Of a DNA stretch of 48,960 nt, positions 1-48,960 are shown one piece after another. Below the pieces are notes generated by a model. The model ran no database searches, was not told where the DNA came from, and was given only the letters and a program-made list of their open reading frames with translations. This DNA comes from an uncultured Methylococcaceae bacterium (GTDB lineage Bacteria > Pseudomonadota > Gammaproteobacteria > Methylococcales > Methylomonadaceae). The stretch is from assembly GCA_903945605.1 (NCBI GenBank), contig CAJAWH010000097.1, positions 1-48,960 on the forward strand. Reading direction: 5' to 3'. Made by a program: the position numbers and the translations under genes. The number at the start of each line of letters is the position of its first letter. Within the stretch, counting starts at the first letter, position 1.

Positions 1-100
1 ATATCAAGTCATTCGAAGCTAAATTTTTTACTTTCAATATAAGCAACAAATTTTTATCCTAAAAGCCTAAACCTAAAAAACCATCCCACAAAAAACCAAT

Positions 101-679
101 TTATCCCATAATTTCCCAGTCATTTATCTCTCCTCTGTTCACCAAGTGATGCAGCGGGTGATCGCAATGGGCAACTGCCCGTAACCGGATCCGCATCAAC
201 AGATCACCCATAAATCCTACCGGCAATTGCGGCGAAATTACAATATCAACCTGTTGCTGCAACAGTGCATCGGCAGTGCCTCCCAGCACCGATTCGACCA
301 ATTCCAAACGGGTGCCGGGGCTTTCCTGTCCGAACCGTTCCAGACAAGCCAACAGTAACCGCGACGGGAACAGCACCTCGGCGACAACCGTTATCTCCGC
401 TTCCCAACCTGCCGACAAGGCATGGGCGGCACGTTCCAGTTTATTGGCTTCGTCTAATAATGCCAGCGCCCGTCGGTAGAGCATTTGCCCGGTCGGTGTC
501 AGCACCGCCTTGCGCCCTTGGATGTCGAATGCATTGACCCCCAGTTGGGATTCAATTTTCTGCACCGCATAAGTGACCGCCGATTGGCTCTTATGCAAGG
601 ACACGGCGGCTTGGGCATAGCCTCCCGCATCCACCACAGCGATTAATGACCGCCATTGTTCAAGTGTTATGTGTGGCAT
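101..679 (-). CDS. Truncated LysR-family transcriptional regulator
   Basis: The first ~60 residues form a typical LysR winged helix-turn-helix ('AVVDAGGYAQAAVSLHKSQS', then a recognition-helix region and 'LTPTGQMLYRRA'), followed by the linker helix and the first part of the periplasmic-binding-like effector domain. LysR proteins are usually about 300 residues; this one stops at 192, shortly after the 'HPLHHL' motif that lies midway in the effector domain. The 100 bases beyond the stop are A+T-rich and encode no recognisable remainder in any frame. It is divergent from the azoreductase gene at 788, the usual arrangement for a LysR regulator and its target. The DNA-binding part looks intact, so the product may still bind DNA but probably cannot sense an inducer normally. 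It could be a decaying pseudogene. The LysR call is firm; functionality is not. Confidence 0.8.
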   Translation of the reverse strand: MPHITLEQWRSLIAVVDAGGYAQAAVSLHKSQSAVTYAVQKIESQLGVNAFDIQGRKAVLTPTGQMLYRRALALLDEANKLERAAHALSAGWEAEITVVAEVLFPSRLLLACLERFGQESPGTRLELVESVLGGTADALLQQQVDIVISPQLPVGFMGDLLMRIRLRAVAHCDHPLHHLVNRGEINDWEIMG

Positions 680-787
680 AAGCCAACCTATCTATAATTT
701 ATATTAAAAATAGCAGATTATTGTACTTTTTAATCTTAAAAATAAATAGTTTAATAAGGCCACTTTCCAACAACCAGAGACTAGGCC

Positions 788-1390
788 ATGAAAACTTTAC
801 TACAGTTAAACACCAGTATTTTCTCCTCAGGCGGGCAGTCCAGCCAACTTGCCGACCAATTTGTCGCCGCTTGGCGCAAAAAAAATCCAGATGCACGTGT
901 GATCAGCAAAGACCTGGCTCAACATCCGTTGCCACATTTAGATGCCCAGCGGGTAATGGCGTTCTTTGCAGCAGCAGAAACGCGCAGCCAAGAGCAACAA
1001 GCCTTGGTTGATGAATCGGATGCTTTGATTGCAGAGCTAAAGCAAGCCGATATTATAGTATTGGGCTTACCGATGTATAACTTTGGCATCCCTTCAACAT
1101 TAAAAGCGTATTTTGACCAGATTGCCCGTGCAGGGCTGACTTTCCGCTATACCGAAAATGGCCCTGAAGGTCTGTTGACCGGCAAACAAGCCTATGTTTT
1201 CGCAACACGGGGTGGTTTATATGCTGGAACGCCTTTGGATAGCCAGACTCAATATCTACGTGACTTCTTGGCTTTTCTGGGCATCACCCAAGTTGAATTT
1301 GTTTATGCCGAAGGGCTTAATATGGGCGATACCGCCAAAGAAACGGGCTTAGCCGAAGCTACACAACGGCTTATTGAGTTGGTAGCTTAA
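788..1390 (+). CDS. azoR: FMN-dependent NADH:quinone oxidoreductase / azoreductase
   Basis: A 200-residue flavodoxin-fold protein of the AzoR/AcpD family, the usual length for the family. The N-terminal 'LLQLNTSIFSSGGQSSQLAD' matches the phosphate-binding loop that holds FMN. 'LPMYNFGIPSTLKAYFDQIA' around residues 97-116 and 'FATRGGLY' around 140 are the characteristic flavin-contact segments. Family members are cytosolic dimers that reduce quinones and azo compounds by two-electron transfer from NADH, preventing semiquinone formation. It is divergent from a truncated LysR gene and is followed 53 bp later by yceI and then a DODA-type dioxygenase on the same strand. This suggests a small redox/electrophile-defence unit (inference). 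Confidence 0.93.
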   Translation: MKTLLQLNTSIFSSGGQSSQLADQFVAAWRKKNPDARVISKDLAQHPLPHLDAQRVMAFFAAAETRSQEQQALVDESDALIAELKQADIIVLGLPMYNFGIPSTLKAYFDQIARAGLTFRYTENGPEGLLTGKQAYVFATRGGLYAGTPLDSQTQYLRDFLAFLGITQVEFVYAEGLNMGDTAKETGLAEATQRLIELVA

Positions 1391-1443
1391 TAAAAAGGCT
1401 GTCACCTTAATATTTACTCCCCCCAAAACAAAGGAACATTACC

Positions 1444-2010
1444 ATGAAACGCACACTGCTTTTAGCCCTAACCACACTGATGTCCGCATCTGTTTTAGCC
1501 GCACCAGAAACCTATGTGATAGACAATAGCCATACCTACCCACGCTTCTCCTACAGCCATTTTGGCTTTTCGACACAATTAAGCCGTTTCGACAAAACGT
1601 CTGGTAACATCACCTTAGATTTTGCCGCGAAAACCGGTTCTGTCAATGTGACTATCGACACCCCTTCGGTTGACACCGGACATGTCGTATTTAACGAACA
1701 TATTCAAGGCGCAGATTTTCTGGACACCGCCAAATACCCGACAGCTACTTTCATATCTGACAAAGTCAACTTTGCTGGCGATAAAGTCGACTCTGTCGAA
1801 GGTGTGCTAACCCTTAAAGGCATCAGCAAACCGGTCACGCTAACAGTCACTTCTTTCCAGTGTATGCCGCATCCAATGTTGAAGAAAGATGCCTGCGGGG
1901 CCAATGCGACAGCAACCGTCAAGCGGACAGATTTCAACATGGGCAAATACGCCCCTCATGTCGGTGATGAGGTGACCTTGTCCATTGCCGTGGAAGCGGT
2001 CAAACAATAA
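1444..2010 (+). CDS. YceI-family periplasmic lipid/isoprenoid-binding protein
   Basis: A 188-residue protein with an N-terminal signal peptide (Lys-Arg, a hydrophobic core, Ala-rich cleavage region near residue 20). The mature part starts with 'YVIDNSHTYPRFSYSHFGFS', the hallmark of the YceI domain, and continues with 'GSVNVTIDT', 'FLDTAKYPTATF' and 'GVLTLKGISKPVTLTV'. YceI proteins form a lipocalin-like barrel that binds polyisoprenoid chains such as ubiquinone precursors in the periplasm. Two Cys in 'QCMPHPMLKKDACG' could form a disulfide. The start is supported by a good ribosome-binding site (AAAGGAAC). It lies between azoR and a DODA-type dioxygenase, consistent with a quinone-linked stress role (inference). 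Confidence 0.93.
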   Translation: MKRTLLLALTTLMSASVLAAPETYVIDNSHTYPRFSYSHFGFSTQLSRFDKTSGNITLDFAAKTGSVNVTIDTPSVDTGHVVFNEHIQGADFLDTAKYPTATFISDKVNFAGDKVDSVEGVLTLKGISKPVTLTVTSFQCMPHPMLKKDACGANATATVKRTDFNMGKYAPHVGDEVTLSIAVEAVKQ

Positions 2011-2076
2011 CAACCCGTCATATCATCCGCAAGTGGGGGAGGCTCAATCGCCTTCTCCACACAGTCGTCCCATCTT

Positions 2077-2889
2077 ATGAACAGCCGCACAAGTAGCCCG
2101 ACCGGCAGCGTCATTTACCTTTCCCATGGTGGCGGCCCATTGCCCTTGCTGGGCGGCACAGGCCACCAAGGCATGTTGGATTTTATTAAAGCCGCATTGC
2201 CTCAGCTTATCGAACCCACGGCAATAGTTGTGATAAGTGCACATTGGGAATGCCCTGTGCCAACAATCACTAGCACTGCAGTACCCGCCCTGATTTATGA
2301 TTACTACGGTTTTCCTGAAGCAGCCTACCAAATCCAATATCCTGCATCGGGTAGCCCGGCACTGGCGGATAAGATTTTCCAGCGGTTAGAAAACGCCGGT
2401 ATCACCGCCAAGCTAAATGGTCAGCGTGGCTTTGATCATGGCGTATTTGTACCGCTGAAGCTGATGTACCCACAAGCCAACATCCCCTGTGTGCAATTGT
2501 CTTTAGTCAATGGCCTACAGCCAGAATTGCACATCCGCTTGGGACAGGCTTTGGCAGGACTAAAAGATGAGCTGGTGTTGATAATAGGTTCTGGCCTATC
2601 GTTTCATAATATCAATGCTTTTTTTACAGCGTCAACACCGGCAACCAAAGCGATGAATGCATCTTTTGAGCAATGGTTGCTAGAGACCTGCAGCAGTACC
2701 CAACTGACCGAAAATGAACGAACACAACGCTTGCTCAATTGGCACAAAGCGCCAGCAGCAGATTACTGCCATCCGCGTGCCGAACACCTGTTGCCGATCC
2801 ATGTCTGTTACGGAGCAGCGGGTACGGCAGCAAAACAGGCGTTTGCTTTTGAAATATTGGGCAAAAAGACCAGTGCTTATGTTTGGTGA
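2077..2889 (+). CDS. DODA-type extradiol aromatic ring-opening dioxygenase (YgiD-like)
   Basis: A 270-residue class III extradiol dioxygenase. Metal-binding segments are visible: 'LSHGGGPLPLLGG' near residue 15, 'VVISAHWECP' near residue 50, and 'FDHGVFVPL' near residue 120, followed by 'GSGLSFHN' near 170. The family opens catechol-type rings (for example 4,5-DOPA) using a non-haem metal ion. The true substrate in bacteria such as E. coli YgiD is uncertain, so I give no symbol. There is no Shine-Dalgarno sequence close to the ATG at 2077, but no alternative in-frame start lies upstream. It follows yceI by 66 bp and is probably co-transcribed with azoR-yceI. Confidence 0.88.
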   Translation: MNSRTSSPTGSVIYLSHGGGPLPLLGGTGHQGMLDFIKAALPQLIEPTAIVVISAHWECPVPTITSTAVPALIYDYYGFPEAAYQIQYPASGSPALADKIFQRLENAGITAKLNGQRGFDHGVFVPLKLMYPQANIPCVQLSLVNGLQPELHIRLGQALAGLKDELVLIIGSGLSFHNINAFFTASTPATKAMNASFEQWLLETCSSTQLTENERTQRLLNWHKAPAADYCHPRAEHLLPIHVCYGAAGTAAKQAFAFEILGKKTSAYVW

Positions 2890-3009
2890 GTGGGGGAGTT
2901 AAAGTAACCCGCACCAATCTTGTGAAGCGTGAATAACACGCACAATGGACATGTGTCGTCATGGCGCGGTATATAAAAAATCTCCCAAGCTTCATCTGGC
3001 TACCTTTGG

Positions 3010-3585
3010 CTACCTTGCTATTTGTTCCAACGTCTTACGTGAGCGCACCGCTAATTCTGCCCGAATAAAGTCATCGCCCAAGGTGCTGGGATCAGCCTGA
3101 TAACCCACCGCCAATACACTCATTGGGGTGCAATCAGCCGGTAGCATAAACAGCCCTTTGGCTTTTTCGGCATCAAAACCCCCCATCTGATGCACCACTA
3201 GACCCAATGCGTTGGCTTGCAAACTCAGGCTTAAACAGGCTGCGCCGGTATCGTACTGGGCATGGCGGTTAGGTTTGCCGTTGTGGGCAAAATTGTCCAT
3301 CGCTGCTGCCACTATCAGCACAGGGGCATTTTTTGCCCATTGCTGATTTTTTTCTGCAAGGATAGAAAACGCTTGCTGCCAATTCAAGGCATCGGTCGCT
3401 TTGGCGCAGACCACAAAGCGCCAAGGTTGGTCATTAAAACACGATGGTGTCCAGCGGGCGGCTTCCAACAGCGCAGTCAGATCACCCTGATCAATGGCTT
3501 TATCAGGGTCAAACGCGCGTGGACTCCAACGTGTTTGCATAAGTTGATGAATCTCAACGCTAGTGATGGCGGGTTTTTCTAGCAT
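3010..3585 (-). CDS. Nitroreductase-family FMN oxidoreductase
   Basis: A 191-residue nitroreductase-like protein, a usual length for the compact branch. 'RWSPRAFDPDKAID' near residue 18 is the FMN-phosphate contact motif of the family. 'ARWTPSCFNDQPWRFVV' near 43-59 is the second signature, and 'GAACLSLSLQANALGLVVHQ' near 113-132 is the flavin-domain helix. Such enzymes reduce nitro, quinone or enone groups with NAD(P)H. It is convergent with the DODA-type gene and completes a small redox gene cluster. The natural substrate cannot be read from sequence. Confidence 0.9.
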   Translation of the reverse strand: MLEKPAITSVEIHQLMQTRWSPRAFDPDKAIDQGDLTALLEAARWTPSCFNDQPWRFVVCAKATDALNWQQAFSILAEKNQQWAKNAPVLIVAAAMDNFAHNGKPNRHAQYDTGAACLSLSLQANALGLVVHQMGGFDAEKAKGLFMLPADCTPMSVLAVGYQADPSTLGDDFIRAELAVRSRKTLEQIAR

Positions 3586-3705
3586 GGGGCATTATCTCCC
3601 TATTAAAATTACAGTGGTCAATTATAAGGCATTTTCTTCGGGTTGCCTTAATGGATTGCCATAGCAACTGGGCAAGCTTGGTCAACAAATGAAAATGCGC
3701 AGAAA

Positions 3706-3737
3706 GAAAAACGGATGCGCAAGGCATCCGTTTTTTT
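3706..3737. terminator. Bidirectional rho-independent terminator
   Basis: Perfect 8-bp stem ACGGATGC / GCATCCGT with a 5-base loop (GCAAG), A-run on the left and seven T on the right. It can terminate transcription in both directions. It lies between amtB (reading leftwards) and the upstream region of the nitroreductase gene. The rest of the 3586-3873 gap holds nothing else I recognise. Confidence 0.85.
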
Positions 3738-3873
3738 AGTGAGGTGTCACAATAAGAGCAGACGGGATTAATGGCTTTCCCGTGCTTTTTGACAGCCGTT
3801 ACCGACTAGAGTGAAAAATGCCACGGAGTGGCAACATGGCCCGCGTTGCGCTAAGCCCAATCATGAGACCCAA

Positions 3874-5334
3874 TCAATAGTGGTAAGCGGATTCGCCATG
3901 TTCGGCAATATCCAAGCCTTCGCGTTCAGCATCTTCAGGCACACGTAGCCCGATCAGCATATCGACCAGCTTAAAGGCAATGAACGAAACCAGACCCGAC
4001 CAAACCAGGGCCACCGCTACTCCCCATGCTTGGCTAGTCAATTGCGCGACAAAATTATATTCAGCTACTCCATTGGTCACATAATCCCAAACGCCGGTGC
4101 CGCCTAATGCGGGGTTGGCAACCACCGCAGTACCCAATGCGCCGATGATACCGCCTACACCGTGTACGCCGAAGGCATCCAATGAGTCATCGTAACCCAA
4201 TAGGCTTTTCAGGCCCGTCACCGACCAGAAACACACTGCACCGACTACTAGACCTAAGAAAATAGAGCCCATAGGGCCGGCCCAACCGCAAGCAGGGGTA
4301 ATCGCAACCAGACCGGCAATGGCGCCGGATGCAGCGCCTAACATGCTAGGTTTGCCGCGTATCAGCCATTCGGCACCCATCCAAGATAAGGTTGCCGCTG
4401 CACTGGCCAATAACGTGTTGACGAAAACCAATGCCGCCAAGCCGTTGGCTTCCAAGTTGGAGCCGACGTTAAAGCCGAACCAGCCCACCCACAGCAACGA
4501 CGCGCCGACCATGGTCATGGTGACGCTGTGCGGAGCCAACGATTCTTTATTGAAGCCGATGCGTTTGCCCACCATCAAACAGCCAATCAAACCGGCAATA
4601 CCAGCATTAATATGTACCACTGTACCGCCAGCAAAATCCAATGCGCCTTTTTGGAATAAGAAACCGGCAGTGGCCAAGGCTTTTTCGCCAGCCGCCGCAT
4701 CGGTATAAGCATCTGGGCCAGCCCAATACCAGACCATGTGTGCCATAGGCAAATAAGCAAAAGTGAACCAAATAAGCATGAACAGCAAAATGGCTGAGAA
4801 TTTGACCCGTTCCGCAAAAGAACCAATGATCAATGCCGGTGTAATGGCGGCAAAAGTCAGCTGGAAAGCCACATAAATGTATTCCGGCACATACGCGCCT
4901 TTGCTGAAGGTGGCGGCAAGCGAATCAGGCGTAATGCCCACCAAGAACAGCTTACTGAAACCGCCAAAGAATGGCGTGCCTTCGGTAAATGCCACGCTAT
5001 ATCCATAAACTGCCCATAGCACTGCCATCATTGAGAAAATGACAAACACCTGCATTAAAATGGACAACATGTTTTTGCTGCGCACCATGCCGCCGTAAAA
5101 TAGCGCCAAGCCAGGGATCACCATCAGAATGACCAAAACAGTGGCGACGATCATCCAAGCCATGTCACCTTTGTTCATGGTCATGACCGGTGCTGGGGCG
5201 GGTGCTTCCGCCACGGCAGGAGCGGTTACGGCAGTGACAGTTTCCGTCACGGTGGTGACAGTTTCTTCTGCCGATGAAAAGCCGGAAAAGCACAATAAGG
5301 TAGTCAGTGCAAAAATAGTGATAAGTTGTTTCAT
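3874..5334 (-). CDS. amtB: Ammonium transporter AmtB
   Basis: A 486-residue Amt/Rh channel of the inner membrane. A cleavable signal peptide (residues 1-22, ending 'GFSSA') is followed by an unusual ~27-residue Thr/Val/Ala/Pro linker and then about eleven membrane segments beginning with 'WMIVATVLVILMVIPGLALF'. The twin pore histidines are present in 'GGTVVHINAG' and 'FGVHGVGG'. The C-terminal tail ('VPEDAEREGLDIAEHGESAY') is the conserved segment that interacts with GlnK. The gene follows glnK by 17 bp in the same direction, the classic glnK-amtB operon, so transcription probably starts at the sigma-54 promoter upstream of glnK. The linker lengthens the N-terminus relative to E. coli AmtB; the channel core is ordinary. 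Confidence 0.97.
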   Translation of the reverse strand: MKQLITIFALTTLLCFSGFSSAEETVTTVTETVTAVTAPAVAEAPAPAPVMTMNKGDMAWMIVATVLVILMVIPGLALFYGGMVRSKNMLSILMQVFVIFSMMAVLWAVYGYSVAFTEGTPFFGGFSKLFLVGITPDSLAATFSKGAYVPEYIYVAFQLTFAAITPALIIGSFAERVKFSAILLFMLIWFTFAYLPMAHMVWYWAGPDAYTDAAAGEKALATAGFLFQKGALDFAGGTVVHINAGIAGLIGCLMVGKRIGFNKESLAPHSVTMTMVGASLLWVGWFGFNVGSNLEANGLAALVFVNTLLASAAATLSWMGAEWLIRGKPSMLGAASGAIAGLVAITPACGWAGPMGSIFLGLVVGAVCFWSVTGLKSLLGYDDSLDAFGVHGVGGIIGALGTAVVANPALGGTGVWDYVTNGVAEYNFVAQLTSQAWGVAVALVWSGLVSFIAFKLVDMLIGLRVPEDAEREGLDIAEHGESAYHY

Positions 5335-5351
5335 GAAGTCCCCCTGAATGA

Positions 5352-5708
<357 letters not shown>

Positions 5709-5731
5709 TTAATGACTCAAAGAATACTTAA

Positions 5732-5746
5732 GCATGGAATGTGCCA
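5732..5746 (-). promoter_or_regulatory. Sigma-54 promoter of glnK-amtB
   Basis: On the minus strand the sequence is TGGCAC-ATTCC-ATGC. It keeps the invariant GG (-24) and GC (-12) at the required 10-base spacing and matches the TGGCAC-N5-TTGC consensus at all but one conserved base. The predicted start point, about 12 bases on, gives a ~30-nt leader ending in a good ribosome-binding site. Confidence 0.8.
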
Positions 5747-5808
5747 ATATTTATTGTGTGCCTAATGGCTTTCACTGGCCCCATAAAAGTGGCCTGGGTG
5801 CTTATGTT

Positions 5809-5824
5809 TGCACCAAGATTGAAT
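5809..5824. promoter_or_regulatory. Candidate NtrC site (proximal, glnK)
   Basis: TGCACCAAGATTGAAT matches the left half and centre of the classical NtrC site TGCACCAACATGGTGC; the right half is degenerate. It is centred about 96 bp upstream of the predicted glnK start point and 32 bp from a second similar site. A GGTGC/GCACC inverted pair (5797-5814) overlaps it. Confidence 0.45.
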
Positions 5825-5840
5825 TGATGGTGATATTATT

Positions 5841-5856
5841 GATCCATTGTGGTGCG
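5841..5856. promoter_or_regulatory. Candidate NtrC site (distal, glnK)
   Basis: Read on the minus strand this is CGCACCACAATGGATC. It keeps GCACCA and ATGG of the NtrC consensus while the distal half is weak. It is centred about 128 bp upstream of the predicted glnK start point. The 32-bp distance to the proximal site equals that of the two main NtrC sites at E. coli glnAp2. Confidence 0.45.
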
Positions 5857-5930
5857 TTTTTTATTTACTTTCGGGTCAAAACTATATAGTATGCCAATGC
5901 TGTTTTTGGTTATTATTCTAGGAGGGTTGT

Positions 5931-6254
5931 ATGACTGTGTTGGCTGTCCAATGGAAAAAATTGTCTAGGTGTATGGTTGGGGGAGTGATGGCATCAGCTT
6001 GCGGCTGTTCGTTACCTGCCGTTGCCCAGCCTATTATTGCCCATGCACACGAAGTGGTGACCTGCAGGTTTGTGGGTGATATACAGGCGGATTCAGGCTA
6101 CGGAAAAAACGCGGATTGGCGTTCGAAAGCTTATTATGCGGCGATGGCGCGAGGGAATGAGTTGAAAGCCACGCATTTGCTGGTTGTGCGCTTGGAGCCG
6201 GTGGGGGCGTTTAACGGGGTGGTGTTTGCCAAGGCATTTAAATGTGGGTCTTAG
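5931..6254 (+). CDS. Small secreted protein, DUF4156-like
   Basis: A 107-residue protein with a strong ribosome-binding site (AGGAGGG) before the ATG. The N-terminus looks like an export signal: basic residues, then a hydrophobic stretch 'CMVGGVMASACGCSLPAVAQ' with a plausible cleavage after 'VAQ'. The mature part has 'CRFVGDIQADSGYGKN', an Ala-rich helix, 'ELKATHLLVVRLEP' and 'AFKC'. This layout (Cys near the start, 'sgyG', then 'A..lgATHlv') recalls the DUF4156 family of small envelope proteins. No function is known. The two remaining Cys could form a disulfide. It sits between glnK and the porin; whether it belongs to the nitrogen regulon is unclear. A terminator follows. Confidence 0.7.
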   Translation: MTVLAVQWKKLSRCMVGGVMASACGCSLPAVAQPIIAHAHEVVTCRFVGDIQADSGYGKNADWRSKAYYAAMARGNELKATHLLVVRLEPVGAFNGVVFAKAFKCGS

Positions 6255-6270
6255 GATTTGGCTAAATACA

Positions 6271-6294
6271 AAAATGCGCCCGTAGGCGCATTTT
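6271..6294. terminator. Bidirectional rho-independent terminator
   Basis: Perfect 10-bp stem AAAATGCGCC / GGCGCATTTT with a CGTA loop, placed between the convergent small secreted protein gene and the porin gene. A/T runs on both sides allow termination of both. Confidence 0.9.
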
Positions 6295-6325
6295 CGTTGT
6301 TGTGCAAGCCGTGAGGGTTAGCCGC

Positions 6326-7714
6326 TTAGAAAGTTACTGTGAAATCATTTGAGAAAGTGATTTGGTCGTTAACCGTTGTTGCCGTGGCAGAACCGGGATT
6401 GCCATGGATTACATAAGGCGAATAACCATGCGCGTCACCTACCACGTCATAACGCACGTTAGGACGCAGTCTTAGCCAAGGCAAAGGTTTCCAAGTCACG
6501 CCGGCGGTAAATTCATAATAAGTTGCGCCCACGCCTGGGGCAGCCCCGCAGCTGGATACAAATTGGTTGTTGGCTGCATAGCTATTGCCAGAGTTATCGG
6601 TGGCGGCACTGACACGACCAGGGGCGCATACCCTTAGGCCGTTTTGATCGCGGAACCACTCGGCACGGATACCAGCGGTCAGCTTGTCATTGACATCATA
6701 GTACAAATGCGAGTTGATACCGTACCATTCAGCGTCTTTATTGATGCCAGTGGTGGAGCTAGTGGCAAAAAAAGCATTATCAGCAAAACCATGGTCGTGT
6801 TGTAAGACCAAATGGGTTTTATCGTTGATGTTATGCTTCAAAACAACGCTGTATATAGCCCAGGGAGAAGGCTTGGTGTATTTGCTGGATTCGGTGCTAT
6901 TGCCGTAAGTACCGGCAATGTTCAAAGAGGTAGCTTTGTCGGTGGTGGTGTAAGTGGCCCCCATTATCCCAGACCAGTTGCCCATTTGCCGGTCAAAGCC
7001 ACCATCCCAGCCACCGGTGCCGCTGCCGGTCAGCAAGCCGCCCATAGCCGCCCAGTTAGAATCAATATTATAGTTGCCTAAAATGCCGGTGTGCGTGAAA
7101 GGCTCCCCGTATTGCATGGTATAAGCATGGGTGTAGAAGAAGTTGTCCGGCGCGGGTACTGATTCATAACCAATCGGCGTATAAAAGTGGCCCACTTTCA
7201 GGTTTAAGCCCGTACCAACCGGCACGTATGTTTCTAAATAAGCCTGCGGCAAGGCAATGTCGTAAAAGCGGTTGTTGCCACTGCCCAAGAAGTTTAAGTC
7301 CCAGTTGCTGCGCTGCATGGAATTGCCGGTATTGACATCGTAGGAAGGCACGCCATAAGCTTGAGTGAAAATGGAATCGGAACCGTACATAAAGTCAAAA
7401 CGGCCACCAAAATCCCATGCTTTGCCCTCTGCGGCCACTGCTTTTTGGATGAACAAGTTTAACTGGTTGACCTGAAACTCACTGGAACGGTCACCAAAAG
7501 TCACTGGGCCGTTAAAGCCGTCTGAGGGTTGGTTGCCGTTGTAAGTGATGCCGGCGTTTGCCCAGCCGCCTACCACAACGCCATAATGGTCAAACACATT
7601 TTCAGCTTGTTTGAAAAAACCGTCTGCTATGGCGTTAGTTGCCATGCCTGTAAATAGGATGCTTCCGACGGCCACTCTTAAAAGATGGCTTTTGCGTGTT
7701 GCGTTAATTTTCAT
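6326..7714 (-). CDS. BBP2/OmpL-type outer-membrane beta-barrel porin
   Basis: A 462-residue outer-membrane protein. I place the start at 7714 because AAGGGGAA lies just upstream and the first 30 residues then form a clean signal peptide ('LLRVAVGSILFTGMATNAIA'); an upstream in-frame ATG at 7765 would add 17 non-signal residues. The mature part shows alternating aromatic/hydrophobic beta strands ('VVVGGWANAGITYNG', 'LNLKVGHFYTPIGYESVPA', 'LTAGIRAEWFRDQNG') and ends in a C-terminal strand with terminal Phe, the outer-membrane assembly signal. The family (putative beta-barrel porin-2) forms passive channels of unknown specificity. It is divergent from glnA and has a good sigma-54 promoter of its own, so a role in taking up a nitrogen compound is likely (inference). 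Confidence 0.88.
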   Translation of the reverse strand: MKINATRKSHLLRVAVGSILFTGMATNAIADGFFKQAENVFDHYGVVVGGWANAGITYNGNQPSDGFNGPVTFGDRSSEFQVNQLNLFIQKAVAAEGKAWDFGGRFDFMYGSDSIFTQAYGVPSYDVNTGNSMQRSNWDLNFLGSGNNRFYDIALPQAYLETYVPVGTGLNLKVGHFYTPIGYESVPAPDNFFYTHAYTMQYGEPFTHTGILGNYNIDSNWAAMGGLLTGSGTGGWDGGFDRQMGNWSGIMGATYTTTDKATSLNIAGTYGNSTESSKYTKPSPWAIYSVVLKHNINDKTHLVLQHDHGFADNAFFATSSTTGINKDAEWYGINSHLYYDVNDKLTAGIRAEWFRDQNGLRVCAPGRVSAATDNSGNSYAANNQFVSSCGAAPGVGATYYEFTAGVTWKPLPWLRLRPNVRYDVVGDAHGYSPYVIHGNPGSATATTVNDQITFSNDFTVTF

Positions 7715-7816
7715 TTTCAGGTTCCCCTTGCTTAGGATTGAATAGTGTGTGTTGTTAAAATGCAACCATTAGTTAAAGTGTGCGAGATGGCTTTAAAAAC
7801 AACTGCAATGATTGAT

Positions 7817-7831
7817 GCATAAATCGTACCA
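7817..7831 (-). promoter_or_regulatory. Sigma-54 promoter of the porin gene
   Basis: On the minus strand the sequence is TGGTACG-ATTT-ATGC, matching the consensus TGGCACG-N4-TTGC except for one base in each half, with GG and GC exactly 10 bases apart. The predicted start point near 7805 gives a leader of about 90 nt before the chosen porin start. Confidence 0.75.
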
Positions 7832-7895
7832 ATTATTTTTTTCGTTATAAAGCAGTTGGTTGTTGTTTTTATGGGGGCGGACTGTGATGTTGGGT

Positions 7896-7911
7896 TGCAC
7901 TTTAGTGGTGC
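7896..7911. promoter_or_regulatory. Strong NtrC-like enhancer between porin and glnA
   Basis: TGCACTTTAGTGGTGC has both conserved halves (TGCAC and TGGTGC) with the same spacing as the reference site TGCACCAACATGGTGC. It is centred about 98 bp upstream of the predicted porin start point and about 100 bp upstream of the predicted glnA start point, so it could serve both promoters. A weaker TGCA-bounded copy is at 7928-7943, 32 bp away. Confidence 0.7.
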
Positions 7912-7978
7912 GTTTTATGGGGATTAATGCAAAAATGAGTGCAAGCCTTGTTGTGTGTCGGCAACGGGCTGTAAAGCT

Positions 7979-7993
7979 TGGCGGGGTGACGGC
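7979..7993 (+). promoter_or_regulatory. Possible sigma-54 promoter of glnA
   Basis: TGGCGGGGTGACGGC keeps the invariant GG and GC at 10-base spacing and the TGGC of the -24 box, but the -12 box reads CGGC rather than TTGC. It is the best candidate between the NtrC-like site and glnA. The leader would be about 110 nt. An additional sigma-70 promoter closer to glnA cannot be excluded. Confidence 0.45.
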
Positions 7994-8117
7994 TAGGCAG
8001 TTTTGTCGCCAATGTTCGCTGTGGCGAAGATTTTTTATTGGCTAACGCTACAAAAAAATGTATTGTTACGGGTGTTGGACATAACATTGACTTTTAAAAA
8101 AACAGGAGATAATAACA

Positions 8118-9527
8118 ATGTCAGTTGAGAACGTACTAAGAATGATTGAGGAAAACGATGTAAAATTCGTCGATTTCCGTTTTTGCGATACCCGTGGCAA
8201 AGAACAGCACGTCACTTTCCCCGCTCATACCATTGATGAAGACACCTTTGAAGAAGGCAACATGTTTGATGGTTCTTCAATTGCCGGCTGGAAGCACATC
8301 AACGAATCCGACATGATCTTGATGCCTGATCCTGAAACGGCTGTGATGGACCCTTTCTATGATGAAAACACCCTGATTATCCGCTGCGACATTATCGAAC
8401 CCAAAAACATGCAAGGCTACGAACGTGACCCGCGTTCTTTGGCAAAACGTGCCGAAGCCTATCTGCAATCAACCGGCCTTGCCGACACTGCATTTTTTGG
8501 CCCAGAAAACGAATTTTTCATCTTTGACGACATCCGTTGGGGTGTCGATATGAGTGGCAGCTTCTATAAAATAGATTCTGAAGAAGCGGGCTGGAACTCA
8601 GAAAAAGTCTATGAAGATGGCAACATTGGTCACCGTCCTGGCGTAAAAGGCGGTTACTTCCCTGTGCCGCCAGTTGATTCATTGCAAGATATGCGTTCCG
8701 CCATGTGTTTGACTCTGGAACAAATGGGCATGAAAACTGAAGTCCACCACCATGAAGTGGCGACTGCCGGTCAGTGTGAGATCGGTGTACGGTTCAACAC
8801 GCTGGTAAAAAAAGCTGACGAGGTGCTGACGCTTAAGTATGTGGTGGCCAACATTGCCCATGCTTATGGCAAAACAGCCACTTTCATGCCAAAACCAATG
8901 GTTGGCGACAACGGCAGCGGTATGCATGTGCACCAATCATTGGCTAAAGATGGTGCCAATCTGTTCACCGGTGACTTGTACGGTGGTCTGTCCGAAACGG
9001 CTTTGTACTATATCGGCGGCATCATCAAACACGCCAAAGCCATCAACGCCTTCACCAATGCCTCGACCAACAGCTACAAACGCTTGGTGCCAGGTTTCGA
9101 AGCCCCCGTTATGTTGGCCTATTCCGCCCGTAACCGCTCCGCTTCAATCCGTATTCCTTTTGTCAACAACCCGAAAGGCCGTCGTATTGAAGTGCGTTTC
9201 CCGGATTCAACCGCCAACCCTTATCTGGCATTCTCAGCCATGCTAATGGCTGGTTTGGATGGCATCCAAAACAAAATCCATCCAGGCGAAGCAATGGACA
9301 AAGATTTGTATGATTTGCCGCCTGAAGAAGAAAAAGCAATCCCGCAAGTCTGCCATGCCCTTGACCAAGCTTTGGAAGCTTTGGATAAAGACCGTGACTT
9401 TTTGACCCGTGGCGGCGTGTTCACCGATGACGTGATTGATGGCTATATTGCCCTCAAAATGGAAGAAGTGACCCGTCTGCGTATGAGCACACACCCGGTC
9501 GAATACGACATGTACTATAGCTTATAA
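8118..9527 (+). CDS. glnA: Glutamine synthetase type I
   Basis: 469 residues, the normal length of the dodecameric GSI-beta enzyme that makes glutamine from glutamate, ammonium and ATP. Recognisable segments include '[18 protein letters not shown]', 'FDGSSIAGW', the metal-binding '[12 protein letters not shown]', the ATP/active-site '[11 protein letters not shown]', and '[20 protein letters not shown]'. The adenylylation tyrosine is Tyr398 in '[15 protein letters not shown]', so activity should be controlled by GlnE and PII. A good ribosome-binding site (AGGAGA) precedes the ATG. It is divergent from the porin gene over a shared regulatory region with an NtrC-like site, and is followed by a terminator. 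Confidence 0.98.
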
Positions 9528-9567
9528 GGCTTAAGCCTGCCCTAAGCAGGCAATGGCTGGTAACAAG

Positions 9568-9599
9568 ACCCCGCAAGCCACAAGGCTTGGCGGGGTTTT
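9568..9599 (+). terminator. Terminator of glnA
   Basis: Stem ACCCCGC-AAGCC paired with GGCTT-G-GCGGGGT (12 pairs, one bulged G) around an ACAA loop, followed by TTTT. A second small hairpin, GCCTGC / GCAGGC, lies directly after the stop codon at 9535-9551. Confidence 0.85.
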
Positions 9600-9647
9600 G
9601 TCCATTTAGACCCATTGGCCGACAGCAGTTTTTTTATGTAATATTCC

Positions 9648-9675
9648 TTCACATATCAGAAATTTCGCGTAGAAT
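9648..9675 (+). promoter_or_regulatory. Sigma-70 type promoter of rpsP operon
   Basis: TTCACA (-35) and TAGAAT (-10), each 5 of 6 to consensus, separated by 16 bases. It is located 40 bp before the rpsP start. Confidence 0.55.
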
Positions 9676-9715
9676 AGGCGGATTAATAATTATTGAAAGT
9701 TTTTGAGGATCATAG

Positions 9716-9967
9716 ATGGTAACCATTCGTCTTTCCAGAGGTGGTGCAAAAAATCGCCCTTTTTACCAAGTTGTTGTCACTGACAGCCGCAGCAGCCGTG
9801 ATGGCCGTTATATCGAACGCGTAGGTTTTTTTAACCCACTGGCGCGTGGCAACGAAGAACGCTTGCGTTTGGACAATGAACGTATCCAGTACTGGCAATC
9901 GCAAGGTGCCCAACCTTCTGAACGCGTCGCCAAATTGATCAAAGATTCCTTAAAGGCTGCCGCTTAA
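9716..9967 (+). CDS. rpsP: Small ribosomal subunit protein bS16
   Basis: 83 residues with the standard S16 opening '[20 protein letters not shown]' and '[14 protein letters not shown]'. It assembles early into the 30S subunit body and binds 16S rRNA. It is the first gene of the conserved rpsP-rimM-trmD-rplS operon, with a consensus-like promoter upstream and a GAGGA ribosome-binding site. Confidence 0.98.
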
Positions 9968-9973
9968 GCTGTT

Positions 9974-10480
9974 TTGCCAAAACAAGGGCTTATCAAAGCC
10001 GGAAAAATTTCCGGTGTGTTCGGCATTAAAGGCTGGGTTAAGGTTTATTCTTTTACCGACACCCGCGAAGATATCATCCGTTATTCACCTTGGTTGTTGT
10101 GCAAAACCGATACCAGCCAGTCGGTTGAAGTGCTTGAGGGTGGCTTGCAAGGCAAGGCACTGATAGTGTCATTAAAAGGCATCAGCAGCAGGACAGAAGC
10201 GGAGGCATTGATTGGCTGGGAAATTTTTATTCGCCAAGAGCAATTGCCTGCGCCCGCGCAAGGCGAATATTATTGGTCTGATTTGATTGGCCTCAGTGTC
10301 GAGACCAGCCAAGGGGCTAAATTAGGTGTTGTGGAAGACTTGTTGGAAACCGGTGCCAACGATGTGGTGATTGTGAAAGGCGAGCGGGATCGTGCCATTC
10401 CTTTTCTGCAAGGCCAGACCATACTCAGCATTGATCTTGTGGTCGGTAAAATGATTGTCGATTGGGATCCAGAATTTTGA
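9974..10480 (+). CDS. rimM: Ribosome maturation factor RimM
   Basis: 168 residues. The N-terminal RimM domain is recognised by 'AGKISGVFGIKGWVKVYSFT' and the C-terminal PRC-barrel by 'GEYYWSDLIGLSV' and 'GANDVVIVKGERDRAIPF'. It assists maturation of the 30S head by binding ribosomal protein S19. It begins 6 bp after rpsP. The best start is a TTG codon; no ATG fits the conserved N-terminus and no clear ribosome-binding site is visible, so translation may be coupled to rpsP. Confidence 0.95.
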   Translation: MPKQGLIKAGKISGVFGIKGWVKVYSFTDTREDIIRYSPWLLCKTDTSQSVEVLEGGLQGKALIVSLKGISSRTEAEALIGWEIFIRQEQLPAPAQGEYYWSDLIGLSVETSQGAKLGVVEDLLETGANDVVIVKGERDRAIPFLQGQTILSIDLVVGKMIVDWDPEF

Positions 10481-10489
10481 TTGGCCCTT

Positions 10490-11263
10490 ATGCGCTTTGA
10501 TGTTGTCACCTTATTTCCTGAAATGATCAAGGCCGCCGTTGCTTTCGGCGTGACCGGCAAAGCGTTGGAACGTAATTTGGTGCAGTTGTCGGTCTGGAAT
10601 CCCCGTGATTACACCCAAGACCGGCATAGGACGGTGGATGACCGCCCTTATGGCGGTGGCCCAGGTATGGTGATGAAATATCAGCCGCTGCACGATGCGC
10701 TGATGGATGCCAAACAAAGCGGCGGTGAATGCGTAAAAATGGATGCTGTAAAGGTGGTGTATTTAAGCCCCCAAGGCAAGCCAGTAAACCAAGCCCTGCT
10801 CAATGAAGCGGCGCAACTGTCGCAATTGGTTTTGGTGGCTGGACGCTATGAAGGTGTTGATGAGCGGTTCATCCAATGGGATTGTGACGAAGAATGGTCA
10901 ATTGGTGATTACGTCATTAGCGGCGGTGAATTGGCGGCACTGGTTATCATGGATGGCATTACTCGGCTGTTGCCCCATGTATTGGGTGATGACCAGTCGG
11001 CAAACCAAGATTCGTACAACGATGGCCTATTGGAATACCCGCATTTTACCCGGCCCGAACACTTGGCGGGCTGGTCAGTGCCCAAGGTGTTGACCGGTGG
11101 CAACCATGCCGACATAGCACGCTGGCGTTTAAAACAGGCACTAGGAAGAACTTGGCAAAAAAGGCCAGATTTGTTAAAAAATAAACAATTGGATGCAGAA
11201 CAGGCAAATCTGTTGCAACAATTTAAAAATGAACTTGATGTTAAAGGGTGTAGTGATGAGTAA
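10490..11263 (+). CDS. trmD: tRNA (guanine-N1-)-methyltransferase
   Basis: 257 residues from the ATG at 10490, whose '[12 protein letters not shown]' aligns with the usual TrmD N-terminus; an in-frame TTG at 10481 would add three residues. It methylates G37 of tRNAs with S-adenosylmethionine, preventing +1 frameshifting. The SPOUT-family trefoil-knot motifs are visible: '[13 protein letters not shown]', '[17 protein letters not shown]', '[19 protein letters not shown]', and the tail '[19 protein letters not shown]'. The end overlaps the rplS start by 8 bp, implying translational coupling. Confidence 0.97.
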
Positions 11264-11597
11264 TATAATTGATGAATTGGAAGCGCTTCAACTGAAGCAA
11301 ATTCCTGAGTTTAACCCAGGCGACACAGTAGTTGTGCAAGTTAGGGTAAAAGAAGGCGAACGCGAAAGGATCCAGGCGTTTGAAGGCATTGTCATTGCCA
11401 TTCGTAACCGTGGCTTAAATTCAGCTTTCACGGTCAGAAAAATTTCCCATGGCACGGGTGTGGAACGTGTGTTCCAAACACACAGCCCCATGATCAGCGA
11501 AATTGTGGTCAAACGTCGTGGTGCCGTCCGTCGTGCCAAATTGTATTACCTGCGTAATTTGACTGGTAAGGCCGCACGTATCAAAGAAAAACTGTAA
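11256..11597 (+). CDS. rplS: Large ribosomal subunit protein bL19
   Basis: 113 residues starting '[13 protein letters not shown]' at 11256, the family-typical N-terminus preceded by AAAGGG; upstream in-frame codons are part of trmD read in another frame. Conserved segments are '[20 protein letters not shown]', '[20 protein letters not shown]' and '[20 protein letters not shown]'. The protein lies at the 30S-50S interface. It is the last gene of the operon, followed by a strong terminator. Confidence 0.98.
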
Positions 11598-11621
11598 GTT
11601 TTTCCCGTGACCGCATAAAAG

Positions 11622-11646
11622 AAAGCAGCTTAAGGCTGCTTTTTTT
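11622..11646 (+). terminator. Terminator of the rpsP-rplS operon
   Basis: Perfect 8-bp stem AAAGCAGC / GCTGCTTT with a 5-base loop and a run of eight T starting within the right arm. Confidence 0.9.
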
Positions 11647-11734
11647 ATGCCGGACGCTTGCATGTTTTTGCACAGTTATTGCTAAAATGCTAGCCCTGCA
11701 ATCCATAACAAGACCTTGGACAAAATCAACCACC

Positions 11735-13081
11735 ATGATTTTTCAAAACGAATTCATTAATTGGTTTAGGTCGTCCTCCCCCTATATCCACGCGCACCGC
11801 AACAAAACTTTTGTGGTTTGTTTTGGCGGCGAAGCGGTGTTGGCAGAAGATTTTTACCATCACGTCCATGATTTCGCCCTGCTGGACAGTTTGGGGGTCA
11901 GGTTGGTGTTGGTGCATGGCATCCGTCCGCAGATTGATTTAAGACTCGCCAAATTGGGGGTTGAGCCTAACTACCATCATCATTTGCGGGTCACTGATGA
12001 CACTGCCTTGCAATGCGCTAAAGAAGCTGCCGGCTTGGTACGGGTGGAAATAGAAGCCTTGTTGTCCATGGGGCTGGCCAATTCGCCTATGGCTGGCGCG
12101 AAAATTAAAGTCGCTTCAGGCAACTTTGTCATAGCTAAGCCCTTAGGTGTTATTGATGGCGTTGATTATGGCCACACCGGCGAAGTGCGCCGCATTGACA
12201 GTGCCGCCATTCATCAACTATTGGATCAGGATAGCGTTGTCCTTATGTCACCGGTCGGGTACTCGCCCAGCGGCGAAGTGTTCAATTTATCAGCGGAGCA
12301 AGTTGCCACCGCCGTTGCCATTGCTTTAAAAGCGGAAAAGCTGATATTCCTGACCGAAGGCAAATGCATCAGTCCAGAGACTGGCGAAACGGTTGCCCAA
12401 ATGACCGCCGAAGAAGCTCATACCTTCTTGCTGCAACACAACAACAGCATTCCAGATACTAGCCGTTTGCCGCTGTTGGCAGCTATCCAGGCCTGCCAAG
12501 CGGGTGTGCTGCGTACCCATTTGGTGTGCCGCAAGCAGAGCGGGGTATTGTTGCTGGAGTTGTTCACCCGCGATGGGGTCGGCACACTGGTCAGCTCGAC
12601 ACCGTTTGAAGAACTCAGAACGGCAGCCTTAAATGATATCGGCGGCATTCTCGAGCTGATCAGGCCATTGGAACAACAAGGTATTTTGGCAAAACGGGCA
12701 CGCGAGAAAATAGAAACAGAAATTGCCGATTATATTGTTTTGGAGCGTGACGGCTTAATCATTGCCTGTATGGCATTACATGCCAACCGGCAATGCCGTG
12801 TAGGCGTAATCGCCTGTCTGGCAGTGCATCCAAACTACCGTGGCAGCGCCCGTGGCGAGCGGATGCTCAACTTTGCTTACCGCAAGGCTTGGCAAATGGA
12901 GCTGCAAAGGCTACTGGTGCTGTCCACCCGCACCGTGCAATGGTTTATAGAGCGCGGTTTTGCGCCTACCGCACTGGACAATCTACCCGAGGCACTAAAA
13001 ACGCTTTATAATCCGGAAAGGAACTCCAAATTATTGGCCAAGGACATTGATTTAAGCCGCCATCATGACAAAAATAGCTAG
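11735..13081 (+). CDS. argA: Amino-acid N-acetyltransferase (N-acetylglutamate synthase)
   Basis: 448 residues from the ATG at 11735, which gives the typical N-terminus 'INWFRSSSPYIHAHRNKTFV'; an upstream in-frame ATG at 11687 adds 16 unconserved residues. It has an N-terminal amino-acid-kinase-like domain ('LVLVHGIRPQIDLRLA', 'VLMSPVGYSPSGEVFNLSAE'), which binds the feedback inhibitor arginine in the family, and a C-terminal GNAT domain ('GVIACLAVHPNYRGSARGER', 'FIERGFAPTALDNLP') that acetylates glutamate with acetyl-CoA. This is the first committed step of arginine synthesis. Its 3' end overlaps cpdA by 17 bp. Confidence 0.95.
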   Translation: MIFQNEFINWFRSSSPYIHAHRNKTFVVCFGGEAVLAEDFYHHVHDFALLDSLGVRLVLVHGIRPQIDLRLAKLGVEPNYHHHLRVTDDTALQCAKEAAGLVRVEIEALLSMGLANSPMAGAKIKVASGNFVIAKPLGVIDGVDYGHTGEVRRIDSAAIHQLLDQDSVVLMSPVGYSPSGEVFNLSAEQVATAVAIALKAEKLIFLTEGKCISPETGETVAQMTAEEAHTFLLQHNNSIPDTSRLPLLAAIQACQAGVLRTHLVCRKQSGVLLLELFTRDGVGTLVSSTPFEELRTAALNDIGGILELIRPLEQQGILAKRAREKIETEIADYIVLERDGLIIACMALHANRQCRVGVIACLAVHPNYRGSARGERMLNFAYRKAWQMELQRLLVLSTRTVQWFIERGFAPTALDNLPEALKTLYNPERNSKLLAKDIDLSRHHDKNS

Positions 13082-13871
13082 CTGTTTGTCCATTTTGCAA
13101 ATTTCTGATTTGCATATCTTAGAGCGGCCTGAGCAGAATTTGCAGGGTATGAACACCGCCTATTATTTCCAAGCGGTGTTAAGGCAAGCGTTTGCTGAGC
13201 TTGATGCAGTGGATTTGTTGTTACTGACCGGTGACCTGACCCAATACGGCAGCTTGCAAGGTTACCAATTTATCTTGGACGTGCTGCAAGCCTATCAAGT
13301 GCCAGCCGTGTGCCTGCCCGGCAACCACGACCATTATCCCTACATGCAGCAAGTTTTTGCGACCGAATGGGTGGGCTGCCAAAAGCACCGGCTGTTTGAT
13401 AAATGGCAGCTGATCTGCCTGAACAGCCAAATACCCGGCGAAGACCATGGCACATTGGACGCGGACGAGTTGCAATTCTTGGAGGCCTGTTTGCAAACTC
13501 ACCCCGACCATTATGCCTTGATAGCGGTGCACCATCCCTGTTTTAAAACGCAAAGTGCGTGGCTTGATACTATGATCATCAACAATAGCCACGACTTGCA
13601 AGCCATTGTCAGTCGTCACCCACACGTCCGTGCCATCACCTGTGGACACATCCATCAACAGGCGGATGTGCAACAATGGGGCATCCAGTTACTAGGGGCG
13701 CCGTCAACCTGCTTCCAGTTCAAGCCCGATAGCCAGTTGTTTGCTTTGGACAACACCATGCCTGGCTACCGGCTAATCCGGCTGTATGCGGATGGCTCCC
13801 TGCAAACAGAAGTCAACCGCTTGCCTGGCAAGTTGCCAACGGGGGTTTATCGCGACGTTTATGGCCATTAA
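13065..13871 (+). CDS. cpdA: 3',5'-cyclic-AMP phosphodiesterase CpdA
   Basis: A 268-residue calcineurin-like metallophosphoesterase. All metal-binding motifs are present: 'ISDLHI' (D-x-H), 'LTGDLTQYG' (GD), 'PGNHDHY' (GNHD), 'AVHHP', and 'CGHIHQ' (GHxH). CpdA/Icc hydrolyses cAMP to AMP in the cytosol and so tempers CRP signalling. It starts within the last codons of argA. Its last 59 bases are also the end of the convergent rppH gene, so the two mRNAs are complementary at their 3' ends. Other small metallophosphoesterases share these motifs, but length and Icc-like spacing favour CpdA. Confidence 0.88.
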
Positions 13872-14406
13872 TCTTAGCTGCGGGCATTTTCTTGTCTTGT
13901 TTCAAATAGCCGGTCAAATTAACCGGAATACCATTGTCAGGCAGCACCGCCCCCAATTCGCGCATGGCTTTTTGGTAAACCTTGCGTTTGAAATACACCA
14001 CATCATTTAACGGCTCCCAATAGTCCACCCAACGCCAGCTGTCAAATTCAGGCTTGGCACAATGGTCAAAATGGACGTGCGTGTCCACCGTCAACATGCG
14101 TAACAAAAACCAAATCTGCTTTTGGCCTATGCACACCGGCAGAGAATTTTTCCGTATATAACGTTCAGGCAATTGGTATCTTAACCAATAGCGGGTACGT
14201 CCCAATATTTGCACATGTTGCTGCTGTAGTCCGGTTTCTTCCCACAATTCTCGATACATCGCTGTTTCAGGGTCTTCATCGTCATTAATGCCGCCTTGCG
14301 GAAATTGCCAGGCATTGACGCCCATCCGTTTTGCCCAGAACACGCGACCCTCGTCATTGCAAAGGATGATCCCGACATTAGGCCGGTATCCTTTAGAGTC
14401 TATCAT
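13813..14406 (-). CDS. rppH: RNA pyrophosphohydrolase RppH
   Basis: 197 residues from '[17 protein letters not shown]', which matches the family N-terminus; an in-frame ATG at 14421 with its own AGGA site would add five residues. The Nudix box runs from '[20 protein letters not shown]' to the following TGL, and 'WQFPQGG', 'KPVCIGQKQ'-type and '[18 protein letters not shown]' segments are RppH-specific. It removes pyrophosphate from 5'-triphosphorylated mRNA and so triggers RNase E decay. The tail beyond residue ~160 is basic and poorly conserved, and its last 20 codons lie antisense to the cpdA 3' end. The HAD-IB phosphatase lies divergent, a pairing seen in other gammaproteobacteria. Confidence 0.93.
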
Positions 14407-14560
14407 GTTAAAACCTGTCATTTTTCCTGCCCCGTATCCTATAGCCAGTTATGGTAAACTTAGCGCTGATCGGGGCGATTGGTAATTTTCATCATTGTTC
14501 CATAAAAATGAACCGGATGCCATAGGGCAAGCCTTTTTAATTGGTTATGACAGGTCAACT

Positions 14561-15238
14561 ATGAGTTTAGCGATTTTTGATTTGGACAACACTTTAATTG
14601 CCGACGACAGCGATTATTTATGGGGGCAATTTTTGGTTGACCAAGGCGTGGTGGACAAAAATGAATATGAGGCGGCTAACGCCAAGTTTTATGAACAATA
14701 TAAACAAGGTTGTCTGGACATTGCCGAGTTTTTAAGCTTCTCCTTACGTCCCTTGGCGGCACACAGCACCGTCACCTTACTGCAATGGCGCGAGCAATTT
14801 GTCAGGGAAATCATCACCCCCATTTTGCTGGAACCGGCCCGACAACTGGTTGACCAACATAAAACCCGTGGCGACACGTTGTTGGTCATCACCGCAACCA
14901 ACCGTTTTGTCACCGAACCCATTGTCGAGCATTATGGTATCGGCACTCTCTTGGCGACCACCCCCGAATTTATAGCGGGCCGTTATACTGGGCGCTATGT
15001 GGGCGAGCCTTGTTTTCAGGAAGGCAAGGTTTTGCAATTGCAAGCGTGGATGCAACAATCCGGTGCATCCCTGCAAGGCAGCTGTTTTTACAGCGATTCC
15101 CACAATGATTTGCCGTTGCTCAAGTTGGTCGATCATCCGGTGGCGGTTGATCCTGATGACAAGCTTAGGCAGCACGCCGAACAGGCAGACTGGCCGATTA
15201 TCAGTCTAAGGGGCAGTGAATGCCCGAGTATTGTCTAG
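14561..15238 (+). CDS. HAD-superfamily subfamily IB phosphatase
   Basis: 225 residues from the ATG at 14561 preceded by CAGG. The catalytic DxDxT motif is at the very start ('IFDLDNTLIADDSDYLWG'), with the nucleophile Asp at residue 7. 'VITATNRFVTEPIVEHYGI' is motif II with its flanking helix, Lys in 'QEGKV' is motif III, and 'CFYSDSHNDLPLLKLV' is motif IV. This SerB-like layout acts on small phosphorylated metabolites; related proteins are variously annotated as phosphoserine- or histidinol-phosphatase-like, and sequence alone does not decide. It is divergent from rppH. Confidence 0.87.
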   Translation: MSLAIFDLDNTLIADDSDYLWGQFLVDQGVVDKNEYEAANAKFYEQYKQGCLDIAEFLSFSLRPLAAHSTVTLLQWREQFVREIITPILLEPARQLVDQHKTRGDTLLVITATNRFVTEPIVEHYGIGTLLATTPEFIAGRYTGRYVGEPCFQEGKVLQLQAWMQQSGASLQGSCFYSDSHNDLPLLKLVDHPVAVDPDDKLRQHAEQADWPIISLRGSECPSIV

Positions 15239-15265
15239 CCTAAAGCCAGCAAGCTAAGGCAGGGG

Positions 15266-16354
15266 CTAGGCGGGCCGCTTGTCCATTTCCGGCCAGGCTG
15301 TCAACACTGCTTTGACCACTGTTGCCAAAGGAATGGCAAAAAACACCCCCCAAAAACCCCATAAGCCGCCAAAAAACAAAATGGCGATAATTATGGCAAC
15401 GGGGTGCAAATTGACCGCTTCGGAAAACAAAAAAGGGATCAGGAACACCGCGTCCAACGCCTGCACCACCAAATAAGCAACCAGCAAATAAGTGAAGTCG
15501 TCACCGTCAAAGCCCCACTGCAAATAAGCCACAATTAGCACCGGAAAAGTCACTAATGTGCTGCCAATATAAGGAATGATCACTGAAAAGCCCATCAATA
15601 CCGATAGCAACATGGCATAGTTCAAGCCAAAAGCGGCAAAGGTGACTAAGCTGGCTAACCATAAGATAAGCATTTCAGAAATCTTGCCGCGCACATAATT
15701 GCCAATCTGTATGTCCACCTCTTCCCATACACGCACCGTCAGATTGCGCTCCTTAGGCATAAAACGCATTCCCCATGCCAGGAACACGCGCTTGTCCTTC
15801 AAGAAAAAAAACACCATCATCGGCACCAAAAACAAATAGATCAAGGCGCTTGCCAACCCCACCACTGAAGCGGCGGAAACCGACAAAAAACGTTGCCCAT
15901 ACGTCAGCAGTTCCAGTTGCGCGGCGGTCATCAATTGATAAATTTTTTGCTCGTTAATCAACTTGGGGTAAAGCTGTGGCAAACGCAAAATGCTTTTTTG
16001 CGCACGGTTAAAAATGTTCGGAACATTGAGCACCAATTCAATCGACTGTTCGTAAATGATAGGCAGTAAATACAGCAAAACAAAACTTAAGCTGGCCAAA
16101 AACACCGCAAATACCATTAACACCGCCAAGGTGCGTGGAATGTGCAAGCGTTCCAAGTTGACCACCAAGCCCTCCAGCAGATAAGCCAACACCACCGAGA
16201 CAAAAACCGGCATCAGCAGCCCGCCCAAGCTATAGATCAACAAAAAGCAAGCCACTAAAAAAAGTGCGAGGGAAAATGCCTGTTCATTGGGGAGAAAACG
16301 CTTAAAAAGTGTGGCTAAAGTGCCTCTATTGATTGGTTGGCTGTGGTTTGTCAT
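15266..16354 (-). CDS. AI-2E/PerM-family permease
   Basis: 362 residues from 'MTNHSQPINRGTLATLFKRF'; an upstream ATG at 16447 would add 31 residues that are not family-like. About seven or eight membrane segments are visible, for example 'ALFLVACFLLIYSLGGLLMP', 'TLAVLMVFAVFLASLSFVLL' and 'VVGLASALIYLFLVPMMVFF' followed by 'FLKDKRVFLAWGMRFMPKER', the family's central signature. The C-terminal half contains 'GLNYAMLLSVLMGFSVIIPY' and 'GLWGFWGVFFAIPLATVVKA'. Members include TqsA (autoinducer-2 export) and PerM; substrate is unknown here. It is convergent with the HAD phosphatase gene, with no obvious terminator between them. Confidence 0.88.
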   Translation of the reverse strand: MTNHSQPINRGTLATLFKRFLPNEQAFSLALFLVACFLLIYSLGGLLMPVFVSVVLAYLLEGLVVNLERLHIPRTLAVLMVFAVFLASLSFVLLYLLPIIYEQSIELVLNVPNIFNRAQKSILRLPQLYPKLINEQKIYQLMTAAQLELLTYGQRFLSVSAASVVGLASALIYLFLVPMMVFFFLKDKRVFLAWGMRFMPKERNLTVRVWEEVDIQIGNYVRGKISEMLILWLASLVTFAAFGLNYAMLLSVLMGFSVIIPYIGSTLVTFPVLIVAYLQWGFDGDDFTYLLVAYLVVQALDAVFLIPFLFSEAVNLHPVAIIIAILFFGGLWGFWGVFFAIPLATVVKAVLTAWPEMDKRPA

Positions 16355-16824
16355 TATTACGTTAAATTTCGGTATCGGCTGTTTGCTGTGATAAGCCAAT
16401 TGACATAAGCCTTCGGCTAAAAACACTATTTTAACAGGCTTTGCCAAAGGGGCGGGTTGTCATTAAACCTGGCGCACTGGCTCGCTTAGGTTTCCTGGGC
16501 ATCAACACTAACGTTGCCTTGGAGAATGTTTGGCACCAGGTGGGTGGTCTGGATGGGGCGTGCTGGTATGCTGCATACCGACAAACACACACTTTAACGG
16601 AAGTTGCGCAATACGTTGGCGGGGAGAAATGGCTTTTCCTTCTTTAGCTGTCAACATTTAGCGGGGTGGCAATAAAGATTGACAGCCAATAATAGCTGTA
16701 TTAGTATTAGGGCTATTAACAGAAATACAGCTAGCTAGAATGACAATCCGCTTGCCAAGCTGACAGCCTTATTTTGGTTTTGGTAGGTTTCCCCGCAACT
16801 TAATGTTATTTAAGGATATCCGCC
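16355..16824. other. Intergenic region before the repeat-protein gene, with inverted repeat
   Basis: 470 bp, low in G+C, between two divergent genes. It contains a 10-bp perfect inverted repeat, TAGCTGTATT (16693-16702) and AATACAGCTA (16724-16733), separated by 21 bases and about 90 bp before the repeat-protein start. It could be an operator or an mRNA hairpin. A 68-codon open frame at 16441-16647 lacks a ribosome-binding site and shows no family features, so I do not call it. Confidence 0.5.
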
Positions 16825-19800
16825 ATGATTACGCCTGTTATTTTGACTGCTTCAGCTGCTATGGCTTATGCCAAAACCCACGCCACCCCGATTGCCGTCG
16901 AGGACAACGGCGGCAATATTGCCAGTAACCTCAGCGTGCTGCTTGCTTTGGGCAGCAAGCTGGTGTCGGTGCAGGACACTTCCAGCATCAATCCCTTCTA
17001 TTGGCCTATCAGCGTTGCCGAGGTATTGGCGCTGGGGCCCAAGATGACCGATGGCTGGGGCAATCCCGATACCTTCAATAACATCATCGGTTCGGCGGCG
17101 CATATAGCGGCCAATGCCAGCAAGCTGTTGGCTTTGGGGGAAAGGATCACTACTGGTGGCATCCATGTCAGCGACAGCGTCGCCAATATTGTCGCCAACG
17201 CTACCGTGCTTGCCACGTTGGGCAGCGAGCTGGCCTTGACAGTCATTGACAGTGCCATTGCCATCAACGCCAACCAAGCCGTGCTGCTGTCTTTGGCGCA
17301 TACATTCGGTGGCGGGTTTAAGGGTTTCACCCTGCCCGATGGCTCCAACATCAGCATCCAGTCCTCCGACGGTGCGTCGCTGACACTGACAGCTGCCAAT
17401 GCCGTCGCCTTTGTTGCCGAAGGCCTGACCGCGCCCCTACATATCGTGGACACTGGCAGCAACTTTGCCAGCTATCTCGACGCGCTTGCGGCAATGGGCG
17501 GGCAGCTGTTGTCGGTGCAGGACACCGATGGTCAGTGGTATTGGAACGGCTGGGAATCTTACTACGGCCCTGTCCCGATCGGCACGGCTATCAGCGTCGC
17601 CGATGTGTTGGCGCTCGCCCCTAAAATGGTCGATTTCCAAGGTGACCCGGCACAGTTCACCACCATTCTTGACACCGCCGCCAACATCAACGCCAACCTG
17701 GTGGCCATTCTGTCGGTCAAAGGGCTGCAAACGTTTGTGCTGCCAGACGGTATCAGCATCAGCATTCAGTCCTACGACGGCGTGTCGCTGACGCTGACCG
17801 CCGCCAACGCAGTTGCCTTTATTGCCGAAGGTCTGACTGCGCCCCTGCATATCGTGGATACTGGTAGCGACATTGCCAGCTACCTTGACACGCTGGCGAC
17901 CATGGGCGGGCAGCTACTGTCGGTGCAAGACACCGACAGCCAGCAGTATTGGAACGGTTGGGGCTACAACAATGGCCCCATTCCTTTTGGTTCTGCTATC
18001 AGCGTCGCCGATGTGCTGGCACTCGCCCCTAAAATGGTCGATTTCCAAGGTAACCCCGAACAGTTCACCAATATCTTTGACACCGCTGCCAACATCAACG
18101 CCAACCAGGCCGCGTTGCTGTCCTTGGGCAACGCGCTCTGTGGCTTCACCTTGCCCGACGGTAGCCGCATTGGCATTGAGTCGTCCGACGGCGTGTCGCT
18201 GACACTGACCGCCACCAACGCGGTTTCCCTTGTTGCCGAAGGCTTGACCATGCCCATGCATATCGTGGACACCGGCAGCGACATTGCTGGTTATCTCGAT
18301 ACGCTGGCGGCAATGGGCGGGCAGCTGCTGTTGGTGCAAGACACCGACACCCAGCAGTATTGGGACGGTTGGAACTACTACAATCAGCCCATTCCTTTCG
18401 GTTCTGCCATCAGCGTTGCCGATGTGCTGGCACTTGCCCCCAAGACGGTTGATTTCCAAGGTAACCCCGAACAGTTCACCAACATCATTGATAGCACCGC
18501 CGTTGTCGCCGCCAACGTAGTGCAACTACTGGCACTAGGCGGACAGATACCCGTCGGGGCCATTCATGTCACTGACAGTGCCGCCAATGTTGCCGCCAAT
18601 GCCTCTGCGCTTGCTACCTTAGGCAGCGAACTGACTTTGACCGTCACCGACAGTGCCGCCAACATCAACGCCAACCAATCCGCCATCTTGTCGGTCGGCG
18701 GGCTGAAGGCGTTCGTTTTGCCCGATGGTACCAGCATCAGCATCCAGTCCTCCGATGGCGCATTGTTGACCCTGACGGCCGCCAGTGCCGTTGCCCTTGT
18801 CGCCGAAGGCCTGACTGCGCCTCTGCATATCGTGGACACTGGCGGCAATATTGCCGGCTGCAATCTCGACGCGCTGGTTGCCATGGGCGGGCAGCTGTTG
18901 TCGGTGCAGGACACCGATGGTCAGTGGTATTGGAACGGCTGGGAATCTTACTACTCCCCCATCCCTTTCGGCTCGCCTATCAGCGTCGCCGATGCGCTTG
19001 CACTCGCCCCCAAGACGGTCGATTTCCTAGGCAACCCCGAACAGTTCACCCACATTGTCGACAGTGCCGCCGATGTTGCCGCCCATGCCGCCCAACTACT
19101 GGCACTGGGCGTACAGATACCCGTCGGTGCTGTCCACGTCATTGACAGTGCCGCCAACGTCGTTGCCAACGCCACTGCGCTAGCCACTTTGGGTAACGAG
19201 GTGAACGTAAGCGTCACCGACAATGCCGCTAATATTGTCGCCAACGCCACTGCGCTGACCACCTTGGGTAGCGAGCTGACGCTGACGTTGAACGTCAGCG
19301 ACCGGGCTGCCAATATACAAGCCAATCTCGACAGTTTACAGGTCGTCGCGGGGCAAATTGGCAGCCTGACCTTGACCCTCACCAATGCCGGAATCCCTCG
19401 GCTGGCTATTACCGCCGCACAATTGTCCGGCGATGCAGCTGTATTGGACTTGATCGTTGGTGCCTATACCTTGGCTGTCAGTGATGTGGCGGTGAGCAAC
19501 TTGACCAGTGTGTTTGCCAACCTCCAAGTGCAAGCAGTGTCCGTGTCCGACAGTGCCAGCAAAATCCAAGCGGCACTCAACACCCTACAAGCCGACTACG
19601 CTAAAATCTCCAGCATCAGCTTGACCAACAGTGGCACGCCGGCACTGACCATGTTCGCCAGCCACTTCTTGGCGGATGCACGCACGTTGGGTAAGATTGT
19701 CACGCCTTATAGCATTGCCTTGGCTGACAAAGGCACGCCTACCCTATCCATTGCAGCCAGCCAATTCGCGATTGACGCTCCTGCCATGTCCAAGATAATC

Positions 19801-20460
19801 ACCCCCTACAATCTGGCTTTGAGCGACAATGGCATTATCGCCCTTACTGCCAGCCAGTACAGCCAAGATGGTGCAGTCTTGGGTAAGCTCAGCAGTGCTT
19901 ATAGTATCAGTATCAGCGGCGAACTGGTTGCCAACGTGGCGACCGATGTCAAGAACAGCCATGTCACCGCCATCGGCATCACCGACACCGTCGCCCACAT
20001 TAGTGCCGGCCTCAGCAGTTTGGCAAGTAACCTTGGTAAGCTGTCCGGTATTGCCCTGACCGATTCGGGCATCCCCACACTGTCCTTGGCTGCAACACAA
20101 GTGACCAGCACTCTCGGTGTGCTGAATGCCATCACCACGCCCTATCTGTTGTCGGTTAAGGACACCGTTGCCAACCTGAACAAGCTGGCCTTGGGCGGTG
20201 TGCATGACAGCCTGATTGAAATTATGCCTACGTTAATACTGGCCACCCTCACCGAAAACACCCAAGTCGCCGACCTCAACCTGTCACAGATCAAACTGAC
20301 CGGCGATTCCATCACCGAAAAGGCTTATCAAGGCACTGGCACCGAAGTGGACATTGTTGGCAGCAACAACACCGTGTTGCACCAACTGTTCTTCACCCAT
20401 GACAGCGAAGCCCAGCTGCATTTGTTGGGTATTGGCAGCACCGTGGTGCATGTGATGTAA
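16825..20460 (+). CDS. Large repetitive protein, probable secreted/surface protein
   Basis: 1211 residues built almost entirely of repeats. One type is a short 'SD.AANI.ANL..L..L' helix followed by 'LTLT' strands, seen throughout. This repeat is known from very large extracellular proteins of diverse proteobacteria that are often exported by type I secretion. A second, longer unit of about 136 residues occurs four times (starting near residues 168, 302, 442 and 630). Each contains 'EGLTAPLHIVDTG', 'MGGQLLSVQDTD', an aromatic-rich 'QWYWNGWESYYGP'-type loop and 'ISVADVLALAPK.VDF.GNP'. A degenerate first copy lies near residues 45-85. There is no classical N-terminal signal peptide. The C-terminal ~75 residues are non-repetitive, hydrophobic/acidic and lack Lys clusters, compatible with a C-terminal secretion signal (inference). 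No secretion genes are nearby. Very few Cys and high Ala/Thr/Asp are typical of surface proteins. G+C is visibly higher than in flanking DNA. Confidence 0.75.
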   Translation: MITPVILTASAAMAYAKTHATPIAVEDNGGNIASNLSVLLALGSKLVSVQDTSSINPFYWPISVAEVLALGPKMTDGWGNPDTFNNIIGSAAHIAANASKLLALGERITTGGIHVSDSVANIVANATVLATLGSELALTVIDSAIAINANQAVLLSLAHTFGGGFKGFTLPDGSNISIQSSDGASLTLTAANAVAFVAEGLTAPLHIVDTGSNFASYLDALAAMGGQLLSVQDTDGQWYWNGWESYYGPVPIGTAISVADVLALAPKMVDFQGDPAQFTTILDTAANINANLVAILSVKGLQTFVLPDGISISIQSYDGVSLTLTAANAVAFIAEGLTAPLHIVDTGSDIASYLDTLATMGGQLLSVQDTDSQQYWNGWGYNNGPIPFGSAISVADVLALAPKMVDFQGNPEQFTNIFDTAANINANQAALLSLGNALCGFTLPDGSRIGIESSDGVSLTLTATNAVSLVAEGLTMPMHIVDTGSDIAGYLDTLAAMGGQLLLVQDTDTQQYWDGWNYYNQPIPFGSAISVADVLALAPKTVDFQGNPEQFTNIIDSTAVVAANVVQLLALGGQIPVGAIHVTDSAANVAANASALATLGSELTLTVTDSAANINANQSAILSVGGLKAFVLPDGTSISIQSSDGALLTLTAASAVALVAEGLTAPLHIVDTGGNIAGCNLDALVAMGGQLLSVQDTDGQWYWNGWESYYSPIPFGSPISVADALALAPKTVDFLGNPEQFTHIVDSAADVAAHAAQLLALGVQIPVGAVHVIDSAANVVANATALATLGNEVNVSVTDNAANIVANATALTTLGSELTLTLNVSDRAANIQANLDSLQVVAGQIGSLTLTLTNAGIPRLAITAAQLSGDAAVLDLIVGAYTLAVSDVAVSNLTSVFANLQVQAVSVSDSASKIQAALNTLQADYAKISSISLTNSGTPALTMFASHFLADARTLGKIVTPYSIALADKGTPTLSIAASQFAIDAPAMSKIITPYNLALSDNGIIALTASQYSQDGAVLGKLSSAYSISISGELVANVATDVKNSHVTAIGITDTVAHISAGLSSLASNLGKLSGIALTDSGIPTLSLAATQVTSTLGVLNAITTPYLLSVKDTVANLNKLALGGVHDSLIEIMPTLILATLTENTQVADLNLSQIKLTGDSITEKAYQGTGTEVDIVGSNNTVLHQLFFTHDSEAQLHLLGIGSTVVHVM
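17325..19080 (+). repeat. Four long imperfect tandem coding repeats
   Basis: Within the repeat-protein gene, near-identical DNA segments recur at spacings of about 408, 411 and 566 bases, judged from the positions of the 'EGLT.P.HIVDTG' codons near 17420, 17828, 18239 and 18805. The last interval is longer because an extra 'SD.AANV.ANA.ALATLGSEL' block is inserted. Such DNA repeats can expand or contract by recombination. Confidence 0.8.
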
Positions 20461-20630
20461 GTGGGGCGGGTTGTTAACCGACAACATCCTTTGCCGTGAC
20501 GTTGTCGCTTTATGGTCAAAATCTGGTGCGAATTCATTCGCACCTACAGGTTATGCGCAGCCCAAACATTTAAAACAACCACCTTGTGATCGTGTCTTTG
20601 GGCTGCGCCCTTAATATCATTGACACAATT

Positions 20631-20659
20631 TTGTATAGACACCCGCAATCCTTTACAAT
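20631..20659 (+). promoter_or_regulatory. Candidate sigma-70 promoter of DHH gene
   Basis: TTGTAT and TACAAT separated by 17 bases. The predicted start point near 20666 supports translation from the ATG at 20692 rather than the longer frame beginning at 20620. Confidence 0.4.
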
Positions 20660-20691
20660 GCCCATTACAGGTTATTTTCTACGGTAAATCT

Positions 20692-21648
20692 ATGCAAATT
20701 GATGTTTTTAACGGCGATGCCGATGGCCTTTGTGCATTGGTGCAACTTCGCCTTGCCCGGCCCACAGAGTCACACCTGGTGACCGGCATCAAACGGGACA
20801 TCCAACTTTTGGAAAAAATTTCCGTCCAGCCAGGCGACCAACTTACCGTACTGGACATTTCTTTGGAAAAAAACCGCACCGCACTCGACCAAATTTTGGC
20901 CATTGGTGCCAGTATCTTCTACGTTGACCACCATCAAGCGGGTGACATCCCAGAACATCCTAACCTGATTACCCTGATAGACACCGACCCTAATATCTGC
21001 ACCAGCTTGTTGGTCAACCAATATTTGCAAGGCAAATACCTGGCATGGGCCGTTACCGCCGCGTATGGTGACAACTTATTGGCGGTGGCGGAAAAAGCCG
21101 CGCAACCTTTAGGCTTATCTGAACGGCAGCTCAACCAGCTTAAAACTTTAGGCACCTGCATCAATTATAATGGTTATGGCGGCAGTATTTCTGACTTGCA
21201 TTTTGCCCCCGATTCGCTGTATCGTGAATTGGCCTCTTATGTGTCGCCGTTTGACTTTATGGATGACAATACCGCCATCCACCAACAACTGTTGGGTGGC
21301 TACGCCGAAGATATGGCTTTGGCCCTGCAAATAAAGCCCGAATACGTGACCGCGCGAATCGCCGTGTACATCCTGCCGGATGTGGCGTGGTCGCGCCGTA
21401 TCAGTGGCGTTTTTGGCAATGAATTGGCCAATTTGCATCCCGGCCGTGCCCACGCTGTGCTGAGCGTCACCGGACGGGGCGATTACCAAATCAGTGTGCG
21501 AGCACCTTTAACCAACAATACCGGCGCTGATGAATTATGTTCGGCCTTCCCTACAGGGGGCGGGCGTAAAAGTGCAGCCGGTATCAATCATCTGCCAGTT
21601 GACCAGCTGGCAACCTTCATTACGGCATTTGAACAAAAATACCCGTAA
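20692..21648 (+). CDS. DHH-family phosphoesterase
   Basis: 318 residues from the ATG at 20692, where the conserved N-terminus 'MQIDVFNGDADGLCALVQL' begins. Motif I is 'NGDADG' (7-12), motif II is Asp55 in 'LTVLDIS', motif III is 'VDHHQ' (Asp79-His80-His81), and the C-terminal DHHA1 domain carries 'FPTGGGRKSAAGIN'. DHH-DHHA1 proteins are manganese-dependent phosphodiesterases or phosphatases acting on nanoRNA, cyclic dinucleotides or 3'-phosphoadenosine 5'-phosphate (pAp). The gene is followed after 35 bp by cysC, so a role in clearing pAp made from PAPS is attractive (inference). It is smaller than RecJ, and the exact substrate cannot be read from sequence. Confidence 0.85.
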   Translation: MQIDVFNGDADGLCALVQLRLARPTESHLVTGIKRDIQLLEKISVQPGDQLTVLDISLEKNRTALDQILAIGASIFYVDHHQAGDIPEHPNLITLIDTDPNICTSLLVNQYLQGKYLAWAVTAAYGDNLLAVAEKAAQPLGLSERQLNQLKTLGTCINYNGYGGSISDLHFAPDSLYRELASYVSPFDFMDDNTAIHQQLLGGYAEDMALALQIKPEYVTARIAVYILPDVAWSRRISGVFGNELANLHPGRAHAVLSVTGRGDYQISVRAPLTNNTGADELCSAFPTGGGRKSAAGINHLPVDQLATFITAFEQKYP

Positions 21649-21683
21649 TTTTTCTTATCCCCGATCAGGTGTAAACTTACTAT

Positions 21684-22298
21684 ATGACCAAAAGCTCCAA
21701 TACCGTCTGGCATCACGCCACTGTCACCCGTGCCGATAGGGAAAGATTGCATCAGCACAAAAGCGCTATCTTATGGTTTACTGGCTTGTCCGGTTCAGGA
21801 AAGTCAACCTTGGCTCATGCCGTGGAAGATTATCTGCACAAAGCCAGTTGCACCACCTTTGTGCTGGATGGTGACAACGTGCGCCATGGTTTATGCAGTG
21901 ATTTGGGCTTCAGCGATAACGACCGAGTTGAGAATATCAGGCGTATTGGCGAGTTGGCCAAATTGATGGTGGAAGCGGGCATTATCACCTTGACCGCCTT
22001 TATATCCCCTTTCAGGTCAGACCGGAATGCTGCCAGAAACTTGGTGCCGCATGGTGATTTTTTGGAAATTTATTGCCAGTGCCCTATCGAAACCTGCGAA
22101 CAGCGTGATGTCAAAGGGCTGTACAAAAAAGCCCGCGCCGGTCATATTCCGCACTTTACCGGCATTGGTTCCCCCTATGAAGCGCCGGAGCATCCAGAGC
22201 TAATTATTGACACCCATGAGCAATCTTTGGCAGAAAGCGTCGATAAGGTCATCAATCTGCTGGTTGAGCGTGGCATGTTGGCAAGCCAGCCAAAATAA
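21684..22298 (+). CDS. cysC: Adenylyl-sulfate (APS) kinase
   Basis: 204 residues, typical for stand-alone CysC. The P-loop is 'GLSGSGKST' (residues 34-42). '[20 protein letters not shown]' is the APS-binding signature, and '[20 protein letters not shown]' and '[14 protein letters not shown]' complete the family pattern, with '[20 protein letters not shown]' near the lid. It phosphorylates APS to PAPS with ATP in assimilatory sulfate activation or for sulfotransfer. No sulfurylase (cysDN) or PAPS reductase is within the window. Its upstream neighbour is a DHH phosphoesterase. Confidence 0.96.
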
Positions 22299-22336
22299 GC
22301 CGATAAGGGCGGCAAGCCCATGTTGCCAAAATGTTT

Positions 22337-23107
22337 TTAGCTGTTAAACCGGTCTTTCAAATGCCGGATAGCGGCAAACACCTCCACTGCTGGCTTGCCC
22401 TCCCTAGCACAGCTTTTTTGTACAGACGGGCTATCGGTACGTAAAAAAGGATTGCTTGCCCGCTCTTCAGCCAAGGTGCTGGGTACTGTGGGCAGTCCGT
22501 TTGTTCGGCATTGGTCGACCCAGCGCATTTTTTCTTGTAGCGCCTGGTTGTCGGGTTCTAGTGTCAAAGCGAATCGTCCGTTGCTTTGGCTATATTCATG
22601 GCTGCAATAAATGCGCGTTTCTGATGGTAACCCCTTAAGCTTTTGCAAAGAAGCCCAAAGCTGTCCGGCCGTCCCTTCAAACAGACGGCCACAGCCCATC
22701 ACAAATAAAGTGTCACCACAAAACAACAGCCCGTCTTCAGCAAAATAATACACAATATGTCCGCTGGTATGCCCGGGCGTGGCAATCACTTGGGCTTTGT
22801 GCTGGCCAATGGCAACCACGTCGTTCTCCATTACGCCTCGGTCAACGTCGGGTATACGATGCTGGTCGGCGGCAGCGGCAATCACCATGCAGCTGGTTTG
22901 GGCTTTTAGTGCGGTAATGCCGCCGATGTGGTCGCTATGGTGGTGGGTTATCAGTATCTGGCTTAATTGCCAGCCATATTGGCTTAAAGCTGCCAAAACA
23001 GGTGCTGCAACGGCGGGGTCTATAGCCGCTGTTTGTCCCGATTCGCCATCATGCAGCAAATAAATATAATTGTCGTTTAATACGGGCAACTGGATAATAG
23101 TCAACAT
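22337..23107 (-). CDS. gloB: Hydroxyacylglutathione hydrolase (glyoxalase II)
   Basis: 256 residues, the normal length. The metallo-beta-lactamase metal site 'THHHSDHIGG' is at 54-63, with further ligands in 'ATPGHTSGHIVYY' and 'LFCGDTLFVMGCGRLFEG', and the C-terminal substrate-binding region has 'YCSHEYSQSNGRFALTLEPD' and 'NPFLRTD'. It hydrolyses S-lactoylglutathione to D-lactate and glutathione in methylglyoxal detoxification. It lies 30 bp downstream of the MgtC-like gene on the same strand, and its end faces cysC. Confidence 0.96.
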   Translation of the reverse strand: MLTIIQLPVLNDNYIYLLHDGESGQTAAIDPAVAAPVLAALSQYGWQLSQILITHHHSDHIGGITALKAQTSCMVIAAAADQHRIPDVDRGVMENDVVAIGQHKAQVIATPGHTSGHIVYYFAEDGLLFCGDTLFVMGCGRLFEGTAGQLWASLQKLKGLPSETRIYCSHEYSQSNGRFALTLEPDNQALQEKMRWVDQCRTNGLPTVPSTLAEERASNPFLRTDSPSVQKSCAREGKPAVEVFAAIRHLKDRFNS

Positions 23108-23137
23108 ATTAGTGGCTTATCGAAATAAAAGTGGGGG

Positions 23138-23854
23138 TTAATCAATAGTGCTAGGATTCCAAAAAGCTTGCGTGACTGATGATTGAGCCATCAATTTTTC
23201 CACAATGGCATCTAATACGTCCGAGTCCACTGACGTGGACAATAGTGTGGCAAAAATTTGCACCTCATTCTGTACAAAAGGATGCACATCAAAATCACCA
23301 ACCGGATAGTTGGCTTCATCCAACAATAATTCCAACTGGTCCATGGTGGATTTCTGAAATTGCCGGTCACAGATCACACAAACACAATAGGTGACTTCGC
23401 TGGCGGTGTCATCAATCGGCTGGCGATTAATGATGTTGACCAACGGCCTTAACAACGTGTTCCCCGCCAATACAAAACCAGCCGCCAGCGTTGCTTCCAG
23501 TATCAAATCCGCACCGGCACAAGCACCGACCGCAGCTGCCCCCCACAGCGTGGCAGCCGTGTTTAGCCCGCGTATGTTGCCGTCACCTTTCATTATCACA
23601 CCGGCACCCAAAAAACCAATGCCGGACACCACATAAGCCGCCACATGCACCGCTCCGCCATGACCATCCAAACGGTTCGCCATATCGACAAACACCGCCG
23701 CCCCCACCGCAACCAACACATTTGTCCTTAGCCCCGCCGTCCGTTGCCGGTATTGGCGTTCCAAACCGATCAAGCCACCCAAGACAAAAGCCGTAGACAG
23801 GCTGATAAAGCTATCAAGCAAAGACACAATATTAATGTTTTGAAAGGCTTCCAT
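23138..23854 (-). CDS. MgtC/SapB-family membrane protein
   Basis: 238 residues. The N-terminal half contains the MgtC domain with '[20 protein letters not shown]', '[20 protein letters not shown]' and '[13 protein letters not shown]', plus about four to five membrane segments up to '[16 protein letters not shown]'. The C-terminal ~90 residues form a soluble ACT-like region seen in longer members. MgtC of Salmonella affects ATP synthase and magnesium homeostasis during virulence; the role in free-living bacteria is unclear, so no symbol is given. It probably shares a transcript with gloB. Confidence 0.9.
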
Positions 23855-23923
23855 AGTTGCAAAGGGTTATGGGTGTGGGCGGGCAATGCCCGTGATCAGC
23901 CTGATCTGTAAACCAGCAGGCAC

Positions 23924-23957
23924 AAAAAAGCCGCAAGGCCAACTGGCGATGCGGCTT
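23924..23957 (-). terminator. Terminator of rplM-rpsI
   Basis: Read on the minus strand, AAGCCGC and GCGGCTT enclose an inner CGCC/GGCC-type stem and are followed by six T in all. It starts 20 bp after the rpsI stop codon. Confidence 0.85.
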
Positions 23958-23977
23958 CTTGCCAAGCAGGATGCTGC

Positions 23978-24373
23978 TTAACGTTTTGAGTACTGAGGAC
24001 GTTTTCTGGCTTTGTGCAAACCCACTTTTTTACGTTCAACAATACGGGAATCGCGGGTTACAAAACCGGCTTTACGAAGCAGCGGCCGTAGTGATTCGTC
24101 GTAGTTCATCAATGCGCGTGACAAACCGTGGCGGATGGCACCGGCTTGACCAGAAGGGCCACCGCCTTTGACAATAATGTTAAGGTCAAACTGGCCTTCC
24201 ATTTCCACGCATTCCAACGGCTGGCGAGAAACCATTTGGTCGGTTTTACGGCCAAAATAGTCTTCAAGGTTTTTGGCATTGACGATGATTTTGCCGCTGC
24301 CTTTAGTGGCATAAACGCGGGCTATAGCACTTTTCCGGCGACCGGTTCCATAATATTGAGCTGCTGCTGCCAT
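23978..24373 (-). CDS. rpsI: Small ribosomal subunit protein uS9
   Basis: 131 residues with the S9 signature '[20 protein letters not shown]' and '[19 protein letters not shown]', ending '[12 protein letters not shown]', whose terminal Lys-Arg contacts tRNA in the ribosomal P site. It follows rplM by 15 bp in the universal rplM-rpsI pair. Confidence 0.98.
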
Positions 24374-24388
24374 GTGATATCTACTCGA

Positions 24389-24817
24389 TTAAATGTCTAA
24401 AGTTTTTGGCTGTTGTGCCTGATGTTCGTGTTCAGGCCCTGCATAGACCTTTAATTTTTTGAACATTGCACGCCCTAACGGATTTTTGGGCAACATGCCC
24501 TTTACCGCAGTAGTCAGGATACGGTCCGGGAAAGTCTGTCTTAGCTTGCCTAATGCAACAGTCTTAAGGTTGCCGGTATAGCCAGTGTGATGGTGATAGA
24601 GCTTATCTTTCTCTTTATTGCCGGTCACGCCGATTTTTTCGACATTGATGACAATAATATAATCGCCGGTATCAACATGTGGCGTATATTCAGGTTTATG
24701 TTTACCGCGAAGACGTAGGGCAATTTCAGAAGCAAGGCGGCCTAGCGTCTTTCCATCTGCATCAACTACGTACCAATCTCGCTTTACTTCGGCTGGTTTT
24801 GCACTAAATGTTTTCAT
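24389..24817 (-). CDS. rplM: Large ribosomal subunit protein uL13
   Basis: 142 residues, the standard length. Conserved segments are '[20 protein letters not shown]', '[20 protein letters not shown]', '[14 protein letters not shown]' and '[20 protein letters not shown]'. An early 50S assembly protein. A consensus-like promoter lies about 40 bp upstream. Confidence 0.98.
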
Positions 24818-24862
24818 CGTTACTCGGTATTTCTGTTAAAGGTGCAATGTATAAAAGCGAGA

Positions 24863-24891
24863 ATTGTACTGGATAAAGCCTAACAGATCAA
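24863..24891 (-). promoter_or_regulatory. Sigma-70 type promoter of rplM-rpsI
   Basis: On the minus strand: TTGATC, 17 bases, TACAAT. The predicted start point near 24856 gives a leader of about 40 nt. Confidence 0.65.
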
Positions 24892-24914
24892 TGTTAATTT
24901 TGCTTTATCAACTG

Positions 24915-24978
24915 GTGTGACGCAAAGGGTAAGCCTTCTGGCTACCCTCACACGTTCCCTGAGCGAGGTTGAAGGGAA
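24915..24978. repeat. Two adjacent stem-loops, REP-like palindromic element
   Basis: GTGTGA (24915) and TCACAC (24948-24953) enclose a second stem, GGGT-AGCC / GGCT-ACCC. This is followed directly by TTCCCT (24955-24960) and AGGGAA (24973-24978) around 'gagcgaggttga'. The second palindrome resembles the widespread intergenic REP-type repeats with a 'CTGAGCGA.GT.GAAGGG' core. It lies between rplM and the EEP-family gene. No second copy was noticed in this window. Confidence 0.5.
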
Positions 24979-25042
24979 TTGCAGCCGAGCTTAGCAATAA
25001 TCCAGCACCAACAAATAAAATCGGCACTGTCCACTTGGTCTG

Positions 25043-25885
25043 TCAATACAGTTCGAACCTTGCCAAGTAGCCGAAATGGTCAGAAACCACAGGGTAAAAG
25101 TTGCCGTCAAAAATGGTTTCCATAAATTTGACGCGCAGCGGGTGGCCGTTGCGCTTAAAAATATGGTCGATGCGCTTGGCAGGCGAATTTTTCCAGCCGT
25201 CTATTTGCCCTCGGTAACTGGGCTGGTAAAAACGCTGTGGATGCAATTCGTAAAATTGATCGACATAATCGCCATTGCCGACAATATGGTTGTAAGCGTG
25301 TTCCCCTGCCGGTGCGTTAAAATCGCCCACCAGCAAATCGCCACGGACACCAAAATGCAATCGTGAATCAATCAATTGCCGCAGCTTGCGGAATTCATCA
25401 AAAAAGCCATGATGTGCCCAGCTTAAATGTACATTGGCGATATGCAGCAAGCCAAACCACGGCACATCAATACAAGACACAGTGATATTGCGCGACATGT
25501 AGTTGTCTTTACGGCAGTCCGCCGACACATACGCCGAATGGTTATGGCGCATGGGGTGGCGGCTCATAATGGCAGTGCCTTCGCGCCAACGCAAAAAACC
25601 TATATGGCTCCAATCCTGATGGATATGAAAGCCATGCCCCCATTGCCGCAAGCGTTTGCAAATCCGAAAAGCCATATTGGACGGGCCTTCACCATAGGGG
25701 CGGGTGATCGGGTCGTGCATATATTCCGCCACTTCTTGGAAGCACACCACATCAACCCGCAACTGGGCTATCGCCTCGGCAATAATCTGCACTTCCCGTT
25801 CATGATGGTGCATGGTGTCAAAAGGGCAATGGCGCGGATGCTGCTCGTAGGTGTGCAGGTTCAGGGTCAGTAGCGAGAGTTCCAT
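25043..25885 (-). CDS. Endonuclease/exonuclease/phosphatase (EEP) family protein
   Basis: 280 residues of the EEP (DNase I-like) fold. 'LLTLNLHTYE' near the N-terminus supplies the first Asn, 'DVVCFQEVAEYM' the metal-binding Glu, 'HIANVHLSWAHHGF' and 'DLLVGDFNAPAGEHAYNHIV' the catalytic Asp-x-Asn, and 'VVSDHFGYLARF' the terminal Asp-His pair. The family includes nucleases and phospholipid or sugar-phosphate phosphatases; no signal peptide is seen, so it is probably cytosolic. Substrate cannot be assigned. The gene stands alone between the REP-like element and two lipoprotein genes. A GTTCGAACC string near its 3' end is coding sequence and not part of a tRNA. Confidence 0.85.
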   Translation of the reverse strand: MELSLLTLNLHTYEQHPRHCPFDTMHHHEREVQIIAEAIAQLRVDVVCFQEVAEYMHDPITRPYGEGPSNMAFRICKRLRQWGHGFHIHQDWSHIGFLRWREGTAIMSRHPMRHNHSAYVSADCRKDNYMSRNITVSCIDVPWFGLLHIANVHLSWAHHGFFDEFRKLRQLIDSRLHFGVRGDLLVGDFNAPAGEHAYNHIVGNGDYVDQFYELHPQRFYQPSYRGQIDGWKNSPAKRIDHIFKRNGHPLRVKFMETIFDGNFYPVVSDHFGYLARFELY

Positions 25886-26023
25886 TGGCTTTGCCGGAGA
25901 TAACTGCTTATGTAAGTGAATATTTCGGTGTTGAGTTACAACCGTAAGTCAGGTTTGTGCAAATGGCTGCTGGCAGTTGTACAGCTAAAGCTGATATCCA
26001 AACTATCCACAAACATCAGCCAC

Positions 26024-26443
26024 TTATTTTACAAAACACGCCTTTTCTGCATACTCTTCAGCTTCTTTCAGTCGCTTGCGTAAGTCCTTTGATTGTGTTG
26101 GGTCTCTGAATACGCCACCCGCATCCCCAGGGGTGCTTTTTAAGTAACTGAACGTTTTGGCCGCTTCATAGTCACTGAAAGTCAGCTTTTCGGCAATCTT
26201 GTCTATTTTGCAGCCACAAGCGTACTGGTTGATATAACTCAACCCACCGTGTTGGGCGACGCAATTCAACACATATTCCACGCGGTCACGGGTAGGGAAA
26301 TCATTGGGCAAAGAAGCGGGCGAGGGTACGGTGGCTTGGTTGGCCAATTCGGTTTTCTCAGGCGTTGCGCTGCAAGCGGACAATAGGGCGGCAACTGCCA
26401 AGGGGGCCAGTAATGCAAAGGGGCACGATTTTATCAGTATCAT
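26024..26443 (-). CDS. Small putative lipoprotein with C-x-C motif
   Basis: 139 residues. Signal sequence with lipobox 'LLSAC', lipidated Cys at residue 24, then a Pro/Ser/Thr-rich linker to about residue 50. The conserved-looking part has 'VEYVLNCVAQHGGLSYINQY' followed by 'ACGCKIDKIAEKLTFSDYEA' and 'FRDPTQSKDLRKRLKEAEEY', with a final Cys at residue 137. Four Cys in the mature domain suggest disulfides or a metal or haem-associated site, although no CxxCH haem motif is present. Family and function are not recognised. The next gene upstream on the same strand, 60 bp away, encodes a DUF302 lipoprotein, and the two probably form an operon. Confidence 0.72.
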   Translation of the reverse strand: MILIKSCPFALLAPLAVAALLSACSATPEKTELANQATVPSPASLPNDFPTRDRVEYVLNCVAQHGGLSYINQYACGCKIDKIAEKLTFSDYEAAKTFSYLKSTPGDAGGVFRDPTQSKDLRKRLKEAEEYAEKACFVK

Positions 26444-26503
26444 AATATATCCAAATCTTAATGGTTAAGAGGCGTGTCAAGCAGGCGTACAAGGTGGTTG
26501 CGG

Positions 26504-26962
26504 TTATTCGGCAACAGCAAAATCCACGATTTTTTTCAGCGTCCCGTTCATTTTAACGGAAAACTGATTGAGCGCTTTGTCGTCAGTGTCAGTAGGGATA
26601 AGATGGGTGCTGACAGTGGTTTTGCCTTGGCTTTGGTAAAGCACCACATTGCAAGGCATGTAACGGATGGCGGCGGGTGACATCAATAATATCGTTTTGG
26701 CAAGGGTCAGGTTGCAAAACTGCACAGTGTCGTACTCAGGGAATCCAGCCGTGCCGCGTTCCCGTATCACTTTGCCAACGCGGCTATGGCCTGTGACCCT
26801 AAAATTATTCTCAGCAATCGCAATTTGCAGCTCAGCTAGCACATCATCATAGTTTTTGTGGGTCTCAACCTGATAATATGACAGCCACTCGCCGTTAGCG
26901 GGCTGTTCGGCGCAACTGGCAAGCAGCAGCAAGGGGGCGCAAAAAGCAGCTATTTTAAACAT
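26504..26962 (-). CDS. DUF302-domain putative lipoprotein
   Basis: 152 residues from the ATG at 26962, which is preceded by CAGG and directly gives a lipoprotein signal ('LLLLASC', Cys17). A longer in-frame start at 27064 overlaps the divergent mobA gene and would bury the signal. The DUF302 domain covers residues ~25-150, with 'VQFCNLTLAKTILLMSPAAI' and 'MPCNVVLYQSQGKTTVSTHL'. DUF302 proteins are small envelope proteins of unknown function, often beside redox or sulfur genes. The neighbour at 26024 is also a Cys-bearing lipoprotein. Confidence 0.8.
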   Translation of the reverse strand: MFKIAAFCAPLLLLASCAEQPANGEWLSYYQVETHKNYDDVLAELQIAIAENNFRVTGHSRVGKVIRERGTAGFPEYDTVQFCNLTLAKTILLMSPAAIRYMPCNVVLYQSQGKTTVSTHLIPTDTDDKALNQFSVKMNGTLKKIVDFAVAE

Positions 26963-26999
26963 ACCATTACCTGACATAAGAGGCGGCAAGCTTAGCATT

Positions 27000-27599
27000 A
27001 TGGGGCAACAAACTAAAGTGGCCGGCGTTGTTCTGGCGGGTGGCTTGGCAAGGCGCATGGGCAATCTGGATAAAGGCTTGGTTATTTGGCACGGTAGGCC
27101 ATTAGTGGCTTATGCCATTGATGCCATGACCGAAATAGTGGGCGGGCAGGTGTGTGTCAACGCCAACCGCTCGATAGAGCTTTACCGGCAATTCGGTTTT
27201 CCAGTGGTGCAAGATTTGACTGACAGTTTCGACGGGCCGTTGGCAGGTGTTTTGGCGGCCTTGCACGCTATGGATGCCGATATTTTGTTGGTGATGCCAT
27301 GCGATTCCCCCCTTATTAAAGCCCTGCATTTGCAGGCGTTACTATCCGCGTGCGCTGAACCGTCAGTGGATGTGGCGGTCGCTTTTGATGGGCAGCGCCT
27401 GCATCCGGTTTTTTTGGCGCTCAAAACTCACTTAAAATCGAGCCTAAGCGCTTATCTGGCGGGTGGGCAGCGTAAAATGGAGGATTGGATCCGCCAGCAT
27501 TCGTTGCAGTGTGTCGATTTCAGCTCAGAACCGGCCTTATTTGCCAATATTAATACATTATCAGAACTGAATGACTTGCTGTCGCCGGATTGTTTGTGA
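27000..27599 (+). CDS. mobA: Molybdenum cofactor guanylyltransferase MobA
   Basis: 199 residues with the nucleotidyltransferase signature 'VLAGGLARRMGNLDKGLV' near the N-terminus, 'LTDSFDGPLAGVLAALHAMD', the metal-binding 'LLVMPCDSPLI', and the C-terminal 'FANINTLSELNDLL'. It transfers GMP from GTP to molybdopterin, giving the bis-MGD cofactor of DMSO-reductase-family enzymes such as nitrate reductase and formate dehydrogenase. No other molybdenum genes are in the window. It is divergent from the DUF302 lipoprotein gene. Confidence 0.94.
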   Translation: MGQQTKVAGVVLAGGLARRMGNLDKGLVIWHGRPLVAYAIDAMTEIVGGQVCVNANRSIELYRQFGFPVVQDLTDSFDGPLAGVLAALHAMDADILLVMPCDSPLIKALHLQALLSACAEPSVDVAVAFDGQRLHPVFLALKTHLKSSLSAYLAGGQRKMEDWIRQHSLQCVDFSSEPALFANINTLSELNDLLSPDCL

Positions 27600-27783
27600 A
27601 CAATGCCAGATTGGGCCAATTGTCGCTGTTTAAGGCGATTGCTACAGAATAGTGGCTTTGTTATGGCGTATTTTTGAGTACTGGATAACAGCAAGGGTAT
27701 TTTTATAAGGTTTATATATGTCATCGTAACCGGATGTTGCAGATTGTCAACTGCCTGATGTGGCGATTGTTATTTAATCAAGG

Positions 27784-27812
27784 TTGATTAAATCCCGGGT
27801 GGTGGCTATAAT
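27784..27812 (+). promoter_or_regulatory. Promoter of the ATP synthase operon
   Basis: TTGATT (-35) and a perfect TATAAT (-10) separated by exactly 17 bases, ending 28 bp before the atpI start. The remaining sequence between mobA and this promoter (27600-27783) holds nothing I recognise. Confidence 0.75.
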
Positions 27813-27840
27813 CCATTAGCTTTTGCATTTGGGGTGGCGC

Positions 27841-29006
<1,166 letters not shown>

Positions 29007-29027
29007 TTTTTAAACTTCTATTTATAA

Positions 29028-29336
<309 letters not shown>

Positions 29337-29377
29337 TTGCAAACATTTTAATTGATAATGGATAAGAGGGACGCATC

Positions 29378-29848
29378 GTGAGTATCAATGCTACTCTGAT
29401 TGGGCAAATGATCACCTTTGCGCTTCTGGTATGGTTTACCATGAAGTTCATCTGGCCGCCTTTATTTGACTCTCTGGAAGAACGCAGGAAGAAAATTGCC
29501 GAAGGTCTGGCTCAGGCTGAAAAAGGTCAGGAAGAAATGCGTTTGGCTGAAAAAAAGGCCAAAGGTGTTTTGAAAGAAGCCAAAGAGCAGTCCTCAGAAA
29601 TCGTCAATTTGGCTCAAAAGCGTGCCAACGAGTTGGTTGAGGAATCGAAAGATGCCGCCAAAAAAGAAGGCGAACGGATGATTCTGGTGGCTCAAGCGCA
29701 AATTGAGCAAGAAATGCAAAAAGCACGGGAAGATTTGCGCCAAGAGGTTGCAAGGCTGGCCATGACGGCGGCAGAGCAAATTTTAGGCGCAGAAATCGAC
29801 CAAGCCAAACACCAAGAAATTATCAGCAAAGTCTCTAACCAATTATAG
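29378..29848 (+). CDS. atpF: F0F1 ATP synthase subunit b
   Basis: 156 residues starting at a GTG preceded by AGAGGG. One N-terminal membrane helix ('[20 protein letters not shown]') is followed by a long charged coiled coil that forms the peripheral stalk ('[20 protein letters not shown]' onward) and ends in '[10 protein letters not shown]'. It holds the alpha/beta hexamer stationary through delta. Confidence 0.97.
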
Positions 29849-29859
29849 GAACGCCACTC

Positions 29860-30393
29860 ATGAGCGAATTGGTAACAATGGCAAGACCTTATGCTGCTGC
29901 GGTGTTTAAGCGGGCTAAGGAAACCGGCTCGGCAGGGCAATGGTCTGACGCTTTGGCGTTCATGTCCGGCGTTTTGGTCAGTGAAGAAATTTCTAAAATT
30001 ATTGGTAACCCAAAAGTCGGTAAACCACAGCTATTGTCGCTTTTGCAGGAGATTTTCCAAGATACTCTAGCCGGTGAAATGGACAATTTCCTGAAGTTAT
30101 TGGTGGCCAACAACCGGTTAAGCTTAGTGCCGTCGATTGCCAAACTTTTTGAGGCTTACAAAGCTGAAGAAGAAGGGTATATAGAGGTCGATGTTTACAC
30201 GGCCTATGGTTTTTCTGAAGAAACACAACAGGCTTTTGCGGAAAAGCTTGAAAAAGCTTTGAGCAAAAAAATACACATGAACGTGTCTCAGGATCCGTCA
30301 TTGATTGGTGGTGTTCTGGTACGGGCAGGCGACCGAGTTATTGATGGCTCTATAAGAGGTCAGCTACAACACATGCAAAAGTCTCTACAATGA
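29860..30393 (+). CDS. atpH: F0F1 ATP synthase subunit delta
   Basis: 177 residues. '[20 protein letters not shown]' is the standard N-terminus, '[20 protein letters not shown]' the conserved central helix, and '[20 protein letters not shown]' the C-terminal signature. It links the b-subunit stalk to the top of F1. Start codon preceded by AGGAA; spacing to atpF is 11 bp. Confidence 0.97.
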
Positions 30394-30409
30394 GAGTGAG
30401 AAAAAGCAC

Positions 30410-31951
30410 ATGCAATTAAACCCATCTGAAATCAGTGATCTTATAAAGAAAAAGATCGAAAGCTTCGACATGAATGCCGAAGCGCATACCGAAGGTACGG
30501 TTGTCAGTGTGACTGACGGTATCGTTAGGATTTATGGTCTTTCCGAAGCGATGCAAGGCGAAATGCTTGAGTTTCCAGGGAATACTTTTGGAATGGCACT
30601 TAACCTTGAAAGGGATTCTGTTGGTGCCGTTGTATTAGGTTCGTATCAGCATATCTCTGAAGGCGACACAGTAAAATGTACCGGCAAGATTTTGGAAGTC
30701 CCAGTCGGCGAAGCTTTGTTAGGCCGTGTGGTTGATGCATTAGGCAATCCCATTGACGGCAAAGGTGCTGTTGAAACCACCCAAACCTCACCGATAGAAA
30801 AGATTGCGCCTGGTGTTATTGCCCGTCAATCAGTTGATCAGCCAGTACAAATTGGTTTGAAATCAATTGATGCCATGATCCCTATTGGTCGTGGTCAACG
30901 GGAGCTGATTATTGGTGACCGCCAAACTGGCAAAACGGCCATCGCTATTGATGCGATCATCAACCAAAAAGGTACAGGCATTAAATGTATCTATGTGGCT
31001 ATCGGTCAAAAACGTTCTTCAATTGCTAACGTAGTCCGTAAGTTGGAAGAACACGACGCAATGGCCCATACCATTATTGTAGTCGCGTCCGCCTCAGAAT
31101 CGGCTGCCTTACAATTCATTGCCCCGTACACTGGTTGTGCAATGGGTGAGTTCTTCCGTGACCAAGGTGAAGATGCCCTGATCATTTATGATGATTTGAC
31201 CAAACAGGCTTGGGCTTATCGCCAGGTTTCGCTGTTGTTGCGCCGTCCTCCAGGGCGTGAAGCGTATCCCGGCGATGTGTTTTATTTGCATTCACGTTTA
31301 TTGGAGCGTGCAGCCCGTATCAATGCCGATGAAGTGGAAAAGCTGACAAATGGCAGGGTTAAAGGCAAAACCGGTTCTTTGACCGCTTTGCCCATTATTG
31401 AAACCCAAGGCGGCGACGTTTCTGCATTCGTTCCGACCAATGTTATTTCTATTACAGACGGTCAGATTTTCTTGGAAAGCAGTTTGTTCAACTCAGGTAT
31501 CCGGCCTGCCGTCAACGCAGGTTTGTCGGTTTCACGGGTAGGTGGCGCAGCGCAAACTAAGATTATCAAGAAATTGGGCGGTGGTACACGTCTCGATTTG
31601 GCGCAATACCGCGAGTTGGCTGCTTTTGCCCAATTTGCTTCAGATTTGGATGAAAGCACCCGCAAGCAGATTGAACGTGGCCAGCGCGTAACCGAGCTGA
31701 TGAAACAAAACCAATATTCACCCATGTCAGTTGCACAAATGGCGGTTTCGTTGTTTGCTGCCAATGAAGGGTTCTTGGATGCGGTTGAAGTCAGTAAAGT
31801 TTTGGATTTTGAGGCCGCCGTGCAATCATACATGAAATCGGAACACGCTGAATTGATGGAAACAATCAATACAACTGGCGATTTTAGTAGCGAAATCAGC
31901 AGTGGTATCAGAGCCGCTCTTGAAACTTTTGTTAAAACTCATAGTTGGTAA
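30410..31951 (+). CDS. atpA: F0F1 ATP synthase subunit alpha
   Basis: 513 residues, the standard length. The Walker A motif is 'GDRQTGKTA' near residue 170, with '[20 protein letters not shown]' as the Walker B region and '[20 protein letters not shown]' following. Non-catalytic nucleotide-binding subunit of F1. Spacing to atpH is 16 bp and the ribosome-binding site is GAGTGAGA. Confidence 0.98.
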
Positions 31952-31963
31952 AAGGGTCTTCAA

Positions 31964-32827
31964 ATGGCTGTTGGTAAAGAAATACGCACCAAGATTGCGA
32001 GTATCAAGAATACTCAAAAAATCACTCGGGCAATGGAAATGGTTGCCGCGAGCAAAATGCGTAAAACAAAAGACAGAATGCAGGCAACACGCCCTTACTC
32101 AAAGAAGATAGCGCAGATCATCAAGCATCTTGCTCAGGCCAATCCAGAATACAAGCATTCTTTTTTGGTCCACCGCGAAGTCAAGCGGGTCGGTTTGATC
32201 ATTATCAGTTCCGACCGCGGCTTATGCGGCGGATTGAATTCCAATTTGTTCAGAAAAACATTGCTGCAAATGCAGCAATGGGATAATGACAATATCGGCA
32301 TTGATGTTTGCACCATTGGTTCAAAGGCATTGGGTTTTTTCGGCAACCTTAAGATCAATGTGGTAGGGCATGTCAGCAAGCTGGGTGACGCGCCGCATTT
32401 GGAAGACATTATTGGTGTCATTAAGATTATGCTGGATGCTTATGAGCAAGGCACTATTGACGAGCTGCATATTATCAGCAATGAATTTGTCAACACAATG
32501 ACGCAACGGCCAACACTGGACAAATTATTGCCGGTAGTGGCTCATGAGCTTGATGAAAACCTGTCCGGTCATTGGGATTATATTTATGAGCCTGATGCCA
32601 AAGAAGTCTTGGATCATTTGTTGTCACGCTATGTTGAATCCATTGTCTATCAGGGATTGGTGGAAAATAACGCCTGTGAGCAAGCGGCCAGAATGGTGGC
32701 TATGAAGAGCGCTTCTGATAATGCGGGCAATCTTATTAAGGAATTGCAGTTGATTTATAACAAAGCTAGACAGGCAGCAATTACCCAAGAGATTTCGGAA
32801 ATTGTAGCCGGTGCCGCTGCCGTTTAA
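31964..32827 (+). CDS. atpG: F0F1 ATP synthase subunit gamma
   Basis: 287 residues forming the rotating central shaft. The N-terminal helix '[20 protein letters not shown]' and the C-terminal helix with '[20 protein letters not shown]' are the conserved coiled-coil parts, with '[20 protein letters not shown]' between. It begins 12 bp after atpA. Confidence 0.98.
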
Positions 32828-32865
32828 GCCCATTTATTAGCCCAGTAAAACGAATTAAATTTTAA

Positions 32866-34260
<1,395 letters not shown>

Positions 34261-34280
34261 TAAACGTTTAGGATAAATTC

Positions 34281-34703
34281 ATGACCATGACCGTACATGT
34301 AGACATTGTAAGCGCAGAAAAAGAGATATTTTCTGGATTGGCGGAAATGATCTTTGCACCTGCTGAGCTGGGCGAAGTGGGTATTTCTCCTCGTCATGCC
34401 CCTTTCATAACCCGGCTAAGCCCAGGTGAGGTGAGGGTTAAGGTAAGCGAGAAGGAGTATTATCCATTTTTTATTTCTGGCGGCATTCTTGAGGTTCAGC
34501 CGCATTTAGTCACGGTTTTGGCTGATTTTGCAATCCGCGCAAAAGATATTGATGAGGCCGCGGCTATTGAAGCAAAAACTAAAGCTGAAGAAGTCTTAGC
34601 CAACAAATCCGGTCAAATCGAATATGAAACAGCGAAGACCCAATTAGTTCAAGCTATTATGCAGTTAAGAACGCTGGACAGATTGAGAAAACGCGGCGAG
34701 TAA
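34281..34703 (+). CDS. atpC: F0F1 ATP synthase subunit epsilon
   Basis: 140 residues: an N-terminal beta sandwich ('VDIVSAEKEIFSGLAEMIFA', 'GEVGISPRHAPFITRLSPGE', 'PFFISGGILEVQPHLVTVLA') and a C-terminal helical hairpin (from about residue 90) that can inhibit ATP hydrolysis. Last gene of the operon, followed by a strong terminator. Confidence 0.97.
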   Translation: MTMTVHVDIVSAEKEIFSGLAEMIFAPAELGEVGISPRHAPFITRLSPGEVRVKVSEKEYYPFFISGGILEVQPHLVTVLADFAIRAKDIDEAAAIEAKTKAEEVLANKSGQIEYETAKTQLVQAIMQLRTLDRLRKRGE

Positions 34704-34726
34704 AAGGAGCTTTGTCCTTTTCTGGC

Positions 34727-34770
34727 AAAAAGCCCGATAACGTGTTAATGACGCTATCGGGCTTTTTTTT
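34727..34770 (+). terminator. Terminator after atpC
   Basis: Stem AAAAAGCCCGATA / TATCGGGCTTTTT (13 pairs) with a 15-base loop and eight T in the right arm/tail. It separates the atp operon from glmU, whose start lies only 23 bp downstream, so glmU-glmS depends on readthrough or a promoter I cannot resolve. Confidence 0.9.
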
Positions 34771-34792
34771 AGGATTTCACAGGAAGCAATCA

Positions 34793-36163
34793 ATGCAAAT
34801 AACTACAATTATTCTGGCGGCAGGCAAGGGGACACGGATGCGTTCCGAGCTGCCAAAAGTCATGCACAAAATTGCCGGAAAATCATTATTGGAACATGTT
34901 TATCAGACTAGCAAACAAATACCCGGCAATGCCATTAAGGTTGTAATCGGTCATGGTGCCGATTTTATAAGGGAAAAATTATCGTATCTAGATGTTTGCT
35001 GGGTGGAGCAGCTTGAGCAGTTAGGCACGGGGCACGCGGTGCAGCAAGCCGCCGGACAAATAGGCGATGATGATATTGTTTTGGTAGTGTATGGTGATGT
35101 CCCTTTGCTAAAATTTTCAACCCTCCAAAACCTGCTTGGCTTATCAAGTCAGGAAAGTTTGGCATTGTTGACCGTTAATCTCGATAATCCTACCGGTTAT
35201 GGAAGAATAATAAGGGATGGGAATGGACGGGTGCAGAAAATTGTCGAGCAAAAAGATGCCACCCCATCAGAGTTGGCGATTACAGAAGTCAACACCGGTA
35301 TTATGGCGGTGAACGGGCAAAAATTAAAGAAATGGTTGGCGCAGCTGGGCAATAATAATGCGCAAGGCGAGTATTATTTGACGGATGTTGTGGCAATGGC
35401 GGCGACAGATGGCGTATTGGTCAGCACTTGCCAGCCACAAACAGGCAATGAGGTTTTAGGGGTCAACAATCGTCTGCAACTTAGCGGGTTGGAGCGGCTT
35501 TTCCAGCAAGGGCAGGCAGAAATGCTCATGGAACAAGGCGTGACCTTGAGGGATCCATTGCGTTTCGATTTGCGCGGCACAATCACCCAATTGGGTCAAG
35601 ATATTGAAATTGATGTGAATGTCATACTTGAGGGGGAAATTAAGCTTGGCAATAATGTTAGCATTGGTGCCAACACCCAGATTAAAAATGCTGTGATTGG
35701 TGACAATGTCGAAATTTTTGCCAATTGTGTCATAGAAGATGCGGTTGTCGGCGCCAACAGTAGAATTGGCCCTTTTGCCCGCTTAAGACCTGGCACGGTG
35801 TTGGCAAAAGAGGCGCATATCGGCAATTTTGTTGAGCTAAAAAATGCCATTGTTGCTGAAAATTCTAAAATTAACCATTTAAGCTACATTGGTGATGCCA
35901 ATGTAGGCAGTCATGTCAACATTGGTGCTGGTACGATCACATGCAATTATGATGGTGTCAATAAGTCTAGGACGGTGATTGGTGATGGCGCATTTATCGG
36001 CTCTAGCAGCCAATTGGTTGCGCCTGTCACGGTAGGCGCGAATGCGACCATTGGCGCGGGCTCAACGATAACTAAAGATTGCCCGGACAATCAGTTGACA
36101 TTGGCTAGGTCAAAACAAGTGACCCTTTCAGGATGGCAACGCCCTGTGAAAAAGGACGCATAG
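34793..36163 (+). CDS. glmU: Bifunctional GlcNAc-1-phosphate uridyltransferase / GlcN-1-P acetyltransferase
   Basis: 456 residues from the ATG at 34793, preceded by AGGAAG and opening with 'MQITTIILAAGKGTRMRSEL', the pyrophosphorylase signature. A longer in-frame start at 34712 would run through the terminator. The N-terminal ~230 residues make UDP-GlcNAc ('LGTGHAVQQA', 'VYGDVPLL', 'EVNTGIMA'); the C-terminal part is a left-handed beta helix of hexapeptide repeats ('IGDNVEIFANCVIEDAVVGA', 'IGPFARLRPGT', 'IGAGTITCNYDGVNK') that acetylates GlcN-1-P. The product feeds peptidoglycan and LPS. The stop codon directly abuts the glmS start. Confidence 0.98.
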   Translation: MQITTIILAAGKGTRMRSELPKVMHKIAGKSLLEHVYQTSKQIPGNAIKVVIGHGADFIREKLSYLDVCWVEQLEQLGTGHAVQQAAGQIGDDDIVLVVYGDVPLLKFSTLQNLLGLSSQESLALLTVNLDNPTGYGRIIRDGNGRVQKIVEQKDATPSELAITEVNTGIMAVNGQKLKKWLAQLGNNNAQGEYYLTDVVAMAATDGVLVSTCQPQTGNEVLGVNNRLQLSGLERLFQQGQAEMLMEQGVTLRDPLRFDLRGTITQLGQDIEIDVNVILEGEIKLGNNVSIGANTQIKNAVIGDNVEIFANCVIEDAVVGANSRIGPFARLRPGTVLAKEAHIGNFVELKNAIVAENSKINHLSYIGDANVGSHVNIGAGTITCNYDGVNKSRTVIGDGAFIGSSSQLVAPVTVGANATIGAGSTITKDCPDNQLTLARSKQVTLSGWQRPVKKDA

Positions 36164-38005
36164 ATGTGTGGAATTGTTTGTGGCATTGCGCGGGGCAATG
36201 TTGTCCCTATTTTAATGGAGGGTCTGAAAAGGCTTGAATACCGTGGCTATGACTCCGCTGGGTTAGCGGTTATCCATCAGCAAGACATTTTACGTAGACG
36301 GGCTGTGGGCAAGGTTTCGGAGCTGGAAGCCTTGTTAATGGAACAGCCACTTAGCGGTCACATTGGTATCGCCCATACCCGCTGGGCTACGCATGGTAAG
36401 CCTTCCAAACACAATGCCCATCCGCATTTCAGCCGGAATAATGTCGCGGTTGTACACAATGGCATTATCGAAAACTATCAGCAACTACGCTCTGAGCAAA
36501 TAAACAAAGGTTTTATATTTACCTCTGAAACGGATACCGAAGTGGTTGCCCACCAAGTTAGCTTGGCATTAGAAAGCGGTGACGATTTATTGTCGGCGGT
36601 AAAAAATGCAGTCAAAGCATTTGAGGGTTCTTATGCTTTGGGTATTATGAGCCTCGCCGAACCGGATTCTTTGGTTGCTTGCCGTAAAGGCAGCCCATTG
36701 GTGATTGGTATTGGCTACGGCGAATATTTTATTGCATCGGATGTTGCAGCGTTATTGCCGGTCACGCAACGGTTTATATTTATGGAAGATGGCGATATAG
36801 CGCGGCTTACATTGCAGGGCGTGACTATTTATAATGCCGAAGAGCAGTTGGTGGAACGCAAGGTTCACGAAAGCTACCTTAAAATGGATGCAGTGGATAA
36901 GGGTGGCTATCGGCACTATATGTTAAAGGAAATATATGAACAGCCGTATGCCATTACACAAACACTTGCTGGGCGTTTCGATAAAGAAGACCGGCTGCTT
37001 GACGCTGCATTTGGGCATAATGCCGCTGACATATTTGATGATATAAAGGCTATCCAAATTATAGGTTGTGGCACTAGCTACCACGCGGGTTTGGTGGCCC
37101 GATACTGGTTTGAAGAATTGACGGGGTGTCCTTGCCAAGTTGAAGTGGCCAGCGAATTCCGTTACCGGCATCCGGTGATTGCTGACCACACATTGATTGT
37201 CACTTTATCGCAATCGGGCGAGACGGCAGATACGCTTGCCGCGCTGCTGGAAGCAAAAAGGCGGGGTGCCCGTTATTCGTTGGCAATTTGTAACGTTGCT
37301 GAAAGCTCTTTGGTGAGAGAGTCTGATCTGGTGTTGCTGTTGCGAGCCGGCCCAGAAATAGGTGTGGCATCCACTAAAGCATTCACTACCCAGCTAGTGG
37401 CTTTAATGTTATTGGTTATTACCATAGGTAGACGCCACCAATTGGAGCCGCAAAAGGAAAAAATAATTACTTCGGCTTTGTTGGGTTTGCCCCGCCGAGT
37501 TGAAAAAGTACTGGCACTTAACACGCAAATTGAAAAGCTGGCGGAACAATTTTCTGCTAAGCGCCATGCATTATTTTTAGGACGTGGTGAGCATTACCCC
37601 ATTGCAATGGAGGGGGCATTAAAACTTAAAGAAATTTCTTACATTCATGCCGAGGCGTATCCTGCTGGTGAGTTGAAGCACGGGCCATTGGCATTGATAG
37701 ACGGCGATATTCCCGTTATAACAGTCGCACCCAATAATAGGCTTTTAGAAAAGCTTAAATCTAATATGCAAGAGGTGAGTGCCAGGGGCGGGCGGCTCAT
37801 CGTGTTTATGGATGAGACTTTGCTTGCTGATCAGGAAACAAATGCTACAGATTTGCAGATTGTCAAAGTTCCGGCTGTTGAAAATGAAATAGCCCCTATT
37901 GTCTATAGCATTCCTTTACAGTTATTGGCTTACCATGTTGCTGTAATCAAAGGAACCGATGTGGATCAGCCCAGAAACTTGGCAAAATCGGTTACAGTTG
38001 AGTGA
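36164..38005 (+). CDS. glmS: Glutamine-fructose-6-phosphate aminotransferase (isomerizing)
   Basis: 613 residues. After removal of Met1, Cys2 of 'MCGIVCGIARG' is the N-terminal nucleophile of the glutaminase domain ('RLEYRGYDSAGLAV', 'GIAHTRWATHGKPS'). Two SIS domains follow ('GCGTSYHAGLVARYWFEELT', 'TLSQSGETADTLAALLEAKR', 'AYPAGELKHGPLALID'), and 'DVDQPRNLAKSVTVE' is the standard C-terminus. It forms glucosamine-6-phosphate, the entry to amino-sugar synthesis. It starts in the base after the glmU stop, so translation is coupled. No glmS ribozyme is expected upstream in this context and none is seen. Confidence 0.98.
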   Translation: MCGIVCGIARGNVVPILMEGLKRLEYRGYDSAGLAVIHQQDILRRRAVGKVSELEALLMEQPLSGHIGIAHTRWATHGKPSKHNAHPHFSRNNVAVVHNGIIENYQQLRSEQINKGFIFTSETDTEVVAHQVSLALESGDDLLSAVKNAVKAFEGSYALGIMSLAEPDSLVACRKGSPLVIGIGYGEYFIASDVAALLPVTQRFIFMEDGDIARLTLQGVTIYNAEEQLVERKVHESYLKMDAVDKGGYRHYMLKEIYEQPYAITQTLAGRFDKEDRLLDAAFGHNAADIFDDIKAIQIIGCGTSYHAGLVARYWFEELTGCPCQVEVASEFRYRHPVIADHTLIVTLSQSGETADTLAALLEAKRRGARYSLAICNVAESSLVRESDLVLLLRAGPEIGVASTKAFTTQLVALMLLVITIGRRHQLEPQKEKIITSALLGLPRRVEKVLALNTQIEKLAEQFSAKRHALFLGRGEHYPIAMEGALKLKEISYIHAEAYPAGELKHGPLALIDGDIPVITVAPNNRLLEKLKSNMQEVSARGGRLIVFMDETLLADQETNATDLQIVKVPAVENEIAPIVYSIPLQLLAYHVAVIKGTDVDQPRNLAKSVTVE

Positions 38006-38311
38006 TCGCGTGCTGATCCTGCAGTCCTTCATTTCACTCGTTCAAAAATACAGTAAAACTTTGCTTAGGGGCTTTTGTATGGATGATAAATTGCTTAAAA
38101 GACAGCTAATCGGTCAAGTGGATTTAAGCAAGATTTAAACTTTAGTTTGTTATAATCAGCATCATTGATATAACTATGCAAGCCAGTGGGTACATGGGCT
38201 TAACGAGGATAAGTTTTAGATAAAGATATGCAGTAAGCTTCCTCAGAATAGTGAGGTAGTTAAAGTCGTTTTTAAATATCCAACCAAAACCTATATTTCA
38301 GGACATAAAAC
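38006..38311 (+). promoter_or_regulatory. Leader region of gmd: extended -10 promoter and two hairpins
   Basis: 306 bp between glmS and gmd. An extended -10 box, TGT-TATAAT, lies at 38148-38156; a -35 is not convincing. The ~150-nt leader contains AAGCC (38180-38184) / GGCTT (38197-38201) and CCTCA (38241-38245) / TGAGG (38252-38256) hairpins. The second runs into GAGGTAGT, loosely like the ops element (GGCGGTAG) bound by RfaH before polysaccharide operons. No terminator with a T-run was found after glmS. Confidence 0.45.
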
Positions 38312-39400
38312 ATGAGTAAAGTAGCATTAATTACAGGGGTTACAGGGCAAGATGGAGCTTATTTGGCCGAGTTTTTGCTTAATAAAGGGTACATTGTTCA
38401 CGGCATAAAGCGTCGTGCATCACTTTTTAACACCGACCGTATCGATCATTTGTATCTTGATCCCCATGTAAGCAACCAGAACTTTGTTTTACATTATGGT
38501 GACTTGACGGATTCTACTAACCTTATCCGCATCATTCAGGAAGTTCAGCCTGATGAAATTTATAACTTGGCAGCAATGAGCCATGTGGCTGTCAGCTTTG
38601 ATATGCCAGAATATACTGCCAATGCTGATGGTATTGGTACATTACGTATTTTGGAGGCTATCCGTCTGTTAGGTTTGGAGAAGAAAACACGCTTTTACCA
38701 AGCCAGTACATCAGAATTATACGGTTTGGTGCAAGAAATTCCGCAAAAGGAAACCACCCCATTCTATCCGCGTAGCCCCTATGCGGTAGCTAAATTGTAT
38801 GGCTATTGGATCACGGTCAACTATCGTGAAGCGTATGGAATTTATGCCTGTAATGGTGTTTTATTCAATCACGAATCGCCATTACGTGGGGAAACGTTTG
38901 TTACCCGTAAAATTACCCGTGCTTTGGCCAGAATCAAAATGGGTTTGCAAGAATGTTTGTATTTAGGCAACTTAAGTGCCTTGAGAGATTGGGGCCATGC
39001 TAAAGACTACGTTGAAATGCAGTGGATGATGTTGCAGCAGGAAACGGCCGAAGACTTTGTAATCGCCACCGGCGTACAGTATTCAGTCCGCCAGTTTGTT
39101 GATTTTGCGGCGGAAGAGCTGGAAATCAAAATCCGCTGGGAAGGCGAGGGTGTTGATGAAAAGGGCTACTGTGCAGAAACTGGAAAATGCATTGTAGCGG
39201 TTGATCCACGTTACTTTAGACCTACCGAAGTTGAGACTTTGCTAGGCGATCCTACCAAAGCCAAAGAAAAATTGGGATGGACGCCCAAAACGACCCTAAA
39301 AGAATTGGTTGCTGAAATGGTTCAAGCAGATTATAAAACTGCACAAAGGGACGCATTATGCCAACGTGAAGGCTTTAAGACGTTTGACTATAACGAATAA
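38312..39400 (+). CDS. gmd: GDP-mannose 4,6-dehydratase
   Basis: 362 residues of the extended short-chain dehydrogenase family. The NAD(P)-binding '[20 protein letters not shown]' and '[18 protein letters not shown]' are GMD-specific. The catalytic Tyr-x3-Lys is in '[20 protein letters not shown]', and '[20 protein letters not shown]' is the substrate-binding signature. It converts GDP-mannose to GDP-4-keto-6-deoxymannose, the first step to GDP-L-fucose or GDP-rhamnose. fcl follows 20 bp later. Confidence 0.97.
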
Positions 39401-39420
39401 GCAACAGCAAGAGATGAATT

Positions 39421-40389
39421 ATGGAAAGTAATGTAAGCCGTATAGCTATTAATCACGATACAAAAATATTCGTCGCTGGTCACAAAGGCTTGGTCGGTTC
39501 TGCTGTTGTCAGAAACTTGCAAGGCAAAGGTTACAACAACATTGTTACGCGGACTCGGCAACAGCTCGATCTGATGGATAAAAGCGCGGTCGATGTGTTT
39601 TACAAAGAAGAGCAGCCAACCGTAGTGATCGACGCAGCCGCTAAAGTGGGCGGCATTCATGCCAACAATATTTATCCGGCTGAATTTATTTTCGATAATC
39701 TTTGCATCCAAAACAATTTGATTGATGGCGCATACCGGGGCGGTGTGCAGAAATTTGTTTTTTTGGGTTCTTCGTGCATTTACCCAAAAATGGCACCGCA
39801 GCCTCTTAAAGAAGAGTATTTGTTGACGGGGGCATTGGAACCCACTAACGAATGGTATGCCATCGCCAAAATTGCGGGCATTAAAATGTGCCAAGCTTAT
39901 CGGAAACAGTATGGCTTTGATGCTATCAGTCTGATGCCGACTAACCTCTATGGGCCAGGTGACAATTTTGACCTGCAAAACTCCCATGTTTTGCCAGCCC
40001 TAATCAGAAAATTCCATGAGGCAAAAGCCAATCAGGATAGCACTGTGACCATTTGGGGAACAGGTACACCAAAGCGGGAGTTCCTGTATGTCGATGATAT
40101 GGCCGATGCCTCCGTGTTCTTAATGGAAAACTATTCTGATGCTGAAATTGTTAACGTAGGCACTGGCGAAGATGTTTCAATTAGAGAATTGGCTGAATTG
40201 GTACAAAAGACCGTTGGCTTTACTGGCGAGTTGGTTTTTGATGCCAGCAAACCCGATGGTACGCCAAGAAAACTGATGGATGTGAACCGCTTGGCTAGCC
40301 AAGGTTGGAAAGCGGGCACTGCGTTGGAAGCGGGTGTGCAACAAACCTATGATTGGTTTTTGGGCAATATTTCCCTGCTTAGGCTGTAA
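39421..40389 (+). CDS. fcl: GDP-L-fucose synthase
   Basis: 322 residues. '[20 protein letters not shown]' is the NADPH-binding site. '[20 protein letters not shown]' with '[20 protein letters not shown]' carries the Ser/Cys and Tyr-x3-Lys used in epimerisation and reduction. '[20 protein letters not shown]' and '[20 protein letters not shown]' are family signatures. It completes GDP-L-fucose synthesis with gmd for capsule, exopolysaccharide or O-antigen. No glycosyltransferases are adjacent. A terminator follows. Confidence 0.97.
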
Positions 40390-40454
40390 TTAGTCTGTTA
40401 TTTTAAAAATAGCCTTCGGAAAAAGGCAACACTCTCCAGACTGTCGTTTACATG

Positions 40455-40502
40455 AATCCCCTGTTTTACGGTGTTCAATCGCTGAGAAATAGGGGATTTT
40501 TT
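40455..40502 (+). terminator. Terminator of gmd-fcl
   Basis: Stem AATCCCCT / AGGGGATT with a long 28-base loop, followed by a T-run. A further perfect palindrome GGTTGAA-G-TTCAACC lies at 40534-40548, just before the convergent sulfurtransferase gene ends. Confidence 0.6.
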
Positions 40503-40561
40503 ATGCCTGATAGATTCTAGTCACTGCTAAAGCGGTTGAAGTTCAACCAGAGAGAATGCGT

Positions 40562-41407
40562 TTAACCCCGTGCCACGGCTCTATTTTTATCTTTAATCCA
40601 TTCGCTCCAAGACCCTGCATAGAGCTTGGACGACCCTAGCCCCGCATATTCCATAGCCAATAAATTATGGCAAGCAGTGACCCCTGAGCCGCATTGATGT
40701 ACCACTTGTTCGGGTAGGTGACTCCCTAGCAGGGTAGTAAATTGTTGTTTCAGTTCGGTGGGCGGCAGAAACAAGCCGTGGTTATCCAAATTCAGTTGCA
40801 GGGGCCGGTTAATGGCATTGGGGATATGCCCGGCGACTGGGTCAATGGGTTCATGTAAGCCATGGAAGCGTTCGGGGGTGCGGGCATCAACCAAACAAAT
40901 GGCCCGTTGTGCCAACAGGTTCTGCACTTGCCTGCTGGTTAGCCACTGCTTATCATCGACATAGCATCTGAAAGGCACGGGCTTAACTTTAGGCAACACT
41001 GTGGTCAGTGTGCCGCCTTGGCGTTGCCAAGCCTGCAAGCCACCATCCAATACGGCGACGTTTTGATGCCCTAACCACCGTAATAACCACCACAACCGAC
41101 CAGCGATTGCTCCGCCTGCATTATCATAAACAACCACTTGGCTGGCATTGCCAATACCCCATTGGCCTAGTTTTACTGCCAACACGTTAATGTCCGGCAA
41201 AGGATGGCGACCGGTGTAATCTTTAACCGCAGCCGATAGGTCTTGGTTCAAATCGGCGTAACGGGCGTTGGGCAAATGACCTTGGCGGTAAGTACTAGGC
41301 CCCCAAGTAATATCACTTAAAGAAAACCGACAATCCATGATCACCCAGTGGGGATCATGCAGGTGTTGTTGCAAAGTGGCAGCGGAAACGAGTGTTTTAT
41401 GAGTCAT
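40562..41407 (-). CDS. 3-mercaptopyruvate/thiosulfate sulfurtransferase
   Basis: 281 residues with two rhodanese domains. The first (residues ~5-130) is inactive-type; the second carries the catalytic Cys in 'CGSGVTAC' near residue 240, the loop form associated with mercaptopyruvate sulfurtransferase (thiosulfate enzymes usually have a CRKGV-type loop). 'WGPSTYRQGHLPNARYADLN' and 'GHIPNAINRP' are standard rhodanese signatures. It transfers sulfane sulfur to thiols or cyanide. Its start is 3 bp after the stop of the quinone oxidoreductase gene, so they form an operon. SseA-like, but a substrate test would be needed for the name. Confidence 0.9.
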   Translation of the reverse strand: MTHKTLVSAATLQQHLHDPHWVIMDCRFSLSDITWGPSTYRQGHLPNARYADLNQDLSAAVKDYTGRHPLPDINVLAVKLGQWGIGNASQVVVYDNAGGAIAGRLWWLLRWLGHQNVAVLDGGLQAWQRQGGTLTTVLPKVKPVPFRCYVDDKQWLTSRQVQNLLAQRAICLVDARTPERFHGLHEPIDPVAGHIPNAINRPLQLNLDNHGLFLPPTELKQQFTTLLGSHLPEQVVHQCGSGVTACHNLLAMEYAGLGSSKLYAGSWSEWIKDKNRAVARG

Positions 41408-41410
41408 GGT

Positions 41411-42376
41411 TTATACCTGTAGGACGATTTTGCCGATGTGTGTGCTGCTTTCCATCAAGGCATGGGCTTTGACAGCATCTTCAAGGGCAAAAACAGAATC
41501 GATAACGGGTTCGATGGCAGCGCAAGCCAGTAATGGCCATACCCGTTGCAATAGGCTCTGGGCTATAGCTGCTTTAAAGCTGTCAGGTCTTGCCCTAAGC
41601 GTGGAGCCAGTCAGCACTACCCGCTTTAACAGCAAGGGCAACAAATTGATTTCAGCTTTTACACCGTTTTGTAAGCCAATTTGCACAAGCCGACCCTCAT
41701 CAGCAAGACACTTTATATGGCGGGGAAAATAATCCCCGCCGATACTATCAAGGATGACATTGACACCATTATTATTGGTCAGTTTTTTTATTTCTTCAAC
41801 AAAATCATGGGTTTTATAATTGATTGCAGCATAGGTGCCTAATTGACGGCAAAACTCGCACTTTATATCACTGCCAGCAGTGGCTATCACGTTTGCGCCA
41901 AAGTTACGGGCCAGCTGTATGGCAGTGGTGCCTATGCCACTGGTGCCGCCTTGTACCAACAGCGTTTCACCGGCAGTTAGCCCGCCACGGTCAAACACAT
42001 TGCTCCAAACGGTAAAAAAGGTCTCCGGCAAAGCGGCAGCCTGTATTAATGACAGGCCGTCGGGAATGGGCAGGCAAAGTGCGGACGAAGCCACACAGAA
42101 TTCAGCATAACCGCCGCCAGTCACTAACGCACACACCTTATCGCCAATGAGCAGGCCAGATACATGATGGCCAATACCAACTACAGTGCCTGAAATTTCC
42201 AGCCCAGGTATGTCTGATGAACCTGCTGGCGGCGGGTATAAACCTTGCCGTTGCATCACATCAGGCCGATTGATACCCGCCGCCGTGACTTTGATCAAGA
42301 CTTGACCGGAGGCGGGCACGGGCAAAGGCCGTTCAGCAGGTTGTAAGGTGTTGTTGATAATTTCAATTGCACGCAT
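41411..42376 (-). CDS. PIG3-family NAD(P)H:quinone oxidoreductase
   Basis: 321 residues from the ATG giving 'MRAIEIINN' (an upstream ATG at 42397 adds seven residues). Zinc-less medium-chain dehydrogenase: 'VLIKVTAAGINRPDVMQRQG' and 'LYPPPAGSSDIPGLEISGTV' are typical of the PIG3/TP53I3 branch. The NADPH fold is 'LLVQGGTSGIGTTAIQLARN', followed by 'GSDIKCEFCRQLGTYAAINY'. It reduces quinones in the cytosol. It is the upstream gene of the pair with the sulfurtransferase. Confidence 0.92.
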   Translation of the reverse strand: MRAIEIINNTLQPAERPLPVPASGQVLIKVTAAGINRPDVMQRQGLYPPPAGSSDIPGLEISGTVVGIGHHVSGLLIGDKVCALVTGGGYAEFCVASSALCLPIPDGLSLIQAAALPETFFTVWSNVFDRGGLTAGETLLVQGGTSGIGTTAIQLARNFGANVIATAGSDIKCEFCRQLGTYAAINYKTHDFVEEIKKLTNNNGVNVILDSIGGDYFPRHIKCLADEGRLVQIGLQNGVKAEINLLPLLLKRVVLTGSTLRARPDSFKAAIAQSLLQRVWPLLACAAIEPVIDSVFALEDAVKAHALMESSTHIGKIVLQV

Positions 42377-42491
42377 GGCATAACAGCCTAAGGCCATTGC
42401 TTGGTCTTGTTGTCGCAGCAGGTTGGTTTCGACATACTACAGAGGATTAAAACAATTCTGGTGAAGATGCAAACCAACCTTGCAGGAGTGG

Positions 42492-43013
42492 CTAAGTGAC
42501 AGGCAGCACAGCGTCCAAGTTTTCATTTTCGTACAAGCGTGTTTTCTTCCAGCCTTCAAATTTGCTGTCATAAAATTCGATGTCATTGTCAATCGCGAAT
42601 TCATAGCAGCTCCTGAATAGCCGCGCGGTGCGGAAAGCATGAAGTTCGTCATCAGCGGTTATTTTGGCAACATTGCCCACTTGAAAGGTTTTGTTTTTTG
42701 ATTTGCCATCACTTACCCAGAATACGGTATAGCAGAGATAGCTTTTATCTTTTCGGTGATCATATTTGATGGTTCTGGAAACGCCAGTGACACCGGTGGT
42801 GGACTTGTTTCTTGGTGGTTTTAGGAAGCGTGTCTTGCTGCCTTTGAGAACGACCAGCATTTGGTCTCGCCAAGTAATGGCGGCTTGCAGTGATTTGCAT
42901 TTATTGCCCCATAATTTATGGGAAAAATAACGGCTGCTTTCTTTGCCGCGCCTTACGATCCTAACTTGAAAACCGAAATTGTCCGGTTCAGTGATGTGTT
43001 TATTTTTTATCAT
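42492..43013 (-). CDS. Protein with two AP2/ERF-like domains
   Basis: 173 residues. Two segments resemble AP2 three-strand-plus-helix DNA-binding domains. Residues ~12-55 read 'FGFQVRIVRRGKESSRYFSH' followed by 'CKSLQAAITWRDQML'. Residues ~72-140 read 'TGVTGVSRTIKYDHRKDKSY', strands with 'CYTVFWVSDGKSKNKTFQVG' and a helix 'DDELHAFRTARLFRSCYEFA'. Bacterial AP2 domains are usually attached to HNH homing endonucleases; none is present here, and the rest of the protein is short. It is basic (many Lys/Arg) and likely binds DNA (inference). It is divergent from the peroxiredoxin gene across an A+T-rich 271-bp region. Function unknown; the AP2 call rests on motif resemblance. Confidence 0.65.
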   Translation of the reverse strand: MIKNKHITEPDNFGFQVRIVRRGKESSRYFSHKLWGNKCKSLQAAITWRDQMLVVLKGSKTRFLKPPRNKSTTGVTGVSRTIKYDHRKDKSYLCYTVFWVSDGKSKNKTFQVGNVAKITADDELHAFRTARLFRSCYEFAIDNDIEFYDSKFEGWKKTRLYENENLDAVLPVT

Positions 43014-43205
43014 TGAAAAATTCCTCCTACCTAGGATAAGCCCAAGAGCTGGTGTTGCACCGCTACCTAGCCTATCTAGGAAACAAATTCTGCTATTATT
43101 ATTTTTTTTGTAATTTTTTAATCAAGCTTTAACAAATTATCTTTATTAGCCCGTAAAAGCAAGAAAAAAAATAACAACTTTACAGAATACCCGACATAAT
43201 TGGTG

Positions 43206-43246
43206 TAAAATATCCTGCATACCACTCCAGTAGTGGTTAATTAACC
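43206..43246. promoter_or_regulatory. -10 box and overlapping palindromes upstream of peroxiredoxin
   Basis: TAAAAT at 43206-43211 is a possible -10. Just downstream is ACCACT-CCAGT-AGTGGT (43221-43237) overlapping a perfect 12-bp palindrome GGTTAATTAACC (43235-43246). The position, just downstream of a likely start point, suits a repressor operator or a leader hairpin. No regulator is assigned. Confidence 0.45.
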
Positions 43247-43284
43247 ATAGTCACTTGTTTTTTAAATGTTTTTGGAGGCATTCA

Positions 43285-43887
43285 ATGGGCGTATTAGTTG
43301 GCAAACAAGCACCGGATTTTACCGTTCCTGCCGTTTTGGGCGATGGTCAAATCGTTGATTCATTTAGCTTCTCAGAAGCCACCAACGGCAAATATGCCGT
43401 TGTCTTTTTCTACCCGCTCGATTTCACTTTTGTTTGCCCTAGCGAACTGATCGCACTCGATCACCGTATGGCAGAATTCAAAAGCCGTAATGTGGAAGTG
43501 ATTGCCGTTTCAATCGACTCGCATTTCACGCACAATGCATGGCGTAACACCCCTATCAACCAAGGTGGTATAGGCGCAGTCAGTTATATCATGGCGGCTG
43601 ACTTGACCCATTCCATTTGCAAAGACTACGATGTGGAAACCGCAGGTGGTGTTGCTTTCCGTGGCACATTCCTGATTGATCAATCAGGTTTGGTACGTCA
43701 CCAAGTGGTTAATGACTTGCCACTGGGCCGTAATATAGATGAACTGTTGCGTATGGTTGACGCACTGCAATTCCACGAAGCACACGGCGAAGTTTGCCCT
43801 GCTGGTTGGAACAAAGGCGATGCGGGCATGACCGCCAGCCCAGCGGGTGTTGCCGACTATTTGGATAAAAATGCCGGTAAGCTGTAA
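43285..43887 (+). CDS. Typical 2-Cys peroxiredoxin (AhpC/Prx1 type)
   Basis: 200 residues from the ATG preceded by TTGGAGG; an upstream in-frame TTG is not needed. The peroxidatic Cys is Cys51 in 'PLDFTFVCPSELIALD' and the resolving Cys is Cys171 in 'HGEVCPAGWNKGD', the layout of the Prx1 subfamily. 'SHFTHNAWRNTPINQGGIGA' and 'GVAFRGTFLIDQSGLVRHQV' are conserved. It reduces hydrogen peroxide and organic peroxides using thioredoxin or AhpF-like donors; neither is adjacent. A terminator follows. Confidence 0.95.
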   Translation: MGVLVGKQAPDFTVPAVLGDGQIVDSFSFSEATNGKYAVVFFYPLDFTFVCPSELIALDHRMAEFKSRNVEVIAVSIDSHFTHNAWRNTPINQGGIGAVSYIMAADLTHSICKDYDVETAGGVAFRGTFLIDQSGLVRHQVVNDLPLGRNIDELLRMVDALQFHEAHGEVCPAGWNKGDAGMTASPAGVADYLDKNAGKL

Positions 43888-43920
43888 TTTCGGCAAGCTA
43901 TAATCAAACTATAAATAATG

Positions 43921-43953
43921 AAGGGGGGTTGCCATTCGCAACGCCCCTTTTTT
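43921..43953 (+). terminator. Terminator of peroxiredoxin gene
   Basis: AAGGGG and CCCCTT outer stem with inner GTTGC / GCAAC around CATTC, one G-G mismatch between them, then a six-T run. Confidence 0.85.
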
Positions 43954-43965
43954 GCTTGGAACAGA

Positions 43966-44247
43966 TCAGCTGCCCGCCACACCCGCCAGTAATTTTTTCC
44001 TGATAAAAAATGCCGCCGCAATAGCCACTAAAGCAGGTATTTGGGTCAGCAAAAAAACGCCTGTGGCGTTTTTACCCGCCAATCCCACTAACGGCACCAA
44101 AAAAGTCAGTTTCACCCCCCACCAAGCCAGCCAATAGCCAATCAGCCCAATAACCGCCCATTGTATTGGCGGCTGAGCGTTTTTTTTCGCAGCTAGATAA
44201 AACCATACCATTACCGCAATGCCGGCAAATTTGGCAAACAACAACAT
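43966..44247 (-). CDS. Small hydrophobic membrane protein, unknown
   Basis: 93 residues with about three membrane helices: 'LLFAKFAGIAVMVWFYLAA', 'WAVIGLIGYWLAWWGVKLTF' and 'ATGVFLLTQIPALVAIAAAF', and a basic C-terminus ('IRKKLLAG'). A GGGAGGGAAAG purine-rich stretch before the ATG can serve as ribosome-binding site. I do not recognise the family. It lies between peroxiredoxin and htpG; the preceding terminator and the one at 44382 suggest it is transcribed separately. Confidence 0.65.
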   Translation of the reverse strand: MLLFAKFAGIAVMVWFYLAAKKNAQPPIQWAVIGLIGYWLAWWGVKLTFLVPLVGLAGKNATGVFLLTQIPALVAIAAAFFIRKKLLAGVAGS

Positions 44248-44381
44248 AATCTTTCCCTCCCTAAAATCATGACAGAAATGATGTGCCCATAAATAGGCAA
44301 GGTATCATATTCGATAATAAAGCAACGTCACAGCCTTTTTATAAACGCAGGCCGCTGGGCAAACGGGTTTTGCATCGGCAA

Positions 44382-44409
44382 AAAAAGGCCGGTGACAACC
44401 GGCCTTTTT
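44382..44409. terminator. Terminator of htpG
   Basis: Perfect 12-bp stem AAAAAGGCCGGT / ACCGGCCTTTTT with a GACA loop, 18 bp beyond the htpG stop; works in both directions. Confidence 0.92.
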
Positions 44410-44427
44410 GAAAGGGTGGATTAACGC

Positions 44428-46386
44428 TTAATGCAACAGGCCCTGCAACAAACCATTTAACTTATGTACAAACGCAGCGGGATCATCCAGTTGCCCGCCT
44501 TCAGCCAGAATGGCTTGGTCGAACAAAATATGCACCAGATCGCCAAAACGGCTGTCATCCTGTTCATTTTTGAGTTTAGCCAGCAAAGCATGGTTAGGAT
44601 TGATTTCAAAAATCGGTTTTCTGCCGAAGTTCATGGATTGCCCCGCTTCTTTCATGATGCGCTCCATGTTCAGGCTCATGCCGTAAACATCAGAAACCAA
44701 ACAGGCAGGGGATTCGGTCAAGCGATGGCTGACACGCACTTCACTGACTTTATCCGACAACACTTCCTTAATTTGTTTCAGTACACTTTCAAAATCGTGG
44801 TTGATTTCTTCTTGGGCTTTTTTGTCTTCTTCGCTATCCAATTGCCCTAAATCCAATTCACCTTTAGCCACCGATTGTAAGGTCTTGCCATCAAATTCGC
44901 TTAATGACGAGACCAGCCATTCGTCAATACGGTCAGACAACAACAACACCTCAATGCCTTTTTTACGGAAAATTTCCAAATGCGGGCTGTTTTTGGCAGC
45001 GGCGAAGCTGTCGGCAGTGACGTAATAAATTTTTTCTTGGCCTTCTTGCATCCGGCCCACATAGGCTTCCAAAGACACGTCTTGGGTGCTGTTGTCGGTA
45101 TGGGTGGAGCTGAAACGCAGCAATTTGGCGATGCGGTCTTTATTGCCGTGGTCTTCAACAGGGCCTTCTTTGATGACATTACCGAACTCTGTCCAGAATG
45201 AGGCATATTTTTCCGGCTCGTTTTGTGCCAAGCCTTCCAACATGCTCAGCACTTTTTTTACTGCACCGGTTTTAATGGCACTAATTTGTTTGCTTTGTTG
45301 CAATATTTCCCGCGACACGTTCAATGGCAGGCTATTGGCATCGATAATACCTTTGATAAAACGCAGGTAACGGGGCATCAGCTGTTCGGCATCATCAGTG
45401 ATGAACACTTTGCGGATATACAGTTTTACGCCATGTTTGTTGTCCCGGTCCCATAGGTCAAACGGGGCTCGGGCAGGCACATACAACAATAAAGTGTATT
45501 CATTGGTGCCTTCCACTTTGCTGTGTAAATGCACCAAGGGGTCTTGGTAATCGTGCGATACATGTTTGTAGAATTCATTGTAATCGTTATCAGAAATTTC
45601 TTGGCGTGCTTTGGTCCACAAGGCTGAAGCGCTGTTGATGGTTTCTTCAACAATTTCTGGTTCGGGCTTGGTTTTTTCGGATTTTTCCGCGCCTTCAACC
45701 GTTTCCTCTTCGTCATCCAAATCCATCTCGGGCATCACTTCTTTGTCCATCACAATAGGCAGAGAAATGTGGTCGGAGAATTTCCTGATAATGGAGCGGA
45801 TGCGGTAGTTATCTAAGAATTCGGATTCGGATTCTTTTAAATGCAAGATAATTTCAGTGCCGCGTGTGGCTTTTTCCACCGTCTCCAACGTGTAATCGCC
45901 TTCCCCTGCCGATTCCCAGCAAACACCTTCACTGCTGGGCGCACCAGCTTTGCGGGTGATCAGGGTCACTTTGTCGGCGACAATGAAAGCTGAGTAAAAA
46001 CCCACCCCAAATTGGCCAATCAGTTCGCTGTCCTTGGCTTGGTCGCCGGTCAGGGCTTCAAAGAATTGTTTGGTGCCGGATTTGGCAATAGTGCCGATAT
46101 GCTCTTGCACTTCTTCACGGCTCATACCAATACCGTTGTCGATAACGCTGATGGTGCGTTGGTCTTTATCGAATGCCAAGCGGATTTTTAATTCGCTGTC
46201 ACCTTCATAGAGGCTTTCATTGGATAATGCCAAAAAGCGTAGCTTGTCAGCCGCATCGGAGGCGTTGGAAACAAGTTCCCTTAAGAAGATTTCCTTGTTG
46301 CTGTACAAGGAGTGGATCATTAAATGCAGCAGGTGCTTGACTTCGGTTTGAAAACCTAAGGTTTCTTTATGTGCTTCAACAGTCAT
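44428..46386 (-). CDS. htpG: Molecular chaperone HtpG (Hsp90)
   Basis: 652 residues. The N-terminal GHKL ATPase domain has '[20 protein letters not shown]', '[20 protein letters not shown]' and '[17 protein letters not shown]'. The middle domain has '[12 protein letters not shown]' with the catalytic Arg, and a C-terminal dimerisation domain follows. It is about 30 residues longer than E. coli HtpG; the extra length is at least partly a highly charged linker (residues ~218-251: Asp/Glu/Lys-rich) between the N and middle domains, reminiscent of eukaryotic Hsp90. A near-consensus sigma-32 promoter lies 43 bp upstream, so it should be heat induced. Confidence 0.97.
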
Positions 46387-46428
46387 GGTGTTTTCCTGAA
46401 CTAAAAGTGGTTTTTGGATTCAGGATAT

Positions 46429-46454
46429 GTGGGGGCGGATGCGTTTTTTTCAAG
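46429..46454 (-). promoter_or_regulatory. Sigma-32 heat-shock promoter of htpG
   Basis: On the minus strand: CTTGAAA, 13 bases, CCCCAC. This matches the consensus CTTGAAA-N13-15-CCCCAT at 12 of 13 positions. The predicted start gives a ~37-nt leader containing AGGAAA before the htpG ATG. Confidence 0.85.
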
Positions 46455-46473
46455 CCTTAAGGCAAGCCCGCAG

Positions 46474-47445
46474 CTACAAGCGGGCTGAGGCTTTGCTTAA
46501 GCGGTCATGGATAGCTTGCCAATCATCATGGTCAGGTGGTTGTTCTATCAGGATAATATCAAGGTGCAGGCTATCCAGCTTGCGTAAGGAAGCATACAGG
46601 GCTTGGGCATATAGGTCGGCATCTTTTGGCATCAAAATTTGTGCGGCAGGCGCAGTATCAACCAAATGTTGAGAAACCATCAGGCCAATTTTTTTATGTT
46701 GTCTACTCAGTTGCTGATAGAGTTCGGGCAAACGCTCTGATGGGCAACGCAAAGCACGCGTGGCTGGGGCATAATGCACAGCCATCATGCCGGATGTACG
46801 GACTTGGGTGGGTGCGGAAATCAAAACACTTTCACCCAAGACCGTTTCAATAGCGGCCCGGCTGATTTGCCCCGGTCTAAGCAAGTGTGGGTGCAGGCCG
46901 CTCAGGTCAATAATGGTCGATTCCACGCCCACTTGGCAAGGGCCTCCTTCTAGAATCAAAGCCACTGCAGCGCCCAGTTCTTCGTTGACATGGCTGGCTT
47001 GGGTCGGGCTAATCCGGCAAAAACGGTTAGCCGAAGGTGCGGCTATGCCCCCGCCAAAAGCCTGTAACAATTGTAAGGCAACGGGGTGGTTGGGCATACG
47101 CAAGCCCACTGTTGTTTGTCCGCCAGTCACTTCCAGCGGTACGCTGGGTTGCTTGTTTAAGATAATGGCCAAAGGGCCGGGCCAAAAATGTGCTGCCAGT
47201 TTAAGTGCCGAGTCAGGTATGTTTTGCGCCCATTGGTCGAGGCTGGCAAGGTCAGGGATATGCACAATCAGGGGATGGTCAACGGGGCGGCCCTTGGCTG
47301 CAAAAATGCGCCGTACCGCTTCGGGGTTGGTGGCATCCGCACCTAAGCCATAAACGGTTTCAGTGGGGAAAGCAACCAATTGGCCTTGCCGCAATAAGTG
47401 GGCGGCGGCGGCAATAGTGGTGTGGTCAGCGGGGAGGGTGTGCAT
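46474..47445 (-). CDS. L-threonylcarbamoyladenylate synthase (Sua5 type)
   Basis: 323 residues from 'MHTLPADHTTIAAAAHLLRQ'; an upstream ATG at 47505 would overlap the FUN14 gene. The N-terminal YrdC/TsaC domain has 'GQLVAFPTETVYGLGADATN', 'KGRPVDHPLIVHI', 'FWPGPLAIIL', 'VGLRMPNHPVA' and 'AAPSANRF'. The C-terminal ~100 residues after 'RTSGMMAVHYAPATR' are the Sua5 domain, absent in short TsaC. It makes threonylcarbamoyl-AMP for the t6A37 modification of ANN-decoding tRNAs. It lies 19 bp after the FUN14 gene on the same strand and upstream of htpG. Confidence 0.94.
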   Translation of the reverse strand: MHTLPADHTTIAAAAHLLRQGQLVAFPTETVYGLGADATNPEAVRRIFAAKGRPVDHPLIVHIPDLASLDQWAQNIPDSALKLAAHFWPGPLAIILNKQPSVPLEVTGGQTTVGLRMPNHPVALQLLQAFGGGIAAPSANRFCRISPTQASHVNEELGAAVALILEGGPCQVGVESTIIDLSGLHPHLLRPGQISRAAIETVLGESVLISAPTQVRTSGMMAVHYAPATRALRCPSERLPELYQQLSRQHKKIGLMVSQHLVDTAPAAQILMPKDADLYAQALYASLRKLDSLHLDIILIEQPPDHDDWQAIHDRLSKASARL

Positions 47446-47464
47446 GTTTTTAGGATCCCTTGTA

Positions 47465-47812
47465 TTAACCGATTTTAAAGCCAACAAAAAAACCCGCCGC
47501 ACCACTCACCCCTTTGCTGCTGATGCCGGATAGCCGATGGATTAAAAAATCGCCAGATGCTTTGGCGGCTTGAGTGGCGGTGCTGGCAACGTTTTCGAGA
47601 TGGGTGTCACTGATAGTGGTGATGCCGTAGTATTCAGCAAGAAACAAGATAACCACCGCCGCGCCACCGACAAATAGGGCGATCCTCAGCATTTTTTTGG
47701 CGAAATAGCCCACCGATAAGCCGATAACGAAAGGTGCGCCGACATCGCCGAGCAAAAAAGCAGAAGAAAAAATATCGCCGGTATCGGCGGAACTGGGCGT
47801 TGAAGGTGTCAT
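47465..47812 (-). CDS. FUN14-domain membrane protein
   Basis: 115 residues. 'APFVIGLSVGYFAKKMLRIA' followed by a second membrane segment 'LFVGGAAVVILFLAEYYGIT' and a C-terminal Gly-rich helix 'GVSGAAGFFVGFKIG' match the FUN14 family (G-x-x-x-G-y-x-x-KK). Mitochondrial FUNDC1 is the eukaryotic relative; bacterial function is unknown. It precedes the Sua5-type gene by 19 bp and is probably co-transcribed with it. Confidence 0.85.
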   Translation of the reverse strand: MTPSTPSSADTGDIFSSAFLLGDVGAPFVIGLSVGYFAKKMLRIALFVGGAAVVILFLAEYYGITTISDTHLENVASTATQAAKASGDFLIHRLSGISSKGVSGAAGFFVGFKIG

Positions 47813-48184
47813 AAGTGTTATGAAAAACGGGCTAAAACAGGTTGCAGGCGTGCTTTTAAATGGGGCTATTATAGCTGATGAAGCCGGTAGGGCTTATTCA
47901 TCTTAACGCGTTAAACGCCAATGAAACACAGCAGCAATAGGCGTGTGGATTACAGGCGAAATAATATCTGCACTGTCATGTCCGTTTTGGTGCAAATTGC
48001 ACAGATGTTTAAGCCGAACACACCAAGGTGGTGCGTGCAGGGATCGGTTTGGCAAGCTTTCAGCGGGTGTTTTATAGAATCATTAACGCAACATTAACCA
48101 TTTTCTGAGATAATATAAATTTAATTTATCGGCATATTTATTGCTGGTATAACTCATCAGCTTGGCCTTTGGTTGGCACACATC
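47813..48184. other. Intergenic region before zwf, with hairpin and palindrome
   Basis: 372 bp between the divergent FUN14 gene and zwf. A hairpin, GATGAAGCC (47877-47885) / GGCTT-a-TTCATC (47891-47902), is followed at once by the perfect palindrome TTAACGCGTTAA (47903-47914). A TAATAT box near 48112 could be a -10 for zwf, but no clear -35 is seen. I found no HexR-type site (TGTAAT...ATTACA) that I would defend. Confidence 0.4.
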
Positions 48185-48960
48185 ATGAAAAATAAAAAAG
48201 ACTTTACTCCCTGTGACTTGGTTATCTTCGGTGCGTTAGGCGATTTGTCACGCCGTAAGCTTTTTGTTTCGCTCTATCGGCTGGAAATTGCCAATTTAAT
48301 TGAACCGGAAACCCGTATTATTGGTGTGGACCGACATGCTTTGCAACCTAGCGAATTTATCGCTTTGGTGTATAAAAGCTTGCAAGAATTTTCCAACGAA
48401 ACATTACCGGACAATGTATGGCAGCGCTTTGCGGCCCGCTTTGCTTACCTGCAAATCGACCTGACCCAAATGGAGCAGTACCAGCAACTTAACACCGTCA
48501 TTGATGCGTCTGCACGGGTCATGGTCAATTATTTTGCCGTTTCGCCAGTGCTGTTCAAGAGCATTTGCCAAGGGTTGGCCAGTTCTGGCGTGTTAAACGA
48601 CCAGTCACGCATGGTGATGGAAAAGCCGATAGGCCACGACTTACAATCTTCGCAAGAAATTAATGACGCGGTCGCCAATGTATTTAAAGAAGACCAAGTA
48701 TTCCGTATTGACCATTACCTAGGCAAAGAAACGGTGCTTAATTTATTGGCGTTACGTTTCGCCAATTCCATTTTCACCACCAACTGGAACCACAATACCA
48801 TTGACCATATCCAAATTACGGTGGCTGAAGAAGTGGGCATTGAGGGGCGGTGGGAATATTTTGACAAGACCGGTCAGTTGCGTGACATGCTGCAAAACCA
48901 CTTGTTGCAAATTTTGACCTTTATTGCCATGGAGCCGCCTGCCAACTTGGAAGCGTCCAG
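48185..48960 (+). CDS. zwf: Glucose-6-phosphate dehydrogenase (partial, runs off window)
   Basis: The first 258 codons are present; the gene continues beyond base 48960. 'CDLVIFGALGDLSRRKLFVS' is the NADP-binding GxxGDLxxRK motif, 'MVMEKPIGHDLQSSQEIN' the EKPxG motif, and 'FRIDHYLGKETVLNLLALRF' the active-site signature with the catalytic His and substrate-binding Lys. It oxidises glucose-6-phosphate to 6-phosphogluconolactone, the first step of the oxidative pentose phosphate and Entner-Doudoroff routes and a source of NADPH. There is no strong ribosome-binding site before the ATG at 48185. Confidence 0.96.
   Translation, partial: MKNKKDFTPCDLVIFGALGDLSRRKLFVSLYRLEIANLIEPETRIIGVDRHALQPSEFIALVYKSLQEFSNETLPDNVWQRFAARFAYLQIDLTQMEQYQQLNTVIDASARVMVNYFAVSPVLFKSICQGLASSGVLNDQSRMVMEKPIGHDLQSSQEINDAVANVFKEDQVFRIDHYLGKETVLNLLALRFANSIFTTNWNHNTIDHIQITVAEEVGIEGRWEYFDKTGQLRDMLQNHLLQILTFIAMEPPANLEAS

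Follow-up and report, generated by a model that had tools for sequence, protein, structure and literature searches.

A conserved NtrC/sigma-54 promoter predicted for a BBP2-family porin divergent from glnA in Methylomonadaceae, with glnA probably read from a sigma-70-type promoter

The enterobacterial glnAp2 enhancer, which works through NtrC and sigma-54, is built of GCAC-N7-GTGC dyads placed some 100 bp ahead of a -24/-12 promoter, and sigma-54 promoters follow a consensus close to TGGCACG-N4-TTGCW in which GG at -24 and GC at -12 stand at a fixed spacing. In Methylococcus capsulatus, glnA reportedly has both sigma-54-like and sigma-70-like promoters, according to older work. The locus described here shares with glnAp2 a dyad upstream of a -24/-12 promoter and, in many relatives, a pair of sites about 30 bp apart. 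It differs in its target, predicted to be a porin, in having a single good dyad and in lacking a credible sigma-54 box at glnA. Porins occur in a described NtrC regulon: the Burkholderia cenocepacia regulon table lists several that change, including BCAL3473 (-4.2) and BCAM1376 (+5.6) (PMC5491218), and BCAL3473 is discussed with conflicting direction in a second paper (PMC10117139). Our porin is like BCAL3473, which combines an NtrC-regulon change with sigma-54-like elements in its promoter, but the -24/-12 spacer of BCAL3473 is reported to be extended and the accessible parts of both papers do not mention a divergent glnA (PMC10117139, PMC5491218). FmdC, presented as a porin for short-chain amides and urea (PMC11064514), is likewise an outer-membrane porin tied to the uptake of nitrogen compounds, a likeness of predicted role. 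Among open-licence papers, no title or abstract was recognisable as describing the porin/glnA region, and the accessible part of PMC8788690 contained nothing on such a porin.

The window, that is the whole stretch of 48,960 nucleotides that was analysed, comes from a methanotroph genome of 2.88 Mb in 175 contigs. It carries amtB and glnK pointing leftward, a small ORF, the porin gene pointing leftward and glnA pointing rightward, followed by rpsP-rimM-trmD-rplS, these four genes being named from reading the sequence. Candidate sigma-54 boxes were scored with a matrix set by hand from the consensus given above (maximum score 18.4). The features that the argument needs are as follows:

5731-5746, minus strand: sigma-54 box of glnK-amtB, TGGCACATTCCATGCT, score 14.7; part of this nitrogen cluster but not of the porin/glnA intergenic region
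6326-7714, minus strand: porin gene, 462 aa, BBP2-family beta-barrel (Pfam PF07642, E = 7.1e-94)
7816-7831, minus strand: porin sigma-54 -24/-12 box, TGGTACGATTTATGCA, score 13.5 of 18.4; predicted start near 7805
7897-7911, no strand assigned: NtrC dyad GCAC-N7-GTGC, 8/8 match, centred 87 bp from the C of the porin -12 element
7928-7943, no strand assigned: second NtrC copy as claimed earlier; half-sites separated by N6 and not N7, 4/8 in the NtrC register
7979-7994, plus strand: claimed glnA sigma-54 box, TGGCGGGGTGACGGCT, score 8.1 of 18.4; judged a chance match
8038-8066, plus strand: probable sigma-70-type glnA promoter (TTGGCT, 17 bp, TATTGT) within a conserved block of T-tract and A-tract
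8118-9527, plus strand: glnA, glutamine synthetase, 469 aa (Pfam Gln-synt_C and Gln-synt_N)

The porin scored 315.3 bits against PF07642 (gathering cut-off 26.2), which places it in the BBP2 family. The host genome encodes one rpoN (PF04552, 4.5e-66), as a sigma-54 promoter requires, and a single TIGR01818 match above the cut-off, the 734-bit ntrC, with a putative histidine kinase ORF, recognised from reading the sequence, immediately upstream. An Rfam search of 5300-9800 for a structured RNA leader gave no match at the gathering score. The small ORF between glnK and the porin (5931-6254, 107 aa) had no match in a Pfam search, and similar ORFs occupy the equivalent place in six other loci (L036-L041).

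Porin relatives were found at E <= 1e-40 in 198 of 237 genomes of the family. We compared 112 loci, made up of the best 30 of the porin search, 80 stretches chosen from the match table and two more (L019 and L020). A divergent glnA was present at 85 of them and was not found at 27, in some of which the contig or stretch ends. After removal of three identical intergenic regions, 82 distinct divergent porin/glnA intergenic regions remained (the window's own and 81 others), which span 12 genera matched by hand to the genome table and include related genomes that are not independent; start codons in the compared loci were set by script, and some may be wrong. Chance levels for the boxes of the window came from 2000 dinucleotide shuffles of its porin/glnA intergenic region.

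The earlier note had suggested a symmetrical arrangement here, in which one NtrC enhancer may serve two sigma-54 boxes, one for the porin and one for glnA. Its porin half held up well. The letters of the box are present on the minus strand, and an equal or better porin-side site arose in only 0.55% of the shuffles (P = 0.0055). The box has an aligned counterpart in all three relatives that were aligned. A porin-side box scoring at least 12 occurs in 79 of the 82 intergenic regions against 1.4 expected, the exceptions being L044, L083 and L124, and a score of at least 8 is reached in 81 (13.6 expected). Beyond the divergent arrangement, counted without a shuffle control in each case, a porin-side box of at least 11 lay within 600 bases at 19 of the 27 loci where no divergent glnA was found and at 4 of the 14 loci L021-L034, and a box was found at none of nine Nitrosomonas porin homologues with usable upstream DNA.

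The site in which the earlier note saw both NtrC half-sites, TGCACTTTAGTGGTGC at 7896-7911, encloses a perfect dyad, and the distances given in that note to the two predicted starts are arithmetically correct. An NtrC site of at least 7/8 was found in 67 of the 79 intergenic regions having a porin box, compared with 7.4% of shuffles; the other 12 had none. Regions with such a site at a distance of 60-130 bp number 54 of the 79 when measured from the porin -12 element and 13 of the 79 when measured from the best glnA-side box. The best site per region is 83-87 bp from the porin -12 element in 42 of the 79; the distance is not uniform, with an interquartile range of 85-118 bp and a 10th-90th percentile range of 84-206 bp (n = 79). 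Measured to the conserved block before glnA, the same distances are dispersed (interquartile range 104-212 bp), the fullest 10-bp bin holding 12 of 79. The spacing of the NtrC site is thus more regular relative to the porin box than relative to glnA.

Taking all sites of at least 7/8, distances from the porin box fall into groups at 73-77, 83-87, 96, 105-108 and 115-117 bp, with a further group at 171-176 and 202-207 bp that is off phase and scattered sites up to 296 bp. Helical phasing, computed on the 61 of 79 regions whose best site is 60-130 bp from the porin box, gave R = 0.79 for a period of 10.5 bp when measured to that box and 0.14 when measured to glnA, but R was similarly 0.72-0.80 over periods of 10 to 11.5 bp; given this flat response, one dominant cluster, rows selected by distance and non-independent relatives, the phasing is only suggestive. 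In genus g11 (L055, L057, L067, L076, L091 and L101), the phase differs from that of the main group: NtrC-like sites are found about 173-176 bp from the porin -12 element instead of about 85 bp, and some members have another at about 207 bp.

A weaker second copy at 7928-7943, claimed to give the porin the geometry of glnK, fared less well: its half-sites are wrongly spaced, and the window itself does not have a pair of dyads about 30 bp apart under either the strict or the relaxed definition. Pairs 29-34 bp apart are nevertheless real in relatives, with both sites at least 7/8 in 16 of the 82 regions (0 mononucleotide shuffles) and with one at least 7/8 and the other at least 6/8 in 46 of 82 (0.05% of mononucleotide shuffles), and for this reason 7928-7943 may be a decayed second NtrC site. 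The comparison with glnK is weak, since upstream of that gene a good sigma-54 box is accompanied by NtrC-like sites of only 6/8, about 53 and 116 bp from the -12 element.

We further searched whole genomes for the dyad and box together (GCAC-N7-GTGC, 50-80 bases, TGGYA-N7-TGC), with the reversed pattern as control. The 2.88-Mb host genome contains two such places and no control match: one is the porin, and the other (C146:18755-18861; L196) ends 47 bases before the start of the putative ntrB. An NtrC dyad and a sigma-54 box appear to precede the putative ntrBC operon as well, which suggests autoregulation of that operon. Across the family, at least one match was found in 120 of 237 genomes and none in 117, against seven control matches in all; these matches are located at porins and elsewhere. 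A generic sigma-54 scan of the genome allowing two mismatches lacked the stringency to be useful, returning 797 sites where the control had 363. Nine matches to the NtrC model of at least 299 bits, NtrC among them, are encoded in the genome, so another enhancer-binding protein could conceivably use the dyad and box, or the two could be chance matches. We regard this as exceedingly improbable, as both elements are conserved across genera and the same pattern recurs upstream of ntrBC with no control match. On the basis of this conservation and recurrence, the prediction that an NtrC/sigma-54 promoter serves the porin is strongly supported.

The glnA side gave a different picture. The letters of the claimed box are where the earlier note placed them, including GG-N10-GC at 7980-7993 at the right distance, but the score is at chance level: an equal or better glnA-side site arose in 29.5% of the shuffles (P = 0.295), and 94 sites on both strands of the window score as high. 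The box sits in an unconserved indel and is unaligned in relatives. Across the 82 intergenic regions, a glnA-side score of at least 8 occurs in 12 (12.4 expected) and one of at least 12 in two, L036 and L077 (1.3 expected). In the closest relative (L018, 3688-4169; L036), whose GlnA is 99.6% identical, the intergenic region is 79 bases longer than that of the window, a difference that may reflect a recent indel. In this relative, a strong sigma-54-like box, TGGCACGGCAATGGCT, lies 115 bp before glnA, placed differently from the box claimed in the window. As a true glnA promoter this candidate was set aside: nothing in the window corresponds to its segment, and glnA-side boxes of at least 12 are confined to L036 and L077 among the 82 regions.

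A single enhancer acting on two symmetrically placed sigma-54 promoters would accommodate the well-placed GG-N10-GC, the strong box of the closest relative and the glnA boxes that occur in other gene arrangements (see below). Given the chance-level score in the window, the alignment and the pattern of conservation, we nonetheless reject it for glnA and consider this reading very improbable overall.

A different element lies closer to glnA. A block resembling AAAAAAATGGTATCGTTA begins roughly 62-87 bases before the gene, in most cases following a T-tract and GTGGCTA or TTGGCTA, and matches at 14/18 or better in 75 of the 82 regions (14/18 in the window) against 0.3% of mononucleotide shuffles, a count that describes conservation and is no independent test, as the consensus was derived from the same sequences. 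The TGGTATCGTTA block was also considered as a sigma-54 box and rejected, with scores of at least 8 between -30 and -75 in one of 82 regions (0.5 expected); its mean sigma-54 score of 1.8, against -1.9 in shuffles, is what a retained TGGTAT would yield. In the divergent arrangement, glnA is therefore probably transcribed from a sigma-70 promoter, as far as sequence can indicate. NtrC bound at 7897-7911 might still influence glnA independently of sigma-54, for instance through an effect on this sigma-70 promoter; the dyad sits between both genes, and nitrogen control of glnA is common. The dispersed distance from dyad to block (10th-90th percentile 88-232 bp) argues against such an action, which we think unlikely.

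On evidence that is sequence throughout, we favor two back-to-back promoters, a predicted NtrC/sigma-54 promoter for the porin and a sigma-70-type promoter for glnA, with glnA probably outside the sigma-54 control of the enhancer, and give this reading a probability of about 0.8. Under nitrogen limitation, phosphorylated NtrC would bind the dyad and, by looping, contact sigma-54 RNA polymerase, which would transcribe the porin leftward from 7816-7831. The sigma-70-type promoter near 8038-8066 would transcribe glnA rightward, the enhancer probably not driving that gene through sigma-54. Acting together with glnK-amtB, the porin would likely let small nitrogen compounds cross the outer membrane more readily in times of nitrogen shortage, and we infer a nitrogen compound as the solute because the porin is often associated with glnA or glnK-amtB. 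These results suggest that nitrogen limitation leads many methanotrophs to make more of a specific outer-membrane channel, which would make entry through the outer membrane a controlled step in the supply of nitrogen. Moreover, each side of a divergent region needs its own test, one being strongly conserved here and the other at chance level.

We also analyzed 20 glnA regions of the family picked where a divergent porin was not expected. Twelve had a same-strand porin upstream, and five had a divergent glnK with no porin found between. A glnA-side box of at least 11 lay within 500 bases in six of the 20 (null 2.1%), namely all five with a divergent glnK (L178, L180, L181, L183 and L193) and L191; glnA in the family is thus not uniformly free of sigma-54, a point in favor of the shared enhancer. 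Those five loci are a better prospect than the window for a shared nitrogen-control region, serving divergent glnK/glnA operons. In L175-L177, L179, L182, L184, L185, L187, L188, L190, L192 and L194, the porin gene and glnA follow one another on one strand, downstream of a divergent glnK, and transcripts started at the porin might therefore run on into glnA.

In another family of the same order (f4, possibly Methylococcaceae; 34 of 38 genomes matched, 30 loci obtained), glnA has a sigma-54-like score of at least 8 between -30 and -75 in 15 of 30 loci (0.5 expected) and of at least 10 in 10 of 30 (0.2 expected), mostly 45-63 bp before the gene. An NtrC-like site of at least 7/8 lies upstream in 23 of 30 (null 4.2%), mostly 133-157 bp before glnA. 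Both counts speak for a shared enhancer, although many of these boxes, having no C at -12, may instead be sigma-70 elements. The f4 glnA promoters thus resemble the porin promoter of the window in combining an NtrC-like site with a sigma-54-like box, but their arrangement serves glnA itself, and the stretches compared around f4 glnA yielded no porin relative.

Since f4 and the genera with a divergent glnK show sigma-54-like boxes at glnA, loss of an earlier sigma-54 promoter from glnA genes that face a divergent porin is plausible, if not proven. A fuller scenario, tentative and in our view somewhat doubtful, would have NtrC/sigma-54 control lost from the divergent glnA and held by the porin, with glnA keeping the TGGTAT of the old -24 element within its sigma-70 promoter and tandem glnA genes regaining control by read-through. 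If true, glutamine synthetase would be made without NtrC/sigma-54 control, and outer-membrane permeability would be the nitrogen-regulated step. Elsewhere in the window (16825-20460), a large ORF of 1211 aa is built of many similar repeats.
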